Positions 1 through 64,000 of a stretch of DNA of 64,000 bases are shown piece by piece (the stretch's first letter is position 1; each line of letters begins with the position of its first letter). The stretch is from Corynebacterium sp. sy039 (GTDB lineage: Bacteria > Actinomycetota > Actinomycetes > Mycobacteriales > Mycobacteriaceae): positions 434,001 through 498,000 of the forward strand of contig NZ_CP042325.1 in assembly GCF_007904105.1 (NCBI RefSeq), written 5' to 3'. The notes below the pieces were generated by a model that had not been told where the DNA came from, searched no databases, and worked only from the letters and a program-made list of their open reading frames with translations. A program made the position numbers and the translations under genes.

Positions 1-1
1 T

Positions 2-271
2 AAAACGCTGAGCGAATTGGCTGGAGCTATGCGTGTGCTACCACAGGTTCTGATCAATGTGCCTGTTGTTGATAAAACGATTATTACTTCTTCCCCTAGC
101 GTTATTGAGGCAATTAACCAGGCGGAACAGGAATTGGGCGATACTGGCAGAGTGTTGCTGCGTGCCTCGGGAACAGAGGAATTATTCCGTGTGATGGTGG
201 AGGCTGTTGAGTCTGATACTGCGCGACGTATTGCAGCGGATTTGGCGGCTGTGGTGGCTAAGGTCAGCTAA
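2..271 (+). CDS. glmM: Phosphoglucosamine mutase, C-terminal fragment
   Basis: This is the last 89 codons of a gene whose reading frame is open to the left edge of the window. GlmM converts glucosamine-6-phosphate to glucosamine-1-phosphate in the cytoplasm, on the way to UDP-GlcNAc for peptidoglycan. The visible part is domain 4, with the phosphate-binding loop [15 protein letters not shown] near its end; the family usually has RASGTEP at this spot, so Glu replaces Pro. The opening [10 protein letters not shown] and the [10 protein letters not shown] stretch also fit actinobacterial GlmM. In mycobacteria glmM follows rplM-rpsI next to the ESX-4 genes, which would place those genes just left of this window (known synteny, not seen here). 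Confidence 0.93.
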
Positions 272-354
272 AAAATAAATTATGGAACCTATGTGTGTGA
301 GGAGTCGTCTTTTGTAGTTAAGGAAGAAAAGTAAACAACAATAAGGGGTGGGGC

Positions 355-639
355 ATGCAATTGCGTGTGAATGAATCATTGTCAGTGCTTCAGACGTTAT
401 CGGATATTCTTGGGGAGAGACGAGCAACTCATGAAGCACTGCCTCCTTGCGTCGATCCTGATATGGGAGGACGCGATTTCAGTGTTTATGCTCAAGCATT
501 ACAAGCTGCTTATGAAAAAATTTATCGCAATACAGCACATAGATTAGATTTATTGGCAGCTGGTGCGCAAAAAGCACGGCAGCAAGTGCACAGTATTGTG
601 CGTACAGATGAGCAGAATGCTCGGGCATTGGGGGAATAA
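355..639 (+). CDS. EspC-like (WXG100-type) small helical protein, Rv3440c-like position
   Basis: A 94-residue protein with no signal peptide. It shows a short N-terminal helix (LRVNESLSVLQTLSDILG), a Pro/Gly-rich turn around residues 29-40, and then a long amphipathic helical part. That layout matches the EspC/T7SS-target family of ESX-associated proteins; this is by pattern, not by a search. A Shine-Dalgarno AAGGGG sits 6 bases before the ATG. The gene follows glmM by 83 bp and runs straight into the next gene with 3 bp between them. The same size and place are held by Rv3440c after mrsA/glmM in M. tuberculosis. The likely role is partner or cargo of the ESX-4 type VII secretion system; this is inference. 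Confidence 0.6.
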   Translation: MQLRVNESLSVLQTLSDILGERRATHEALPPCVDPDMGGRDFSVYAQALQAAYEKIYRNTAHRLDLLAAGAQKARQQVHSIVRTDEQNARALGE

Positions 640-642
640 ACT

Positions 643-2325
643 GTGACAGCACCACTTATCAATGCCGCTATCAGGTTATTTTCGCGATCTGTGCAGTCGT
701 TGGTAACTGCTTCACGCGGTACATACGCAGGTCCAGCAATTGGTATCGGAGAATTAAATCATGCACTGGGTGCCACGCAGGGGTTGGATGTAGCTGGTCT
801 CCAGAAAGCGAGTGCAGCTGGCATACAAAAACTCGGTGGATTGCCATCATTGTATAAGCCACTGTATGACATATTCGTTGATACAGCCGGTGGGTTTCTT
901 GTGGAAGGAATCAAGAAGCTCATCGACAAAATTGATGACGCTATTTCTGGAGCAAAAGACGCTAAGAAAGAAACACAAGCTGCTACTGAGGCAATAAAAG
1001 AAATAGACGAAGAGCATTGTGCCCGAACACAGCAGCTCACAGAACAATTGCTCAATGTGATTACAACTATCAGTGACACACTCAATAGTTTGGATCCTGA
1101 GAAACAATTACCGGAGTTTATTGATCTAGTAAAATCCGGTTCCAGCCTTATCGACGAATGTGCACAGGCAATTTTGCAATTATCGCAGAGTCGAGATGAA
1201 AATATTGAAGGCTGTTTCCAAAAACTGGTCGATCACTGTCAAGCAATTGGTGATCAGGGGGCAGCTGAAACATCTTCTGAGCAAAGTAGGATATGCGAAC
1301 AAGAGAAAACACCAGAGCCTACTAAAAACCAGAATAGTGCTCAAATAGGGCAAGGACAGAATACTTGTCCGGCACCACCTACTGGTACCGCGACACAAAG
1401 TAGATCTGTGCCGCCACCTGCTGAGCCTGCTGTTATTCCTACTACACCGGAAGTGCAGCCACCACCTGTAAATGCATTATCTACAGCGACGCAACCTGCG
1501 GCAGCAGTACCAACTGCTCCGGTTACTACACAGGTGCCAACAGCTCCAGCAGGGGCAATGACCCAAAACATTCATATTTCCTTAGGGACTAATAGCACCA
1601 TGCCGGCAATGGTTCCTACAGATAATCCATCTGTGGCAGGAACGGGAACACCACAATATCAGCAGATACACTACGGTTTACAACCAACACCAATGCAGTA
1701 CACGCAGCCACCATCACAAAATATCGGCGCAGATGCATCGCTATTGGGTAGCAATTCTTTGCTGAGTACAGATACTGGTGCGTTCTCTTATCAAGGTAGT
1801 GCTGAGGCTATTACTGCATTGAGTGTGCAAGGACAACAACTATGTCAGACGCTATCTGGAATCGGGGCACGTTTTATGAGCACTGGTCTGGATTGGGTGC
1901 TAGAACAGGCGCAGCAATATGAGGAATCTTTAACTCAACTTGATACAGTCGAGCAGGAACAGGCTAGTGCTGACCTTGCTACCGACACATCAGCTAACGA
2001 TACTACACCTTCTCAACCCTCTCAGCCGGAAGAAAAGAACATCGTCACGCAACCTGAACCTGCTGCACATATACCTGCTGATCCGCCTGCCGCTACGCCT
2101 GCTGATCCACCTGTTCAACAGAAACCAGAATCAGACTCTGCTCACGCTACGCAGGCACCACCACAGCCTGAGCAGTCGGTAGCACAACCTCAACCTAATG
2201 ATGAAAAAACCTGTGCAGCAGAGACAAAACCAATAGTGGGTGCCCAAGTGCGGACAGGCGGAAAAATTAGTGCAGATCTTTCTCAATCGAGTGATATTTC
2301 TGTTAAAAAGGCAGGTGCTTGGTAA
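643..2325 (+). CDS. Large Pro/Ala/Gln-rich protein, Rv3439c-like, candidate ESX-4 cargo
   Basis: A 560-residue protein starting at GTG with a strong GGGGGA site 8 bases upstream. Residues 1 to about 205 look helical, including a charged coiled-coil-like stretch near 85-130. Residues 210-375 are low-complexity Pro/Thr/Gln/Ala sequence, followed by a second helical segment near 380-450 and another Pro-rich tail. There is no Sec, Tat or lipoprotein signal and no clear membrane helix. Rv3439c of M. tuberculosis, annotated as Ala/Pro-rich, holds the same place. A small helical gene just upstream plus a large signal-less, Pro-rich protein is typical of ESX substrates such as Esp and PPE proteins. 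Function is unknown; secretion by ESX-4 is inference. Confidence 0.65.
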   Translation: MTAPLINAAIRLFSRSVQSLVTASRGTYAGPAIGIGELNHALGATQGLDVAGLQKASAAGIQKLGGLPSLYKPLYDIFVDTAGGFLVEGIKKLIDKIDDAISGAKDAKKETQAATEAIKEIDEEHCARTQQLTEQLLNVITTISDTLNSLDPEKQLPEFIDLVKSGSSLIDECAQAILQLSQSRDENIEGCFQKLVDHCQAIGDQGAAETSSEQSRICEQEKTPEPTKNQNSAQIGQGQNTCPAPPTGTATQSRSVPPPAEPAVIPTTPEVQPPPVNALSTATQPAAAVPTAPVTTQVPTAPAGAMTQNIHISLGTNSTMPAMVPTDNPSVAGTGTPQYQQIHYGLQPTPMQYTQPPSQNIGADASLLGSNSLLSTDTGAFSYQGSAEAITALSVQGQQLCQTLSGIGARFMSTGLDWVLEQAQQYEESLTQLDTVEQEQASADLATDTSANDTTPSQPSQPEEKNIVTQPEPAAHIPADPPAATPADPPVQQKPESDSAHATQAPPQPEQSVAQPQPNDEKTCAAETKPIVGAQVRTGGKISADLSQSSDISVKKAGAW

Positions 2326-2573
2326 TGGAATATGAGGAATTTATCGAAAGATTTAAGAAACGCACTCAGGAAAGATTAGAAGAGTTTGAGCGGGCAGTAG
2401 CCCAGGTGAAAGCAGAGGCTTTAGCAGGTAATGGCACTGAAAAAGATGGCGATGGTCGTCGAAAAGCAATGGAAGAATACAGCTTGAGAGATAGAGCTGC
2501 CTCGAGTATTCTGCCCCAGCACCAGGGCAGAAATAGACGAGGCAAGGTACGCGGTGTGCTGAAAAAATTGTAG
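2325..2573 (+). CDS. Small charged coiled-coil protein, unknown function
   Basis: An 82-residue, highly charged protein. Its first 35 residues (EYEEFIERFKKRTQERLEEF and on) predict a single amphipathic helix; the C-terminal part is basic and rich in Arg/Gly. I do not recognise the family. The start is the ATG in TAATG, where the stop codon of the preceding large gene overlaps by one base, so translation is very likely coupled. An in-frame TTG two codons earlier is less likely. The coupling suggests a cytoplasmic partner or chaperone of the large protein, but nothing in the sequence proves that. It ends 20 bp before a convergent gene, and I see no terminator in that gap. Confidence 0.65.
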   Translation: MEYEEFIERFKKRTQERLEEFERAVAQVKAEALAGNGTEKDGDGRRKAMEEYSLRDRAASSILPQHQGRNRRGKVRGVLKKL

Positions 2574-2593
2574 TGAATAGTTACTCGGGGTGG

Positions 2594-3559
2594 TTAACTA
2601 AGAAAAGGGATTTTTGATGTGGAAACTACATCGGCTTTTTCTTCTAGTTCTTCTCCCCAGAAAGAAGTAACCTTTTTCGCCTCGGCTGCTTCGTCGCTAA
2701 AACCAGAGTATTTCTTTTGCCCATCAAGCTGATGCAAAAGGAATCCTGTGGTCAGACCACGAATTAGCTCACGGTGAGACATTTTAATGCTGCCGATACC
2801 AGTGAAAAGCTTGAAGAACGTGTCCTCGGTAAGACTTTGGTGGGTAATATCCTCAAGTTCACGATAAGCAACGCTACCTTTCCACGCCGTTGCAATTTTC
2901 GGCGCATTGCCATAGTCGAAAATGGGATTTTCTTCAGCAGCTAAAATCAGACCTGGTGCCTCTACAGAACGAGCACTAATCTCAGCTGGTGGAGTAGAAG
3001 CAGAGGGAAATAAAGCTGCAACCGCTGCAATTTTAGGACGATGTGCAGCAGCAAGAATCGCTGCTGCGGCACCCATACCATGCCCCACAACACCGAGCTT
3101 GCTAGGAGACACCGTAATATTTCCAGTACCCAAACGCACACCAGAAAGTATCTGCAAGCATGATTCCAAATCAGCTGCAAAGCCATGTTGGTTAGGTTGG
3201 AATCCTTTTTCTGTATTCGGTGCAGCCACGGCAATTCCCCAACTAGCTAGGTGACGTAGCGTTGCATGGTACTTTGAGATGTCTTTCATCCAGTCATGCC
3301 CAAAAGCAATGCCTGGAATGTTCTTCCCCTCGGCAGGGGTATAGATTTTTCCAGGTAAACCGGCATAATCAAGGTCGCCAACGAGAACTCGATGTGGACC
3401 ACGCTTGGATAATTTTGACAAATGTTTGTTTAGATTTTCAGCCACAACTACCAAGAATAGAGGATTTAGCACAAAGAGGGCGGATTTTAAGGAAATTGTC
3501 TCTTGAATGGTTGATGAGATTTTCCTCGTATGGGCATATTGCGCAGAGGTATTGGTCAA
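2594..3559 (-). CDS. Alpha/beta-hydrolase-fold protein lacking the usual nucleophile
   Basis: A 321-residue protein of the dienelactone-hydrolase/chlorophyllase-like alpha/beta hydrolase fold, in the place of Rv3438 and likewise opposite to glmM. After a hydrophobic segment near residues 24-42 come the core strand PGIAFGHDWM, the nucleophile elbow VVGHGMGAAAA (about 158-168) and a possible catalytic His in DITHQS. The elbow normally reads GxSxG or GxCxG, but here the third position is Gly: the codons read GGG CAT GGT ATG GGT. The protein may therefore be a non-catalytic hydrolase or use another chemistry. The start lies 40 bp from alr on the opposite strand, and the ATG choice is uncertain because earlier and later codons are possible. 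Confidence 0.75.
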   Translation of the reverse strand: MTNTSAQYAHTRKISSTIQETISLKSALFVLNPLFLVVVAENLNKHLSKLSKRGPHRVLVGDLDYAGLPGKIYTPAEGKNIPGIAFGHDWMKDISKYHATLRHLASWGIAVAAPNTEKGFQPNQHGFAADLESCLQILSGVRLGTGNITVSPSKLGVVGHGMGAAAAILAAAHRPKIAAVAALFPSASTPPAEISARSVEAPGLILAAEENPIFDYGNAPKIATAWKGSVAYRELEDITHQSLTEDTFFKLFTGIGSIKMSHRELIRGLTTGFLLHQLDGQKKYSGFSDEAAEAKKVTSFWGEELEEKADVVSTSKIPFLS

Positions 3560-3598
3560 ATTCCAAGACTAACTCAAACTAATGGCATGATATTAACC

Positions 3599-4675
3599 AT
3601 GCACTTGCTTGAAACCCGCATTGATCTTTCTGCCATTGCACATAACACAGCGCACCTCAAAAAAATGGTTGCTCCTGCACAGCTCATGTGCGTGGTAAAA
3701 GCAGATGCATATAATCATGGCGCTGCACGTGTAGCGCCTGTGATGGCTGCACATGGGGCAGACCAGTTTGGTGTTGCAACGATAGATGAGGCATTGGCAC
3801 TGCGTCGCAGTGGTATCACACAACCAATCTTGTGTTGGATCTGGTCGCCGGAGCAAGATATTCTTGCAGCGATTGCCGCAGATATTGACCTGGCGATTGT
3901 TTCGCCTCACCATGCTTACGCCCTGGCAGGTAAGAACGCGCGAGTATGTGTGAAAGTAGATACTGGATTACATCGTTCTGGAGTGGATCGGCAGGACTGG
4001 CTGGATGTGTTTGGATTCTTAAAATCGCACCCGGAGCTGGAAGTGACCGGTTTATTTAGCCATTTTGCGTGTGCAGATGATTTATCTAGTTCCTATACGG
4101 ATCAACAATTGGCTGTTTTTCATGAAGCAATTGAGTGCGCCCGTGCTGTGGGGTTAAGCATTCCGAAAAACCACATTGCTAATTCTCCTGCGACCTTATC
4201 GCGCCCTGATACCCATTGTGATATGGTTCGCCCTGGTGTGGCGATTTATGGTATGGAGCCAATTTCTGGGCGTACGCATAACCTGCGTCCAGCATTATCA
4301 TGGGTGGGGAAAATTACTGTGGTTAAACCTATTCGAGCGGGTGAGGGCAGTAGCTATTCTCTGACCTGGCATAGTAAACGCGATGGTTATATTGCTGTGG
4401 TTCCGGTGGGTTATGCAGATGGTTTGCCGCGTATGGCTCAGGATCATCTCGAACTTACCATTAGAGGACATCGCTATAAACAAGTGGGTCGTGTTTGTAT
4501 GGATCAGATAGTGGTGGATTTGGGAGATAATGTTCATGGCGTATCTCCTGGTGATGAGGCAATTATCTTTGGGGCTGGCGGCATGAGCGCCACGGAGTTA
4601 GCGCAACGGCTAGGTACGATAAACTATGAGGTCATTTGTCGCCCTGGCGGACGTAGCGTGCGAGTGTATCACTAA
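3599..4675 (+). CDS. alr: Alanine racemase
   Basis: Pyridoxal-phosphate enzyme that interconverts L- and D-alanine for peptidoglycan, cytoplasmic. The protein is 358 residues from the chosen ATG. The PLP lysine lies in VVKADAYNHGA near residue 36, the other catalytic region is YIAVVPVGYADG, and RVCMDQIVVDLG is the conserved C-terminal motif. The frame is open further upstream, to 3530, but family members start at a segment like MHLLETRIDL, so the ATG at 3599 was chosen over the ATG at 3587. No Shine-Dalgarno precedes it. A weak -10-like TGATAT lies just upstream, so a leaderless start is possible. The next gene, tsaE, begins 15 bp downstream and is probably co-transcribed. Confidence 0.95.
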   Translation: MHLLETRIDLSAIAHNTAHLKKMVAPAQLMCVVKADAYNHGAARVAPVMAAHGADQFGVATIDEALALRRSGITQPILCWIWSPEQDILAAIAADIDLAIVSPHHAYALAGKNARVCVKVDTGLHRSGVDRQDWLDVFGFLKSHPELEVTGLFSHFACADDLSSSYTDQQLAVFHEAIECARAVGLSIPKNHIANSPATLSRPDTHCDMVRPGVAIYGMEPISGRTHNLRPALSWVGKITVVKPIRAGEGSSYSLTWHSKRDGYIAVVPVGYADGLPRMAQDHLELTIRGHRYKQVGRVCMDQIVVDLGDNVHGVSPGDEAIIFGAGGMSATELAQRLGTINYEVICRPGGRSVRVYH

Positions 4676-4690
4676 GAAGGGGCAGAGAAA

Positions 4691-5179
4691 GTGCATGATT
4701 TTCCATTAAGCGGACGACGTCGCCTAGAAACAGTATCTGACACGCAAGATTTTGCTGAGGAGCTAGGTAAGCATCTTGAGGCAGGCGATGTGGTTATCTT
4801 GTCAGGGCCTGTGGGGGCAGGAAAAACCACATTTACTCAAGGATTGGCTCGAGGATTAGGGGTGAAAGGGCGCGTTACCTCGCCGACCTTTATTATCGCT
4901 CGGGAGCACGCTAGTTTGAGCGATGGTCCTGCACTTATCCATGTGGATGCTTATCGTCTTATTGATGGCGAGGCGGGAAATGCCGTCGGGATGCTTGATA
5001 GTTTGGATCTAGAGACTGAGTTGGAGCAGGCAGTGATTGTAGCCGAGTGGGGTGGGGGGTTGATTGAGCGCATATCTGAGAACTATTTAGTCATTGAGTT
5101 TGATCGTAGGACTGCTTGGGAACAAGATGCGCAATCACAGGCGCGTATTCTTAGTTGGCAATGGGTGGAAGGCACATAG
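4691..5179 (+). CDS. tsaE: tRNA threonylcarbamoyladenosine biosynthesis ATPase TsaE
   Basis: A 162-residue P-loop ATPase that works with TsaB and TsaD to transfer the threonylcarbamoyl group to A37 of ANN-decoding tRNAs. Walker A is GPVGAGKT near residues 39-46. The family motifs SPTFIIAREH and HVDAYRL follow, and the AEWGG segment lies near the C-terminus. The start is GTG, with AAGGGG a few bases upstream. It belongs to the alr-tsaE-x-tsaB-rimI-tsaD run, the usual actinobacterial order (Rv3423c to Rv3419c in M. tuberculosis). Confidence 0.93.
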   Translation: MHDFPLSGRRRLETVSDTQDFAEELGKHLEAGDVVILSGPVGAGKTTFTQGLARGLGVKGRVTSPTFIIAREHASLSDGPALIHVDAYRLIDGEAGNAVGMLDSLDLETELEQAVIVAEWGGGLIERISENYLVIEFDRRTAWEQDAQSQARILSWQWVEGT

Positions 5180-5275
5180 CAGTGCCTGCGGTCAGTGTGA
5201 CTGAGCCAGTTATTACCTGTTCCTAAGCTCTGCTAGGCTTTTAGCAGAAATGAGATTAGTGAGGTAGGAATAATA

Positions 5276-5770
5276 ATGACACTTGCACCCAAGCTCAAAG
5301 CAGCTGTTGCCGCATTGATTGTGCTTTTCGCTATTGGACTGGGCGCTTTGGTGGCTTTCGGTCAGTTGAGTCCAGCTGCAGATCAAACCGGACCATTAGA
5401 GAAGAAACTTAAGAGTATTTCCGCTAATGGTATGAATACAGCGGCAATAAAAATTTCTGATGTTTATGGTGAAGATACCGCTGGTATTATTGCCGCGTGT
5501 CCTGGTATTACTGCTGGTTCATTTAAGCAGATGGGCATTGATTTATCTTCTGTTTCTTATCCAGTCAATGGACCACAGCGTGATGAAAGCTATTTCGTTA
5601 TCTTAAATGGTGAGGAATACAAGCCTAGTTTAGAGAAATTTGACAGCAATAAGGTTGATTTGTGTATATCAGGTTTGTCGGGGATCCCTATTGCCGATGA
5701 TGGTTTACTTATTTTTACTCATGATCCAGAGCAGGATACCTGGATTTTGCGCGGGTATTCTCCACTCTGA
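5276..5770 (+). CDS. Signal-anchored extracytoplasmic protein, unknown function
   Basis: A 164-residue protein with one N-terminal hydrophobic segment (about residues 11-29, AAVAALIVLFAIGLGALVAF). It is followed by a polar domain holding two Cys (in AACPG and LCISG), which could form a disulfide outside the membrane. There is no lipobox. The start is ATG with TAGGAA about 6 bases upstream. I do not recognise the family. It sits inside the t6A-tRNA cluster between tsaE and tsaB, with about 96 bp before and 66 bp after it. A short inverted repeat (5229-5235 with 5242-5248) and an extended -10-like TGCTAGGCT upstream suggest its own promoter, so shared position may not mean shared function. Confidence 0.7.
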   Translation: MTLAPKLKAAVAALIVLFAIGLGALVAFGQLSPAADQTGPLEKKLKSISANGMNTAAIKISDVYGEDTAGIIAACPGITAGSFKQMGIDLSSVSYPVNGPQRDESYFVILNGEEYKPSLEKFDSNKVDLCISGLSGIPIADDGLLIFTHDPEQDTWILRGYSPL

Positions 5771-5836
5771 GCGTCCTCTTAAGCATTGTTAGCATTTGTC
5801 GGCATTGTCAAAATTAGGATTAGGTATTAGGTAATT

Positions 5837-6544
5837 GTGCTTATTCTTGCAATAGATACCTCCACTTCTGATTTAGTAGTGGGATTAGTGCGCGTTGATG
5901 ATGCTCATACCTCGGCTTCCGCGTCGCAGCCACAAGAGTATGAGCTTATCGACGAGCAGGTGTTGGTGAATACTCGCCAACACAATGAGCTACTCACCCC
6001 TACTGCGGTGCAGCTTTTGGCTAATAATGATCTCACTTTGCGTGATGTGTCTGGATTTGTGGTTGGGCTAGGGCCTGGACCTTTTACTGGGTTGCGTGTG
6101 GGCATTGCTACTGCTGCAGCTTTTGCTGACGCATTATCGGCGCCTATTTGGGGTGTATGCTCACTCGATGCGGCTGCTCTCGAGTGCCAGCGGCAGTATC
6201 ACGGGCGGGTGCTTATTGCCACGGATGCGCGTCGTAAAGAAGTGTATTGGGCAGAGTATGTAGATGGTGTTCGGCAGCATTATCCACAGGTAGGAAAACC
6301 TGAAGATTTATCTGGGGATCATATTGATGTGGTGTCTATTCCAGATCATCTTGTTGCGCGACTACCAGAATCTTTATCTGAGGTCGTACGTACTCATGCG
6401 CGTCCTGGCGCATTATCTTTGGTAAAAGCGGTGGATTGGGCAGCTCCTGCACAGCTTCAACCATTATATCTACGACGTCCTGATGCGCAGGTTCCAGCAC
6501 CGGTGCGTGTATCATCTGCCTTAGTTTATCCGAAGCAGCCTTGA
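5837..6544 (+). CDS. tsaB: tRNA threonylcarbamoyladenosine biosynthesis protein TsaB
   Basis: A 235-residue ASKHA-fold protein, the non-catalytic partner that binds TsaD in t6A synthesis. The N-terminal strand ILAIDTSTSDLVVGLV and the GLGPGPFTGLRVGIATA motif (about residues 76-92) are diagnostic. The start is GTG; an AGG lies about 6 bases upstream. The gene precedes rimI by 38 bp. The length fits the family. Confidence 0.93.
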   Translation: MLILAIDTSTSDLVVGLVRVDDAHTSASASQPQEYELIDEQVLVNTRQHNELLTPTAVQLLANNDLTLRDVSGFVVGLGPGPFTGLRVGIATAAAFADALSAPIWGVCSLDAAALECQRQYHGRVLIATDARRKEVYWAEYVDGVRQHYPQVGKPEDLSGDHIDVVSIPDHLVARLPESLSEVVRTHARPGALSLVKAVDWAAPAQLQPLYLRRPDAQVPAPVRVSSALVYPKQP

Positions 6545-6582
6545 TCTGCTTTTATGAAAAATAAAAGAAAATAAAAGACGAG

Positions 6583-7068
6583 ATGAATGTTGAACTGCGT
6601 GAGATTACCGCCGACGATTGTGCCAGACTCGCACAATTAGAGGAAGTATTATTCCCAGGTGATAGCCCCTGGACGCTATCAGATTTCGTCCATGAGATTG
6701 CCCAATCGCACACGTTTTATATTGGTGCGGTGATTACCACTGCTGAGGGGGAACAGCTATTGGTGGGTTATGCCGGGTTGGCTATGTTGGGTGTTGCTAC
6801 GGAACCAGAGTTTGAGGTGCATACGATAGGCGTTGATCCGCGTTTTCAGCGTCGCGGAATTGCGCGATTGCTCATGGATAACCTCACTCATATTGCCGAT
6901 TCTTATGGGGGTGCTATGTTCCTGGAAGTGCGTACTGACAATGAACCAGCAGTGTCGTTGTATCGTTCCTATGGGTTTGAGCAGATAGGTGTGCGCAAGC
7001 GTTATTATCAACCCTCGGGCGCTGACGCTTTTACTATGCGACGCTCACCTCAACTCTTAAAGAAATAA
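6583..7068 (+). CDS. rimI: Ribosomal protein S18 alanine N-acetyltransferase (GNAT)
   Basis: A 161-residue GNAT acetyltransferase. Motif A, with the acetyl-CoA pyrophosphate loop, is IGVDPRFQRRGIARLLM near residues 82-98, and the C-terminal SLYRSYGFEQIGVRKRYYQP is typical of RimI. It is predicted to acetylate the N-terminal Ala of S18, and in actinobacteria possibly other N-termini. It lies between tsaB and tsaD with only 9 bp before tsaD, a conserved arrangement, so co-transcription is likely. Confidence 0.9.
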   Translation: MNVELREITADDCARLAQLEEVLFPGDSPWTLSDFVHEIAQSHTFYIGAVITTAEGEQLLVGYAGLAMLGVATEPEFEVHTIGVDPRFQRRGIARLLMDNLTHIADSYGGAMFLEVRTDNEPAVSLYRSYGFEQIGVRKRYYQPSGADAFTMRRSPQLLKK

Positions 7069-7077
7069 AGCTAGGAT

Positions 7078-8139
7078 ATGTCTGTGATTATTTTGGGTAT
7101 CGAGTCCTCTTGTGATGAAACAGGCGTTGGCATTGTCGAGCTTGCCGACGATGGCACAGTAACGGTGTTGGCTGACGCAGTTGCCAGCTCGATGCAAGAG
7201 CATGCACGTTTTGGTGGTGTAGTTCCAGAGATAGCGTCTAGAGCTCATCTGGAAGCGATGCAACCAGTGATGAAAGAGGCGTTGGCGCAAGCTGGAATTG
7301 ATAAGCCTGATGTGGTGGCGGCGACTGTTGGTCCAGGTTTGGCTGGGGCGCTTTTGGTGGGGGCTTCAGCGGCAAAGGCCTATGCGGCTGCTTGGGGGGT
7401 GCCGTTTTATGGTGTTAATCATCTGGGTGGGCATGTGGCAGTAGCAAACTTGGATGGGCAAAAACTTCCACATTCCATTGCTCTGTTGGTTTCTGGTGGG
7501 CATACTCAGTTATTGGAAGTGACTGCGGTTGGGAAACCTATGAAAGAATTGGGTTCTACTTTGGACGATGCTGCAGGGGAAGCCTATGACAAAGTCTCTC
7601 GCTTGCTAGGTTTGGGTTATCCTGGTGGACCCATTATTGATAAGTATGCTGCTCAAGGGGATAAAAAAGCTATTGCTTTTCCGCGTGCTTTGGCAAAGAA
7701 AGAAGATATGCGTGGTGAGCATCGTTATGATTTTTCTTTTTCTGGCTTAAAAACTGCAGTTGCGCGTTATCTTGAGCAAGCAGAAAAAGAAGGTCGGAGC
7801 GTCGATATTCATGATGTATGTGCTTGTTTTCAAGAAGCGGTCTGTGATGTTTTAAGTCTTAAAGCTGTTCAAGCGTGCAAAGATACAGGTGCGCAGGTAT
7901 TGCTCTTAGGTGGTGGGGTTGCTGCGAATTCTCGATTGCGTCGATTGCTTGGTGATCGGTGTAGCGCACAAGGAATTGAGCTGCGGGTTCCCCAACTCAA
8001 ACTGTGCACGGATAATGGCGTCATGATTGCGGCGTTAGCGGCAGAGTTAATTGCTGCTGGTGCTGCGGAGTCGAGTTTGACTGTTGGTACCGATACGGGG
8101 TTGGACGTAGAAGTACCGTTGCTTATTGCGGCGGAATAA
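7078..8139 (+). CDS. tsaD: tRNA N6-adenosine threonylcarbamoyltransferase TsaD
   Basis: A 353-residue catalytic subunit of the t6A complex, formerly called glycoprotease Gcp. It begins with the nucleotide-binding motif [17 protein letters not shown]. The metal-binding HLGGH lies in [11 protein letters not shown] near residues 115-125, and the ATP-binding segments [10 protein letters not shown] and [14 protein letters not shown] are present. The size matches the family. It closes the alr-tsaE-tsaB-rimI-tsaD run; the 196 bp that follow hold the groES control region. Confidence 0.95.
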
Positions 8140-8189
8140 GGAGGAAGATGTCGTGAATATATCCTCATGTTCGCTTTTAGCAAAAATAT

Positions 8190-8234
8190 GAGTGCCAATG
8201 TTGAGGGTTGGCACTCGTGAGGGTAGAGTGCCAA
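8190..8234 (+). promoter_or_regulatory. CIRCE (HrcA) operator with an extra third half-site
   Basis: A perfect CIRCE element is seen at 8208-8234: TTGGCACTC, 9 bases, GAGTGCCAA. HrcA is the known repressor at CIRCE and controls groES-groEL. A further GAGTGCCAA lies at 8190-8198, exactly 9 bases before the left arm, so the middle arm could pair with either neighbour. The region lies 102 bp upstream of the groES start and would be in the 5' leader or promoter. Confidence 0.9.
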
Positions 8235-8335
8235 TAAGGTTGTCAAAACACACAGTTGTTCACCCGCGACGACGGCTGTGCTGGAATCACAACCGGCACA
8301 TGATAAGAAAACTCTTAACTCACGAAAGGAACATC

Positions 8336-8632
8336 GTGGCTAACGTCAGTATTAAACCGCTTGAGGATCGTGTTCTCGTCCAGATCAGTGAGGCAGAAAC
8401 TACCACTGCTTCTGGTTTGGTAATTCCTGATTCTGCAAAGGAAAAGCCACAGGAGGGTGTTGTTGTAGCAGCAGGTCCTGGTCGTTTTGATGGTGATGAT
8501 CGTGTCCCTATGGACATTAAGGTTGGCGATACCGTCGTATTCTCTAAGTACGGTGGAACTGAGCTGAAATATGACGGTCAAGAGTACCTTCTTCTTAACG
8601 CTCGCGACGTACTGGCTATCGTCGAAAAGTAA
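8336..8632 (+). CDS. groES: Co-chaperonin GroES
   Basis: A 98-residue GroES (Hsp10), which caps the GroEL barrel in the cytoplasm. [15 protein letters not shown] at the N-terminus and [22 protein letters not shown] near the end are typical, and the mobile loop lies around residues 17-33. The start is GTG at 8336, with AAAGGAA about 5 bases upstream. The reading frame is open much further upstream, across the CIRCE element, but that extension has no GroES character. groEL follows 18 bp later in the same operon, under the CIRCE element. Confidence 0.97.
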
Positions 8633-8635
8633 TAG

Positions 8636-10264
<1,629 letters not shown>

Positions 10265-10320
10265 AAGACGAGTAGTGGGATAGTGATTCTTACTCTTTGA
10301 GAGTAGGTCATGAGATTATA

Positions 10321-10352
10321 AAAACTCCTCAGCATAGTGCTGAGGAGTTTTT
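10321..10352 (+). terminator. Bidirectional rho-independent terminator, groEL1/whiB3
   Basis: A perfect 14-bp stem (10321-10334 with 10338-10351) with a 3-base loop, flanked by A-runs on one side and T-runs on the other. It can stop both groES-groEL1 and the convergent whiB3 transcript. Confidence 0.92.
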
Positions 10353-10412
10353 GCTATTTTCGCACGATAGCCAACTAGCCAACTTCTGTCTTGCAGTAAG
10401 TGCTTGTACTTT

Positions 10413-10715
10413 CTAGACGGTTACGCTTGCGCGTCGTTTAGTACGAGAACGAAGAATAACCATTCTTTCTGTCTCTGACATTCCACCCCAAATGCCATAA
10501 GGCTCGGCAACGCTTAGTGCGTGTTCGCGGCATGCCTCAAGAACTGGGCAAGAATTGCAAATTGCTTTTGCACGTAGTTCGCGTTGTTGGCGAGCACGTC
10601 CACGCTCTCCATCTGGATGATAGAAAACATCTGAGTTTTCCCCGCGGCAGGCACCGTGTAATTGCCAGTCCCAAAAATCTGAGTTAGGACCAGGGAGTAG
10701 ATTTGGTTGAGACAT
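10413..10715 (-). CDS. whiB3: WhiB-family iron-sulfur transcription regulator, WhiB3-like
   Basis: A 100-residue WhiB protein. Four cysteines expected to hold a 4Fe-4S cluster are at 23, 53, 56 and 62 (HGACRG and CNSCPVLEAC), followed by the GIWGGMSE turn that marks the family and a basic C-terminal tail (RSRTKRRA) for DNA contact. The position beside groEL1 and sigD matches Rv3416 (whiB3) of M. tuberculosis and whcE of C. glutamicum, which respond to redox and oxidative stress. WhiB3 proteins are known to bind region 4 of the principal sigma factor. The gene is transcribed towards groEL1 and shares its terminator; its promoter lies in the 541-bp gap shared with sigD. Confidence 0.92.
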   Translation of the reverse strand: MSQPNLLPGPNSDFWDWQLHGACRGENSDVFYHPDGERGRARQQRELRAKAICNSCPVLEACREHALSVAEPYGIWGGMSETERMVILRSRTKRRASVTV

Positions 10716-11257
10716 ATAAAAATCTCCTCTAACTTGTGCTGATTGCTTAGCCTAGTGTGAATTCTTTAGGTGAACAGTTGGTAAAACACTTTTGACTGAT
10801 TCGTTGAGAAAAAGCGAAAATTAACCAAAAAGACATTTTTGGGGTAATGTGCACCTGCCCTGGTCTGCGCAAAAGGAAAAAGTTAAAAAAAGGTTAATTT
10901 TTCCCAAGGTTCTATAAAATGATAGAAAATAGCAGAAAAGCGTCGTTGCGTTAGTCAAGATGCAAGGGGACGGGAAATAACGGAAAATGCAGAGAACAAA
11001 GGGGTAATCGGATATGTGGAGGGAAAAATTTTCTTGATTCCAAGCCTAGGGATCTGATCCTAAGACTGACTAAAAGAAGTCTAAGAATGTTTCTCAGGGA
11101 TATTTTAATTCTTTGTACTTTGCTGCGGTATCCTATATTTATATTTTGGTAGATATTCTAGATATCTCAGTTAAAACTTTAAGCATCGTGATATGAAAAG
11201 GATTATGTTCTTTTGTAAAACATAGCCTGGCAAGAAATCGATAAAGGATTAAAGTCT
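10716..11257. other. Long intergenic region between whiB3 and sigD
   Basis: 541 bases with no credible gene on either strand. It is A/T-rich and must hold the divergent promoters of whiB3 and sigD. Visible structure: an imperfect palindrome TAGGGATCTGATCCTA at 11047-11062, an AGACT/AGTCT inverted pair just after it (about 11063-11082), and a possible sigD promoter at 11113-11141. I see no tRNA or recognised riboswitch. A small RNA cannot be excluded. Confidence 0.7.
11113..11141 (+). promoter_or_regulatory. Possible sigD promoter
   Basis: A -35-like TTGTAC at 11113-11118 and a -10-like TATTTA at 11136-11141 are separated by 17 bases. The predicted start would leave a leader of about 110 bases before the sigD GTG. 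This rests on consensus matching only. Confidence 0.35.
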
Positions 11258-11824
11258 GTGAATAGTCATGAAGAAGAACTAGCAAAGGTGGTGCCTTTGG
11301 CTGTTGCTGGTGATCTTCAGGCTCTAGAAAAAGTAATTCGGATTATTCACCCGCTCGTCGTGCGTTATGCTCGCGCCAGGATAAATGGCGATCAGCATCC
11401 GACGGCAGATGATGTTGCCCAGGAAATTTGTTTTGCAGTAGCTACTTCTATGAGAAGCTACACGGATCGTGGAAGACCTTTTATGGCATTTGTCTACGCG
11501 ATTGCTTCTCATAAAATAGCCGATGCGCATCGAAGTTATTTTAAGGACTTATCGAGTCCAACTGCAGAATTGCCAGAAGTCGAAGATCGACATTCTCCTG
11601 AAGAGTATGTTCTGGTAAGCGATGGTAGTAACAAAGTCCGTCAGCTTCTCGATTCACTGAGTGAAAAAGCGCGCGAGGTTTTAATACTGAGAGTTTTTGT
11701 TGGGTTAAGTGCCGAAGAAACAGCAGAAATAGTAGGAAGTACGCCAGGAGCGGTAAGGGTTGCACAGCATCGTGCGTTAACGGCATTAAGAAAAATTATT
11801 GAATCAGGAGAAAATAATGGGTAA
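11258..11824 (+). CDS. sigD: ECF RNA polymerase sigma factor SigD
   Basis: A 188-residue ECF sigma factor. Region 2 includes the -10-recognition part (TADDVAQEICFAVATSM, about 47-63, and FMAFVYAIASHKIADAHR). Region 4 is the helix-turn-helix VLILRVFVGLSAEETAEIVG then AVRVAQHRALTALRK. The start is GTG, with AAAGGA about 10 bases upstream. The place beside whiB3 and before rsdA and guaB matches Rv3414c. In C. glutamicum SigD is reported to govern mycomembrane synthesis genes. The last eight bases overlap the start of the next gene, the anti-sigma factor, so the two are translationally coupled. Confidence 0.93.
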   Translation: MNSHEEELAKVVPLAVAGDLQALEKVIRIIHPLVVRYARARINGDQHPTADDVAQEICFAVATSMRSYTDRGRPFMAFVYAIASHKIADAHRSYFKDLSSPTAELPEVEDRHSPEEYVLVSDGSNKVRQLLDSLSEKAREVLILRVFVGLSAEETAEIVGSTPGAVRVAQHRALTALRKIIESGENNG

Positions 11825-12764
11825 GCGAGATGAGAAAAATAGTCGGGGGGGGGGCTTGAATTCTTCAATTCTTCATGAGCTAAAAAGCGATGAAGAGTAC
11901 ATAGCGTGCTTGTCGCGAGGCGAAGTTCCTGCATCAGGGCATGATGGCACGATTGATCCTAGTGCTACCGCATTATTAGCTTTGCGTAAAGAGATTCTGA
12001 CTGATGTGCCACCCCCACCTACATTGGCGCAATTAGGAATTACTGATGCGTCGGGGTCTGTATCGGAGCCGTTGGCTGGTGCGAAATCTCGGAGATACCG
12101 TGGATTCTTTTCTGCTGCGCTCATGGGGGCTGCGGCAGCAACATTTGTTATCGCAGGCGGTGGACTAGCTATTCATTCTGCACAACAAGATTCTGCGCTT
12201 TATGGTTTGCGGCAAGTGCTTTTCGGCGACCAAGAATCTCATGAGGATGTTATTCAATTAGCTAGCACTTTAGATCAAGTGCGTGAACTCAATGCTGCCG
12301 GGGATACTGAAGGTGTGCAGCGTTTATTGACGCAAGCGCAGTCTATTGTGGATAATCTTGCGCCGGTAGATCGTGAGCAGGCAAAAGAAGTGCTTGAGAA
12401 AACTGAGCAAAGTATTACTGAACAGCCAAGCGCAGAGCAGCCACCACAGGTAACTGGTGCTGAAAAAACTAATATGCCACTTCCGACGAACGCACCCAAT
12501 GGCGTTGTTGGGGCGGAATTACCTGGCACGCAGCCATATACGCCTAGTGATGTTATGGTGCCAGAAACGCCTACAGTGATAGAACCTCATACATCAGCGG
12601 TAGAAATGGCAGAGCCTGTTGCACAGCAAGAAGTAATTTCTGCCGCTGTACCTGAACCCCAGTCGCCCTTGACGCAACCTATAGAGCTTCTCGACGAGCT
12701 TCGAGATTCTTTGGCACATCTTCCTGATGAATCTCCTGGGGATGTTCTCAATCCAGTTCATTAA
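11817..12764 (+). CDS. rsdA: Anti-sigma-D factor RsdA
   Basis: A 315-residue membrane protein. The N-terminal cytoplasmic part (about 1-95) includes the short sigma-binding segment KSDEEYIACLSRGEVP. A single membrane helix lies at about 96-120 (FFSAALMGAAAATFVIAGGG), and the outer part is Pro/Gln/Glu-rich. It is equivalent to Rv3413c, which holds SigD inactive until it is degraded. The ATG lies inside the end of sigD (8-base overlap); an in-frame upstream start at 11799 is less likely. Codons 10-13 are made of a run of ten G (11845-11854). Loss or gain of one G leads to a stop within 12 codons, so the gene is a candidate for on/off switching of the SigD regulon. Confidence 0.88.
   Translation: MGKRDEKNSRGGGLNSSILHELKSDEEYIACLSRGEVPASGHDGTIDPSATALLALRKEILTDVPPPPTLAQLGITDASGSVSEPLAGAKSRRYRGFFSAALMGAAAATFVIAGGGLAIHSAQQDSALYGLRQVLFGDQESHEDVIQLASTLDQVRELNAAGDTEGVQRLLTQAQSIVDNLAPVDREQAKEVLEKTEQSITEQPSAEQPPQVTGAEKTNMPLPTNAPNGVVGAELPGTQPYTPSDVMVPETPTVIEPHTSAVEMAEPVAQQEVISAAVPEPQSPLTQPIELLDELRDSLAHLPDESPGDVLNPVH
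11845..11854 (+). repeat. Homopolymeric G tract (10 G) in the rsdA coding region
   Basis: Ten consecutive G begin within codon 10 of rsdA (CGG GGG GGG GGC). With 9 G the frame meets TGA directly after the tract; with 11 G it meets TGA eight codons after it. Only changes of three bases keep the protein. Long G tracts near the 5' end of genes are a classic basis of slipped-strand phase variation. Confidence 0.95.
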
Positions 12765-12911
12765 AATAGTTTGGAAATTAAGTGGCAGGCGTTGGTTTTG
12801 GGCAGCTTTTATCTTCTGATTGCTTGGGGGAAAACGCACAATTAACGCTCATGCTTGATCCGTACTAGGGTAGAGATAACACACGAAAGCACGTGCGTTA
12901 ATAAAAGTTAA

Positions 12912-14480
<1,569 letters not shown>

Positions 14481-14536
14481 GGTTGCATCGGTACACAGCT
14501 TAAAGAAAAGCCGAAAATAGAACAGAAAGGGTCACA

Positions 14537-15694
14537 ATGCGTGACTACGTAGAGATTGGCATTGGGCGCCAAGCAAGAAAAACATATGACTTAGATCAGT
14601 TGTCTGTGTTGCCTGCTCGTCGTACCCGCTCCTCAAAAGATGTCAATACGGAATGGAACATTGACGCTTATACCTTTTCCATTCCTTTCCTATCGCACCC
14701 AACTGATGCATTAGCCACGCCTGAGTTCATCATTGAAATGGACAAACAAGGTGGATTAGGTGTTATTAACGCAGAAGGACTGTGGGGGCGCCATCGCGAT
14801 CTAGATCAAGCAATTCAAGAAGTTATCGATGCGTATGACAATAAAAATAGCTTTCTTCGTTTTTCTGCCAGCAATGCAACAAAGAAATTGCAACAGCTCC
14901 ATACCCAAGCCATTGATTATGACTTGCTCAGCGAAAGAATAGCTCAGGTGCGTGATAGTGGTGCTACGGTGGCAGTACGTGTATCGCCACAGAATGCTAG
15001 AGAGTTAGCGCCAGTGGTGATTGCAGCTGGTGCAGAACTTCTGCTTATCCAGGGCACCATCATTTCGGCTGAGCACGTTGCCACGGGTGGGGAGCCACTT
15101 AACCTCAAAGAGTTTATTGGCACTCTCGACGTCCCGGTTATCGCAGGTGGTGTGAGTGATTACACCACGGCATTACATTTGATGCGTGCTGGTGCTGTGG
15201 GGGTTATCGTCGGTAGTGGTAGTAGTGCGCATGAGTCAACATTGGGTATTCATGTGCCTATGGCCACCGTGATTGCTGATATTGCAGCAGCTAGACGCGA
15301 TTACCTCGACGAAACTGGCGGCCGCTATGTGCATGTGATTGCCGATGGCTCTATTCATGACTCCGGTGATGTGGTCAAGGCTATTGCTTGTGGTGCCGAC
15401 GCTGTGGTTCTTGGGCAACCACTTGCCAGAGCGCGAGAAGCTGCGGCGCATGGTTTGTACTGGCAGGCAAGTGCTGCTCATCCTCGTTTCCCACGCGGAA
15501 TGATAGGCTATGATGAACTCAGCGATTATGACATAGCGCCGGAAGAACGAGTGAGCTTGGAAGTTATTTTGCATGGACCTTCCTCGGATGCGTTTGGTGA
15601 AGAAAACTTCGTTGGTGGCCTCAAGCGTGCGATGGCAAAGTGCGGTTATACGGAATTAAAGAGTTTCCAAAAGGTCGGGATATCTGTGCAATGA
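14537..15694 (+). CDS. guaB3: GuaB3-family IMP dehydrogenase-like protein
   Basis: A 385-residue IMPDH-family protein without CBS domains. It begins YVEIGIGRQARKTYDLDQLSV, the hallmark of GuaB3. The barrel part includes VIAGGVSDYTTALHLMRAGA and ADGSIHDSGDVVKAIACGAD. The active-site loop region reads GSGSSAHESTLGIHVPMA and has no Cys at the place where GuaB has GSICTTR. GuaB3 commonly lies between guaB and guaA in actinobacteria (Rv3410c), and its exact activity is less settled than GuaB. An AGAAAGG ribosome site precedes the ATG. Confidence 0.9.
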   Translation: MRDYVEIGIGRQARKTYDLDQLSVLPARRTRSSKDVNTEWNIDAYTFSIPFLSHPTDALATPEFIIEMDKQGGLGVINAEGLWGRHRDLDQAIQEVIDAYDNKNSFLRFSASNATKKLQQLHTQAIDYDLLSERIAQVRDSGATVAVRVSPQNARELAPVVIAAGAELLLIQGTIISAEHVATGGEPLNLKEFIGTLDVPVIAGGVSDYTTALHLMRAGAVGVIVGSGSSAHESTLGIHVPMATVIADIAAARRDYLDETGGRYVHVIADGSIHDSGDVVKAIACGADAVVLGQPLARAREAAAHGLYWQASAAHPRFPRGMIGYDELSDYDIAPEERVSLEVILHGPSSDAFGEENFVGGLKRAMAKCGYTELKSFQKVGISVQ

Positions 15695-15742
15695 TGTGCG
15701 CACCTAGTCTTTGGCGAGGGCTGGTTTTTCAAGAGTTTCGCT

Positions 15743-15766
15743 CTAGCGCTTTGTGCGCGCTAGACT
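15743..15766 (+). promoter_or_regulatory. guaA promoter with overlapping inverted repeat
   Basis: CTAGCGC at 15743-15749 and GCGCTAG at 15757-15763 form a perfect 7-bp inverted repeat with a 7-base spacer. Its right arm overlaps a -10-like TAGACT at 15761-15766. The predicted transcription start falls at or 2 bases before the guaA GTG, so the mRNA would be leaderless. A protein bound to the repeat would block the promoter; no regulator is identified. Confidence 0.45.
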
Positions 15767-15774
15767 AGGAAAGC

Positions 15775-17349
15775 GTGAGCCAACAAAATGTAACGCAACC
15801 TGCTGTGAAACATCGACCAGTGCTTGTTATTGATTTTGGTGCGCAGTATGCGCAACTTATTGCACGGCGTATTCGAGAAGCAAAAATCTATTCGGAAGTA
15901 GTTCCGCATAGTATTTCATTAGAAGAAGTAAAAGCAAAAAATCCTGCAGCATTAGTGCTATCTGGTGGACCTAGTTCTGTTTATGCTCCTGAGGCACCAG
16001 AGCTAGACCCACAGATTCTTTCACTGGGTATTCCTGTTTTTGGTATTTGCTATGGGTTCCAGTACATGACAAAAGCACTCGGCGGAACAGTAAGTGCTAC
16101 TGGGGATCGTGAATATGGTCGCACTGATATTACCGTCGTGGGTGGTGCACTCCACGAGGGGCTTGAAGCACAACATACTGTGTGGATGAGTCATGGAGAT
16201 GCTGTTTCTGAAGCACCTGAGGGCTTTGTTGTTACCGCATCCAGTCAGGGAGCTCCTGTCGCTGCATTTGAGTGCGTGGAAAAGAAGATGGCTGGTGTGC
16301 AATATCACCCTGAGGTACGCCATTCTCCTCATGGCCAGCAGGTGCTAGAGCACTTCCTTACTAAGGTTGCTGGTTTGGAGCAGAATTGGACTGCTGCAAA
16401 TATTGCTGATGAACTTATTGAAGCAGTGCGTGAGCAAGTGGGGCAAGGGCGCGCTATTTGTGGACTATCTGGCGGAGTTGATTCGGCTGTAGCAGCGGCA
16501 TTGGTGCAGCGAGCAATTGGGGATCGTCTTACGTGTGTGTTTGTGGATCATGGTTTGTTGCGTGCTGGTGAGCGCGAGCAAGTAGAAAAAGATTTCGTTG
16601 CCTCTACTGGTGCAAAATTAGTGGTTGTTTCGGAACAGGAAGCGTTCTTAAACAAACTTGCTGGTATTAGTGAACCAGAGGCAAAACGTAAAGCTATTGG
16701 TGCAGAGTTTATTCGTTCCTTTGAGCGCGCTGTCGCTGGTGTGTTGGAAGGGCAACAGGTTGAGTTCTTGGTACAGGGTACCTTGTATCCTGATGTGGTG
16801 GAGTCCGGTGGTGGTGCTGGTACTGCCAATATCAAGAGCCATCACAATGTTGGTGGATTGCCTGATGATGTTGAGTTTGAGCTAGTTGAGCCATTGCGCT
16901 TGCTCTTCAAGGATGAGGTTCGCGCTGTTGGTCGTGAGTTGGGCTTGCCTGAAGAAATTGTGGCACGTCAGCCTTTCCCAGGTCCTGGTTTAGGCATTCG
17001 GATCATTGGTGAGGTAACAGCTCAGCGCCTAGAGACTCTGCGGGCAGCTGATCTGATTGCGCGCACTGAGCTTAGTGCTGCTGGATTGGATGAAGAGATA
17101 TGGCAGTGCCCTGTGGTATTGCTTGCCGACGTCCGCTCAGTCGGTGTGCAGGGCGATGGTCGTACGTATGGGCATCCTATTGTGCTGCGCCCGGTATCTT
17201 CTGAGGACGCAATGACCGCAGATTGGACGCGGTTGCCGTATGATGTGCTGGAGAAAATCTCTACCCGTATTACTAATGAAGTACCTGATGTTAATCGAGT
17301 GGTATTGGATGTCACCTCAAAGCCACCAGGAACAATAGAGTGGGAGTAA
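15775..17349 (+). CDS. guaA: GMP synthase (glutamine-hydrolysing)
   Basis: A 524-residue enzyme that makes GMP from XMP, glutamine and ATP. The N-terminal class I amidotransferase domain has the nucleophile in GICYGFQYM and the His/Glu pair in QYHPEV. The ATP-pyrophosphatase domain has the PP-loop [10 protein letters not shown] near residues 231-240, and the C-terminal dimer part has [14 protein letters not shown]. The size is normal. The start is GTG. It has its own promoter-like region after guaB3 and a terminator 12 bp past its stop. Confidence 0.97.
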
Positions 17350-17361
17350 TTCTGGCACTAT

Positions 17362-17398
17362 AAAACACCAGCTGCACGATAGGCAGTCTGGTGTTTTT
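17362..17398 (+). terminator. Rho-independent terminator after guaA
   Basis: The arms AAAACACCAG (17362-17371) and CTGGTGTTTT (17388-17397) pair perfectly, with a further CTGC/GCAG pair inside and a T-run at the end. It may also act on the convergent gene that ends at 17404. Confidence 0.88.
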
Positions 17399-17403
17399 GC
17401 ATA

Positions 17404-17844
17404 TTAGTCAAGATATGCAAGGGCGCGAGTACCGTCGACGTGCGGGAAGATAAGCCACATCCAGCCAAAAACAATGAGTCCACTGCCCAATGTTGCCCAC
17501 CACGGTGCCGGGGCGAGTAGGGGTGCGAGCATGAGCATAAGCCATACTAAAAATAGTGGAACTATTTGGGAGAACTTGGGGCGGTAATAGAGATTGCGCT
17601 GCTCGAGGAAGGCACGTATATGAGCACGATATGGGTGCGAGAAAATGAGCAGGATACCGATGCCAATGCTTGCGAGCATAATGGCTACTTGAATTCCACG
17701 GGGAAGCGCTGTGGTTAAGCTGGCTACCCCAAGACCGAATAACACTGATGTGCTAAGTCGAACAGAAGGTGGTGTTGTAGGTGCAAGGGCATTCATAAGA
17801 AATAGTGTACTGCCTTGGGCTGGTGTGGATATAGCGGGCACCAT
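17404..17844 (-). CDS. Integral membrane protein, four predicted helices, unknown function
   Basis: A 146-residue protein with hydrophobic stretches at about 31-46, 53-67, 94-110 and 114-131, and a basic segment (HPYRAHIRAFLEQRNLYYRP) between the second and third. No enzyme motif is visible. It lies convergent to guaA and downstream of the AMIN-type lipoprotein gene on the same strand (36 bp apart). The start is uncertain: ATG at 17844 has no Shine-Dalgarno, and an internal ATG at 17793 (MNALAPT) would give 129 residues. Confidence 0.7.
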   Translation of the reverse strand: MVPAISTPAQGSTLFLMNALAPTTPPSVRLSTSVLFGLGVASLTTALPRGIQVAIMLASIGIGILLIFSHPYRAHIRAFLEQRNLYYRPKFSQIVPLFLVWLMLMLAPLLAPAPWWATLGSGLIVFGWMWLIFPHVDGTRALAYLD

Positions 17845-17880
17845 GAAGATGCGGCAGGGAAGTGATTAGTCAATGAATAA

Positions 17881-18582
17881 TTAGTGCTGGATGTCTATGA
17901 CTAGTCGGTTGGGGTTGCTAAGTGACTGGATGGAATACGGATGTGTGCGATCTAATCCAATGAGAAATTGACTTGATCCCTCAAAAGTACCAAGGCTACG
18001 TACCTCAGTTACCACACCGGTGCTTGTTGGATCAATATCGGCGTTGAGATTGGGGTCTTTGATTCCTAACTCGAATGGGTACAAGGTGCCTGTGATATTG
18101 AGCAGTAGTGCTTGGGTGCCGTTGAACGTGATGACCTCGCCACTGGTGAGTTGAGTGGGTTCAGTGGTGAGTTGGCTTGCCCAACCAGGTGTTCCGGTTC
18201 CTTCTAGGTCGATCACAATGCGGTCAAAAGTATCATGGCTAGCTACTCGTATCCCGATAGGCACCAAAGCGCCGTGGTCGGGCTGTTGTTGTTTATCAGA
18301 GGTATCAGGGGTGCCCAGAATAGAAGTGCTACTTTCTGGGGCTCCACTGTGAAGTTGAGCTGCCTGTTGTGGGGCAGTAGTGGTGTTGGAGCGCGAAATA
18401 GTACGCGTGGAGGTCACGACAACTGTTTCTTGGGTTGCGCCTTTTTCCCCTGATGCGTGGGTGCTCGATTCTGCATTCTTTTTTTGTTCTGTAGTAGTGT
18501 CGTCGCATCCAGCCAGTCCAAGAGCACTAGCAGCAATAGCTGCGACAGCAATACGACGAAGATAAGCAGAGTGAGTAGTCAT
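17881..18582 (-). CDS. Lipoprotein with AMIN-like C-terminal domain
   Basis: A 233-residue secreted lipoprotein. The signal peptide ends in the lipobox LAGC (Cys at about 26). A Thr/Ser/Gln-rich linker follows to about residue 105, then a beta-rich domain from VPIGIRVASHDTFDRIVIDL to NRLVIDIQH. That resembles the AMIN-like domain found in actinobacterial lipoproteins, which is thought to bind cell-wall components. It is probably anchored on the outer face of the cytoplasmic membrane. A membrane-protein gene follows closely on the same strand. Confidence 0.8.
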   Translation of the reverse strand: MTTHSAYLRRIAVAAIAASALGLAGCDDTTTEQKKNAESSTHASGEKGATQETVVVTSTRTISRSNTTTAPQQAAQLHSGAPESSTSILGTPDTSDKQQQPDHGALVPIGIRVASHDTFDRIVIDLEGTGTPGWASQLTTEPTQLTSGEVITFNGTQALLLNITGTLYPFELGIKDPNLNADIDPTSTGVVTEVRSLGTFEGSSQFLIGLDRTHPYSIQSLSNPNRLVIDIQH

Positions 18583-18725
18583 AGTTCCACCCTAATCTTC
18601 CTTTGTGAAGAAAGGAAGATGTAGAAGAGGGCAATGTTGATATTGTTGTGAAACATTTATGCTTTCTATTATGTTCATTGCTTTGTTTGGTGGGATAAAG
18701 CCCAGTGGCACAGGCTGAGTAGATA

Positions 18726-18762
18726 AAAAGAACCCCAGCACCATCATTATTGTGTGCTGGGG
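18726..18762 (-). terminator. Rho-independent terminator after metI
   Basis: CCCCAGCAC (18733-18741) and GTGCTGGGG (18754-18762) form a 9-bp stem. Read on the minus strand, the hairpin is followed by TTCTTTTTAT. It closes the metQ-metN-metI unit. Confidence 0.85.
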
Positions 18763-18774
18763 CAAAGCGATTGG

Positions 18775-19454
18775 TTAGCGTCGCATGATTTTTTTGGAGA
18801 GCCAGTTGCCAAAAATCTGGATGAACTGAACCAAGATGATGATTGTTACGGTAGCAACGAGAGTTACCTGCCAATCGTATGCGCGATAACCATAGGTGAT
18901 AGCGAAGTCACCTAGTCCACCGCCGCCGATATAACCTGCCATGGCAGACATATCGACAATCGCGATGGAAATAAAAGTGTATCCGAGGATAAGTGGGCCA
19001 AGAGCTTCAGGAATATAATCACTGAGGTAATGATTTTCCAGGGACTGGCTCCCATGGCACGAGCTGCTTCAATAACTCCAGGATCAATCGAGACAAGATT
19101 TTGCTCCACGATACGTGCCACAGCAAAACTCGCTGCAATGGACATACCGAACATTGCTGCTTCACGCCCAATTTGCGTGCCGACGACAGCAATGGTCAAC
19201 GGACCTATAGCTGAAATGAGAATAATAAAAGGAATCGGGCGTACCAGATTGACCAGGAAGTTAATCAACGCATAAACGATGCGATTTTCTAAAATTGCGC
19301 CTTTGCGAGTGGTATAGAGCAAAGTTCCTAGAACCAACCCAAAGATACCAGCTGCCACTAGGGTGACTGCAACCATAACCAAGGTGTCGCTGATAGCTTG
19401 TTTGTAGGTATCGCCGAGTCTGGACCAATCTGCTGCAAGAATACTGGTGTGCAT
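18775..19454 (-). pseudogene. metI: Methionine ABC transporter permease MetI, frameshifted
   Basis: An ABC permease with five predicted helices that should import methionine with MetN and MetQ. The frame starting at 19454 matches MetI up to the cytoplasmic EAA loop (AARAMGASPWKIITSVII). It then leaves the family sequence and ends early at 18912. The proper continuation (PEALGPLILGYTF, then AGYIGGGGLGDF to KKIMRR) is in another frame that stops at 18775. The total of 680 bases is 3n+2, and GATTATATTCC against an expected GATTATTCC points to an extra dinucleotide at about 19013-19018. As written the protein loses its last third. It may be a true pseudogene, a slippage site, or a sequencing error. 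Confidence 0.85.
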
Positions 19455-20476
19455 TATCGAGCAATCTCCTCAATATCAGTGGTCGTGGAAAGATAGGCGT
19501 AGAAGTCGTTGATAGCTTGCTCATCGCCATTAAGTCGTACGGTGACCTTACCGAAACTATGCTTTTGCAAAGTGGTGACCCCACCGTGGACGATATTGAT
19601 GGACACTCCTTTGGCGCGTGCAGAGCTTACCGCATCGAAAAAACCGGATTCTTCACTAAGCACGATGGTAAATAAGCGTCCCTGGTGTGCCAGTAGATCT
19701 TCGGATTCTAGTGCGTCAGGAGTGTTGCGCAATGATGTTGCCACAAAGCGTTGAGTAACTGCGCTGTGTGGGTGGGAAAAGATCTCATAGGTGGAACCGT
19801 ATTCCACTACTTTGCCATTTTCCATAACAGCAACTTTGTCGGCAATGGTGCGTACAACATCCATCTCATGCGTAATAACGACAATGGTGATTCCAAGCTC
19901 ACGATTGACTTTGCGCAGCAAATTAAGCACCTCGTGAGTGGTTTCTGGATCTAGTGCTGAGGTAGCCTCGTCGGCAAGCAAGAGGTCAGGGTTGGTTGCT
20001 AGGGCGCGGGCAATACCAACACGCTGTTTTTGTCCACCAGAAAGCTGCTCTGGGTAATTCTTGCCGCGATCACCCAGGCCCACAAAATCAAGCAATTGGG
20101 CAACGCGTTTTTTGCGCTCTGCTTTATCAACACCGGCCAAGATAAGTGGATACTCGATGTTGCCTGCAGCGGTGCGTGATGAGAAAAGATTGAACTGCTG
20201 GAAGATCATGCCGATATTGCGACGAATACCGCGAAGTTTTTTCTCGCTCAATCCCACAATATCTGTGCCGTCGAGTAGCAAACTGCCGCTGGTAGGGGTG
20301 TCAAGACCGTTGATCATCCTCACTAGGGTGGATTTGCCGGCACCTGAGTAACCAATGACACCGAGTATTTCCCCGGGTTCGACTGTTAAGCTCACCCCGT
20401 CTAGGGCGGTGATTGTTTTTTTGCCAGAGTTGAAAACTTTGGTGATGTTCTCAAACTCAATTTTGGTTCCAGTCAC
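19454..20476 (-). CDS. metN: Methionine ABC transporter ATP-binding protein MetN
   Basis: A 340-residue ABC ATPase that powers methionine uptake. Walker A is GYSGAGKST (about 42-50), the Q-loop lies in MIFQQFNLF, the signature is LSGGQKQR, and Walker B is LLLADEATSALDP. A C-terminal NIL-type regulatory domain (about 265-340) is expected to bind methionine and inhibit transport. The stop overlaps the metI start by one base (TAATG on the minus strand). metQ lies 44 bp upstream in the same unit. Confidence 0.95.
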   Translation of the reverse strand: MTGTKIEFENITKVFNSGKKTITALDGVSLTVEPGEILGVIGYSGAGKSTLVRMINGLDTPTSGSLLLDGTDIVGLSEKKLRGIRRNIGMIFQQFNLFSSRTAAGNIEYPLILAGVDKAERKKRVAQLLDFVGLGDRGKNYPEQLSGGQKQRVGIARALATNPDLLLADEATSALDPETTHEVLNLLRKVNRELGITIVVITHEMDVVRTIADKVAVMENGKVVEYGSTYEIFSHPHSAVTQRFVATSLRNTPDALESEDLLAHQGRLFTIVLSEESGFFDAVSSARAKGVSINIVHGGVTTLQKHSFGKVTVRLNGDEQAINDFYAYLSTTTDIEEIAR

Positions 20477-20520
20477 TGTGTACAGCTCTTTCTTCGTTGC
20501 CTCAATTGGTGGTTAGAAAA

Positions 20521-21411
20521 TTAAGAGTTCTTCTTTTGCTCTTCAATTTTCTTCAAGATTTCTTCCAACTGTGCAGGTGGAAGCTGTGATGGCACAGAAG
20601 TACCGCGTGAATCTTCAGCAACGGCTTTTTGTACTTCTTCGGTGTGCCACAGCTGGGCAAGTTTAGCAAGCGTCTTGTTGTTTTTGTTTTCTGGTTTGGT
20701 TACAAAAACATTGATATATGGTTCTGCTGCAGGCGACTTAGGATCGTCGGCAAAGATGTAGCTTGTTGGGTCAATTCCTGCTCGATCGAGGAAAGAGTTA
20801 TTGATCACCGCAGGAGTGCCCTCACCATATGCAGCAGTGGTTTGTGCTGGGTCGACGAGTGCCAATGAGATTTTAGAGGCTTTTTCATCAATATCGGCAG
20901 GGGTAATATCTACCAGGTCTTTCGCTTCTTCTTTGATAGTTACCAGTCCTGCGTCGTCAAGCATATGTAAGGCGCGACCTTGGTTTGTGGTGTCATTAGG
21001 AATCGCGACTGTTTTTCCTTCGATTCCGTTAAGGTCGGAGTGATCTTTCCAATAGAGAGCTAATGGTACAATTTCTGTGGCGCCAATAGGCACGAGTGAT
21101 TGATTATTCTTCACATTGTATTCTGCCAGGAATTTCAGATGTTGGAACAGATTAACATCAATTTGATTCTGGGTTAGCGCAAGGTTGGGTGTGGAGTAGT
21201 CAGAGAAGTCTTTAATATCAAGAGTGATACCTGCCTCTTTGGCTTTATCCTCAAAGACGGCCCATGCTTTTTTGCTGCCGTCGGTGGTGCCAATGCGGAT
21301 AGTGGTGGCGTCATCGGCGAGGGTGTCTTGTGAACCTGAGGAACACGCAGCCAAGCTGCCGGTGCCAATGACAGCTGCAGTAACAGCAGCGAGCGTACGA
21401 CGAAGTTTCAT
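20521..21411 (-). CDS. metQ: Methionine-binding lipoprotein MetQ (NlpA family)
   Basis: A 296-residue solute-binding lipoprotein. The signal peptide ends in LAAC (Cys at about 23). The binding-protein core includes IRIGTTDGSKKAW, NLFQHLKFL and GKTVAIPNDTTNQGRAL, typical of the NlpA/MetQ family. ATG at 21411 was chosen because AAAGGA lies 6 bases upstream; an upstream in-frame start at 21435 lacks this. It heads the metQ-metN-metI unit, and a sequence close to the McbR operator lies 63-78 bases upstream. Confidence 0.94.
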   Translation of the reverse strand: MKLRRTLAAVTAAVIGTGSLAACSSGSQDTLADDATTIRIGTTDGSKKAWAVFEDKAKEAGITLDIKDFSDYSTPNLALTQNQIDVNLFQHLKFLAEYNVKNNQSLVPIGATEIVPLALYWKDHSDLNGIEGKTVAIPNDTTNQGRALHMLDDAGLVTIKEEAKDLVDITPADIDEKASKISLALVDPAQTTAAYGEGTPAVINNSFLDRAGIDPTSYIFADDPKSPAAEPYINVFVTKPENKNNKTLAKLAQLWHTEEVQKAVAEDSRGTSVPSQLPPAQLEEILKKIEEQKKNS

Positions 21412-21473
21412 AATGATTCCTTTCATGTAGAGCAATGCTCCAAAAAGATAAACTCCAAGAAGTCTATTCTAAA

Positions 21474-21489
21474 TATACAGCTTTGTCTA
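21474..21489 (-). promoter_or_regulatory. Candidate McbR operator upstream of metQ
   Basis: On the minus strand the site reads TAGAC, 6 bases, GTATA. The known McbR consensus of C. glutamicum is TAGAC-N6-GTCTA, so one base differs. McbR is the TetR-type repressor of sulfur and methionine genes. Position and neighbouring gene fit; binding is not shown. Confidence 0.45.
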
Positions 21490-21561
21490 TTTTTTGAGTG
21501 GATTCATTAATTTTTTCCCGCTAGCGTCGGGAAACTCGCTGATAACACTGCACTAAGAGAA

Positions 21562-22026
21562 TTAAATAGCGCCAGAAAAACTTAGCTGACGCCATGCTTC
21601 ATAAGTGGCGATACTCGCGGCATTAGAAAGATTCATCGATCTGCGCGACGGCAACATAGGGATACGCAATTGCTCAGTGATACGATCGTGGCATAAAGCG
21701 TAATCATCTAAACCACTTGGTTCAGTGCCGAATAATAATGCATCACCTTCCTGATAGCTTATGTCAGTATAAAACGTGTGAGCTCGGGTAGTAAAAGCAA
21801 AAACGCGCCCTGGAATATGAGAAAAACATTCATCAATAGTGTCATAGACACTGACTTGGGCAAGGTCGTGATAATCCAAACCAGCACGTCGGAGGTTCTT
21901 TTCTGCCAAATCAAAACCAGGATTCACCAAATGCAAATGCGCGCCTGATCCAGCGCACATACGAATCGCATTTCCAGTATTAGGTGGAATAACAGGGTGA
22001 TGGAAAATGACATTCAAGATAGACAT
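21562..22026 (-). CDS. trmL: tRNA (cytidine(34)-2'-O)-methyltransferase TrmL
   Basis: A 154-residue SPOUT methyltransferase that modifies the wobble base of leucine tRNAs. Motifs seen: NVIFHHPVIPPNTGNAIRMCA at the N-terminus (conserved N and R), the knot segments DALLFGTEPSGL, and IPMLPSRRSMNLSNAASIATYEAW at the C-terminus. An upstream in-frame extension to 22176 was dropped because the family begins at MSILNVIFHHP. The size equals the usual 150-160 residues. It is divergent from folD, with about 90 bp between starts. Confidence 0.92.
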   Translation of the reverse strand: MSILNVIFHHPVIPPNTGNAIRMCAGSGAHLHLVNPGFDLAEKNLRRAGLDYHDLAQVSVYDTIDECFSHIPGRVFAFTTRAHTFYTDISYQEGDALLFGTEPSGLDDYALCHDRITEQLRIPMLPSRRSMNLSNAASIATYEAWRQLSFSGAI

Positions 22027-22115
22027 AGGCGAAATTCTAGGTTTGTTTTCTGCTCCTGCGCGGTTGCCATGCACAAAAATTGGGCAAGAGCTAGATTGAT
22101 GGAATAATAGAACGA

Positions 22116-22961
22116 GTGAGTGCAATAAAACTTGATGGCAAATTATACCGCGACGAAATTTTTGCAGATCTAGCAACTCGAGTAGCTGCGCTGAAAGAAA
22201 AAGGTATCACACCCGGGTTGGCAACAGTGCTGGTCGGTGACGATCCAGCCAGCCACTCGTATGTCAAAATGAAACATCGTGACTGCGAAGAAGTAGGCAT
22301 TACTTCAATCCGCAAAGACCTTCCCGGCGATATTAGCCAAGAGGCATTATTAGAAGTTATCGACGAGCTCAACGCTGATGAACAATGCACCGGCTACATC
22401 GTTCAGCTTCCCCTGCCAAAGCATATCGACGAAAACGCTGTCCTTGAGCGCATAGATCCTGCAAAGGACGCAGATGGGCTACACCCAATCAATCTGGGAA
22501 AATTAGTGCTCAATGAGCCTGCACCCTTGCCATGCACTCCCAATGGTGCCATTCATTTGCTCAAGCGCTTTGGCGTAGAAATAGCAGGAAAACAAGTGGT
22601 GGTCATTGGACGTGGTGTGACAGTTGGCCGCCCCATCGGTCTTATGCTCACCCGAAGAAGTGAAAATGCTACTGTTACCCTGTGCCACACGGGAACTCAA
22701 GACCTTGCTGCACATACTCGTCAAGCAGACATTATTATTGCTGCGGCAGGTAAAGGGCATATGCTCACTGCCGATATGGTCAAACCAGGTGCAGCAGTGC
22801 TCGATGTTGGTGTTTCTCGGGTAGCTGGCAAACTCCTAGGCGATGTAGCCCCTGACGTATGGGACAAAGCTGGTTATGTTTCCCCAAACCCAGGTGGAGT
22901 GGGACCACTGACCAGAGCATTTTTGGTAAAAAATGTTGTGGAGACAGCAGAGCGGCAATGA
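22116..22961 (+). CDS. folD: Bifunctional methylenetetrahydrofolate dehydrogenase/cyclohydrolase
   Basis: A 281-residue FolD, which interconverts methylene-, methenyl- and formyl-tetrahydrofolate with NADP. The catalytic Lys and Tyr lie in [23 protein letters not shown] is the substrate motif, [14 protein letters not shown] the cofactor loop, and the C-terminus has [13 protein letters not shown]. The start is GTG. A -10-like TAATAG lies 6 bases upstream, so the transcript may begin at the start codon. The stop overlaps the next gene by four bases (ATGA). Confidence 0.95.
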
Positions 22962-23263
22962 ATCCCCATGACAAAGGATTGCCTCCATCAAAGATCCCGC
23001 AGCTAGCACAGTATGCCTTTGTGGTGCTTTTTGTTATTTTGGTAGTGCTCTCAGGGCTATTTTCTTTGACTGAGCACTGGCGGCGAGCCACATTTACACT
23101 CGGCATAGCACTCATGTGGCTTGCCGCTGTACGAGCAAGTTGTGACTCCCAAGTACTTGGTATCCTTGCAGTGCGCTCTCGACGTTTTGACATGGTTTTC
23201 AGTGCCTGCTGCGGACTACTCATTATCTTTTTCTCCCTCTCGATTGACTCCCTGGGGAGCTAG
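22958..23263 (+). CDS. DUF3017 membrane protein
   Basis: A 101-residue protein with three hydrophobic segments (about 17-36, 43-60 and 78-95). DUF3017 proteins are a small actinobacterial family usually encoded directly after folD. The ATG at 22958 overlaps the folD stop by four bases, so translation is coupled. A longer open frame upstream runs inside folD and is not used. Function is unknown. It converges on metX, with only 9 bp between the stops. Confidence 0.85.
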
Positions 23264-23272
23264 GGTCGAATA

Positions 23273-24370
23273 TCACAGGTGGTACTCAACCCCTGCGTCT
23301 TTTTCGCCACGAGACAATTGGAAAAAGAGACGAATGATACGATCCATCTGGCGCGATTCTGTCAAAAACGCATCATGACCCACCGGGGAAGATATTTTTG
23401 ACATAGCCAAGAGATTGCCTAGATTTCGTGACAAGTGCTCTTGCTGGTGATAAGGATACAAAATATCAGTATCAACACCTGCAACCATTGTGGGAACCTG
23501 GCAACTAGCAAGAGCTTTATTCAACCCTCCTCGCCCTCGACCAATATCGTGCCGATTCAAGGCCTCAGTCAAAGTAACATATGAGCCTGCGTCGAAACGC
23601 TCAGCAAGTTTTACCCCTTGGTATTCCAGATAACTTTGCACTGCAAAACGCTGCTGTGGATGTCGGAAATCACCAAGTGGATTTTCCCCCTGCTGCGCAC
23701 GTGCCCCAAAGCGCTCATCAATCTCAAGCTCGCCGCGATAGGTCAGATGTGCTAAACGACGTGCAGCAGCAAGTCCTTCCAGAGGAGGAGAATCAGCATA
23801 GTAGTCTCCATTATTCCAAAGCGGATCACGCTCAATTGCTGATATTTGTGCAGTCTGGATACCAATTTGCCAACCACTTGCTCGTGCAGAAATCGCAATA
23901 ACAAGCGCAGCACCTATCATGTCTGGGTAAGTGAGCGCCCATTCTAATGTGCGTGCTCCACCCATAGAGCCACCAATAACACTGTGAATAGTGTCTATCC
24001 CTAAGGCGTCAAGAAAAATTTTTTCGGCTTTGACCTGATCGCGAATGGAAATCGCCGGAAAACGAGAGCCCCACGCTTGGCCATCAGGATGGCAACTACT
24101 AGGACCGGTGGAACCATAACAGCTGCCCAGGGCATTGGTACAAAGCACACAGTATTTATCTGTATCGAGTGCGCGCCCAGGGCCGATCAAATCACTCCAC
24201 CAGCTAGAGACATCAGAGTCGCTCGTTAAAGAATGCTCGACAAGGATGAGATTATCAGAGTTGAACGAGCCCCAGCAGCGGTATGCAATAACCACATCAT
24301 CAATGACGCTACCAGCTTCCGTCGTGACTGAGCCGATATTGAGCTGTTCTAATTTTCCAGTGCCAAACAC
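23273..24370 (-). CDS. metX: Homoserine O-acetyltransferase
   Basis: A 365-residue alpha/beta hydrolase-fold acyltransferase that makes O-acetyl-L-homoserine, the first dedicated step to methionine. Ser nucleophile in GGSMGGARTLEWA (about 123-135), NALGSCYGSTGPSS in the acceptor region, the Asp in VDTDILYPYHQQ and the His in PVGHDAFLTE form the triad. The frame is open to 24448 by a TTG, but a strong AGGAGG five bases before GTG at 24370 marks that codon as the start, and similarity begins there. The usual partner metY is not next to it, unlike in M. tuberculosis and C. glutamicum; icd lies upstream instead. Confidence 0.93.
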   Translation of the reverse strand: MFGTGKLEQLNIGSVTTEAGSVIDDVVIAYRCWGSFNSDNLILVEHSLTSDSDVSSWWSDLIGPGRALDTDKYCVLCTNALGSCYGSTGPSSCHPDGQAWGSRFPAISIRDQVKAEKIFLDALGIDTIHSVIGGSMGGARTLEWALTYPDMIGAALVIAISARASGWQIGIQTAQISAIERDPLWNNGDYYADSPPLEGLAAARRLAHLTYRGELEIDERFGARAQQGENPLGDFRHPQQRFAVQSYLEYQGVKLAERFDAGSYVTLTEALNRHDIGRGRGGLNKALASCQVPTMVAGVDTDILYPYHQQEHLSRNLGNLLAMSKISSPVGHDAFLTESRQMDRIIRLFFQLSRGEKDAGVEYHL

Positions 24371-24375
24371 AAGAC

Positions 24376-24381
24376 CCTCCT
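24376..24381 (-). promoter_or_regulatory. metX: Shine-Dalgarno that sets the metX start
   Basis: AGGAGG on the minus strand, five bases before GTG at 24370. No comparable site precedes the upstream TTG or the other in-frame GTG codons. Confidence 0.75.
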
Positions 24382-24496
24382 GATAATAAAAGTGCAGCAC
24401 TCGTGAATGTGTGGCCGAGATATTCACACTTTCACGTCTTTGGCTCAAGGCTAGCAGGGCAATTAACAGACAGGGACACTGAGGGAATAGTGAATG

Positions 24497-24536
24497 AAAT
24501 AAAATGTGAGGTGGTTGTCACAAACCACCTCACATT
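24497..24536 (-). terminator. Rho-independent terminator after icd
   Basis: A perfect 14-bp stem (24503-24516 with 24523-24536) with a 6-base loop, followed on the minus strand by TTTATTTC. It separates icd from metX. Confidence 0.93.
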
Positions 24537-24553
24537 CTTACCTTGATTAGCAA

Positions 24554-26788
<2,235 letters not shown>

Positions 26789-27021
26789 TTATGCACTTAA
26801 GCTAAGGCTGTGACTTTGTACTTTTGTACTAATTGCACCTTCTAGAATACCGCTCAAAAGCACTTAGCGTGAGCCCATACATAAAATTAGGGGAAGGCGC
26901 AGGACATAATCCCTGATAGAGTAACTGTGCGCTAGGTCATTGCTGAGAATAAATTTGATTGTGAGCAAGAAAAACGCCTCTAGTTAGCGAACTTGCGTTT
27001 TGCGTACTAACCTAGCCAAAC

Positions 27022-28230
27022 GTGCCAAGAATGAACAGACGGGCGTTACCGACCCAAACAGAGATAACACCGCGACGCCGATACATCACCATGATTGCTC
27101 TAGCCCTAGGCGGATTTGGCATCGGGGTAACCGAATTCGTATCCATGGGATTGCTCGATCAGATTGCGCATGATTTTGCTATTTCCGAGGAAAAAGCGGG
27201 TCATATTATTACCGCCTACGCTATGGGAGTAGTTATTGGCGCCCCACTTATTGCAGCAGTAACAGGCAAGATTCCGCGTCGTCGTCTGCTCATCATCCTC
27301 ATGATTGCTTTTACTTTTGGTAATGCGCTATCTGTGTTTGCCAATAATTATGGAGTGTTGCTCGTTGCACGTTTTATTGCCGGCATACCCCACGGCGCTT
27401 ATTTTTCTGTTTCTGGTCTGGTTGCTGCGTCGATGGCTCCTCAGGGGGGACGCGGTAAAGCAATCGCTTTCGTCGGAATGGGCTTACCACTTGCCACAGT
27501 TATCGGTGTCCCGGCAGCTCAAGCACTCGGGTATGCCTTCGGCTGGCATATGGCATATATCTGTGTCGCTTTGATTGGCATTGCCACACTTATCGCTCTG
27601 TGGTTCCTCATGCCGCATATGACACAAATGCCACCGACCTCACCCATGACCGAATTAAGCGCATTAACAAAAATACAAGTATGGCTTTCACTAGCGACGG
27701 GGGCAGTTGGTTTTGGCGGAATGTTTGCGGTTTACACCTACATTTCCTGGACTATGACCCAACGTGCAGCTTTGGATCCAGAGCTAATGTGGCTTGTACT
27801 TATGGTCTATGGCGTAGGAATGGTTATTGGCAATCTCATCGGAGGCAGGCTGTCTGATTGGAATATGGAGTTGGGTATTCTTAGTGCTCTCATTGCAATT
27901 GTGGTCACGCTTATCCTGTTCTTCTTTAGTTCAGCACACCCAGTGTGGGGCACCATTAACTTTGGGCTTATCGGCTTATCGGGTTCTACCTTGGTACCCG
28001 GGCTGCAAATCCGATTGATGGATGTCGCAGGTAAAGCTCAAACACTTGCAGCAGCACTGAATCACTCTGCGCTCAATATCGCCAATGCCTCGGGTGCGGC
28101 AATGGGAGGTGCGGTTATTGCAGCTGGTTTTGGTTATGCAGCACCAGCATTGGCAGGTGCTACTCTCGGTGCGTGTGCCATCGTGGTTTGGTTTTTTGCT
28201 TATCGACTTCGAGCTGGCGCCAACAACTAA
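27022..28230 (+). CDS. MFS transporter, DHA1/AraJ-like efflux permease
   Basis: A 402-residue major facilitator protein with twelve predicted helices. It has an N-terminal GVTEFVSMGLLDQIA (AraJ/YdhP-type) and the motif-A-like GKIPRRRLLI between helices 2 and 3. Substrate is unknown; family members export sugars or drugs. The start is GTG at 27022 or ATG at 27031 (MNRRALP). There is no Shine-Dalgarno for either, and a -10-like TAACCT at 27008-27013 would give a near-leaderless mRNA. A TTGCG/CGCAA-like pair lies in the promoter area. The next gene begins 27 bp after its stop. Confidence 0.85.
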   Translation: MPRMNRRALPTQTEITPRRRYITMIALALGGFGIGVTEFVSMGLLDQIAHDFAISEEKAGHIITAYAMGVVIGAPLIAAVTGKIPRRRLLIILMIAFTFGNALSVFANNYGVLLVARFIAGIPHGAYFSVSGLVAASMAPQGGRGKAIAFVGMGLPLATVIGVPAAQALGYAFGWHMAYICVALIGIATLIALWFLMPHMTQMPPTSPMTELSALTKIQVWLSLATGAVGFGGMFAVYTYISWTMTQRAALDPELMWLVLMVYGVGMVIGNLIGGRLSDWNMELGILSALIAIVVTLILFFFSSAHPVWGTINFGLIGLSGSTLVPGLQIRLMDVAGKAQTLAAALNHSALNIANASGAAMGGAVIAAGFGYAAPALAGATLGACAIVVWFFAYRLRAGANN

Positions 28231-28257
28231 GACAGTGGATTTAGTAGGCTTGCCTGT

Positions 28258-29169
28258 ATGCAAATTACCACGGTCAATGTCAATGGTATTCGCGCTGCGG
28301 TGAAACAGCGCAGCGCAGAAAATCAAGGTTTCCTCGCATGGCTTGAGCAGTCAGGCTCCGATATTGTTCTCTTACAAGAAGTCCGCGCTAGTGATAAAGA
28401 CACAGATGCTGCACTGGCACCAGCATATGATGATGGTTGGTATTATGTCGGCGCTCCTTCTAGTGCTAAAGGGCGCGCTGGCGTAGGGATTTTATCGCGT
28501 ACCAAGCTCAGCGACGTACAGATCGGGCTGGAGGGTTTTGAGGAATCTGGACGTTTTATTAGCGCTTGTTATGACGACAATGGCACAGATGTGACAGTTG
28601 CCTCGCTATATTTGCCTTCAGGTTCAGCAAATACTGCAAAGCAAGATGAAAAATATGAGTTTCTCGATGTGTTTGCCGATTATCTCGCCGAAAAAGGAAG
28701 CGCTGGGCAAGATAAGCAGATGGTTATTGGTGGCGATTGGAATATCTGCCATCGGGAACAAGATCTCAAAAACTTTAAGGGCAATTACGATAAATCAGGT
28801 TTCTTAGCAGATGAACGCGCATTTATGGATCACATTTTTGGTGCATTTCCTGATGAGCAGCCGCAGGATAAAGATGCTGGTTCGTGGGCTGGGGCAGTGG
28901 AATATAGTTCAGATGTGCGTCGTGAAGCGGCAACTGATCCCATGTGGTTTGATGTGGCACGTCGGCTAGCTCCCGAAGGTGCGCCTTATACTTGGTGGTC
29001 ATATCGAGGTCAAGCATTTGATAACGATGCGGGGTGGCGGATTGATTATCAAGCTGTCACGGAGAGTTTATTACAGCGTGCGCAGACCGCATGGGTAGAT
29101 AAGGCAGAACGTTATGACCTACGCTGGAGTGATCATTCACCATTGACCGTGGTTTATCGGGACTTATGA
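28258..29169 (+). CDS. xthA: Exodeoxyribonuclease III
   Basis: A 303-residue Mg-dependent AP endonuclease and 3'-5' exonuclease that repairs abasic sites. Catalytic landmarks: NVNGIRAA (Asn), VLLQEVRA (metal Glu, about residue 40), LYLPSG, GGDWNICH (Asp and Asn), WRIDYQ and WSDHSPLTV (the Asp-His pair). The length fits the actinobacterial ExoIII group. It is probably transcribed with or just after the MFS gene. Confidence 0.93.
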   Translation: MQITTVNVNGIRAAVKQRSAENQGFLAWLEQSGSDIVLLQEVRASDKDTDAALAPAYDDGWYYVGAPSSAKGRAGVGILSRTKLSDVQIGLEGFEESGRFISACYDDNGTDVTVASLYLPSGSANTAKQDEKYEFLDVFADYLAEKGSAGQDKQMVIGGDWNICHREQDLKNFKGNYDKSGFLADERAFMDHIFGAFPDEQPQDKDAGSWAGAVEYSSDVRREAATDPMWFDVARRLAPEGAPYTWWSYRGQAFDNDAGWRIDYQAVTESLLQRAQTAWVDKAERYDLRWSDHSPLTVVYRDL

Positions 29170-29270
29170 GCTGATAAGTAGTGATCATGGACACTACGTA
29201 GTACAATGCCAATCAGCTTTACACATAAAAATTCTAATTAAGCCTAATAGAAAAAAATGAGGTTAATTAT

Positions 29271-29450
29271 ATGCGCATCAAAGGCATTATTTTATTAATT
29301 CTTGGTGTAGTTTTATTCGGACTTTCACTTCTTATGCTCGGCGGACATGATGTTCGAGCACTGCACGGAGCATTATTGATGGGCGCTGGCGGAGCAAGTT
29401 TAGTAGCATCACTGGTTTACTTGCTTGACGAAAAACCACGTATGCAATAA
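29271..29450 (+). CDS. Small membrane protein (59 aa), unknown
   Basis: A 59-residue open frame, MRIKGIILLILGVVLF at the start and LLDEKPRMQ at the end, with two predicted helices (about 4-23 and 32-52) separated by GHDVRALHG. GAGG lies 8-9 bases before the ATG, and the gene stands alone between xthA and a terminator. The two-helix hairpin is similar in outline to small Gly-rich membrane proteins of corynebacteria. No function can be assigned. Confidence 0.65.
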   Translation: MRIKGIILLILGVVLFGLSLLMLGGHDVRALHGALLMGAGGASLVASLVYLLDEKPRMQ

Positions 29451-29485
29451 CTGCGAGTTCATCACTCAGCATTCTTTAACCATTG

Positions 29486-30671
<1,186 letters not shown>

Positions 30672-30833
30672 AAACCACATAAAGGTTGCCAGGTGCAGGG
30701 GATAACCGATAAAGTTTTAACGGTTCTGCTTTTGACTATTTTTCATGTTGTCCCATGTGCTTGTCATGTGCTGGGGTAATAAGAACTAGAGATATACGCA
30801 ATCCATAGAAAAGCTATTGAAGGAATCTTACTC

Positions 30834-31904
30834 GTGGCAACATCAACCACCGCCAAAGAAAACATAAAAGACGAGTATGGTATCGAGCGTGCAAATGCCG
30901 ATGAACCAACTCTCCTGGATAAGTACCGTCAAAAGTGGTCTTGGTTTGATCATGTGTTCTTAATGAATGAACGCTATGGACAACAAGGCGGCAATCAATA
31001 TGCAGCCGGTATTACTTATTTCTCCGTGCTCTCTATGTTTCCACTGCTCATGCTCGCCTTTGCTGTATTGGCTACTGTGCTTGCGCGACGACCAGATCTG
31101 ATGAGCCAAGTACAAGATTCCATCGCACAGTCAGTAGAAGGCTCTATGGCTGATACTCTCAACACCATCATTGAAACTGCAGTGCAACAGCGTGGTGCGA
31201 TGTTTGGTATCGGTGGCTTAACTGCATTATGGTCAGGACTGGGCTGGATGAATAACCTCCGCTATGGAGTGTCGAAGATGTGGAAGTATCCAGTTGTGGG
31301 TGGAAACTTTGTGCTGGTAAAGCTCAAAGATCTCGTGGCGCTCATTGGACTGTTAGTCGCTTTGGCTATTGCGTTAGGCGTGACTGCTATTGGTAGTTCT
31401 GGGCTGAGTATGACAGTCTTGGAAAAAATTGGGCTTGACGACGTACCGGGTGCGTCTGTCATCACATTCTTCATCGCACTGGTTGTTGGTCTTATTGCCA
31501 ATTTCTTTGTATTCTTCTGGATGATCAAAACATTGCCTCGTGGTGAAGTTCCTAATTCAGCAGCAATTCGTGCATCGATTATCGGTGCAGTGGCCTTCGA
31601 GGTTTTTAAGCAGTTGGGATCAATGTTTTTCTCTAATGCGCTCAGCAATCCTGCAGGGGCTACCTTTGGTCCTATTATCGGCATCATGGTGCTTTTCTAC
31701 TTCATTTGGCGCATTGTGCTTTATTGCTCTGCTTGGGCGGCAACAACCCCTGAGGCGTTTGCTGTGGCACATCTGGATGCACCAGCACCGGCAGTGATTC
31801 GAGTTCGTGAGGAAGTGAAAAATTCTTCTTCTCGTTCTTCTCGCTTCGGGCTAGGACTAGCCGGTGCCGCACTTGTAGCAGCACTGATTTCTATATTCAA
31901 GTAA
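30834..31904 (+). CDS. yhjD: YihY/YhjD-family inner membrane protein
   Basis: A 356-residue membrane protein of the YihY/virulence factor BrkB family, equivalent in place to Rv3335c beside trpS. The cytoplasmic N-terminus (about 45 residues) is followed by GGNQYAAGITYFSVLSMFPLLML, the family signature. Six or so helices follow, with WSGLGWMNNLRYGVSKMW between the early ones. The function is not settled; some members are proposed transporters (YhjD in lipid A flip suppression). The start is GTG, with GAAGGA about 10 bases upstream. Confidence 0.9.
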   Translation: MATSTTAKENIKDEYGIERANADEPTLLDKYRQKWSWFDHVFLMNERYGQQGGNQYAAGITYFSVLSMFPLLMLAFAVLATVLARRPDLMSQVQDSIAQSVEGSMADTLNTIIETAVQQRGAMFGIGGLTALWSGLGWMNNLRYGVSKMWKYPVVGGNFVLVKLKDLVALIGLLVALAIALGVTAIGSSGLSMTVLEKIGLDDVPGASVITFFIALVVGLIANFFVFFWMIKTLPRGEVPNSAAIRASIIGAVAFEVFKQLGSMFFSNALSNPAGATFGPIIGIMVLFYFIWRIVLYCSAWAATTPEAFAVAHLDAPAPAVIRVREEVKNSSSRSSRFGLGLAGAALVAALISIFK

Positions 31905-31929
31905 ACAAGTTCGTCGGGAAGTCTTTGCA

Positions 31930-33195
31930 TTAATGCGTTCTGCGAGCACGCATACGTGCTCGTTTCATCGCTCTTAACCGTGCAGCTACTCCGAGGACGA
32001 TCACTCCCACCACTGCGATACCAATGAGTATTGGAGTGGTGTTATTTTTATGATCGTCGGTGGTGTCATGATTTGCGATAACTGCATTTGTGGCTCCGTC
32101 TGAGTCGGCAGTGGGCATTTCCTCAGCGTCAGAGGAGGCAGAATCACCAGAATCATCAGAATCGTCGGTATCGCTGGAAGTATCTGAAAACTCTACGGTT
32201 CCCACTGTTTTCTTTGTTGCATATGCTTCATCGATGAGTCGTTGGGCTTGCTGCCAGGGGCGTCCAGTATCAATGGTGGTATCCAAAATAACAGCAACGA
32301 TACGCGTACCATCAAAATCTTTTCCACCGACAAAGGTATGGTGGGCGTCGTCGGTATAGCCTGTTTTTCCACCAAATCCCTGCTCATCATTCATAAACAG
32401 TCCGTTGTCATTCCACACCTGGTAGGTTTCTGCTTGCGTAGGTCCAGGAAAGTCAATGAACTCAGTGGCCAGTATTGTGGCAAAGGTGGGGTTCTGCCAC
32501 GCGTATTCGTAGAACAAAGCTAGGTCATAGGCGGAGGTCATCATGCCTGGTGCGTCTAGTCCTGAATAACTTGCTGCACGTGTATCTTTGGCACCAAGTT
32601 TTTGGGCTAAGGCATTGATCTTTGTAAGTGTTGCTTTGTCGCCGCCTAGTTGTTGTGCGAGTGCATGGGCTGCGTCATTTCCCGAGTTAAGTAAGAGACC
32701 ATAGAGTAATTGCTTGTTGGTGTATCGTATTCCTTCTTTAAGACCCACAGCGGATCCTTCTTGATTTTCATCTTCTTGGGTAGCCACGTATGTGTCGTCA
32801 AGAGGTAATTCCTCAAGGGCAACGGTGGCTAGGAGCACTTTAATGACGCTAGCGGGACGATATCTACCGTGTGGATCTTTAGTGGCGTACACGTCGCCGG
32901 TATCTAGGTTATAGACCAGCCATGCGCTTGCGGTGTTTTCGGGAACACGGAAGTTTTTGGGGGCAGTAATGCCACAGGAACCAAATTGGTTTTCTACTGT
33001 GGGTAAAGCCTCGGGTTCTTTTTGGCCAGGAGCTAAGGCTTCAGAGGTAGTTTCCGCCTCTGGTGGATAAGTGGCGTTTGGGCAAGAGTTGGTATCTGGT
33101 GCACTATCGCGTGGCGCTGGATCGGCCAGTGCAAATCCTGAATGAGCACAGATAATAATGCTGGTAGCTACGACGGCGCGGCAGATACGTTTCAT
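31930..33195 (-). CDS. D-alanyl-D-alanine carboxypeptidase (DacB1-like, S11 family)
   Basis: A 421-residue exported low-molecular-weight penicillin-binding protein that trims the terminal D-Ala of peptidoglycan stems. Signal peptide at 1-24 (cleavage near FALADP). Catalytic motifs: SVIK at 116-119, SGN at 171-173 and KTG at 277-279. An acidic Ser/Asp-rich linker (about 335-370) leads to a single C-terminal helix (ILIGIAVVGVIVLGVAARL) and a basic tail, so it is anchored in the membrane by its C-terminus. Place matches Rv3330 (dacB1). It is convergent with the yhjD gene, 25 bp apart, with no obvious terminator between. Confidence 0.92.
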   Translation of the reverse strand: MKRICRAVVATSIIICAHSGFALADPAPRDSAPDTNSCPNATYPPEAETTSEALAPGQKEPEALPTVENQFGSCGITAPKNFRVPENTASAWLVYNLDTGDVYATKDPHGRYRPASVIKVLLATVALEELPLDDTYVATQEDENQEGSAVGLKEGIRYTNKQLLYGLLLNSGNDAAHALAQQLGGDKATLTKINALAQKLGAKDTRAASYSGLDAPGMMTSAYDLALFYEYAWQNPTFATILATEFIDFPGPTQAETYQVWNDNGLFMNDEQGFGGKTGYTDDAHHTFVGGKDFDGTRIVAVILDTTIDTGRPWQQAQRLIDEAYATKKTVGTVEFSDTSSDTDDSDDSGDSASSDAEEMPTADSDGATNAVIANHDTTDDHKNNTTPILIGIAVVGVIVLGVAARLRAMKRARMRARRTH

Positions 33196-33307
33196 GGTTG
33201 TTATCGTGCAATGACATCAGGTATGAAGTATGGATGACACTCCCATATTCTAACTAGAACTTAAACCATTACCCCTGAATTGATAATGGTCGTAGTGGGG
33301 GAGGGCT

Positions 33308-33357
33308 AAGAAAACCTACAGTGCATAGCTCTTTGCGAAGAAGAACTATGCACTGTA
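33308..33357 (-). terminator. Terminator of the 33.4-35.9 kb minus-strand operon
   Basis: TACAGTGCATAG (33317-33328) and its complement (33346-33357) form a 12-bp stem with a 17-base loop that can pair further. On the minus strand GGTTTTCTT follows. Confidence 0.75.
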
Positions 33358-33383
33358 CTTGGAAGGACTTGGAAGGCGAAATG

Positions 33384-34604
33384 TTAGATCTTGCTGAGGC
33401 GTTTGATGAACATTTCTTCGAGTTCTTTCCAGGCTTGGGAATGTTCATCGAAAGGTGGGGTAGGAGTGTATCCAGTGGTTTGAGAATCGCCTAAGAGATA
33501 GGAGATGTAGTCCTGCATACGTGGATTGGCGAGGAAGAATGAGTTGAGAGAGTCGTCTGCTGCCCAGTCGGCGGCGTCGGCAAGCAACTCATAAGCACGA
33601 GCCATCTGTTGAGTATCCACGGCATGAGTTCCCGTAGCAATATCACGGGCAATGCCATTAAAGGAATAGACATTGTCCTCATGAACTGTCATTGTCAGAT
33701 CACCTGAATGAGCTAAGGTCATAATATCTTCCCAGGTGCTCATCGCTGCAAGGTCGTGGTCATCGTGTTCTACTAGCCAACGAACGAGTGCTTTGGCGGA
33801 CGGGAAACTGAAAATTTCCCCATATTTGCCAAGGAAAACAGGCTGCTTATTGAGATAAGTGCGTAGCGTATATATGCTGCGACCATTGATAGACACCTTG
33901 ATAGGATCAATGCCTGACTGTGCCCACACAGTAGAGTCATAAGGGTCAGCGTTGGCTTTGTTCTCTTTATCTTGCTGTTCTTGTTCATGACGCTTTTGTG
34001 TTTCTAATTCTTGAGCCTGCTCAATACGGCTTAGCGCTGCTTGGGTATCACCGGAAACCTCTGGGGTGCTCACGAGCTTATCGAGAGCGTCAATGATGCC
34101 ATCCCATTTCTCTAGGACAATCCTGCCGACTGTAGTCCAATCACGTTGTGCACCCGCAACACCGCGCTTATCGACGTTAGCCAAAATAGAATAAGAGGAA
34201 AAGACTGAGAGAACCTCTGGAGTGTCTGTTGTCTCAGCAAGGCTGCGTGCGAGATGAAAATTGCGTGCCACTGTGCTTGCACGAGCGTTATCGGGTGCTT
34301 CGCACAAGAGAGCAGGGGTACCGATGAGATCAAAATAATCTTCTTCGCTAGGAACGACGCGTTGCTCACCACTATTGTGGAATGCACTCCAACGTGGATG
34401 TGAAGTGAGATCATGTTCTGCATCTGATTCCAGGAAAAGCAGGAGTTCTTCTGGGCTGGTGAAACCATAGAGATCATCTTTCCATCCCAGGAATGCTTCC
34501 CATTCTTCACCACGTTCACGCCAACGTGGTGCCCATAGGGTGTAAAAGTCACCTTCGGTGAGAGAGATTTTGATAGGAACAATGTCTTTTTTCGCCATGA
34601 ACAT
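33384..34604 (-). CDS. Rv3311-like conserved protein with an internal duplication
   Basis: A 406-residue, mostly soluble protein without signal or membrane helix, in the place of Rv3311 beside upp. Residues about 8-145 and 232-373 are two copies of one module: PIKISLTEGDFYTLW with FTSPEELLLFL...HDL in the first, and PIKVSINGRSIYTLR with FPSAKALVRWL...HDL in the second. A charged Gln/Glu/Lys coiled coil (about 190-220) joins them. The function is unknown. The gene follows the NlpC/P60 gene by 15 bases, and an ATG two codons after the first start is also possible. Operon partnership with an EspC-like gene and a peptidoglycan hydrolase suggests a role at the envelope or in type VII secretion (inference). 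Confidence 0.8.
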   Translation of the reverse strand: MFMAKKDIVPIKISLTEGDFYTLWAPRWRERGEEWEAFLGWKDDLYGFTSPEELLLFLESDAEHDLTSHPRWSAFHNSGEQRVVPSEEDYFDLIGTPALLCEAPDNARASTVARNFHLARSLAETTDTPEVLSVFSSYSILANVDKRGVAGAQRDWTTVGRIVLEKWDGIIDALDKLVSTPEVSGDTQAALSRIEQAQELETQKRHEQEQQDKENKANADPYDSTVWAQSGIDPIKVSINGRSIYTLRTYLNKQPVFLGKYGEIFSFPSAKALVRWLVEHDDHDLAAMSTWEDIMTLAHSGDLTMTVHEDNVYSFNGIARDIATGTHAVDTQQMARAYELLADAADWAADDSLNSFFLANPRMQDYISYLLGDSQTTGYTPTPPFDEHSQAWKELEEMFIKRLSKI

Positions 34605-34619
34605 AAATGCTACACGCTC

Positions 34620-35525
34620 TTAACTAGGTCTGAAGTATCCCTTGAAGTTCATCCCCATATTTGTTGTTCGCAAAGGGCTGATCTGTACTGGGTCACCAGC
34701 CTCAATAATCTCACCATTACCAGCGTACATAGCCACATGACCATCCCAAACAAGTAAATCGCCAGGAATAAGATCTGACTGTGCCACAGGTGTACCAACA
34801 CTTTGTTGTTCTGCTAGACGTGGCAATTCTACTCCAGCTTGTCTCCATGACCATTGAGTAAAACCAGAACAGTCAAATCCTGCTGGGCTGGTGCCACCCC
34901 ATACATAGGGCGTACCTAATGCACTTTTTGCTGCGGCAACGGCACGCTGACCACGTTCGCGTTGATAAGCGCTGGCGTGCCCTTCACTCGTGTGTTCTTG
35001 GGGAAAATACGGTTCATCATTTTTGGTGTGAGCTGGTTGAGACAGGGGAGATTCATGTTCGGCATCTGTTTTCGTTGCGATAGTGCCAAGCTCACTAATG
35101 ATTGGCTGCAACCTTAACTGGGTATCATCAAGTAGCTGGGAGATTTTATACTCGTATTCTTTGTTGAGTGCTCCCAATTGTGCGCGTAGCGCAAGCACAC
35201 TCGAAGGATTTGGTCCAAGAGTAGTTAATTGGCTGGTGAATTTTTGGCAGACGTCGATAAGAAATTGCTGACCAAGTGCATATAAACTATGCGCAAGATT
35301 TTTTGTTTCTTGATCAATGCGGGTACCTAAGGAGATTACTTGGTATCGGTCATTGTGCAATGTTTCTGATTGACTAGCCAATAATGCCTTAGGCGCACCG
35401 AATTGTTGAGCCAGGTTATGGGCAAGAGAAAAATCAGGAAAAGTAGGAACCGTTAGTTGCTGGAGCGTTGGGGTGAGCGTCGAGATGCTATTAAGAGTGG
35501 GGAGTACGTGGGTAAAAACATTCAT
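34620..35525 (-). CDS. NlpC/P60 cell-wall hydrolase without signal peptide, candidate ESX cargo
   Basis: A 301-residue protein. Residues about 190-301 are an NlpC/P60 (C40) domain: GTPYVWGGTSPAGFDCSGF carries the catalytic Cys 219, GHVAMYAG the His 263, and Glu 275 lies where the third polar residue is expected. Such domains cleave the D-Glu/meso-diaminopimelate bond of stem peptides. Residues 1-150 are helical and Ala/Gln/Leu-rich, with no Sec, Tat or lipoprotein signal, although the substrate is outside the membrane. An EspC-like gene lies 9 bp upstream. A helical N-terminal half plus a small helical partner is the usual layout of type VII (ESX) substrates, so ESX-4 export is proposed (inference). 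Confidence 0.85.
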   Translation of the reverse strand: MNVFTHVLPTLNSISTLTPTLQQLTVPTFPDFSLAHNLAQQFGAPKALLASQSETLHNDRYQVISLGTRIDQETKNLAHSLYALGQQFLIDVCQKFTSQLTTLGPNPSSVLALRAQLGALNKEYEYKISQLLDDTQLRLQPIISELGTIATKTDAEHESPLSQPAHTKNDEPYFPQEHTSEGHASAYQRERGQRAVAAAKSALGTPYVWGGTSPAGFDCSGFTQWSWRQAGVELPRLAEQQSVGTPVAQSDLIPGDLLVWDGHVAMYAGNGEIIEAGDPVQISPLRTTNMGMNFKGYFRPS

Positions 35526-35534
35526 AGCTGTGCC

Positions 35535-35867
35535 TCACAAGTATTGTGCGAGTGAGCTCACCAGTGAGTTTTCCAGGGAAAAGGCGAGTGAAGAGTCCAG
35601 ATGTTCTATGTCAGATAAGAGTGCATGTGCCTTTTCCATTAAGCAATGCGCATGTTGCTTTTGTTTCTCGCTGCGCTGTACCAAATTATCCACTGCCGCA
35701 TTAAAGGCGATAAGGGCATTATTGATGCTGGGATTTGGGCTCGTGAAGCGGGCTAAAGGGTGAGAAATAATCTCAGTTTGCTCGAATAATTGCTGCACGA
35801 GAGCGCGGATAGCGTGCGGACAGATAGCTAAATTAGGTTCATTAGTAGTAGATAGTTCAATAGTCAT
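35535..35867 (-). CDS. EspC-like small helical protein, partner of the NlpC/P60 gene
   Basis: A 110-residue protein with no signal peptide. A first helix (about 18-35, AIRALVQQLFEQTEII), a Pro/Ser-rich turn (PLARFTSPNPSI) and a long C-terminal helical part (about 49-105) give the same layout as the 94-residue gene at 355-639. That layout fits EspC/WXG100-type ESX proteins; similarity by eye only. It is first in the operon with the NlpC/P60 gene and the Rv3311-like gene. No strong ribosome site is visible before the ATG. Confidence 0.6.
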   Translation of the reverse strand: MTIELSTTNEPNLAICPHAIRALVQQLFEQTEIISHPLARFTSPNPSINNALIAFNAAVDNLVQRSEKQKQHAHCLMEKAHALLSDIEHLDSSLAFSLENSLVSSLAQYL

Positions 35868-35959
35868 AGCTCGTTAGACTGTATGAACCTGGGGCAGGTT
35901 CCCTGTTGTGAAAAATCATAGCTAGGTGTCAATGCTGAGGATTGATTAGGATAGAGCGT

Positions 35960-36595
35960 ATGGAAATTAGAGTTATCGAGCACCCGCTTGTGTCTTCACG
36001 TTTGACCATCATGCGTGATGCACGCACAGATAATGCTGGTTTTAGAGTTGCATTAGCAGATCTGGGTGCAATGCTTATTTATGAAGCCTCCCGTGATTTA
36101 GCTGTAGAAAAGTTTAAGCTCCAGACACCAGTGGCAATGACAGAGGGAATTCGTCTCGAAGAACCACCAATTATCGTGCCAGTGATTCGCGCTGGTCTAG
36201 GCATGATTGATCCAGCGTTGTCTATGATTCCTGATGCACAAGTTGGGTTTATCGGTTTGGCTCGGGATGAAAAAACACACCAACCAGTGCCATATCTTGA
36301 AGCCTTGCCGGAAGATTTAAGTGGTAGAAGCGTGTTTATCGTTGATCCCATGCTTGCGACCGGTGGCTCATTATTGCACGCGCTGGAGCTATTGGTAGCT
36401 CGCGGTGCCAGCGATATTACTGCAGTGTGTATGGTAAGTGCCCAGCCTGGAGTGCAAGCGCTAGCTGATTCTGGCTATCCGGTTCGTCTTGTGACCGCCA
36501 CAATTGACCCAGAACTTAACGACGATGCCTATATCGTCCCCGGACTTGGGGATGCCGGCGATCGTCTCTATGGGCCACGCAACATTGATCTATAG
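35960..36595 (+). CDS. upp: Uracil phosphoribosyltransferase
   Basis: A 211-residue enzyme that salvages uracil to UMP with PRPP. The PRPP-binding loop is [13 protein letters not shown] (about 124-136), the uracil site is [14 protein letters not shown], and [10 protein letters not shown] and [12 protein letters not shown] are family motifs. ATG at 35960 was chosen, as the family begins at [10 protein letters not shown]; the open frame starts 18 bases earlier. AGGA lies about 9 bases upstream. It stands apart from the divergent EspC-like gene by 92 bp. Confidence 0.95.
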
Positions 36596-36626
36596 GTTTT
36601 AGCTGGCTTTTTGTCATGCAAGTGCT

Positions 36627-36644
36627 CTTGAGGGGACCCTCAAG
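36627..36644. promoter_or_regulatory. Perfect 18-bp palindrome between upp and the XRE gene
   Basis: CTTGAGGG, GA, CCCTCAAG is a perfect palindrome. With no T-run after it, it looks more like an operator than a terminator. It lies 60 bp before the XRE regulator start. Confidence 0.4.
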
Positions 36645-36652
36645 GCAAGGGT

Positions 36653-36683
36653 GTTCACTGTAGTGGACATCAATAGTTCACTA
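36653..36683. promoter_or_regulatory. Repeated half-sites over the XRE gene promoter
   Basis: Three half-sites are seen: GTTCACT (36653-36659), the inverted TAGTGGAC (36661-36668) and GTTCACTA (36676-36683). The last overlaps a -10-like TATATT at 36682-36687. The arrangement suggests an autoregulated operator of the XRE gene, but binding is unproven. Confidence 0.4.
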
Positions 36684-36703
36684 TATTGTGCAGGCTAGAG
36701 AGC

Positions 36704-37165
36704 ATGACAATTGTGGACGTGCACTGGGCAAGTTATGGCTATGCCCTCGGCGTGCGTCTTAAAGCTATCCGGGAAATGCGTGGATTATCCCAAACGAAAC
36801 TTGCTGATTTGTCTGGTTTAAGTCGAACTACTATCTCCATCATTGAGAGAAATGAAAGTAATTCTGGCACAGCAACCAGACCAACACTGCAAACAATCTA
36901 TACTCTGGCGCGAGTGCTTCATGTACCACCAGCAGTGTTGTTACCGGGGGTAGGTAAGACCGTCGCGGATGTCTTTACCGAAGACACTCCAGGGGATCTG
37001 AGCATTGAGATTCATTGGCCAACACAAGCGATTGATGTGGTGGCCTTTTCGCCGCATTATATCGAAACTGCTTATCCAGGGCAGATACCAGAGTTTGACC
37101 AATATGAATTAGAAAAAGTTGAGCAGCAACATGAATTAGAGGCGCCAATTACCGACCGCGACTAA
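36704..37165 (+). CDS. XRE-family transcriptional regulator
   Basis: A 153-residue DNA-binding protein. The HTH domain is about 15-75: LKAIREMRGLSQTKLADLSG, then LSRTTISIIERNE, the classic Cro/C1 fold. The C-terminal part (about 80-153) is acidic and not recognised. ATG at 36704 lies 17 bases after a -10-like TATATT, and short repeated sites precede it, so autoregulation is likely. The amidohydrolase starts 61 bp downstream and may be a target or operon partner. Confidence 0.85.
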   Translation: MTIVDVHWASYGYALGVRLKAIREMRGLSQTKLADLSGLSRTTISIIERNESNSGTATRPTLQTIYTLARVLHVPPAVLLPGVGKTVADVFTEDTPGDLSIEIHWPTQAIDVVAFSPHYIETAYPGQIPEFDQYELEKVEQQHELEAPITDRD

Positions 37166-37226
37166 AAAACTATCGCTAAATAGTTTAGAATAACTCTGAT
37201 TGAAAGGGGTTAGGAGAAAAGCGCGG

Positions 37227-38426
37227 ATGAATAATGCACTGCTACAAGAAGCGCAGCACTGGATAACAGAACACCATGATGAAATCATTGGTTGGCGTCG
37301 TCACATACACAAGTACCCAGAGTTATCGCATAAAGAGTTTGCAACCACTGATTTTATTGAAGAAATCCTAAAACATAATGGGCTTCATCCAGTGCGTTTT
37401 ACCCCAACTGGGTTATATGTTGACATCGGACCTGAAGATAAACCCCGCGTGGCGTTTCGAGCAGATATAGATGCACTACCCATTAATGAACAAAGCGCAG
37501 AACCTTTTAGCTCAGTAAAACCAGGAGTTATGCATGCTTGTGGGCATGATATACACACCACTATCGCATTGGCATTAGCGTGTTTTCTAGCACAGACGAC
37601 GCAGCTAGAGACTGGAGTGCGCATTATTTTCCAACCTGCTGAAGAAGTAATGGATGGTGGGGCGCCTGAAGTTATTGCCCAAGGCGCATTGCGTAATGTT
37701 GCCGCAATTTTTGCAGTCCACGCTGAACCTAAAATAGCGGTCGGACAAGTGGGAGTGCGTGAAGGAGCAATAACCTCAGCAGGCGATGTAGTAGAAATCA
37801 CGGTCAAAGGGGCAGGAGGACACAGTGCTCGTCCGCATTTAACCACTGATGTGGTGTACGCATTGGCAAAATTAGTAACAGAACTGCCTGGCTTATTATC
37901 GCGCCGAGTTGATCCACGTAGCGCAACTGTGATGGTTTTTGGCACGATTAATGCTGGCTATGCCCCGAATGCTATCCCGGAACATGGTAGTGTAGCTGGC
38001 ACAATACGTACCGGGGATATTGACGTGTGGCGAGAAATGGAACCGTTATTACGCCAGCTTATTGACCAAGTGTTAGCGCCTACTGGTTGTGAATATGACA
38101 TTGTCTATACCAAGGGGGTTCCTCCGGTAGTCAATGATGATTGTGCTACCTCATTATTGCGTCAAGCAGCGCGTGCCCTTGATCCTGCAAGTGTGATTAC
38201 GGTTGCGCAATCTACTGGTGGGGAAGACTTCTCCTGGTATTTAGAGCATGTACCTGGTTCTATGGCTCGACTGGGGTGCTGGGACACGATAGGCGAGGTG
38301 GGGGATCTTCATCAAGCTGATATGCGTGCTGATGAGGGTTCTTTGGCAGTAGGAATCCGGCTTTTTGCGGCGGTGTTGGACCAGTATCAGATGCGTGGAC
38401 ACGTCCATAGTGATGATCGTAGGTGA
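37227..38426 (+). CDS. M20-family amidohydrolase (AmiA/AmiB-like)
   Basis: A 399-residue zinc aminoacylase/amidohydrolase of the M20D group. Metal ligands lie in FRADIDALPI, MHACGHDIH and FQPAEEV, the His in FAVHAE, and the dimerisation lid includes GAGGHSARPH. The frame opens at 37200, but ATG at 37227 follows AGGAG by about 10 bases and matches the family start. The place corresponds to amiA1/amiB1 (Rv3305c/Rv3306c) beside lpdA. Substrate (N-acyl amino acid or carbamoyl peptide) is unknown. Confidence 0.88.
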   Translation: MNNALLQEAQHWITEHHDEIIGWRRHIHKYPELSHKEFATTDFIEEILKHNGLHPVRFTPTGLYVDIGPEDKPRVAFRADIDALPINEQSAEPFSSVKPGVMHACGHDIHTTIALALACFLAQTTQLETGVRIIFQPAEEVMDGGAPEVIAQGALRNVAAIFAVHAEPKIAVGQVGVREGAITSAGDVVEITVKGAGGHSARPHLTTDVVYALAKLVTELPGLLSRRVDPRSATVMVFGTINAGYAPNAIPEHGSVAGTIRTGDIDVWREMEPLLRQLIDQVLAPTGCEYDIVYTKGVPPVVNDDCATSLLRQAARALDPASVITVAQSTGGEDFSWYLEHVPGSMARLGCWDTIGEVGDLHQADMRADEGSLAVGIRLFAAVLDQYQMRGHVHSDDRR

Positions 38427-38535
38427 CATTAAGACGCGATAAGTGGCTGTTAATGGTAGTTTCAGTTAATATCGCTATGTCTGACTTAGGTTATTTAGAT
38501 TCTTATAATTTTTATGCTCATCTTCAGGAGGAACT

Positions 38536-39954
38536 GTGCCTACACATAAGACTCGAATTGTCATCATCGGCGGTGGCCCAGCTGGGTATGAAGCAGCATT
38601 AGCTGGTGCAAAATATGGTGCAGAGATTACTCTCATCGAAGACCACGGTCTTGGTGGATCCGCAGTGATTGATGACTGTGTTCCTTCTAAATCTTTTATT
38701 GCAGGCGCCAACATTAAAACCGATTTACGTCGTGCTGATGATATGGGCTTGAATAAAGGAATTGGGGAAACCTATCTTGAAATTCAAGCGCTGAATCATC
38801 GTGTGCGCGGATTAGCGGATGAGCAATCACATGATATCTATGAATCAATGCAGCGTCATGGTATTCGTGTTATCCAAGGTCGCGGTAGCTTTGATGATTA
38901 TAGTCACAAACAAACTGTGCACTATATCAAGGTAGAAACCACGCAAAACACAGAAGAAACTATCGAGTGTGATCTTGTGCTAGTGGCTACAGGAGCTAGT
39001 CCACGTATTTTGCCTAATGCACAACCTGATGGTGAGCGTATTCTTACCTGGCGCCAGATCTATGATATTGAAGAATTGCCAGAACACCTTGTTGTCGTCG
39101 GTTCAGGCGTGACTGGTGCCGAGTTTGTTTCTGCTTTTGCAGAGCTAGGTGTGAAAGTAACGATGGTTGCTTCACGTGATCGTATTCTGCCGCATGATGA
39201 CGCAGATGCTGCTGATGTACTAGAAACAGTGTTGGCTGAGCGCGGCGTAGCTTTAGAAAAACATGCACGTGTAGATAGCGTAACGCGCACTGAGGACGGT
39301 GGCGTGTGCGTGCGCACTGCAGATGGTCGGGAAATTTTTGGTTCTCATGCCTTGATGACTGTTGGTTCTATTCCTAATACAAAAGATCTTGGCTTGGAAA
39401 AAGTAGGTATTGAGACAACCGATTCTGGTCATATCAAAGTTGATCGTGTTTCTCGGACAAATGTCGCTGGTGTGTATGCTGCTGGTGACTGTACTGATTT
39501 ATTCCCTTTGGCATCGGTAGCAGCTATGCAAGGTCGTGTTGCGATGTATCATGCCCTCGGGGAAGGTGTATCACCAATCCGGTTGAAGACTGTCGCTACT
39601 GCAGTATTTACTCGTCCAGAAATTGCGACTGTGGGTATTACTCAAGCGCAGATTGAATCGGGCGAAGTGATGGCACGTACCATTATGTTGCCTTTGCATA
39701 CTAATCCACGGGCAAAAATGCGTTCTTTACGTCATGGTTTTGTCAAGCTCTTCTGTCGGAAGAATTCCGGGCTCATCATTGGTGGTGTCGTGGTAGCACC
39801 AACTGCCTCAGAGCTTATTCTCCCTATTGCAGTGGCGGTATCTAATGGTTTGACTGTTTCTGACCTTGCTGACACTTTCTCTGTGTATCCGTCTTTGTCC
39901 GGTTCTATCACAGAAGCTGCTCGACAGTTGGTTCAACATGATGACTTAGAGTAA
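38536..39954 (+). CDS. lpdA: LpdA-like flavoprotein reductase with a single redox cysteine
   Basis: A 472-residue FAD- and NAD(P)H-binding protein of the pyridine nucleotide-disulfide reductase family. FAD loop IIGGGPAGYEAALAGAKYG (about 8-26), NADP loop VVVGSGVTGAEFVSAF, and C-terminal dimer domain. The redox-site motif normally GGTCLNVGCIPSK reads GGSAVIDDCVPSKSF, so the first Cys is missing, as known for M. tuberculosis LpdA (Rv3303c), which acts as a quinone reductase. AGGAGG precedes the GTG start. It is therefore not a lipoamide dehydrogenase in the usual sense. Confidence 0.92.
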   Translation: MPTHKTRIVIIGGGPAGYEAALAGAKYGAEITLIEDHGLGGSAVIDDCVPSKSFIAGANIKTDLRRADDMGLNKGIGETYLEIQALNHRVRGLADEQSHDIYESMQRHGIRVIQGRGSFDDYSHKQTVHYIKVETTQNTEETIECDLVLVATGASPRILPNAQPDGERILTWRQIYDIEELPEHLVVVGSGVTGAEFVSAFAELGVKVTMVASRDRILPHDDADAADVLETVLAERGVALEKHARVDSVTRTEDGGVCVRTADGREIFGSHALMTVGSIPNTKDLGLEKVGIETTDSGHIKVDRVSRTNVAGVYAAGDCTDLFPLASVAAMQGRVAMYHALGEGVSPIRLKTVATAVFTRPEIATVGITQAQIESGEVMARTIMLPLHTNPRAKMRSLRHGFVKLFCRKNSGLIIGGVVVAPTASELILPIAVAVSNGLTVSDLADTFSVYPSLSGSITEAARQLVQHDDLE

Positions 39955-39979
39955 GCACATCATTATAAAAAGCATGAGA

Positions 39980-40010
39980 AAACGTCGCTAGAAAATTTCT
40001 AGCGACGTTT
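39980..40010. terminator. Bidirectional terminator between lpdA and phoD
   Basis: A long perfect inverted repeat (39980-39994 with 39996-40010) with A- and T-rich ends, between two convergent genes. Confidence 0.85.
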
Positions 40011-40035
40011 ATGCTTTCGGCTATCTTTGTGCCAA

Positions 40036-41802
40036 TTAATATACTGCGGTTTGGGGCAAAGGTGCAGGAGCTGCCACTGGACCTGGTGCTCCAGCAAGGG
40101 TTTGGTAGCTACGTGCGTGGTAGAACTGAGCAGAATTTTCCAAGACAGTATTGGTGAAGAACCAATCGCATTGGGTGCGTTGTGCGTTGAAATCAACCAC
40201 CATGAAACCGTGATATTTCATGTCGATCCACTGGTGCCAAGGATTTGCTAAGCGCAATGCTTCATAAGCCGTGTTCATGAGTACATCGCCCAAGGCCTCA
40301 GTGCCGGGTTTAGAAACAATTGCTTCATAACCATTAGAAGCAGTGACTGAAGGAGCAACGAATTCCGTTGCTGCAGCTTGGCGATCACCTGCTCGGTAAC
40401 GGGTTGGATTAGCTGGCACGGCAGATGCCCACGATGAGTGAATATCACCTGTCAAGAACACAACATTATTCTTTCCTTGGGCACGTAGAGTATCAACAAG
40501 ACGTTGCCGCTCTGCCATAAAGCCATCCCATTGATCTTGGTTGAGCGCAAGACCGTCGCTTGGCAGACCAAATTGCTCTTGCAACCATGTGTTGATGAGC
40601 GGATCGACGCTTGTCGGTAATGTCATAGGACTGATCATGACTGAGTTACCAATTGCCTGCCACTGGGTTGCCGAACTTTCCAGCACGGAGCTTAACCAAG
40701 CAAATTGTGTCTCGCCTAGTGCAGAGCGTTGTGGATCGCCAGTTGCTCTGAGGAAGTCAGGGTCGCTCTTGAAGAAATTACCCTTTCCGTACATCAATAA
40801 TTGGCGATCACGGTAGGTACGCAGATCGGGCAGAATAAGCTCTACTAGGCTACCAAACTGTAGGTGGCGGTAGAGGTGTGTGCCATTGGCTCCGTCATTG
40901 GAGGTACGTACTGGCATCCATTCATAATACGCCTGGGTAGCAGCTGCTTTGATTGCAGGTACGTCGTCGTTGAGTGTTGCTGAGTTACCACCGAAACCAT
41001 CACGGTATGCATTATCCGCGAATTCGTGGTCATCCCAAATGCTGATCATTGGTTTTGCAGCATGAAGATTGCAGAGATCTACGTCGCGGCGATAGTGCCC
41101 AAGGCGTACTCGGTAATCTTGTAGGGTGGTGGTGCGGTGAGGTGGTTGGGTAGGGCGCACGAGAGTGCCATAGAGGCCAGTGTATTTGCCAGACTCATAT
41201 TCGTAGGTGTAGTCACCTAGGTGAATAATGAACTCGACGTCATTGCGCGCTGCAAGTTCGCGGTAACTAAGGAAATAACCCGCCTCGATATTAGAGCAGG
41301 AAACGACACCAAAGCGTACATTTTGTGGTGTTGCTCCAGCAGCAGGAGCTGTACGAGTGCGACCGACAGGGGAACTTGTGCCACTGAGTGCACCATCAAC
41401 AACGCTGAATCGGTAAAAATAGGTGGTTGCAGGGGCAAGACCAGTAACATTAATTTTTACTGTGTGATCAGAATCAGGGCTGGTTGTGACTTCACCAGCA
41501 GCAATGATGGTGGAGAACTGAGCCTGTGCACTTACTTCCCAGCGTACGCGGGTTGGTGCGCCAAGTCCGGAGCCAGGAACTGCAGCAGCATCAGGGGTGA
41601 GCCTGGTCCAGATGATCACAGAATCAGGCAGTGGGTCACCAGAAGCAACACCGTGCAGGAATCCAGCTGCGGAATCAGGGGTGGAAACATTTGCCTGTGC
41701 ATTCGTGGCGCCAAACGACAAGAAGCCGAGGGTAAGTGCACTAGAGGAGAGGAAAGTACGACGACTGAAACTATGAGCTTTCTTCACTGATGTATCTGAC
41801 AT
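40036..41802 (-). CDS. phoD: Tat-exported PhoD-type alkaline phosphatase/phosphodiesterase
   Basis: A 588-residue metallophosphatase with a twin-arginine signal (FSRRTFLSSSALTLGFLSFG) and predicted cleavage near NAQANV. Core: an N-terminal fibronectin-like domain (about 45-145), then the metal-binding PhoD domain with HLGDYTYEY, SIWDDHEFADN and FLTGDIHSSW. Fe and Ca ligands are expected there. It frees phosphate outside the membrane. ATG at 41802 was chosen; the frame extends to 41847 but the Tat signal fits the later start. Phosphate control (PhoR) is probable from family knowledge, but no clear box was found. Confidence 0.93.
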   Translation of the reverse strand: MSDTSVKKAHSFSRRTFLSSSALTLGFLSFGATNAQANVSTPDSAAGFLHGVASGDPLPDSVIIWTRLTPDAAAVPGSGLGAPTRVRWEVSAQAQFSTIIAAGEVTTSPDSDHTVKINVTGLAPATTYFYRFSVVDGALSGTSSPVGRTRTAPAAGATPQNVRFGVVSCSNIEAGYFLSYRELAARNDVEFIIHLGDYTYEYESGKYTGLYGTLVRPTQPPHRTTTLQDYRVRLGHYRRDVDLCNLHAAKPMISIWDDHEFADNAYRDGFGGNSATLNDDVPAIKAAATQAYYEWMPVRTSNDGANGTHLYRHLQFGSLVELILPDLRTYRDRQLLMYGKGNFFKSDPDFLRATGDPQRSALGETQFAWLSSVLESSATQWQAIGNSVMISPMTLPTSVDPLINTWLQEQFGLPSDGLALNQDQWDGFMAERQRLVDTLRAQGKNNVVFLTGDIHSSWASAVPANPTRYRAGDRQAAATEFVAPSVTASNGYEAIVSKPGTEALGDVLMNTAYEALRLANPWHQWIDMKYHGFMVVDFNAQRTQCDWFFTNTVLENSAQFYHARSYQTLAGAPGPVAAPAPLPQTAVY

Positions 41803-41984
41803 ATAAATATCCAAATTATGTTGCTGATATCTGGGTTCATGAAACACATACCCAAGATTTTTTACGAATTGAGGCTAACGCTATTCGACGAACTTTGCAG
41901 CATGAACAGAAAATGGGGGTAGCCAAGGGGGTGATCTTATGGTTGTGGATGCAATACCATCTGAAAGATATGCAGGATAAGGAC

Positions 41985-42027
41985 AAAAATAGCGTGCCTA
42001 GTATGGAAAAGACATACTAGGCACGCT
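41985..42027 (-). terminator. Rho-independent terminator after accBC
   Basis: A perfect 15-bp stem (41991-42005 with 42013-42027), loop of 7 bases, followed on the minus strand by ATTTTTG. Confidence 0.9.
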
Positions 42028-42064
42028 GCTCTGCTGGCTGACGTGCTATGGGCTCGTTAGTGGA

Positions 42065-43849
42065 TTAATCCTTAATATCAAGCAGTGCTTGACCCTTGGT
42101 TACGCCCTCGCCAGCTGCTACTGCAAGACCGCTAACAGTTCCTGCTTTGTGTGCTTTTACTGGGTTTTCCATCTTCATTGCCTCAAGCACAACGACAACA
42201 TCGCCTTCAGCTACTTCAGCGCCTTCTTCGACATTGACCTTGATAACAGTACCTTGCATTGGTGAGGCAACAGTGTCACCGGATACCCCTGCTTTGGCAC
42301 CACCGGAACGACGTTTCTTGGCCTTCTTCTTCGCACCTGCTGCATTGCCACCGCCGAGAGCGAGATTAGCTGGCAATGCCACCTCTACGCGACGACCATC
42401 AATTTCAACAATAACCTTCTGCGCTGGCTCTTGTGCTTCCTCTTCAGCCTGGTCTGCAGGGTCAACATAAGCAGGAATTGGGTTATCCCATTCTTCTTCG
42501 ATCCACTTGGTGTAGACATCGAATTTCTCCCCGTCACCAACGAATGCAGGGTTTTCTACGATATGACGATGGAAAGGCAAGACAGTAGGCATACCTTCAA
42601 CCACGTATTCAGAAAGCGCACGACGAGAGCGCTCCAGTGCTTCCTCACGTGTTTCACCAAAGACAATGAGCTTAGCTAGCATGGAATCGAATTGACCACC
42701 GATGACAGAGCCTTCCACAATGCCAGAGTCCATGCGGACACCAGAACCTGCAGGCTCAACGTACTTTGTAATCTTGCCCGGTGCAGGCATGAAGTTAGAA
42801 CCAGCGTCTTCACCATTGATACGGAACTCAAATGCGTGTCCGCGTGGAGTTGGATCCTCTTTGATACGTAGCTCTTGACCTTCTGCAATGCGGAATTGTT
42901 CGCGTACCAAATCAAGACCGGTGGTTACTTCGGTCACTGGGTGTTCTACCTGAAGACGCGTATTGACCTCGAGGAAAGAGATTAATCCATCGGAACCAAC
43001 GAGGTACTCAACAGTACCTGCACCGTAGTATCCTGCTTCGCGACAAATACGCTTAGCTGATTCATGCAAAGAGGTGCGCTGCTGCTCAGTAAGGAAAGGT
43101 GCTGGTGCTTCCTCAACGAGTTTCTGGAAACGGCGCTGCAAAGAGCAGTCGCGAGTACCCGCGACAACAACATTGCCATGCTGATCGGCAATAACCTGGC
43201 ACTCGACGTGACGCGCCTTATCTAGATAGCGCTCGACGAAACACTCACCACGACCAAAAGCAGCGGTAGCTTCACGTGTTGCAGATTCGTATAATTCTGC
43301 AACCTCCTCCATCTTATAAGCCACTTTCATACCACGACCGCCACCGCCAAAGGCAGCTTTAATAGCGATTGGTAAGCCGTGTTCTTCAGCGAAAGCAACG
43401 ACTTCAGAAGCATCTTTGACTGGTTCTTTGGTACCAGGAGCCATAGGAGCATCTGCGCGCAATGCAATGTGGCGAGCGGTAACTTTGTCACCCAACTCAC
43501 GGATTGACTGCGGGGAAGGACCGATCCAGATTAAGCCTGCATCAATAACAGCTTGTGCGAAGTCAGCATTTTCAGATAGGAAACCATAACCTGGGTGAAT
43601 GGCATCTGCGCCTGATTTTTGAGCTGCATCAATGATTTTCTCGATTACTAAGTAAGACTCAGCAGAGTTTTGACCACCGAGAGCAAAAGCCTCATCGGCG
43701 AGAGAAACGAAAGGTGCATCTGCATCTGGTTCAGCATAAACCGCAACGCTCGCAATACCTGCATCACGAGCTGCACGAATGACGCGGATAGCGATTTCAC
43801 CACGGTTGGCGATCAGTACCTTTGTAATTTTTTTATTTTCTACAGACAC
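42065..43849 (-). CDS. accBC: Acyl-CoA carboxylase alpha subunit (biotin carboxylase + BCCP)
   Basis: A 594-residue fused subunit. Biotin carboxylase at 8 to about 455: [19 protein letters not shown], the ATP-grasp loop [11 protein letters not shown], and [16 protein letters not shown] basic Lys/Ala linker (about 500-520) leads to the BCCP domain with the biotinylation site EAMKM, Lys 559. It carries carboxybiotin for all acyl-CoA carboxylases of the cell, with the beta subunits DtsR1/DtsR2 and AccE encoded 5-10 kb away and BirA adding the biotin. It is cytoplasmic and close to AccA3 of M. tuberculosis. It is transcribed as a single gene with a strong terminator. Confidence 0.97.
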
Positions 43850-44122
43850 GGTGGATTTCTCCTGATTGTAGTGAGTTCTAGGTCGATACTTAAACTTTTA
43901 CCACCATATTACTGTGCTGCTATCAACAAGACAGTAATAGGTGGAAAAGGAAATAACACATAATATCTTCGCATATTCTGAAGTTAGTTAAAGCAAAAAC
44001 GACAATATTTTTATTTTCTTCGCCACGAAAAGCAATGGGTTCATTCCGCAAAAGGAGTCAGTATATCAATGCTTCATGGATACTTAACTAACGACGGTGG
44101 GAATAAGTTTTTCTGAAGAAAA

Positions 44123-44995
44123 TTATGCAGGTAGGGAACCGCGGATAATAGGGTTACGAACCATATTGCCCCATTCTGCCCAAGAGCCATCATAAATACG
44201 TACGTTTTTAATCCCTACCAGGTATTTAAGAACAAACCAGGTATGGGCAGCCCGCTCTCCAGTTTGGCAGTAAGTAATTATTTCCATGGAGTCATCCAGG
44301 GTTTGGAAAATCTCTTTGAGATTTTCGTGGGAGCGGAAATAAGTATTAGGTAAGATCGTTTTATCCCATGTGATATTCATAGCGCTTGGAATATGACCCT
44401 GTCGTAATGCCCCTTTATGAGGGTAGGAAGTGGAATTTTTGCCAATATATTCATCTTCCTCTCGGACATCAAGCAAAACTGTGTTGTTGTTTTTTTCCAA
44501 CACATCAGTAAAGAAAGCGCGCAAAGGTACATCTACACGCTCTACTACTGGATAATGAGTGGCAGGGTATTCAGGGATGGAAAAAGATGTATCGCGCTCT
44601 TCTGCCATCCAAGCATCACGACCACCATTAAGCAGGCGCACATCTTCATGACCAAAGAGCTTAAAGATCCAAAAAGTAAAAGCAGCCCATGAGTTTGCTT
44701 TATCGCCGTAGATAATGACTGTGTCGTCGCGGCTAATGCCTTTTTCTTCCATCAAAGCCGCGAATTGCTCGCCAGAAATAAAATCTCGAATGCTGCCATC
44801 GTTGAGATCTTTGAGCCAGTTAATCCGAATCGCGCCCGGGATATGACCGATATCGTATAAGAGAGAATCTTCATCAGACTCGATAACACGGATACCATCT
44901 GTTCCTAACCGGGCACTGAGCCAAGCCGCTGAGACAAGGCATTCTGGGTGGGCATAATCCTGTAAAAGTGGGTGTGGATCAAATGGAACTGCCAT
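44123..44995 (-). CDS. sseA: Thiosulfate sulfurtransferase (two-domain rhodanese)
   Basis: A 290-residue protein of two rhodanese domains (about 15-140 and 155-285). The N-terminal domain is inactive in the family; the C-terminal one has the catalytic Cys in YCQTGERAAHTW. Related SseA/ThtR proteins commonly have CRIGER in this loop, so CQTGER is a slight variant. It transfers sulfane sulfur to thiol acceptors in the cytoplasm. Place beside accBC matches Rv3283 and thtR of C. glutamicum. The 44-45.4 kb gap lies upstream. Confidence 0.9.
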   Translation of the reverse strand: MAVPFDPHPLLQDYAHPECLVSAAWLSARLGTDGIRVIESDEDSLLYDIGHIPGAIRINWLKDLNDGSIRDFISGEQFAALMEEKGISRDDTVIIYGDKANSWAAFTFWIFKLFGHEDVRLLNGGRDAWMAEERDTSFSIPEYPATHYPVVERVDVPLRAFFTDVLEKNNNTVLLDVREEDEYIGKNSTSYPHKGALRQGHIPSAMNITWDKTILPNTYFRSHENLKEIFQTLDDSMEIITYCQTGERAAHTWFVLKYLVGIKNVRIYDGSWAEWGNMVRNPIIRGSLPA

Positions 44996-45479
44996 GAATA
45001 ATGAGCCTTTCTTCTACTATGTGGTTCTCATTGTCGTAATTATGTTTATTAGTGGTTTATATCTGCCAAAGCGCATTTATCTGCGTGGCATTCATATTAT
45101 GCACTACGGTGCAAAATTAAAAATACATATCTTAATTTCCATGTCGTAGATAGCATAAATACTAATAAAACCAATTTATGTTGTGTGAGCATTTTTTTCT
45201 TGATATGCAGCCACAGATGGGGGATTGGCAACAGCGTGTCATCGGGTAGGTATTGGGTGAAAACCGAGAAAAATCAAGCTCTCGCTACTGAATAGAGGCT
45301 GTATGTACAGCACAGATGTGTTATTGCTTACTGATTTTCTATTCACTCAGCACATTGAGGCCTAGTTAAATATCATAGAAAGTGTATGCATTATTCCTGA
45401 TTCCTGCTAAGACAATGTTGGTTCAGAATGCTTCACACATCACACTCATAAAACACTCACGTCGGAAAGGCGAATTATC
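44996..45479. other. Intergenic region between sseA and the ATP-grasp gene
   Basis: 484 bases without a credible gene. The region is A/T-rich, holds the divergent promoters, and shows no strong hairpin, repeat, tRNA or riboswitch that I can support. An in-frame run from 45382 overlaps the next gene in another frame and is not taken as real. Confidence 0.6.
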
Positions 45480-46538
45480 GTGCACAAGCGCATTGTTGTT
45501 TTCGAGGTCGAAGGCGGTTCAGATAAATACTTTGATGGACACCGCAAAGACACCATGCCAATTGTTAACGCGATCAAAGCACAAGGCTGGGAAAGCGAAG
45601 TAATTTTCTATCGTCCAGAATGGGCAGAAGCAATTTTCGAGTATGTATCCACTAACTGCGATGCCTATATTTCCAGAGTAAATCCTGGCAATATCCCAGG
45701 CGGTGAAAAAGGATATTTTGATCTACTCAGCAAGCTATCTGATGCTGGTCTTATCGGTATGTCTACTCCAGCAGAGATGATGGCATATGGTGCCAAAGAT
45801 GCGTTAGTAAAGCTCAACGACACTGACCTTGTGCCTGCTGACACTGCAGCCTACTATGATGTGGAAACTTTCCACAATACTTTCCCAACCTCATTGTCGT
45901 ATGGCGAGCGCGTATTAAAACAAAATCGTGGTTCTACTGGTTCTGGTATTTGGCGTGTGCAACTTGAAGACAAAGAACTTGCCGCACAAGTAACCCCAGG
46001 TACTGCATTGCCATTGGATACAAAGTTGCGTTGTACTGAAGCGGTAGATAATCACACAGAAATCCGTGAACTCGGTGAGTTTATGGACTTCTGCGATCAG
46101 TACATCATTGGTGACAACGGTATGCTCGTCGATATGCGCTTTATGCCGCGCATCGTCGAGGGTGAGATCCGCATTCTTCTTGTCGGTCCTCATCCGGTAT
46201 TCGTGGTGCACAAGAAGCCAGCTGAGGGTGGGGATAACTTCTCGGCAACCCTCTTCTCTGGTGCAAAATACACCTATGATAAGCCTGAGTCATGGCAAGA
46301 ACTTATCGATATGTTTGCTCAGGCTCGTCCAGTTATCGCAGAAAAGCTAGGTGGCGACAACATCCCATTGATCTGGACCGCAGACTTCATGCTTGCCGAC
46401 GCTGAGGACGGATCTGACACGTATGTTCTTGGTGAGATCAACTGCTCTTGTGTTGGATTTACCTCGGAATTGGATATGGGTATTCAAGAGCTAGTGGCGA
46501 AAGAAGCTATTGCACGCGTAGAAAAGAAGTTCGCCTAA
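45480..46538 (+). CDS. Cj0069-family ATP-grasp-like protein
   Basis: A 352-residue soluble protein. It resembles the Cj0069 family, with an ATP-grasp-like fold: VLKQNRGSTGSGIWRVQ looks like the ATP-binding loop, and MPRIVEGEIRILLVG with LGEINCSCVGF carries the Glu/Asn that bind metal. The substrate is unknown; ATP-grasp enzymes join a carboxylate to an amine or thiol. The start is GTG with AAGGCGAA about 8 bases upstream. It stands alone between a 484-bp gap and a terminator. Confidence 0.8.
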   Translation: MHKRIVVFEVEGGSDKYFDGHRKDTMPIVNAIKAQGWESEVIFYRPEWAEAIFEYVSTNCDAYISRVNPGNIPGGEKGYFDLLSKLSDAGLIGMSTPAEMMAYGAKDALVKLNDTDLVPADTAAYYDVETFHNTFPTSLSYGERVLKQNRGSTGSGIWRVQLEDKELAAQVTPGTALPLDTKLRCTEAVDNHTEIRELGEFMDFCDQYIIGDNGMLVDMRFMPRIVEGEIRILLVGPHPVFVVHKKPAEGGDNFSATLFSGAKYTYDKPESWQELIDMFAQARPVIAEKLGGDNIPLIWTADFMLADAEDGSDTYVLGEINCSCVGFTSELDMGIQELVAKEAIARVEKKFA

Positions 46539-46570
46539 TACTGCCATTCTTTAATTGTTGTTTGATGCAG

Positions 46571-46597
46571 AAAAGCACCCTTCGGGGTGCTTTTCTT
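46571..46597 (+). terminator. Rho-independent terminator after the ATP-grasp gene
   Basis: AAAAGCACCC, loop TTCG, GGGTGCTTTT then TCTTTAT. A textbook stem with a stable tetraloop. Confidence 0.94.
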
Positions 46598-46646
46598 TAT
46601 GGGTTTAGCCCTTTATGGACTGGATGAGGAATTGCGCCGAGAAAGC

Positions 46647-46671
46647 AAAAACTAATAAAACTAAACACTAT
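46647..46671 (+). repeat. Iteron-like repeat, copy 1
   Basis: A 25-base block made of two AAAACTAA units and ACACTA. It is repeated with one base changed (T to C) 62 bases downstream. The region between the copies is very A/T-rich. Confidence 0.85.
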
Positions 46672-46708
46672 TTTTTATTTTATAAAAAATTTTCCTGCGA
46701 AAATAGAG

Positions 46709-46733
46709 AAAAACTAACAAAACTAAACACTAT
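46709..46733 (+). repeat. Iteron-like repeat, copy 2
   Basis: Second copy of the 25-base block, ending 18 bases before the ATG of the AAA+ gene. It may be an operator or a binding array for the protein encoded next to it. Confidence 0.85.
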
Positions 46734-46751
46734 GTAGCTAGAGTTAGAAAA

Positions 46752-47900
46752 ATGAATATCGCAAATCCATTTACTCCTACCTTCGGTATTACTCCACAGT
46801 ATTTTGTAGGCAGAGATAAAATACTGTCTACGTTTATGGATGGGCTGAAGGTAAAAACAGCAGATGCTCGTCGGATGTTATTGCTATCTGGAGCACGTGG
46901 GGTTGGGAAAACAGTTGCCTTGAATGCTCTCGAAAATACTGCTATCGATAATGGATGGTTGGTGATAAGTGAAACCGCAATACCTGGATTAAAAAATCGA
47001 CTCGTTATGGAGCACCTACCCACTCTCTTATCTGAGTTAGATCCAAAAGCGCAAATTAAACGGATTACCGGTGTGCAAATCCCAGCAGGGTTGGGCGGAG
47101 TGAACTTTCATACTGAGCAGAAATATGTTGCCTCGCCTAGTTTAAGATCCCAATTGACTACGTTGTGTGATTTTTTAGGTAAACATAGCACCGGACTAGT
47201 GCTGAGCATTGATGAATTGCACACAGGGGCATTAGCAGATCTACAAGAAATTGCTGCAACAATTCAACATTTATTTCGCGAAGGTCGACCTATCGCGTTA
47301 ATTATGGCCGGGCTGCCTGAGAACATTGACAAGTTACTTGATGCACCAGGAATTACGTTTCTACGTCGTGCGCAACATGAAGTGCTAGGAGCTCTTGACT
47401 ATGAAAGTGCTCGGCTAGCTTTGGAATTACCTATTCAATCTGAAGGGTTAATGTGGCATCACGATGCTTTGCAGAATACGCTAGAGATTTCTCGAGGGTA
47501 TCCGTATTTGATTCAAGCATTGGGGTCATGCATCTTTGACGCAGCTATGACGTTACAGCAGCGTGAGCTAACACTAGAATTAGTGAAAACTGCTGCTGAA
47601 TCAGCCTTAACTCTTGTAGGGATGAATGTGCATCGTCCTATTTTGCGTTCGCTTAGTGATCGTGAACAGGCATTCCTCTATGCGATGGCACAGGATGAAG
47701 GCTTTTCGCGGGTTAGTGATATAGCCCAGCGGTTAGACGTCAGTAGTAATTACATCAGTCAATATCGAATCCGACTGATGAATAAGCATGTGGTGTATTC
47801 ACCTGTGCATGGGAAAATAAGTTTTGCTATGCCAGGGATGAGGGAGTTCCTCAGGAGAAATAAAGTACAGGTGCTGCCAATGTGGGAAGAAAAAAGTTAA
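46752..47900 (+). CDS. AAA+ ATPase with C-terminal winged helix (Orc1/Cdc6-like architecture)
   Basis: A 382-residue protein. Walker A is GARGVGKT at 47-54, Walker B is LVLSIDE at 149-155, and a lid domain (about 215-290) is followed by a C-terminal winged-helix segment (about 305-375, SRVSDIAQRLDVSSNYISQY). This is the layout of archaeal Orc1/Cdc6 proteins and of AAA_16 ATPases found in mobile or accessory regions. It is not part of the usual accBC-sseA-maf block, so it was probably acquired. The upstream repeats may be its binding sites. Its true role (regulator, transposition helper, or other) is unknown. There is no canonical ribosome site. Confidence 0.75.
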   Translation: MNIANPFTPTFGITPQYFVGRDKILSTFMDGLKVKTADARRMLLLSGARGVGKTVALNALENTAIDNGWLVISETAIPGLKNRLVMEHLPTLLSELDPKAQIKRITGVQIPAGLGGVNFHTEQKYVASPSLRSQLTTLCDFLGKHSTGLVLSIDELHTGALADLQEIAATIQHLFREGRPIALIMAGLPENIDKLLDAPGITFLRRAQHEVLGALDYESARLALELPIQSEGLMWHHDALQNTLEISRGYPYLIQALGSCIFDAAMTLQQRELTLELVKTAAESALTLVGMNVHRPILRSLSDREQAFLYAMAQDEGFSRVSDIAQRLDVSSNYISQYRIRLMNKHVVYSPVHGKISFAMPGMREFLRRNKVQVLPMWEEKS

Positions 47901-47947
47901 TGCACCCAAGTAACGTGGGCTTGAGCACAGCGGCTCAAGCCTGGCAG

Positions 47948-48358
47948 TTATGCGTCAAGTAAGGTGGCAACACAGCTAGGGTCAGCGTCGGAAAGCATTT
48001 GTCGAATACGGTCGTACTCGTTTTGATCGTTAATCATCAGTGAGGCTTTTCCTAGTGCGGCAATTGCACGCAACACACCTTGATTAGGTTCATGTGTGAA
48101 AGGTACTGGACCCCAGCCTTTCCAACCATGAGCACGCAACCTATCGAGACTACGGTGATATCCTGTTCGGGCGAAAGCATAAGCAGTTGCTTTTTCCTGG
48201 TCAGTGGCAGCGTGAGCAATCGCTTCTTCTGCCAAGGTAGCCCACATGAGTGGGCTGTCTGGATGCTCGAGAACAGTGCTATAGGACACGGAACTAGAAA
48301 TATGTTCTGCAGGTAGTGTGACAGGAGGCGGCGCAAGCATATCGTTGAACTTTGTCAT
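47948..48358 (-). CDS. DUF3151 protein
   Basis: A 136-residue protein of a small actinobacterial family (Rv0360c-like) without assigned function. Typical segments are LAEEAIAHA, AYAFARTGYHRSLDRLRAHGWKGWGPVPF and the following HEPNQGVLRAI. It is soluble and has no catalytic motif that I can name. It converges on the AAA+ gene; a weak hairpin (about 47918-47941) lies between. maf lies 54 bp upstream on the same strand. Confidence 0.85.
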   Translation of the reverse strand: MTKFNDMLAPPPVTLPAEHISSSVSYSTVLEHPDSPLMWATLAEEAIAHAATDQEKATAYAFARTGYHRSLDRLRAHGWKGWGPVPFTHEPNQGVLRAIAALGKASLMINDQNEYDRIRQMLSDADPSCVATLLDA

Positions 48359-48412
48359 AAAACTGATTCTGCCAAAGTTTTTGCCCGATGTGAAGATATG
48401 GAAAGATGATGC

Positions 48413-49033
48413 TCAGAGATTCGACCCTGGGGGAGCAGCAGACCAAAAATCAGAAACATTATAGCCGCAGTGATAAAGCGCTCGACGAACAACAGGAAGT
48501 GATAACCCGATTACGCTAGAGGGGTCACCCTCGATTTTATCGATGAACCATCCGCCTAATGCCTCTAGCGTAAAAGCACCAGCGCATTTTAGCGGTTCAC
48601 CACTTCGTGCGTATGCCTCGATATCTTCATCATTCGGATTCGCAAAATGCACAGTGGTGCATGATGCTTCACTATGCGTACCTTGTGGCGTAATAATGTG
48701 GTGCCCTGTAATAAGTTGCGCAGTTTTCGAGCGTTGTGCTTTCCACCTAGCGATTGTGTTGTCGATTGTGTGTGGTTTTCCTTGAAGTGCGCCGTCGATA
48801 AGCAGCATGGAGTCTCCACCAATGATTACATCATGCGGATACTGCGGGGCAATAGATTGTGCTTTGGCTGTGGCAAGCTCTGTAACGATATGCTCTGGTG
48901 TGGCATTGTGCTTGTGGAGCTGCGCAATGAGTTTCTCCTCATCAACATGGGCTGGATGTATGTGCGGTTCGACGCCTGCAGAAAGCAAAATTGCTTTACG
49001 AGAGGGAGAAGCAGAAGCAAGAACAATGCGCAT
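48413..49033 (-). CDS. maf: Maf-family nucleotide pyrophosphatase
   Basis: A 206-residue Maf protein. N-terminal RIVLASASPSRKAILLSAG and central DVIIGGDSMLLIDG are diagnostic; the second contains the catalytic Asp. Maf proteins hydrolyse modified or canonical nucleoside triphosphates (dTTP/UTP or m7GTP) and can influence septation. It lies in the accE-dtsR block as in M. tuberculosis (Rv3282). A 13-bp stem lies directly before its ATG. Confidence 0.92.
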   Translation of the reverse strand: MRIVLASASPSRKAILLSAGVEPHIHPAHVDEEKLIAQLHKHNATPEHIVTELATAKAQSIAPQYPHDVIIGGDSMLLIDGALQGKPHTIDNTIARWKAQRSKTAQLITGHHIITPQGTHSEASCTTVHFANPNDEDIEAYARSGEPLKCAGAFTLEALGGWFIDKIEGDPSSVIGLSLPVVRRALYHCGYNVSDFWSAAPPGSNL

Positions 49034-49038
49034 AGTTA

Positions 49039-49071
49039 AGGGATCTTAGCAAAGAGAATGCTAAGATCCCT
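49039..49071 (-). other. Hairpin directly before the maf start
   Basis: A perfect 13-bp stem (49039-49051 with 49059-49071) with a 7-base loop. On the minus strand the stem base lies 5 bases before the maf ATG, and only a short TT follows it. It could be a weak terminator after accE or a structure that lowers maf translation. Confidence 0.6.
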
Positions 49072-49097
49072 GATAACGTGCGGATAAGCCTGAGTGC

Positions 49098-49346
49098 TTA
49101 GAAGAAACTCACATTGCGAAACGCTGTTGGATTATAGGTGGCAGGTTTGCGGAGTCGTTCCTCGATATTGCCCCAAAGGTTGCGTTCGCGCTCAAGTTCT
49201 TGACTGCTGGACTGAGCAAGACCAGCGAATAAAACGGTGAGGGCGGCAACTTCACTGGCACTAGGATTGCCTTTGAGAACGCGCAGAAAAGGCTGCTTTT
49301 CTGGTTGCTGAGCCTCAGTGTTTTCTTTTTCGGACATGGCATTCAT
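49098..49346 (-). CDS. accE: Acyl-CoA carboxylase epsilon subunit
   Basis: An 82-residue small subunit. LRVLKGNPSASEVAALTVLFAGL (in part) is the family motif and the C-terminal part is W-containing and basic. AccE stabilises the AccBC-DtsR complex in corynebacteria and mycobacteria. ATG at 49346 has AGGA about 7 bases upstream; a later ATG at 49337 lacks a site. It is encoded between dtsR2 (46 bp away) and maf, as in C. glutamicum. Confidence 0.88.
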   Translation of the reverse strand: MNAMSEKENTEAQQPEKQPFLRVLKGNPSASEVAALTVLFAGLAQSSSQELERERNLWGNIEERLRKPATYNPTAFRNVSFF

Positions 49347-49392
49347 CTTCCTGTGTGGACTGTAACAACGAACAACAACGTATTGTTAAGCA

Positions 49393-51024
49393 TTACAGTG
49401 GGATATTACCGTGCTTCTTTGCTGGGACATTGACCACTTTACGATCCAAGAGGCGCAAGCCTTCGATGATTTGCCCACGAGTCTCTGATGGCGGAATAAC
49501 TGCGTCAACGAAACCACGCTCGGCTGCCATATATGGATTAACGAGAGTTTCTTCATATTCGCGTTCGTATTCCTTAGCGACTGCGGTTACATCCTTACCT
49601 TCGGCTGCTGCAGCCTTAAGCTCTTTGCGGTAGATGAATCCCACAGCTCCTGCTGCACCCATGACGGCAATTTGTGCTGTTGGCCAAGCAAAAACGAGAT
49701 CTGCACCCATATCTTTGGAACCCATAACGCAGTATGCGCCACCATAAGACTTACGGGTAATGACAGTAATTTTTCCGACGGTAGCCTCTGAGTAAGCGTA
49801 GAGCAATTTAGCGCCACGACGAATAATGCCGTCATATTCTTGGTTTGTTCCAGGCAAGAACCCTGGTACATCGACGAACTCGATGATAGGAATGTTAAAC
49901 GCATCGCAGGTGCGGATAAAGCGTGCTGCTTTCTCTGATGCTTTAATGTCAAGACAGCCGGCGAACTCTGTTGGCTGGTTAGCAACGATGCCCACAGAAC
50001 GTCCTTCGACTCGACCGAAACCAGTAATGATATTGCCTGCATAGCCTTCTTGAATCTCGAAGAAATCTTCATCATCGAGAACGCGTGTAATGACATCTTT
50101 CATGTCATAAGGCTGGTTGGGTGAATCAGGGATGAGAGTGTCGAGTTCGAGATCAGAATCCGTGATGTTGTCCTGGATGGAACCAACCATAATCTCAGCT
50201 TGCTCACGAGGAGCTTCAGCGCGGTTATTAGAAGGGAGGAACCCAACAAGGTCGCGTACCCAATCAAGAGCGTCGGCATCATCGGCAGCAGTGTAGTGCG
50301 AAGTACCTGAGGTTGCCATATGAGTATGTGCACCACCGAGTTCTTCTTGAGTGACTTCTTCGCCAGTAACAGTCTTGATGACATCTGGGCCGGTGATGAA
50401 CATCTTGGATGTCTTATCAACCATGATGATGAAGTCGGTAAGAGCTGGTGAATATACGTGTCCACCTGCACAAGCGCCCATGATAAGTGAAATCTGTGGA
50501 ATAACACCTGAGGCAAGGGTATTGCGGTAGAAAATCTGTGAATACAATCCGAGAGATACTACGCCCTCTTGAATACGAGCGCCGGCACCTTCATTGATAC
50601 CAATGAGAGGTACCCCAGTTTTAATGGCGAGATCCATGATTTTGACGATTTTCTCACCATAAACTTCTCCAAGTGCACCGCCGAAAATAGCGCCGTCCTG
50701 GGAGAATACACACACTTTTCTTCCGTCGATAGTGCCATAACCGGTAACGACACCATCAGTGACTGGACGTTTTGCATCAAGACCAAAGTTTTTAGAACGG
50801 TGACGTGCTAATGCGTCTACTTCAACGAATGACCCTTCATCAAGGAGGTATTCGATACGCTCACGAGCTGTTTTCTTTCCAGCTTCATGAGTTTTTTCAA
50901 CGGCAGCTTGCCCCATTGGGGCTTGTGCCTCGGCAAGTCGAGCACGAAGATCTGCAAGTTTACCAGCGGTGGTAGAAAGATCTGGTGCCTGATTATCGGC
51001 ATTATTATTGAGTGTGGCAGTCAT
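49393..51024 (-). CDS. dtsR2: Acyl-CoA carboxylase beta subunit DtsR2 (AccD2)
   Basis: A 543-residue carboxyltransferase subunit. The N-terminal [18 protein letters not shown] and RKTVNVPAKK-type end ([17 protein letters not shown]) match DtsR2 of C. glutamicum from memory. CoA and biotin pockets include [14 protein letters not shown] and [20 protein letters not shown]. With AccBC, AccE and a third beta subunit it is known to serve long-chain acyl-CoA carboxylation for mycolic acids. It lies 101 bp downstream of dtsR1, probably in one operon with accE and maf. Confidence 0.93.
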
Positions 51025-51125
51025 GTTTTCCTAGTTTAGGTTGTCAAGACTTGTTATGTGAACTGTTTTGTTAAAAAAGTTCGATCGAAGAAAAGAAAAG
51101 GAAAAGAAAACGGAAAAAGGGGGTG

Positions 51126-52766
51126 CTAAAGGGGGATATTTCCGTGCTTGCGTGCGGGGCGCTGTACGTGCTTTGTTCTGAGTAAACGCAAATTTCTGGC
51201 TAGTTGACTGCGTGTCTCTCTGGGCAAAATAACTGCGTCAATCAAACCACGCTCAGCAGCGAGATAGGGGGTAAGCATCTGATCTTCATATTCGCGCTCA
51301 AAAGAATGGATAAGTTCTGCGATATTTTCTGCACTCATTCCATTTTTTGTGGCTGCGGTTATTTCTTTTCTGTGCAAAAATCCGACGGCACCTGCGGCAC
51401 CCATAACTGCAATCTGTGCTGTTGGCCATGCGAAATTAACATCAGCACCAAGACCTTTAGAACCCATAACGCAATATGCCCCACCATAGGCTTTACGCAT
51501 TGTGACTGTAATTTTTGGTACTGTTGCTTCCCCATAGGCATAGAGTAATTTAGCTCCTCGACGCAAAATGCCACCGTGTTCTTGGTTAGTTCCCGGGAGG
51601 AATCCCGGAACGTCGACCAGCATAATGATAGGGATGTTAAAGGCATCGCATGTGCGAATAAATCTTGCTGCCTTTTCTGCGGAATCGATATCCAAACATC
51701 CAGCCAATTGTGTGGGTTGATTGGCGACAAAACCAACTGATTGTCCTTCAATGCGCCCGAAGGCGATGACCACATTTTCTGCACGCTGAGCTTGAATTTC
51801 AAGATAATCACCATCGTCGGTAAGCGCACTGATGACCTCATGAACGTCATAGGGGATGCTGGGGGAATCTGGGATAATGGTGTCGAGGCGCATATCGTCG
51901 GGGGTGAGACAAGAGTCGATAGTGCCTTCATCGACGTGATGATCAGTGATAGGGGCAACGCAGCGATTATTATCTGGAAGAAAACTGATGAGATCAGCGA
52001 CGAAGTCAAGTGCGTCTTTATCGCTTTCGGCAGTGTAGTGGGAGTTTCCTGCGGTGGTCATATGTATGGCTGCCCCACCTAATTGTTCTTGGGAAACTTC
52101 CTCTCCGGTGACTGTTTTAATCACATCGGGACCGGTAACAAACATCTTGGCACTATTTTCTACCATGATGACAAAGTCGGTCAGTGCTGGTGAATACGCA
52201 TTTCCACCAGCGCTGGAGCCCATGATTACTGATATTTGTGGCACGACACCGGAGGCGTTGATGTTGTGATAGAAAGTTTGCGCGATGAGATCCAGAGAGA
52301 CGGCACCGTCTTGAATGCGTGCTCCGGCACCTTCATAAAGTCCAATGAGGGGGCGCCCTGTGTCGACGGCTAGTCGCATTATTTTGCACATTTTTTCTCC
52401 ATAGACTTCTCCTAATGCGCCACCGAACACGGTGCCGTCTTGGGAGAAAATGCAGACTTCCCGCCCGTCGATAGTGCCCCATCCAGTGATGATTCCATCG
52501 GTTTCTGGACGTTTTTCCTGCATAGAAAAAGAAAAAGTGCGATGCTTGGCAAGCTGATCGGTTTCGATAAATGAGCCTTCATCAAGTAGATACTCGAGGC
52601 GATCGCGTGCGCTAAGCCGGCCTTGACTGCGTACTTTTGCTAGCGCTGCTTTTCCTAGTGGCAGGAGTGCTTTGCGACGGCGTGTGATGAGGTCGGAAAT
52701 TTTTTCAGCGGTGGTCATTTTTCCAGGAAGGGAAGAAGTGTCCACAGAATATGAGGAAATAGTCAT
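51126..52766 (-). CDS. dtsR1: Acetyl-CoA carboxylase beta subunit DtsR1 (AccD1)
   Basis: A 546-residue carboxyltransferase subunit. MTISS at the start, [28 protein letters not shown] and [13 protein letters not shown] match DtsR1 of C. glutamicum, the beta subunit of acetyl-CoA carboxylase needed for fatty-acid synthesis. It is clearly a paralogue of the adjacent dtsR2, sharing blocks such as YGEKM/YGEKI and [10 protein letters not shown]. It is divergent from birA with about 100 bp between, a shared control region that in C. glutamicum is governed by FasR; I did not identify the operator here. Confidence 0.93.
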
Positions 52767-52853
52767 GTTTTACTAATTTAGTATTGTATGTAAAACTTTT
52801 CTAGTGTGGGGGTATGTGAGGGGTATTAGAACAAGTAAAACTAGGGAAAACCT

Positions 52854-52859
52854 TAGAAT
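52854..52859 (+). promoter_or_regulatory. birA: birA -10 element, leaderless start
   Basis: TAGAAT ends 7 bases before the ATG at 52866, which puts the expected transcription start on that ATG. Confidence 0.5.
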
Positions 52860-52865
52860 GTGACC

Positions 52866-53762
52866 ATGAATTCCACTGAGGACTCCGCCGCATGCATGAC
52901 TACGTCACAAACCAGGAATCGCATACCACTCGACCATGCTTTTTTAGAAAAACAGCTCACTGCACATGGTGGTCTAGGTCCTTTTTCCACTATCTATCAC
53001 AGTGACAGCACTGGCTCCACGAACACTGATCTTGTAGCCGCAGCCCGTGCAGGGGCACCAGCGTGGAGCGTGCATATCACCGAACATCAACAGGCAGGAC
53101 GCGGGCGCATGGGGCGGAAATTCCAAGCGCCACCATCAGCTTTGCTCGCCTTTTCCGTACTCATCAGACCACCCCAGAGCGCCTTAAACCGCCTTGGCAC
53201 ACTATCGCTAGCAGCTGGCCTAGCATTAGTGGACGTACTTGAATCACATGAAGGCATTGGATTGAAATGGCCCAATGATCTTGTGTGCAACACCAAGAAA
53301 CTCAGCGGTATTCTTGCAGAAGCCGTAGACCTTGGTGACAATCCAGCAATTGTTATTGGCGTTGGGCTTAACGTCGATCTGCGAGAAGATGAGCTACCAG
53401 TAGCACACGCATCATCACTCTACCTGGAAGGGATACAGTGCGATCGCACTGAATTGGCGGTACACGTGTTGCGCAGTTTCTACCGGCGCATACGGCAATG
53501 GGAAGACAATGCGCCAGAGCTTATCGACGATTATCGCAAGGTATGCGTGACACTTGGGCAAGAAGTACGTGCTATTTTGCCTGGCGAAAAGGAATTGCTT
53601 GGTCGTGCCGTGGCAGTAACTGACCAAGGGCATTTACTCATTGAAGATCAGGCTGGTATGACCCATGAGATGAGCGTGGGAGATATTATTCATCTGCGTC
53701 AAAAAGATCAATGGCACTACTGTTCAGATCCTGCAGATTCTTCGGAAACTTCACGTTCTTAG
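52866..53762 (+). CDS. birA: Biotin protein ligase (monofunctional)
   Basis: A 298-residue enzyme that joins biotin to the BCCP lysine of AccBC. Biotin-binding segments are DSTGSTNTDLVAAARAG, HQQAGRGRMGRKFQAP and LKWPNDLVCNTKKLSGILAE (in part). There is no N-terminal helix-turn-helix, so it does not act as a DNA-binding repressor as in E. coli. A GTG at 52860, two codons earlier, is possible, but ATG at 52866 fits the -10 sequence better. It is divergent from dtsR1 and precedes the PH-domain gene by 22 bp. Confidence 0.93.
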   Translation: MNSTEDSAACMTTSQTRNRIPLDHAFLEKQLTAHGGLGPFSTIYHSDSTGSTNTDLVAAARAGAPAWSVHITEHQQAGRGRMGRKFQAPPSALLAFSVLIRPPQSALNRLGTLSLAAGLALVDVLESHEGIGLKWPNDLVCNTKKLSGILAEAVDLGDNPAIVIGVGLNVDLREDELPVAHASSLYLEGIQCDRTELAVHVLRSFYRRIRQWEDNAPELIDDYRKVCVTLGQEVRAILPGEKELLGRAVAVTDQGHLLIEDQAGMTHEMSVGDIIHLRQKDQWHYCSDPADSSETSRS

Positions 53763-53784
53763 TGGTCTAGGTATTCTAATAACT

Positions 53785-54252
53785 ATGGCTCTTGTTGTTG
53801 CAGCAGATGAGGATATTATTGTTGATGTCACGGCACCCTTGTCGCGTTTGGCATATCCGGTAATACGACTGACCCTGCTCACAGCGCTATGCTGGATGGG
53901 CATTGGGTATATAGATCAGCCACAGCCTTATGTCATTATCGAGACGGGAATGCGTAATATCTTTGTCGGAATCTGGTTCTTTCTCGCATTTTTGTCTCTT
54001 GGTGTACCCATCATAAAAAATCGTCGAAATCGCTTGGTACTTACCGATTCTCGAATCATAATCCGTCATTTTGGTATTGGTAGCCATACTGAGTCCATTC
54101 CGCTTTATGCCATTACTGGTGTGCGCGGGAAAGGGAAAAAATTACTCATTGCCATTGAAGGGTATGCCAAACCCATTATGCTTGACGACGTTCCGCGTGC
54201 TGGAAAAATAGCTCGATTGATAGAAGAAGAATGTAGTTTTTATCACGTATAG
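53785..54252 (+). CDS. PH-domain membrane protein (Rv3278c-like)
   Basis: A 155-residue protein with two helices (about 24-45 and 57-75) followed by a bacterial PH-like (bPH2) domain (RRNRLVLTDSRIIIRHFGIG, then SIPLYAITGVRGKG). It holds the conserved place between birA and purK (Rv3278c). Function is unknown. The next gene starts 16 bp after its stop. Confidence 0.83.
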   Translation: MALVVAADEDIIVDVTAPLSRLAYPVIRLTLLTALCWMGIGYIDQPQPYVIIETGMRNIFVGIWFFLAFLSLGVPIIKNRRNRLVLTDSRIIIRHFGIGSHTESIPLYAITGVRGKGKKLLIAIEGYAKPIMLDDVPRAGKIARLIEEECSFYHV

Positions 54253-54268
54253 TTGGGGAGTGACTTCT

Positions 54269-55525
54269 TTGAGCCAACAGCAACAGTATGAACAACAACG
54301 TAGCGTCGCAGCGCATGCACCAGGGATGCCTATTGTTAGCGTTATCGGTGACGGTCAATTAGCAAGAATGCTCCACACTGAGGCAATAGAATTAGGGTTA
54401 TCTATCAGAGTGCTTGCCGGAGGGCTTAGTTCTTCAGCTGCTCAGGTATGTTCCGATATCGTAATTGGTGACTACACCGATGTGGATACCTTGCGCCATG
54501 TGGCTAAAGACAGTGCTGTTATTACTTTCGATCATGAGCATGTCCCCAGCGAGCATTTACGTATTTTGGCTGATGAGGGTGCTAATGTGCAGCCAGGATA
54601 CCAGGCGTTACTGAACGCACAAGATAAGTTAGTGATGCGCAAAAAATTGCGTGAACTAGGCGCTCCTGTACCAGTTTTTGCTGCGATTGAAAGTGTGGCA
54701 GACGCACAAGCATTCTGGGAAGCTGTATCAGGTGCAGTATGTCTGAAAGCTCGTCGTGGTGGCTATGATGGTCACGGAGTATGGTTTCCCCAAACTTGTT
54801 CTGAACTAGAAGCATTAGTAGCGCAGCTATTAGAAAAAGGAACTCCGCTTATGGCGGAGAAGAAAATAGCACTGACTCGTGAACTTTCTGCAATGGTTGC
54901 CCGCACTCCTTCTGGAGAAAAGAAAACATGGGATGTTGTGGAGTCGGTGCAAGAAGATGGAATCTGCACTCAAGCCATAGCTCCAGCACCGCAGCTTTCT
55001 GAGAGCTTGCAACAACAAGCACGTGACCTTGCCGGTCGAATTGCGGAAGAATTAGGCGTAACCGGGGTACTGGCAGTTGAACTTTTTGAGACAACTGATC
55101 AATGGGGGCAACCGGAAATTTTTGTTAATGAATTGGCAATGCGCCCGCATAATACTGGACACTGGTCCCAAGATGGTTGCGTAACCAGTCAGTTCGAGCA
55201 GCATCTACGTGCAGTTATGGATTATCCATTGGGTAGTACAGACCTTCGTGCCCCAGTGACTGTTATGGCCAATATCCTTGGTGGTGCAACGGAACCAGAG
55301 TTATCTATTCCTGAACGTATGCAAGCAGTTTGGCGACGATACCCACAAGCCAAAATTCATCTTTATGGTAAAACTCATCGACCAGGACGAAAAATTGGTC
55401 ATGTGAATATATGTGGCACCGATGTAGAACAAACTCGACAACAAGCGCTTGCAGCTGCATATTTTATGGTCCATGGCGTGTGGAATGAACCCGAGAACAA
55501 TGAACCCGAGAACGACCAAGCATAA
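54269..55525 (+). CDS. purK: N5-carboxyaminoimidazole ribonucleotide synthase
   Basis: A 418-residue ATP-grasp enzyme that carboxylates aminoimidazole ribonucleotide with bicarbonate in purine synthesis. Segments: VSVIGDGQLARMLHTEAIELG, the ATP loop KARRGGYDGHGVW, FVNELAMRPHNTGHW and HLYGKTHRPGRKIGHVN. TTG at 54269 was chosen, as GGGGAG lies 8 bases upstream; GTG at 54260 would sit directly against that site. The C-terminus has a small tandem repeat (NEPEN twice, 15-bp units at 55484-55513). purE follows by 36 bp. Confidence 0.92.
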   Translation: MSQQQQYEQQRSVAAHAPGMPIVSVIGDGQLARMLHTEAIELGLSIRVLAGGLSSSAAQVCSDIVIGDYTDVDTLRHVAKDSAVITFDHEHVPSEHLRILADEGANVQPGYQALLNAQDKLVMRKKLRELGAPVPVFAAIESVADAQAFWEAVSGAVCLKARRGGYDGHGVWFPQTCSELEALVAQLLEKGTPLMAEKKIALTRELSAMVARTPSGEKKTWDVVESVQEDGICTQAIAPAPQLSESLQQQARDLAGRIAEELGVTGVLAVELFETTDQWGQPEIFVNELAMRPHNTGHWSQDGCVTSQFEQHLRAVMDYPLGSTDLRAPVTVMANILGGATEPELSIPERMQAVWRRYPQAKIHLYGKTHRPGRKIGHVNICGTDVEQTRQQALAAAYFMVHGVWNEPENNEPENDQA

Positions 55526-55561
55526 AAACTAAAAAACATATACAGAAAGTGACGGTGAACA

Positions 55562-56071
55562 ATGAGTGAGAAAACACCTCTCGTCGGTTTGATTATGGGA
55601 TCAGATTCCGATTGGCCCACGGTGGAGCCAGCTGCGCATATCTTGGCTCAATTTGGTGTCGTTTTTGAGGTGGGAGTAGTTTCTGCACATCGCACCCCTG
55701 AGAAAATGTTGGCCTATGCCAAACAAGCGCACACTCGAGGACTCAAAGTCATCATTGCGTGTGCAGGTGGCGCAGCACATCTACCAGGCATGGTTGCTGC
55801 TGCAACACCGTTGCCAGTGATCGGAATACCGCGTGCCCTCAAAGAACTAGACGGCATGGATTCACTCCTATCCATTGTGCAAATGCCAGGTGGTGTGCCA
55901 GTAGCAACAGTATCGATTGGTGGCGCTAAGAATGCGGGACTATTAGCAGTGCGCATTTTAGGTGCACATCAACCAGAATTAATAGAGAAGATGGTTGACT
56001 ACCAAGAAAATATGCGCACTGAAGTAGAAGAAAAAGACGAGAAACTCAGACAGCGCCTACTAGGACAATAA
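55562..56071 (+). CDS. purE: N5-carboxyaminoimidazole ribonucleotide mutase
   Basis: A 169-residue class I PurE that converts N5-CAIR to CAIR. The family signature [12 protein letters not shown] is at the N-terminus, SAHRTPEKM carries the catalytic His, and [14 protein letters not shown] and [14 protein letters not shown] follow. Same operon as purK; an AGAAAGTGA-type ribosome site precedes the ATG. Confidence 0.95.
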
Positions 56072-56119
56072 AAACAACAAGACAATGAGATTAACATTGC
56101 ATTCGTGGGTGCTACGCCT

Positions 56120-56663
56120 ATGACTCCTATATCTCCATTGCCATTGGTTGTTCTTGGATCACGTTGTTTTTCCTAACCCTGGGCAGTATTATGCCCAGTA
56201 TCATCCTCGAACAGATGAGAGTGAGTATCCTTTTATCCCCGGTTCGGTGTTAGAATCGCGCCTAGAAAAAGCCTATGAGCTTAGTCACGATAATGAGAGG
56301 TTGATCGTCGTTTCTGGCAAAGGAGAAGCCGCTGTGATGGCTCATTGGCTGCGTATGCGTGGGATTGCGTCGGAGCGCATTATAGAAGAGCATGAAGCGA
56401 CCTCTACCAATGAGAATCTAGAGAATGCAGCGGCACTTCTTAGAGATCGCGGCAATAGTGATTTTTGTGTTGTCACCAGTGGGTTTCACAAGTGGCGTAC
56501 TCGAGCGTGGGCGTGGCACCTTGGAATGAATATCGTGGTTTTTGGTGCGCCCACTCCACGACGCCACCGCACCTGGTTGGTGATTCGCGAAAGTACCGCC
56601 TTGATTCATTCTTATGCTCGAATAGCTTGGCGACGATTACGCGCGCATTCCTCCCGACCCTGA
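56120..56663 (+). pseudogene. YdcF-family (DUF218) protein, frameshifted near its start
   Basis: The YdcF/ElyC/SanA family normally begins with a short strand such as VVVLGA. Such a start, ATG at 56120 then ISPLPLVVLGSR, meets a TAA at 56174 in one frame. The rest of the domain (VFPNPGQYYAQYHP, then LIVVSGKGEAAVMA, TSTNENLENA and SGFHKWRTRAW) runs in another frame to 56663. The total of 544 bases is 3n+1; removing one T at about 56164-56165 would restore LGSRVFPNPG. A TTG at 56148 would give 171 residues but lacks the first strand. So it is probably a pseudogene or a sequence error. Function of the family is envelope-related. Confidence 0.75.
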
Positions 56664-56909
56664 TTATGCGTCATCCGCGCTATACCAGCGCCATAATCCC
56701 AGATCAATGAGGATGAAAATCAACAATAATACTGCCGGGAAAACAGCTGGATTAGGTCGCAAGAAATTTATTATTGCCTGGATAAAAGCTAGGAGCGTGA
56801 AACCAAAAAAGAACCCTAAGATAGCTTCGCGCTGTAACTTTTTCCGGGTGCGGTTTTCTGATTTTTCCCTAGAGGGTTCACCAGGAGAATACATGGGAGA
56901 ATGCGGCAT
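56664..56909 (-). CDS. Small two-helix membrane protein, last gene of the ABC unit
   Basis: An 81-residue protein with a hydrophilic N-terminus (SPGEPSREKSENRTRKK) and two helices (about 31-50 and 55-74). In C. glutamicum a small membrane protein also lies in the trehalose-import (tus) cluster. The stop of the preceding permease is 4 bases before this ATG, so translation is coupled. GTG at 56924 is an alternative start. The role is unknown. Confidence 0.7.
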   Translation of the reverse strand: MPHSPMYSPGEPSREKSENRTRKKLQREAILGFFFGFTLLAFIQAIINFLRPNPAVFPAVLLLIFILIDLGLWRWYSADDA

Positions 56910-56913
56910 GATG

Positions 56914-57744
56914 TTATTTAACACCGCCGGCAGTAAGACCCGATACGATTCTGCGCTGGAATACCAATACCATGATGATCAGTGGGATAGTCACGAGTGC
57001 ACCGGCAGCCATAATCGATGCGTAGGGAAACTCATAGGAAGATGGTCCGCTAAAACGAGCAATTGCTACAGTAACTGGTTCCGTTGCTTCGCTCGAGAGC
57101 TGTCTCGCCAGCATAAACTCATTCCATGTAGTAATAAAAGCCAAAATTGCGGTCGTAAAGAGTGCTGGGGCGGCAAGCGGTAATAGTACGAGTCGAAAAG
57201 CCTGTCCGTTTGTGGCACCGTCGACGCGTGCTGCTTCCTCTAACTCCCACGGTAATTGGCGGAAGAAAGAAGTAAGTGTGTAGATGGTCAGTGGTAAGGC
57301 AAAGGAGATGTTCGGAATGATCATGGCACGGTAGGTGCCGAACCATTCCAATTCACCGAAGAGCTGAAAAAGAGGCGTAACCAGTGCAATTCCTGGGAAC
57401 ATGGAGGCGGCAAGAATAATGCCGGTGACAAAGCCTTTACCAGGGAACTCTAATCGAGCTAATGCATAGGAAGTAAACACACCTACTGCAACTGCAATGA
57501 ATGTGGTGCATAACCCGATAATGAGTGAGTTGCCAATAGCACCTAGGAAATCATTGCCACCTTCGGTGGATAGTGCTTCACGGAAATTATCAAGTGTGAC
57601 ATGAGTCGGAAAGGGCGTGGTGTCAAAGGTATAGGCTTTGTCACGCAGTGCGGTAATAACCATCCAATAGAAAGGTGCAAGTCCCCAGATCAGAATGAGA
57701 ACAACACCACAATAATTGCTGATGAGCGCTTTGGCTTTTCTCAT
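56914..57744 (-). CDS. Sugar ABC transporter permease (MalG/SugB-like)
   Basis: A 276-residue permease with six helices. The EAA loop, EEAARVDGATNGQAFRLVLLPLAAP, is at about 182-206 and contacts the ATPase. It resembles MalG/SugB of the trehalose importer (SugB, TusG-type). The start overlaps the other permease by four bases (ATGA). No ABC ATPase gene is in the window, so a separate or shared ATPase must serve it. Confidence 0.88.
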   Translation of the reverse strand: MRKAKALISNYCGVVLILIWGLAPFYWMVITALRDKAYTFDTTPFPTHVTLDNFREALSTEGGNDFLGAIGNSLIIGLCTTFIAVAVGVFTSYALARLEFPGKGFVTGIILAASMFPGIALVTPLFQLFGELEWFGTYRAMIIPNISFALPLTIYTLTSFFRQLPWELEEAARVDGATNGQAFRLVLLPLAAPALFTTAILAFITTWNEFMLARQLSSEATEPVTVAIARFSGPSSYEFPYASIMAAGALVTIPLIIMVLVFQRRIVSGLTAGGVK

Positions 57745-58808
57745 TGTGCTGTCTCCTTTGCCACGGTTATTGCGTTGTCTTGTTGTTTTGCTTGTGCCTG
57801 AGCAGCGCGTCGTGCTGCTTTTTTAGCTGCACGTTTTTCGGCAGTGCCCGAAACATCCGCACCTAAGAAACGAATCATAATCAGTGCGACAGTAAAGATC
57901 ATCAGGAAAATCAGCGTTGAGAGTGCAGAGGCAGAATTAAAGTTATTGCTGCGCATATCTTCAACAACCAGTTGTGAAACGGTAGCGGTAGGGGAGTTTG
58001 CAGAAGCACTAATCAAAATAACTGGCAGATCATACATTCTCAGTGCGTCGAGAGTGCGGAATAAAATAGCAACCATTAGTGCAGGTTTGACCAAGGGTAA
58101 GGTAATGCGCCAGAATTGCTGCCAGGTATTTGCCCCATCCATGCGTGCTGCCTCATAGACTTCTTTGGGAATCATCTGCAGACCAGCAAGAATGAGCAAA
58201 GCCATAAAAGGGGCAGTTTTCCACACATCAGCAATAACCACAGCAAAGCGCGCTGCCCACGGATCAGTGGTCCAATGAATAGGAGTACCCAATAGGGAGT
58301 TAATAATTCCTCGGTCGGCAAAAATGAACTGCCAGAGTTTAGCTGTCACTGCTGTTGGGATTGCCCAGGGGATCAGTACTGCTGCACGTACTATTGCTCG
58401 GCCGCGAAATTGCCGATTCATTACCAGCGCCATAGCCATTCCGACGACTATCTCTAAGCTCACCGTAACAATCGTGAAGAAAACGGTATTGCCTACCGAC
58501 GCCCAAAAGTCGGTAGCAATAACTCCAGGAGGACAGGCTGATACTGTGCCAGAAGGGCTCATGCAGCGCTGGTTCAACCAATAAAGATAATGGTCAAAGC
58601 CAGCAAAACCGCCTTCGACGAAAAGACCAGTAGTTGGATCCAAGTGCTTATCGGATTGGAAAGACAGATAGATAGCGCGCACAATAGGATAACCAATAAC
58701 AATGGCGAGCACTACCAAGGTAGGGGCAATCAGTGCAAAAGCACGTGCATTGGTTTTCTTGGGTTGCGCTAAGCTCTGCTTCTTTGTAAGTGGAGTCGAT
58801 AGCGACAC
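57741..58808 (-). CDS. Sugar ABC transporter permease (MalF/SugA-like)
   Basis: A 355-residue permease. A hydrophilic N-terminus of about 20 residues precedes six helices, and the EAA loop is YEAARMDGANTWQQFWRITLPLVKP (in part). Resembles MalF/SugA of trehalose or maltose import. The C-terminal tail is Ala/Lys/Gln-rich. The start is not marked by a strong ribosome site. A hairpin in the 168-bp gap separates it from the binding-protein gene upstream. Confidence 0.87.
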   Translation of the reverse strand: MSLSTPLTKKQSLAQPKKTNARAFALIAPTLVVLAIVIGYPIVRAIYLSFQSDKHLDPTTGLFVEGGFAGFDHYLYWLNQRCMSPSGTVSACPPGVIATDFWASVGNTVFFTIVTVSLEIVVGMAMALVMNRQFRGRAIVRAAVLIPWAIPTAVTAKLWQFIFADRGIINSLLGTPIHWTTDPWAARFAVVIADVWKTAPFMALLILAGLQMIPKEVYEAARMDGANTWQQFWRITLPLVKPALMVAILFRTLDALRMYDLPVILISASANSPTATVSQLVVEDMRSNNFNSASALSTLIFLMIFTVALIMIRFLGADVSGTAEKRAAKKAARRAAQAQAKQQDNAITVAKETAQ

Positions 58809-58919
58809 GATGAGCAGTCCTTAGTTTTAATGTTCTAATTCTGTGTGAAATGTGATGAGGAGTGATGGCGGGTACGTCTTTGGGAATGTATCCTTGCTGA
58901 ATTGTTCTCATAACCAACA

Positions 58920-58948
58920 ATAGAACCTGCTGTGGAGGCAGGTTCTAT
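58920..58948 (-). other. Intercistronic hairpin after the binding-protein gene
   Basis: An 11-bp stem (58920-58930 with 58938-58948), loop of 7 bases. On the minus strand TTGTTGG follows, a weak terminator at best. Such a structure could let the binding protein be made in excess over the permeases. Confidence 0.6.
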
Positions 58949-58976
58949 GTGCATGGCGTATTAGTAAACTCTCAGA

Positions 58977-60233
58977 TTATTTTGCTGCATTTTCAATAGC
59001 AGACTTCATATCTTTTGTTGCTTCGTCCACGCTCTTGCCATGAGTAAGCGCTGCGTAGGTATTATCCTGGATTGCTTTAGAAATAGCAGGGTAATATGGG
59101 CTGACTGGACGTGGTTTTGCACTTTCTAAAGAGGTCTTTAGCGCTGGCAAATATGGGTATTTTTTCACCAATGTTTCATCGTCATAGATAGAAGCAAGGA
59201 CAGGCGGGAAAGAATTATCGGCAAACCATGCCTGGTTTTCTTCTTCCACGATGAACTTCATGAAGTCAAGAGCAGTTGCTTTCTTTGTGGAATTGATGTT
59301 GATTCCGTTGTTATAACCGCCCAATGTCGATACGCCAGTGCCATCTTTGGCGACTAGCGGCTGAACCTCAAATTTTCCAGCTACCTGTGAGTTCTGTGCT
59401 TGGGCATTGGTATACATATATGGCCAATTCACCGCATATGCAGTTTCACCTGCGACGAATGCCAAATTGGTTTCTTCTTCAGTAGCAGAAAGAGAGGACT
59501 TGGAGATGACCCCATCTTTATAACCATCGACGAGTGCCTGGATACCTGCTTTTGCCTCTGGTGAATCCACCACTGGTGCACCAGAGTCATCAATGACATG
59601 GCCACCCCAACCTTCAATGAAATCAGCAGTATTAACGGTAAGGCCTTCACTTTGTTTTGCCTGTAAGATCAAGCAATCCTTGGACTGTGCTTTGACGGAT
59701 TCACAGCTTTGTGCCAATTGCGCCCAGGTTCCTGGGGCTTGAGGTACAAGCTCAGTGTTGCGATAGAGCAGTTGCCCATTAGTGTTTTGCGGCAATGCGT
59801 AGAGCGTTCCATTGTAGGTTGCGGACTCGACAGTTGATTTCAGTAGTTTGGAAGTATCTACTGCAAGTTCACCTGTGAGTGGGGCAATCCATTGGTTCGC
59901 TGCAAAATCTGCTGTCCAGATAACGTCGAGCGCCATGACATCATAATCAGTGCTACCAGATTGTAGCGACTGAACTAGGGTGTCGCGTTGTTCAGGAGCA
60001 TCACCAGAAAGTTCCTTGAGCGTTACCTTTTCATCAGGGTGTGCGTCGTTCCATTTTTCGATAACGGGAACGAGTTTATCGGTGTCATTTTTACCCATAG
60101 CAAAGGTAATTGGACCGCGACCATTAGCAGCTCCGGTAGCAGCAGAATCTGAATCTTTGCTACAAGAACTCAAGACCAGAGTGGTGCTCAAGCCAATAGC
60201 TAGCGCGGCTATAGTACGAGTTGGAAACGACAT
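58977..60233 (-). CDS. Sugar-binding lipoprotein (LpqY/TusE-like)
   Basis: A 418-residue substrate-binding lipoprotein. Signal peptide to LSSC (Cys 24), then a two-lobed binding fold: YDVMALDVIWTADFAANQW, LPQNTNGQLLYRN, ADFIEGWGGHV, and VNWPYMY near 268. Related by pattern to LpqY and TusE, which bind trehalose; trehalose released in mycolate synthesis is recycled this way in mycobacteria. The substrate is not proved here. It heads the unit with the two permease genes. Confidence 0.87.
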   Translation of the reverse strand: MSFPTRTIAALAIGLSTTLVLSSCSKDSDSAATGAANGRGPITFAMGKNDTDKLVPVIEKWNDAHPDEKVTLKELSGDAPEQRDTLVQSLQSGSTDYDVMALDVIWTADFAANQWIAPLTGELAVDTSKLLKSTVESATYNGTLYALPQNTNGQLLYRNTELVPQAPGTWAQLAQSCESVKAQSKDCLILQAKQSEGLTVNTADFIEGWGGHVIDDSGAPVVDSPEAKAGIQALVDGYKDGVISKSSLSATEEETNLAFVAGETAYAVNWPYMYTNAQAQNSQVAGKFEVQPLVAKDGTGVSTLGGYNNGININSTKKATALDFMKFIVEEENQAWFADNSFPPVLASIYDDETLVKKYPYLPALKTSLESAKPRPVSPYYPAISKAIQDNTYAALTHGKSVDEATKDMKSAIENAAK

Positions 60234-60356
60234 GAAAAGAAAACCCTTTCTGTATTTTCGTGATGAGGATTCTTTTACACCTAATGTAGTGATCTAGCTA
60301 CTATTTAATAAAGAAAATAGCACAGCTCATTACACCCACGGGGGTAAATCACTCGA

Positions 60357-61016
60357 TTAAACCAACTCTGTTACTTTTTCTACTGTGGCAATTTCTGTTA
60401 ATCGCTGCGTATCTGCGAGGCCACGGACGATAACACTTGAACCACCAACAGCAAGCGGCTGCAATACTTGGTGCTCAAAATCGCTCATACTCGTCCAACC
60501 AGTACCCAGCACTCTGCTTTTTGGTTGGAAAGTCGTCGCTACGCATTCACGCAATAGTCGTTCATCTGTGGTGAAAGCATCACCATAGAATCGCACTGTA
60601 GGGGCAAAATCAATAATCCCCGTCGGTAGCTCTAAACCCAATTCCTCCACACCGCGCCCAAGTGGATCATCGCTCAATGCACAAATATCGCCCTCGAAGT
60701 CGGAAAACTCTCCGGCAGCTATTCGGGAGATATCGGTGAAAAGCACGGCAGCGTGTTCGGGGTCAAAAGAATAATCTATATTGGCAGCAAGCGCACCAAG
60801 CACAATAACAGTGCTTTGCCAACCAGGTGGTAGTGCAACTGCAATTTTTGCCCCAGGTTCGAGATCTAGCTCATCGAGCAACATATTTGCTACTTTTGCA
60901 GCCCAGTTATCAAGAGTAGTAGCTGAGAAATCTAGCCTCGTGCCGATGGTTTCGTCATAAACACTCAGCCGTGGTGTGGCTGGGTCGTCGGCAAGCAATT
61001 CTGATAACAACTTCAT
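60357..61016 (-). CDS. TIGR03089-family protein (AMP-binding-like fragment)
   Basis: A 219-residue protein of an actinobacterial family that looks like a short N-terminal part of an acyl-CoA synthetase. It has GAKIAVALPPGWQSTVIVLGALAAN, but no AMP-binding P-loop of the TSGTTG type or ATPase motif was found. Function is unknown. ATG at 61016 lies 7 bases after TAGCAT, so leaderless translation is likely; the open frame to 61034 starts with TTG. The efeB gene ends 56 bp upstream. Confidence 0.75.
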   Translation of the reverse strand: MKLLSELLADDPATPRLSVYDETIGTRLDFSATTLDNWAAKVANMLLDELDLEPGAKIAVALPPGWQSTVIVLGALAANIDYSFDPEHAAVLFTDISRIAAGEFSDFEGDICALSDDPLGRGVEELGLELPTGIIDFAPTVRFYGDAFTTDERLLRECVATTFQPKSRVLGTGWTSMSDFEHQVLQPLAVGGSSVIVRGLADTQRLTEIATVEKVTELV

Positions 61017-61072
61017 AGTCTCTATGCTAGTCAAAGCTGTTCATTCTCTGCCGACGACAATGAGCAGAGAAC

Positions 61073-62395
61073 TTAGTCAAAAAGCGATTGACCAATGTAA
61101 TCATCACCATCGGCAATCCCCGGTGGAACCACATAGAGCCCGGTGGCGATATGCTGCACATACTCAGTCAATAAATCCGTTGCCATATTTTCTAAAATGG
61201 GAATGAACTTTGTGCGTGGATCTCGTACAAAAGCAATGAAGAATAAACCAGCATTAAAACGCCCTAGCTCATTGATTCCCTCAGTGTAGTTATAGCCACG
61301 ACGCAGCATCCTGTGTCCACCATTATTCTCAGGGTGGACGGTTGCGACATGGGAATTAACATTGATCAACGGCTCATTAAGCTGTGCACCACCAGTTCCA
61401 GGGGCCATATCTTCGGTAGCTAAAGCATGAAAATCTGGTTTATCATGCTCTTTTTTCCCTGATAACGGTGCGCCCTCAAGTTTATCTCTACCGATAATCC
61501 TTTCCTGCTCACGCAGTGACAACTCATCCCATACCTCCATCATCATGGCAATTTTGCGGATGCACAGATATGTGCCTCCCGCAGCCCATGAGGCGTGCTG
61601 ATCGTCGCCAGGTTGAATCCATAAATGCTCATTGAGTTGTGCTGGATCCTCTTCAGCCTTGATATTTGCCGTACCGTCCTTAAATCCAAAGAGATTACGC
61701 GGGGTATGCTGTTGCTGAGAAGTGGAGGAGGTTCTGCCATATCCCAGCTGCATCCACTTAACGGAGGCAAGTCCAAAAGCAATGCGCTTATATTGATGTG
61801 CAGCATGGAGTACAACCATTGGGTCTTCTGCGCAAATTTGGATAACAATATCTCCATCAGAACGATCCGGATCTATTTTTTCCGCTGCCATTCGAGGAAT
61901 ACCAGCGCGCAAGGCTGCTGGAATTTTATGCGCAATCCCAAAACGATCACCGTCTTGGGGGTGCTCAAATAAACTGGCACCAAAACCAAAGGTAACGCTG
62001 AGCGAGGCAGGAGGTTGTCCCATTGTTTCACCAGTGTCATCGGGTGGAACATCATCACGTACCTTGGGAGTATTAATTTCCTCGCCATTCATCATTCTTT
62101 CCGTGGCAGTCGTCCACTGCGTGAGCAAAGAAATCAGATCTTGTTTTCTGCTGACCGTCATATCAAATGCCACCATGAGCATTTGCTGTTGCGCAGGAGT
62201 GATAATGCCTGATTGATGTGCGCCGCGAAAAGGAACAATTGTGCCAGTAGGAGAGTGCTCTTTGCGGATATGTCCTAATTCAAGCGCACCTGTACCAAGC
62301 GCACCGACACCTGCTCCACCCAAACCAGCTAGGAGTTGCCGACGAGAGAGGGAAAACCCACCGGAATGAGAATTATTGGAATCATGCTGTGGCAT
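61073..62395 (-). CDS. efeB: Deferrochelatase/DyP-type peroxidase EfeB
   Basis: A 440-residue heme enzyme exported by the Tat route (LSRRQLLAGLGGAGVGALG). DyP signatures: GFGASLFEHPQDGDRFG, FGFKDGTANI (catalytic Asp in GFKDGT) and NVNSHVATVHPENNGGH with the proximal His. In the EfeUOB system it takes part in iron uptake, possibly by iron release from heme or oxidation. ATG at 62395 is adjacent to the efeO stop (TGATG overlap); a GTG one codon earlier is also open. It is the last gene of efeU-efeO-efeB. Confidence 0.93.
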   Translation of the reverse strand: MPQHDSNNSHSGGFSLSRRQLLAGLGGAGVGALGTGALELGHIRKEHSPTGTIVPFRGAHQSGIITPAQQQMLMVAFDMTVSRKQDLISLLTQWTTATERMMNGEEINTPKVRDDVPPDDTGETMGQPPASLSVTFGFGASLFEHPQDGDRFGIAHKIPAALRAGIPRMAAEKIDPDRSDGDIVIQICAEDPMVVLHAAHQYKRIAFGLASVKWMQLGYGRTSSTSQQQHTPRNLFGFKDGTANIKAEEDPAQLNEHLWIQPGDDQHASWAAGGTYLCIRKIAMMMEVWDELSLREQERIIGRDKLEGAPLSGKKEHDKPDFHALATEDMAPGTGGAQLNEPLINVNSHVATVHPENNGGHRMLRRGYNYTEGINELGRFNAGLFFIAFVRDPRTKFIPILENMATDLLTEYVQHIATGLYVVPPGIADGDDYIGQSLFD

Positions 62396-63600
62396 CACGA
62401 GATAATCGCCTCAGTGAGCTTTGCTAATGGCACTCGCAGTGCATCTACTTTGTCAGAGAGCTCACGACGTTGTTTGTCGTCGAGATCAGTATATGAGGCA
62501 AAACCATCACCAGTGCGATACTTATCCAATGCCTTTTCGATCTCGTCGAAACGCGCAGAAATTGTATCAGCCAATTGTGCGTCTTTTTGCTTAGCCAAAG
62601 CCTCTACATTGCCAAAAGCAACTTTTGCCCCTTCTACATTGGCAAAGAAATCATAGAGATCAGTATGTGAGAAAATCTCTTCTTCCCCAGTGATCTTCGT
62701 GGTGGCAACTTCTTCTAGCAGTCCAATAGCGCCATTGGAAATATCATCGATATTTACAGTGAACTGATCAGAATAAACCAGGTCATAGAGTTTTTGAGTA
62801 TCAGCAACTAATTGATCAGCAATATGGGTTGCTTCCTCGACTGATAACCCAGCATATCCTTCTGGACGCCATAAATCTTTTTCAATGACATGCCAACCAG
62901 TCCAGCTACGTGCCACCGCATCATCGGATTCCTGATGATCTGTTTCACGTTCATCAAGCGCAGGATCAATATCGCCGAATGCTTCAGCAGTAGGTTCTAT
63001 GCGCTCATAGAAAGCACGAGTTGGGGCATAAGCCATTCTGGCTTTTTCGACGTCACCTGCCTTGTAGAACGCAGCAAAGGCTTTGGTTTCCTCAAGGAGC
63101 TGCCCAGTTTGATCACGCACATATGCGGTGTAATTGGTAACGGCGTTAGTAATGAGTTCCTGTTCGTCAGCAGAGACTGCTACTTTTTCCCCAGAATCAT
63201 TCACGGTGAATGGGCGTACATCAACTAGCTTGCCCACCATATTTTTCTTACACGCCGTGTAGTATGTACCTGGTTCTAATACCAGCGTGTAATCAGTTTT
63301 TGTGCCCGGTCCAAGATTTTCTCGCTCCCCGACGATGCGTAGTTGGTCTTCAGCAAGAATCTCGAACTCATTGCGCACTGTACCAGTGTTGCTGAGCGAG
63401 AAACTCACTCGTCCTGAACTAGCAGAATCTGCTGCTACATCACAGGTATCATCGCTAATTTTCACGTCGATAGTGCTTGTGCCACTCTTAGCCGAAGATT
63501 CGGTATTCTCCGGGGTATTAGCAACGCACGCACTCAGCGCACTGGCTGCGCTGAGTGAAACAACCAAGGGTAATGCGGTATGAATGAGATGCTTTTTCAT
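62395..63600 (-). CDS. efeO: Iron-uptake lipoprotein EfeO
   Basis: A 401-residue lipoprotein with signal to LSAC (Cys about 24). An N-terminal cupredoxin-like domain (about 38-130) ends with YYTACKKNMVGKL. The C-terminal M75 domain has the HxxE motif in WHVIEKDLW that binds metal. It supplies iron to the EfeU permease. ATG at 63600 was preferred; the frame is open to 63633 but the signal starts at MKKHLIHT. Confidence 0.93.
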   Translation of the reverse strand: MKKHLIHTALPLVVSLSAASALSACVANTPENTESSAKSGTSTIDVKISDDTCDVAADSASSGRVSFSLSNTGTVRNEFEILAEDQLRIVGERENLGPGTKTDYTLVLEPGTYYTACKKNMVGKLVDVRPFTVNDSGEKVAVSADEQELITNAVTNYTAYVRDQTGQLLEETKAFAAFYKAGDVEKARMAYAPTRAFYERIEPTAEAFGDIDPALDERETDHQESDDAVARSWTGWHVIEKDLWRPEGYAGLSVEEATHIADQLVADTQKLYDLVYSDQFTVNIDDISNGAIGLLEEVATTKITGEEEIFSHTDLYDFFANVEGAKVAFGNVEALAKQKDAQLADTISARFDEIEKALDKYRTGDGFASYTDLDDKQRRELSDKVDALRVPLAKLTEAIIS

Positions 63601-63651
63601 TATGATATTTACCTTTCGAGTCATAGTGAACAAGTACGAACAAGTACAGCG

Positions 63652-64000
63652 TTATTTTTGCTCATGCCTATGGGGGCGGGTACGCATAATAAATAGTGTG
63701 CAGACGACAAGCAAGTATCCGAACCAGCCAAAAAATTGCAGGTAAGTAGGCGAGAGATTGAGCTGGAACATTGCTTCTAGAAGGACAAACCACCACGACG
63801 TAGTGCTAAGCCCTGGGATATGTCCATCGAACAATCCGGTCACATCATAGACAGTATGTCCCCAACCAGGAAGAATGTTTGCTTCCTGGAAGTCGCCGAT
63901 ACCATAAGAGACAATGCCTGCAGCAACAAAAATCAATAAGAATGCGGTGGTATTAAAGAATTTTTTGAGATTGATATGCGTCGTACTGCGATAAATAAGC
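63652..64000 (-). CDS. efeU: EfeU iron permease, C-terminal part (runs off the window)
   Basis: The last 115 codons of an FTR1-type permease. Visible: a helix (FLLIFVAAGIVSYGIGDFQEA), a loop with GLFDGHIPGLS, then two more helices (FVLLEAMFQLNLS... and FGYLLVVCTLFIM) and a basic C-terminus. The REXXE iron motifs would lie further 5', outside the window. The gene precedes efeO by 51 bp, completing efeU-efeO-efeB. Confidence 0.85.
   Translation of the reverse strand, partial: LIYRSTTHINLKKFFNTTAFLLIFVAAGIVSYGIGDFQEANILPGWGHTVYDVTGLFDGHIPGLSTTSWWFVLLEAMFQLNLSPTYLQFFGWFGYLLVVCTLFIMRTRPHRHEQK

Follow-up and report, generated by a model that had tools for sequence, protein, structure and literature searches.

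The anti-sigma factor gene rsdA of Corynebacterium sp. sy039 contains an uninterrupted tract of ten G residues in codons 10–13, and this tract is probably a slippage-prone repeat of the contingency type, in which ten G would keep the gene on, nine or eleven G would turn it off and free the sigma factor SigD, and the change would be reversible. The tract occupies positions 11845–11854 (plus strand) of the window, the 64,000-nucleotide stretch of DNA that was analyzed, just where the first-pass annotation had placed it. It is one of 37 G/C runs of at least nine bases in the genome, many of them resembling genetic on/off switches. The tract and its reading frames, the identity of the gene, the genome-wide set of tracts, and the length differences among paralogues are all direct observations.

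The rsdA–sigD locus and its G tract

The sigD gene (positions 11258–11824, plus strand, with a GTG start) encodes an ECF sigma factor that matches NCBIfam model NF007230 with 266.8 bits against a cut-off of 209, and Corynebacterium is the source of the three top-ranking named sigD records. Directly downstream, rsdA starts at an ATG (11817) that overlaps the final bases of sigD, whose stop codon is at 11822–11824, and the AGGAG at 11806–11810 (plus strand) is likely its ribosome-binding site. The rsdA ORF (11817–12764, plus strand) encodes an anti-sigma-D factor of 315 amino acids and is in frame, or “on”, in this assembly. Matches to it occur in 191 of 242 genomes of the genus, and the five top-scoring relatives share 37–41% identity with it. 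Within sigD, a motif search returned GTAAC-15-CTCGAT at 11628–11653 (plus strand; 0.01 expected), a match to PrsdA, the SigD-dependent feedback promoter. This motif is present in all 33 rsdA loci read, the window locus included, and a SigD-dependent PrsdA with the same 15-nt spacing is described for 37 of 38 species of the genus (PMC6338062).

An alignment of 25 sequences (A1), comprising the window RsdA, the RsdA of another assembly (P0001), 20 genus loci among L002–L030, and three named loci, revealed a conserved core and a membrane segment. The core spans approximately residues 19–68 (11871–12020, plus strand) and is presumed to bind SigD, while a membrane helix is predicted with low confidence at residues 95–120 (12099–12176, plus strand), where a GAAAAT segment is conserved. 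The G tract sits ahead of the core, in a variable N-terminal tail. Eleven of the 25 aligned proteins, none of them the window protein, matched Pfam model RsdA_SigD_bd (PF16751) with E-values no greater than 1 and 2.2e-5 at best. Neither the RsdA protein by itself nor the alignment retrieved an anti-sigma relative from solved structures, and an AlphaFold2 model built from five sequences was poor (mean pLDDT 44.8). Gene order, promoter, and alignment support the reading of the gene downstream of sigD as an RsdA-type anti-sigma gene.

What is reported for the C. glutamicum system bears on what loss of RsdA could mean. There, MarP and Rip1 cleave RsdA, cells that have lost rsdA are viable, with constitutive SigD and raised surface exposure of porin, and an N-terminally HA-tagged RsdA is functional (PMC11175481). 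Since cells of that species survive the loss with active SigD, an off state is compatible with the physiology of the system, and since the tag is tolerated, the tract-bearing tail is probably not critical.

In sequence, the tract consists of the codons CGG GGG GGG GGC, which encode Arg-Gly-Gly-Gly; judged by codon frequencies in 51 ORFs of the window, the probability that these four residues would be encoded in this manner is ~3e-4. Loss of one G yields a 13-residue product that ends at a TGA (11857–11859) one codon beyond the tract, whereas gain of one G yields a 20-residue product that ends at a TGA at 11876–11878 (plus strand). The initial annotation, which had placed these stops just after the tract and eight codons on, respectively, was correct in its arithmetic. 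Tracts of 7 or 13 G would preserve the rsdA frame. Thus, a one-base change in a mononucleotide tract alters the reading frame here, which is one of the criteria for a contingency locus. An in-frame TTG (codon 14; 11856–11858, plus strand) abuts the tract and overlaps the TGA of the −1 frame, and might serve as a start for renewed translation ahead of the conserved core.

The run had also been described as rare in A/T-leaning DNA. It is indeed the sole run of at least eight of any base within the window, but with 52.7% A+T the DNA leans toward A/T only slightly, and the rarity does not extend to the genome, where G/C runs of at least eight number 42, 37 of them at least nine long.

Among other rsdA loci, a G run longer than five at the gene start was found in none of the 32 that were read, namely, 29 of the 30 best genus loci (the window’s own being omitted) and three named loci. 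The start codons of these loci were picked by script, and the runs scored were those of G within the initial 150 nt for 20 loci, those of G and C for nine, and those of at least six for three. Genus-wide conservation of the tract is thereby ruled out for the loci read, and the trait looks species-specific. In P0001, encoded on a 665,516-base contig, the Arg-Gly-Gly-Gly is kept in frame, and the protein differs from the window RsdA by two substitutions, both outside the tract residues. P0001 represents a four-member protein cluster, and in this one member, compared at the protein level, neither an off allele nor a change of tract length was seen. As for the close relatives to which the first-pass annotation had pointed, then, the tract is absent from 32 loci of other species and its residues are kept in one sister assembly.

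G and C tracts across the genome

The genome comprises 2,236,339 bases in one contig. On both strands together, it contains 120 G/C runs of exactly six bases, 11 of seven, and 5 of eight, followed by 37 of nine or more, whereas extrapolation from the sixes and sevens predicts only ~0.1 run of at least nine. Between one and seven such runs occurred in each of six genomes simulated with a third-order Markov model of the window, a model that also overpredicts sixes (293–323) and sevens (59–78). A or T runs of at least nine number seven in the genome. This run-length distribution disfavors a chance origin of the rsdA tract. Within the 242 genomes of the genus, only two possess more G/C runs of nine or longer, G008 (54) and G020 (60); both consist of ~20 contigs, and by eye several of their listed runs are clustered or lie at contig ends.

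The 37 tracts can be sorted into three classes, designated A (20 tracts), B (seven), and C (ten). Class C consists of the isolated tracts left after removal of the 27 in the two repeated classes, and includes that of rsdA. Its other members are situated within or ahead of genes for an MFS transporter and three ABC-transporter ATPases, of hsdM, and of genes that lack a Pfam match. Outside class B, 22 of 30 tracts are exactly ten bases long.

Class A is probably a larger finding than the rsdA tract. It comprises 20 paralogous genes (e.g., L152, L154–L158, L144, L145, L147, and L150, all in the genome of the window) with a C tract inside an N-terminus that, judged by its sequence, looks like a signal peptide. 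The position of the tract is shared among the genes, and two copies have nine C there, 14 have ten, and four have eleven. Only five of the 20 are in frame, namely all four with C11 and a single, divergent one with C10; the other 15 are out of frame, and in 19 of the 20 the in-frame length differs from the commonest length. Sister loci in one genome hence differ in tract length, a further criterion for contingency loci. A class A homologue in another species (L172, from G241) has a C10 tract at base 1215 that lies upstream of the gene, outside the signal peptide.

Length differences between strains were sought among the gene calls of cluster representatives, a comparison made at the protein level. 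P0002, from Corynebacterium sp. SY003, shares 89.9% identity with the C11 gene at genome position 611298, which is in frame, but crosses the tract in another frame. Identities to the other three C11 genes are 93.0%, 98.5%, and 96.5% for P0009, P0023 (both from sy017), and P0019, respectively, and these three proteins are called from starts beyond the tract, without the signal-peptide start. How a frame maps to a gene call could be calibrated in the genome of the window itself, since nine C10 genes with database entries there are likewise called from starts past the tract, and P0010, a gene with C9, from a start of the P0002 type. Other tract lengths in sister assemblies are implied by these calls at up to four class A loci. 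The idea of tract-length variation first raised for rsdA is strengthened by this large set of similar tracts, whose lengths differ between paralogues and, as deposited proteins suggest, between strains.

The proposed switch, its alternatives, and precedents

A strong match to the repair protein NucS (148 bits) was found in the genome, with a second of 26 bits elsewhere, and a profile search returned no match to MutS_V. NucS is reported not to repair indels of 1–2 bp in M. smegmatis (PMC11551767). Given the many G/C tracts, the length differences at sister loci, and a NucS without MutS_V, slippage at the rsdA tract is likely, and on/off variation of the gene is plausible. Slippage at rsdA itself, its effect on SigD in this species, and any benefit are inferred.

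The switch would work as follows. At ten G, RsdA would be made and would hold SigD at the membrane. Replication slippage, uncorrected in a NucS-bearing, MutS-less lineage, would then give rise to cells with nine or eleven G, in which RsdA would be cut short, SigD free, and the envelope regulon on without an inducing stress, until a second slip restored rsdA. The gene is on at the commonest tract length, ten, which would leave most cells on and off cells in a minority; few of the latter are to be expected. This setting of the frame is the reverse of that in 19 of the 20 class A genes. The two off states may also be unequal. Because the TGA of the −1 frame overlaps the TTG, with the G run as a leader, the −1 state may leak and be perhaps only partly off through a restart at codon 14, whereas in the +1 state, which has no such overlap, RsdA would be expected to be fully off. 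The earlier claim that slippage turns RsdA off and frees SigD is upheld in part, as to the frameshift and, from C. glutamicum, as to the consequence of rsdA loss (PMC11175481), but needs amending in that the −1 off state may be incomplete.

Other explanations of the tract merit consideration. It is rather unlikely that the G run is a neutral hitch-hiker, lengthened by slippage without indel repair in a tolerant tail, with off cells simply being lost and no strategy involved. The location of the tract in an unconserved tail ahead of the core fits such a history, as do the varying length of the RsdA tail (homologue L012, for instance, has a Gly-Ser-rich one), the working HA-tagged protein of C. 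glutamicum (PMC11175481), and the in-frame state of P0001, the sole other copy compared. Yet 27 of the 37 runs of at least nine bases fall into two repeated classes tied to secreted proteins, the ten isolated tracts lie in or near a few genes concerned mostly with transport, surface, or restriction, and runs of seven are scarce. If the off state were costly, moreover, synonymous interruption of the run should have been favored.

The overlap of TGA and TTG could alternatively indicate a rheostat, in which the Shine-Dalgarno-like G run promotes a restart at TTG codon 14 after a −1 slip, yielding an RsdA of 302 residues in which the core is complete; tract length would then tune the amount of protein. 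Sequence geometry would permit this, and homologues L020 and L021 have about equally short tails, given the starts chosen here, but TTG is a weak start codon and +1 shifts would not be rescued, and the rheostat is quite improbable. As for the run length being an assembly or sequencing error, long homopolymers are error-prone in some sequencing technologies; however, the ORF is intact at ten G and a separate assembly, that of P0001, encodes the same four residues in frame, which makes an error highly improbable.

The contingency-type reading can be extended, more tentatively, to the biology of the cell. In a genome with dozens of poly-G/C switches, the SigD envelope-stress response would also be under the control of one, with random, reversible loss of RsdA generating a minority of cells with a constitutively remodeled mycolate envelope, in graded form (leaky at −1, off at +1). 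Should this hold, a mutational anti-sigma switch would, at random and in a few cells, also pre-set a stress response that ordinarily depends on induction. The locus would then represent a regulator-level contingency locus in an actinobacterium, and would offer a natural setting in which to test the influence of indel-blind NucS repair on variation in the mycomembrane.

By analogy, the closest precedent is the G5 repeat of mucA in Pseudomonas aeruginosa (G5-SSR426), where slippage in a G run (mucA22) causes loss of an anti-sigma factor (PMC2781719, PMC8875331). In both cases, anti-sigma slippage would free an envelope-related sigma factor, and the mucA repeat is reported as absent from the related species surveyed (PMC2781719), just as the rsdA run is from the loci read. 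The mucA repeat differs in consisting of five G at position 426 whose slippage is especially marked upon loss of mismatch repair, as against ten G at codons 10–13 of rsdA; easy reversal would be expected at rsdA, since ten G reside there in a genome without a MutS_V match. Phase variation of an anti-sigma factor, which the first-pass annotation had considered an unusual form of bet-hedging, can thus be called so only with a qualifier, as anti-sigma G-run slippage is already known from mucA (PMC2781719). The hpuA and hmbR genes of Neisseria meningitidis similarly have long G tracts, in or near surface genes, whose length alters expression, but the targets there are surface-exposed molecules (PMC8875331), whereas a sigma-factor regulator in an actinobacterium would be affected here. 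Homopolymer indels acting as phase variants are known from another actinobacterium, Mycobacterium tuberculosis, although the glpK (PMC6667613) and ESX-1 (PMC11898584) cases concern, by their titles and the starts of their abstracts, no anti-sigma gene. The SigD–RsdA system of C. glutamicum shares the adjacent sigD and rsdA, PrsdA, and a membrane-anchored anti-sigma factor (PMC11175481, PMC6338062); it is set apart by the G run, to the extent that none of the 32 other loci, among which C. glutamicum is not necessarily included, has one longer than five. A search of open-licence literature on phase-variable corynebacteria and anti-sigma factors found no paper on the present case.

Promoter-type elements, hsdM, and SigD promoter matches

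The seven class B tracts are G11–G13 runs in similar intergenic elements and resemble promoter spacers. They are located at genome positions 56863, 63032, 65143, 265652, 309938, 553244, and 2111711 (labels L151, L159, L160, L161, and L148). At four of them (56863, 63032, 309938, and 2111711), a large ORF whose N-terminus is signal-like begins 54–62 bases downstream; no such ORF was called at the remaining three. One ORF product, L160:4093-7200, has a C-terminus of the VTTGGHLRAA type in common with class A proteins, two classes that otherwise differ, and P0028, P0030, and P0031 have related endings. This C-terminus is possibly a sorting or anchoring signal.

The hsdM gene of a type I restriction system (genome 958704–961159, minus strand; L165) is shortened at its C9 tract. 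It encodes 550 amino acids, as compared to mostly 812–827 among the 120 best listed matches, and phase-variable methylation is possible. The HsdM of another assembly, P0034, has 548 amino acids and the same shortened tail, with no variation seen between the two, so not every tract varies. Together with the 20 signal-peptide tracts and seven promoter-type tracts, the hsdM tract would make this Corynebacterium strongly phase-variable within its genus; judged by titles and the starts of abstracts in open-licence literature, no description of strong phase variation in Corynebacterium was found.

SigD promoters were considered as drivers of the tract families and set aside, given no clear excess of matches near these families (18 versus 12 expected under mononucleotide shuffling of 265,628 bases). 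A single one of these matches has a tract within 600 nt. It is a SigD-promoter-like motif in L162, near base 4144 on the minus strand and 87 nt from the tract at genome position 745757, with a spacing shorter than that of PrsdA.
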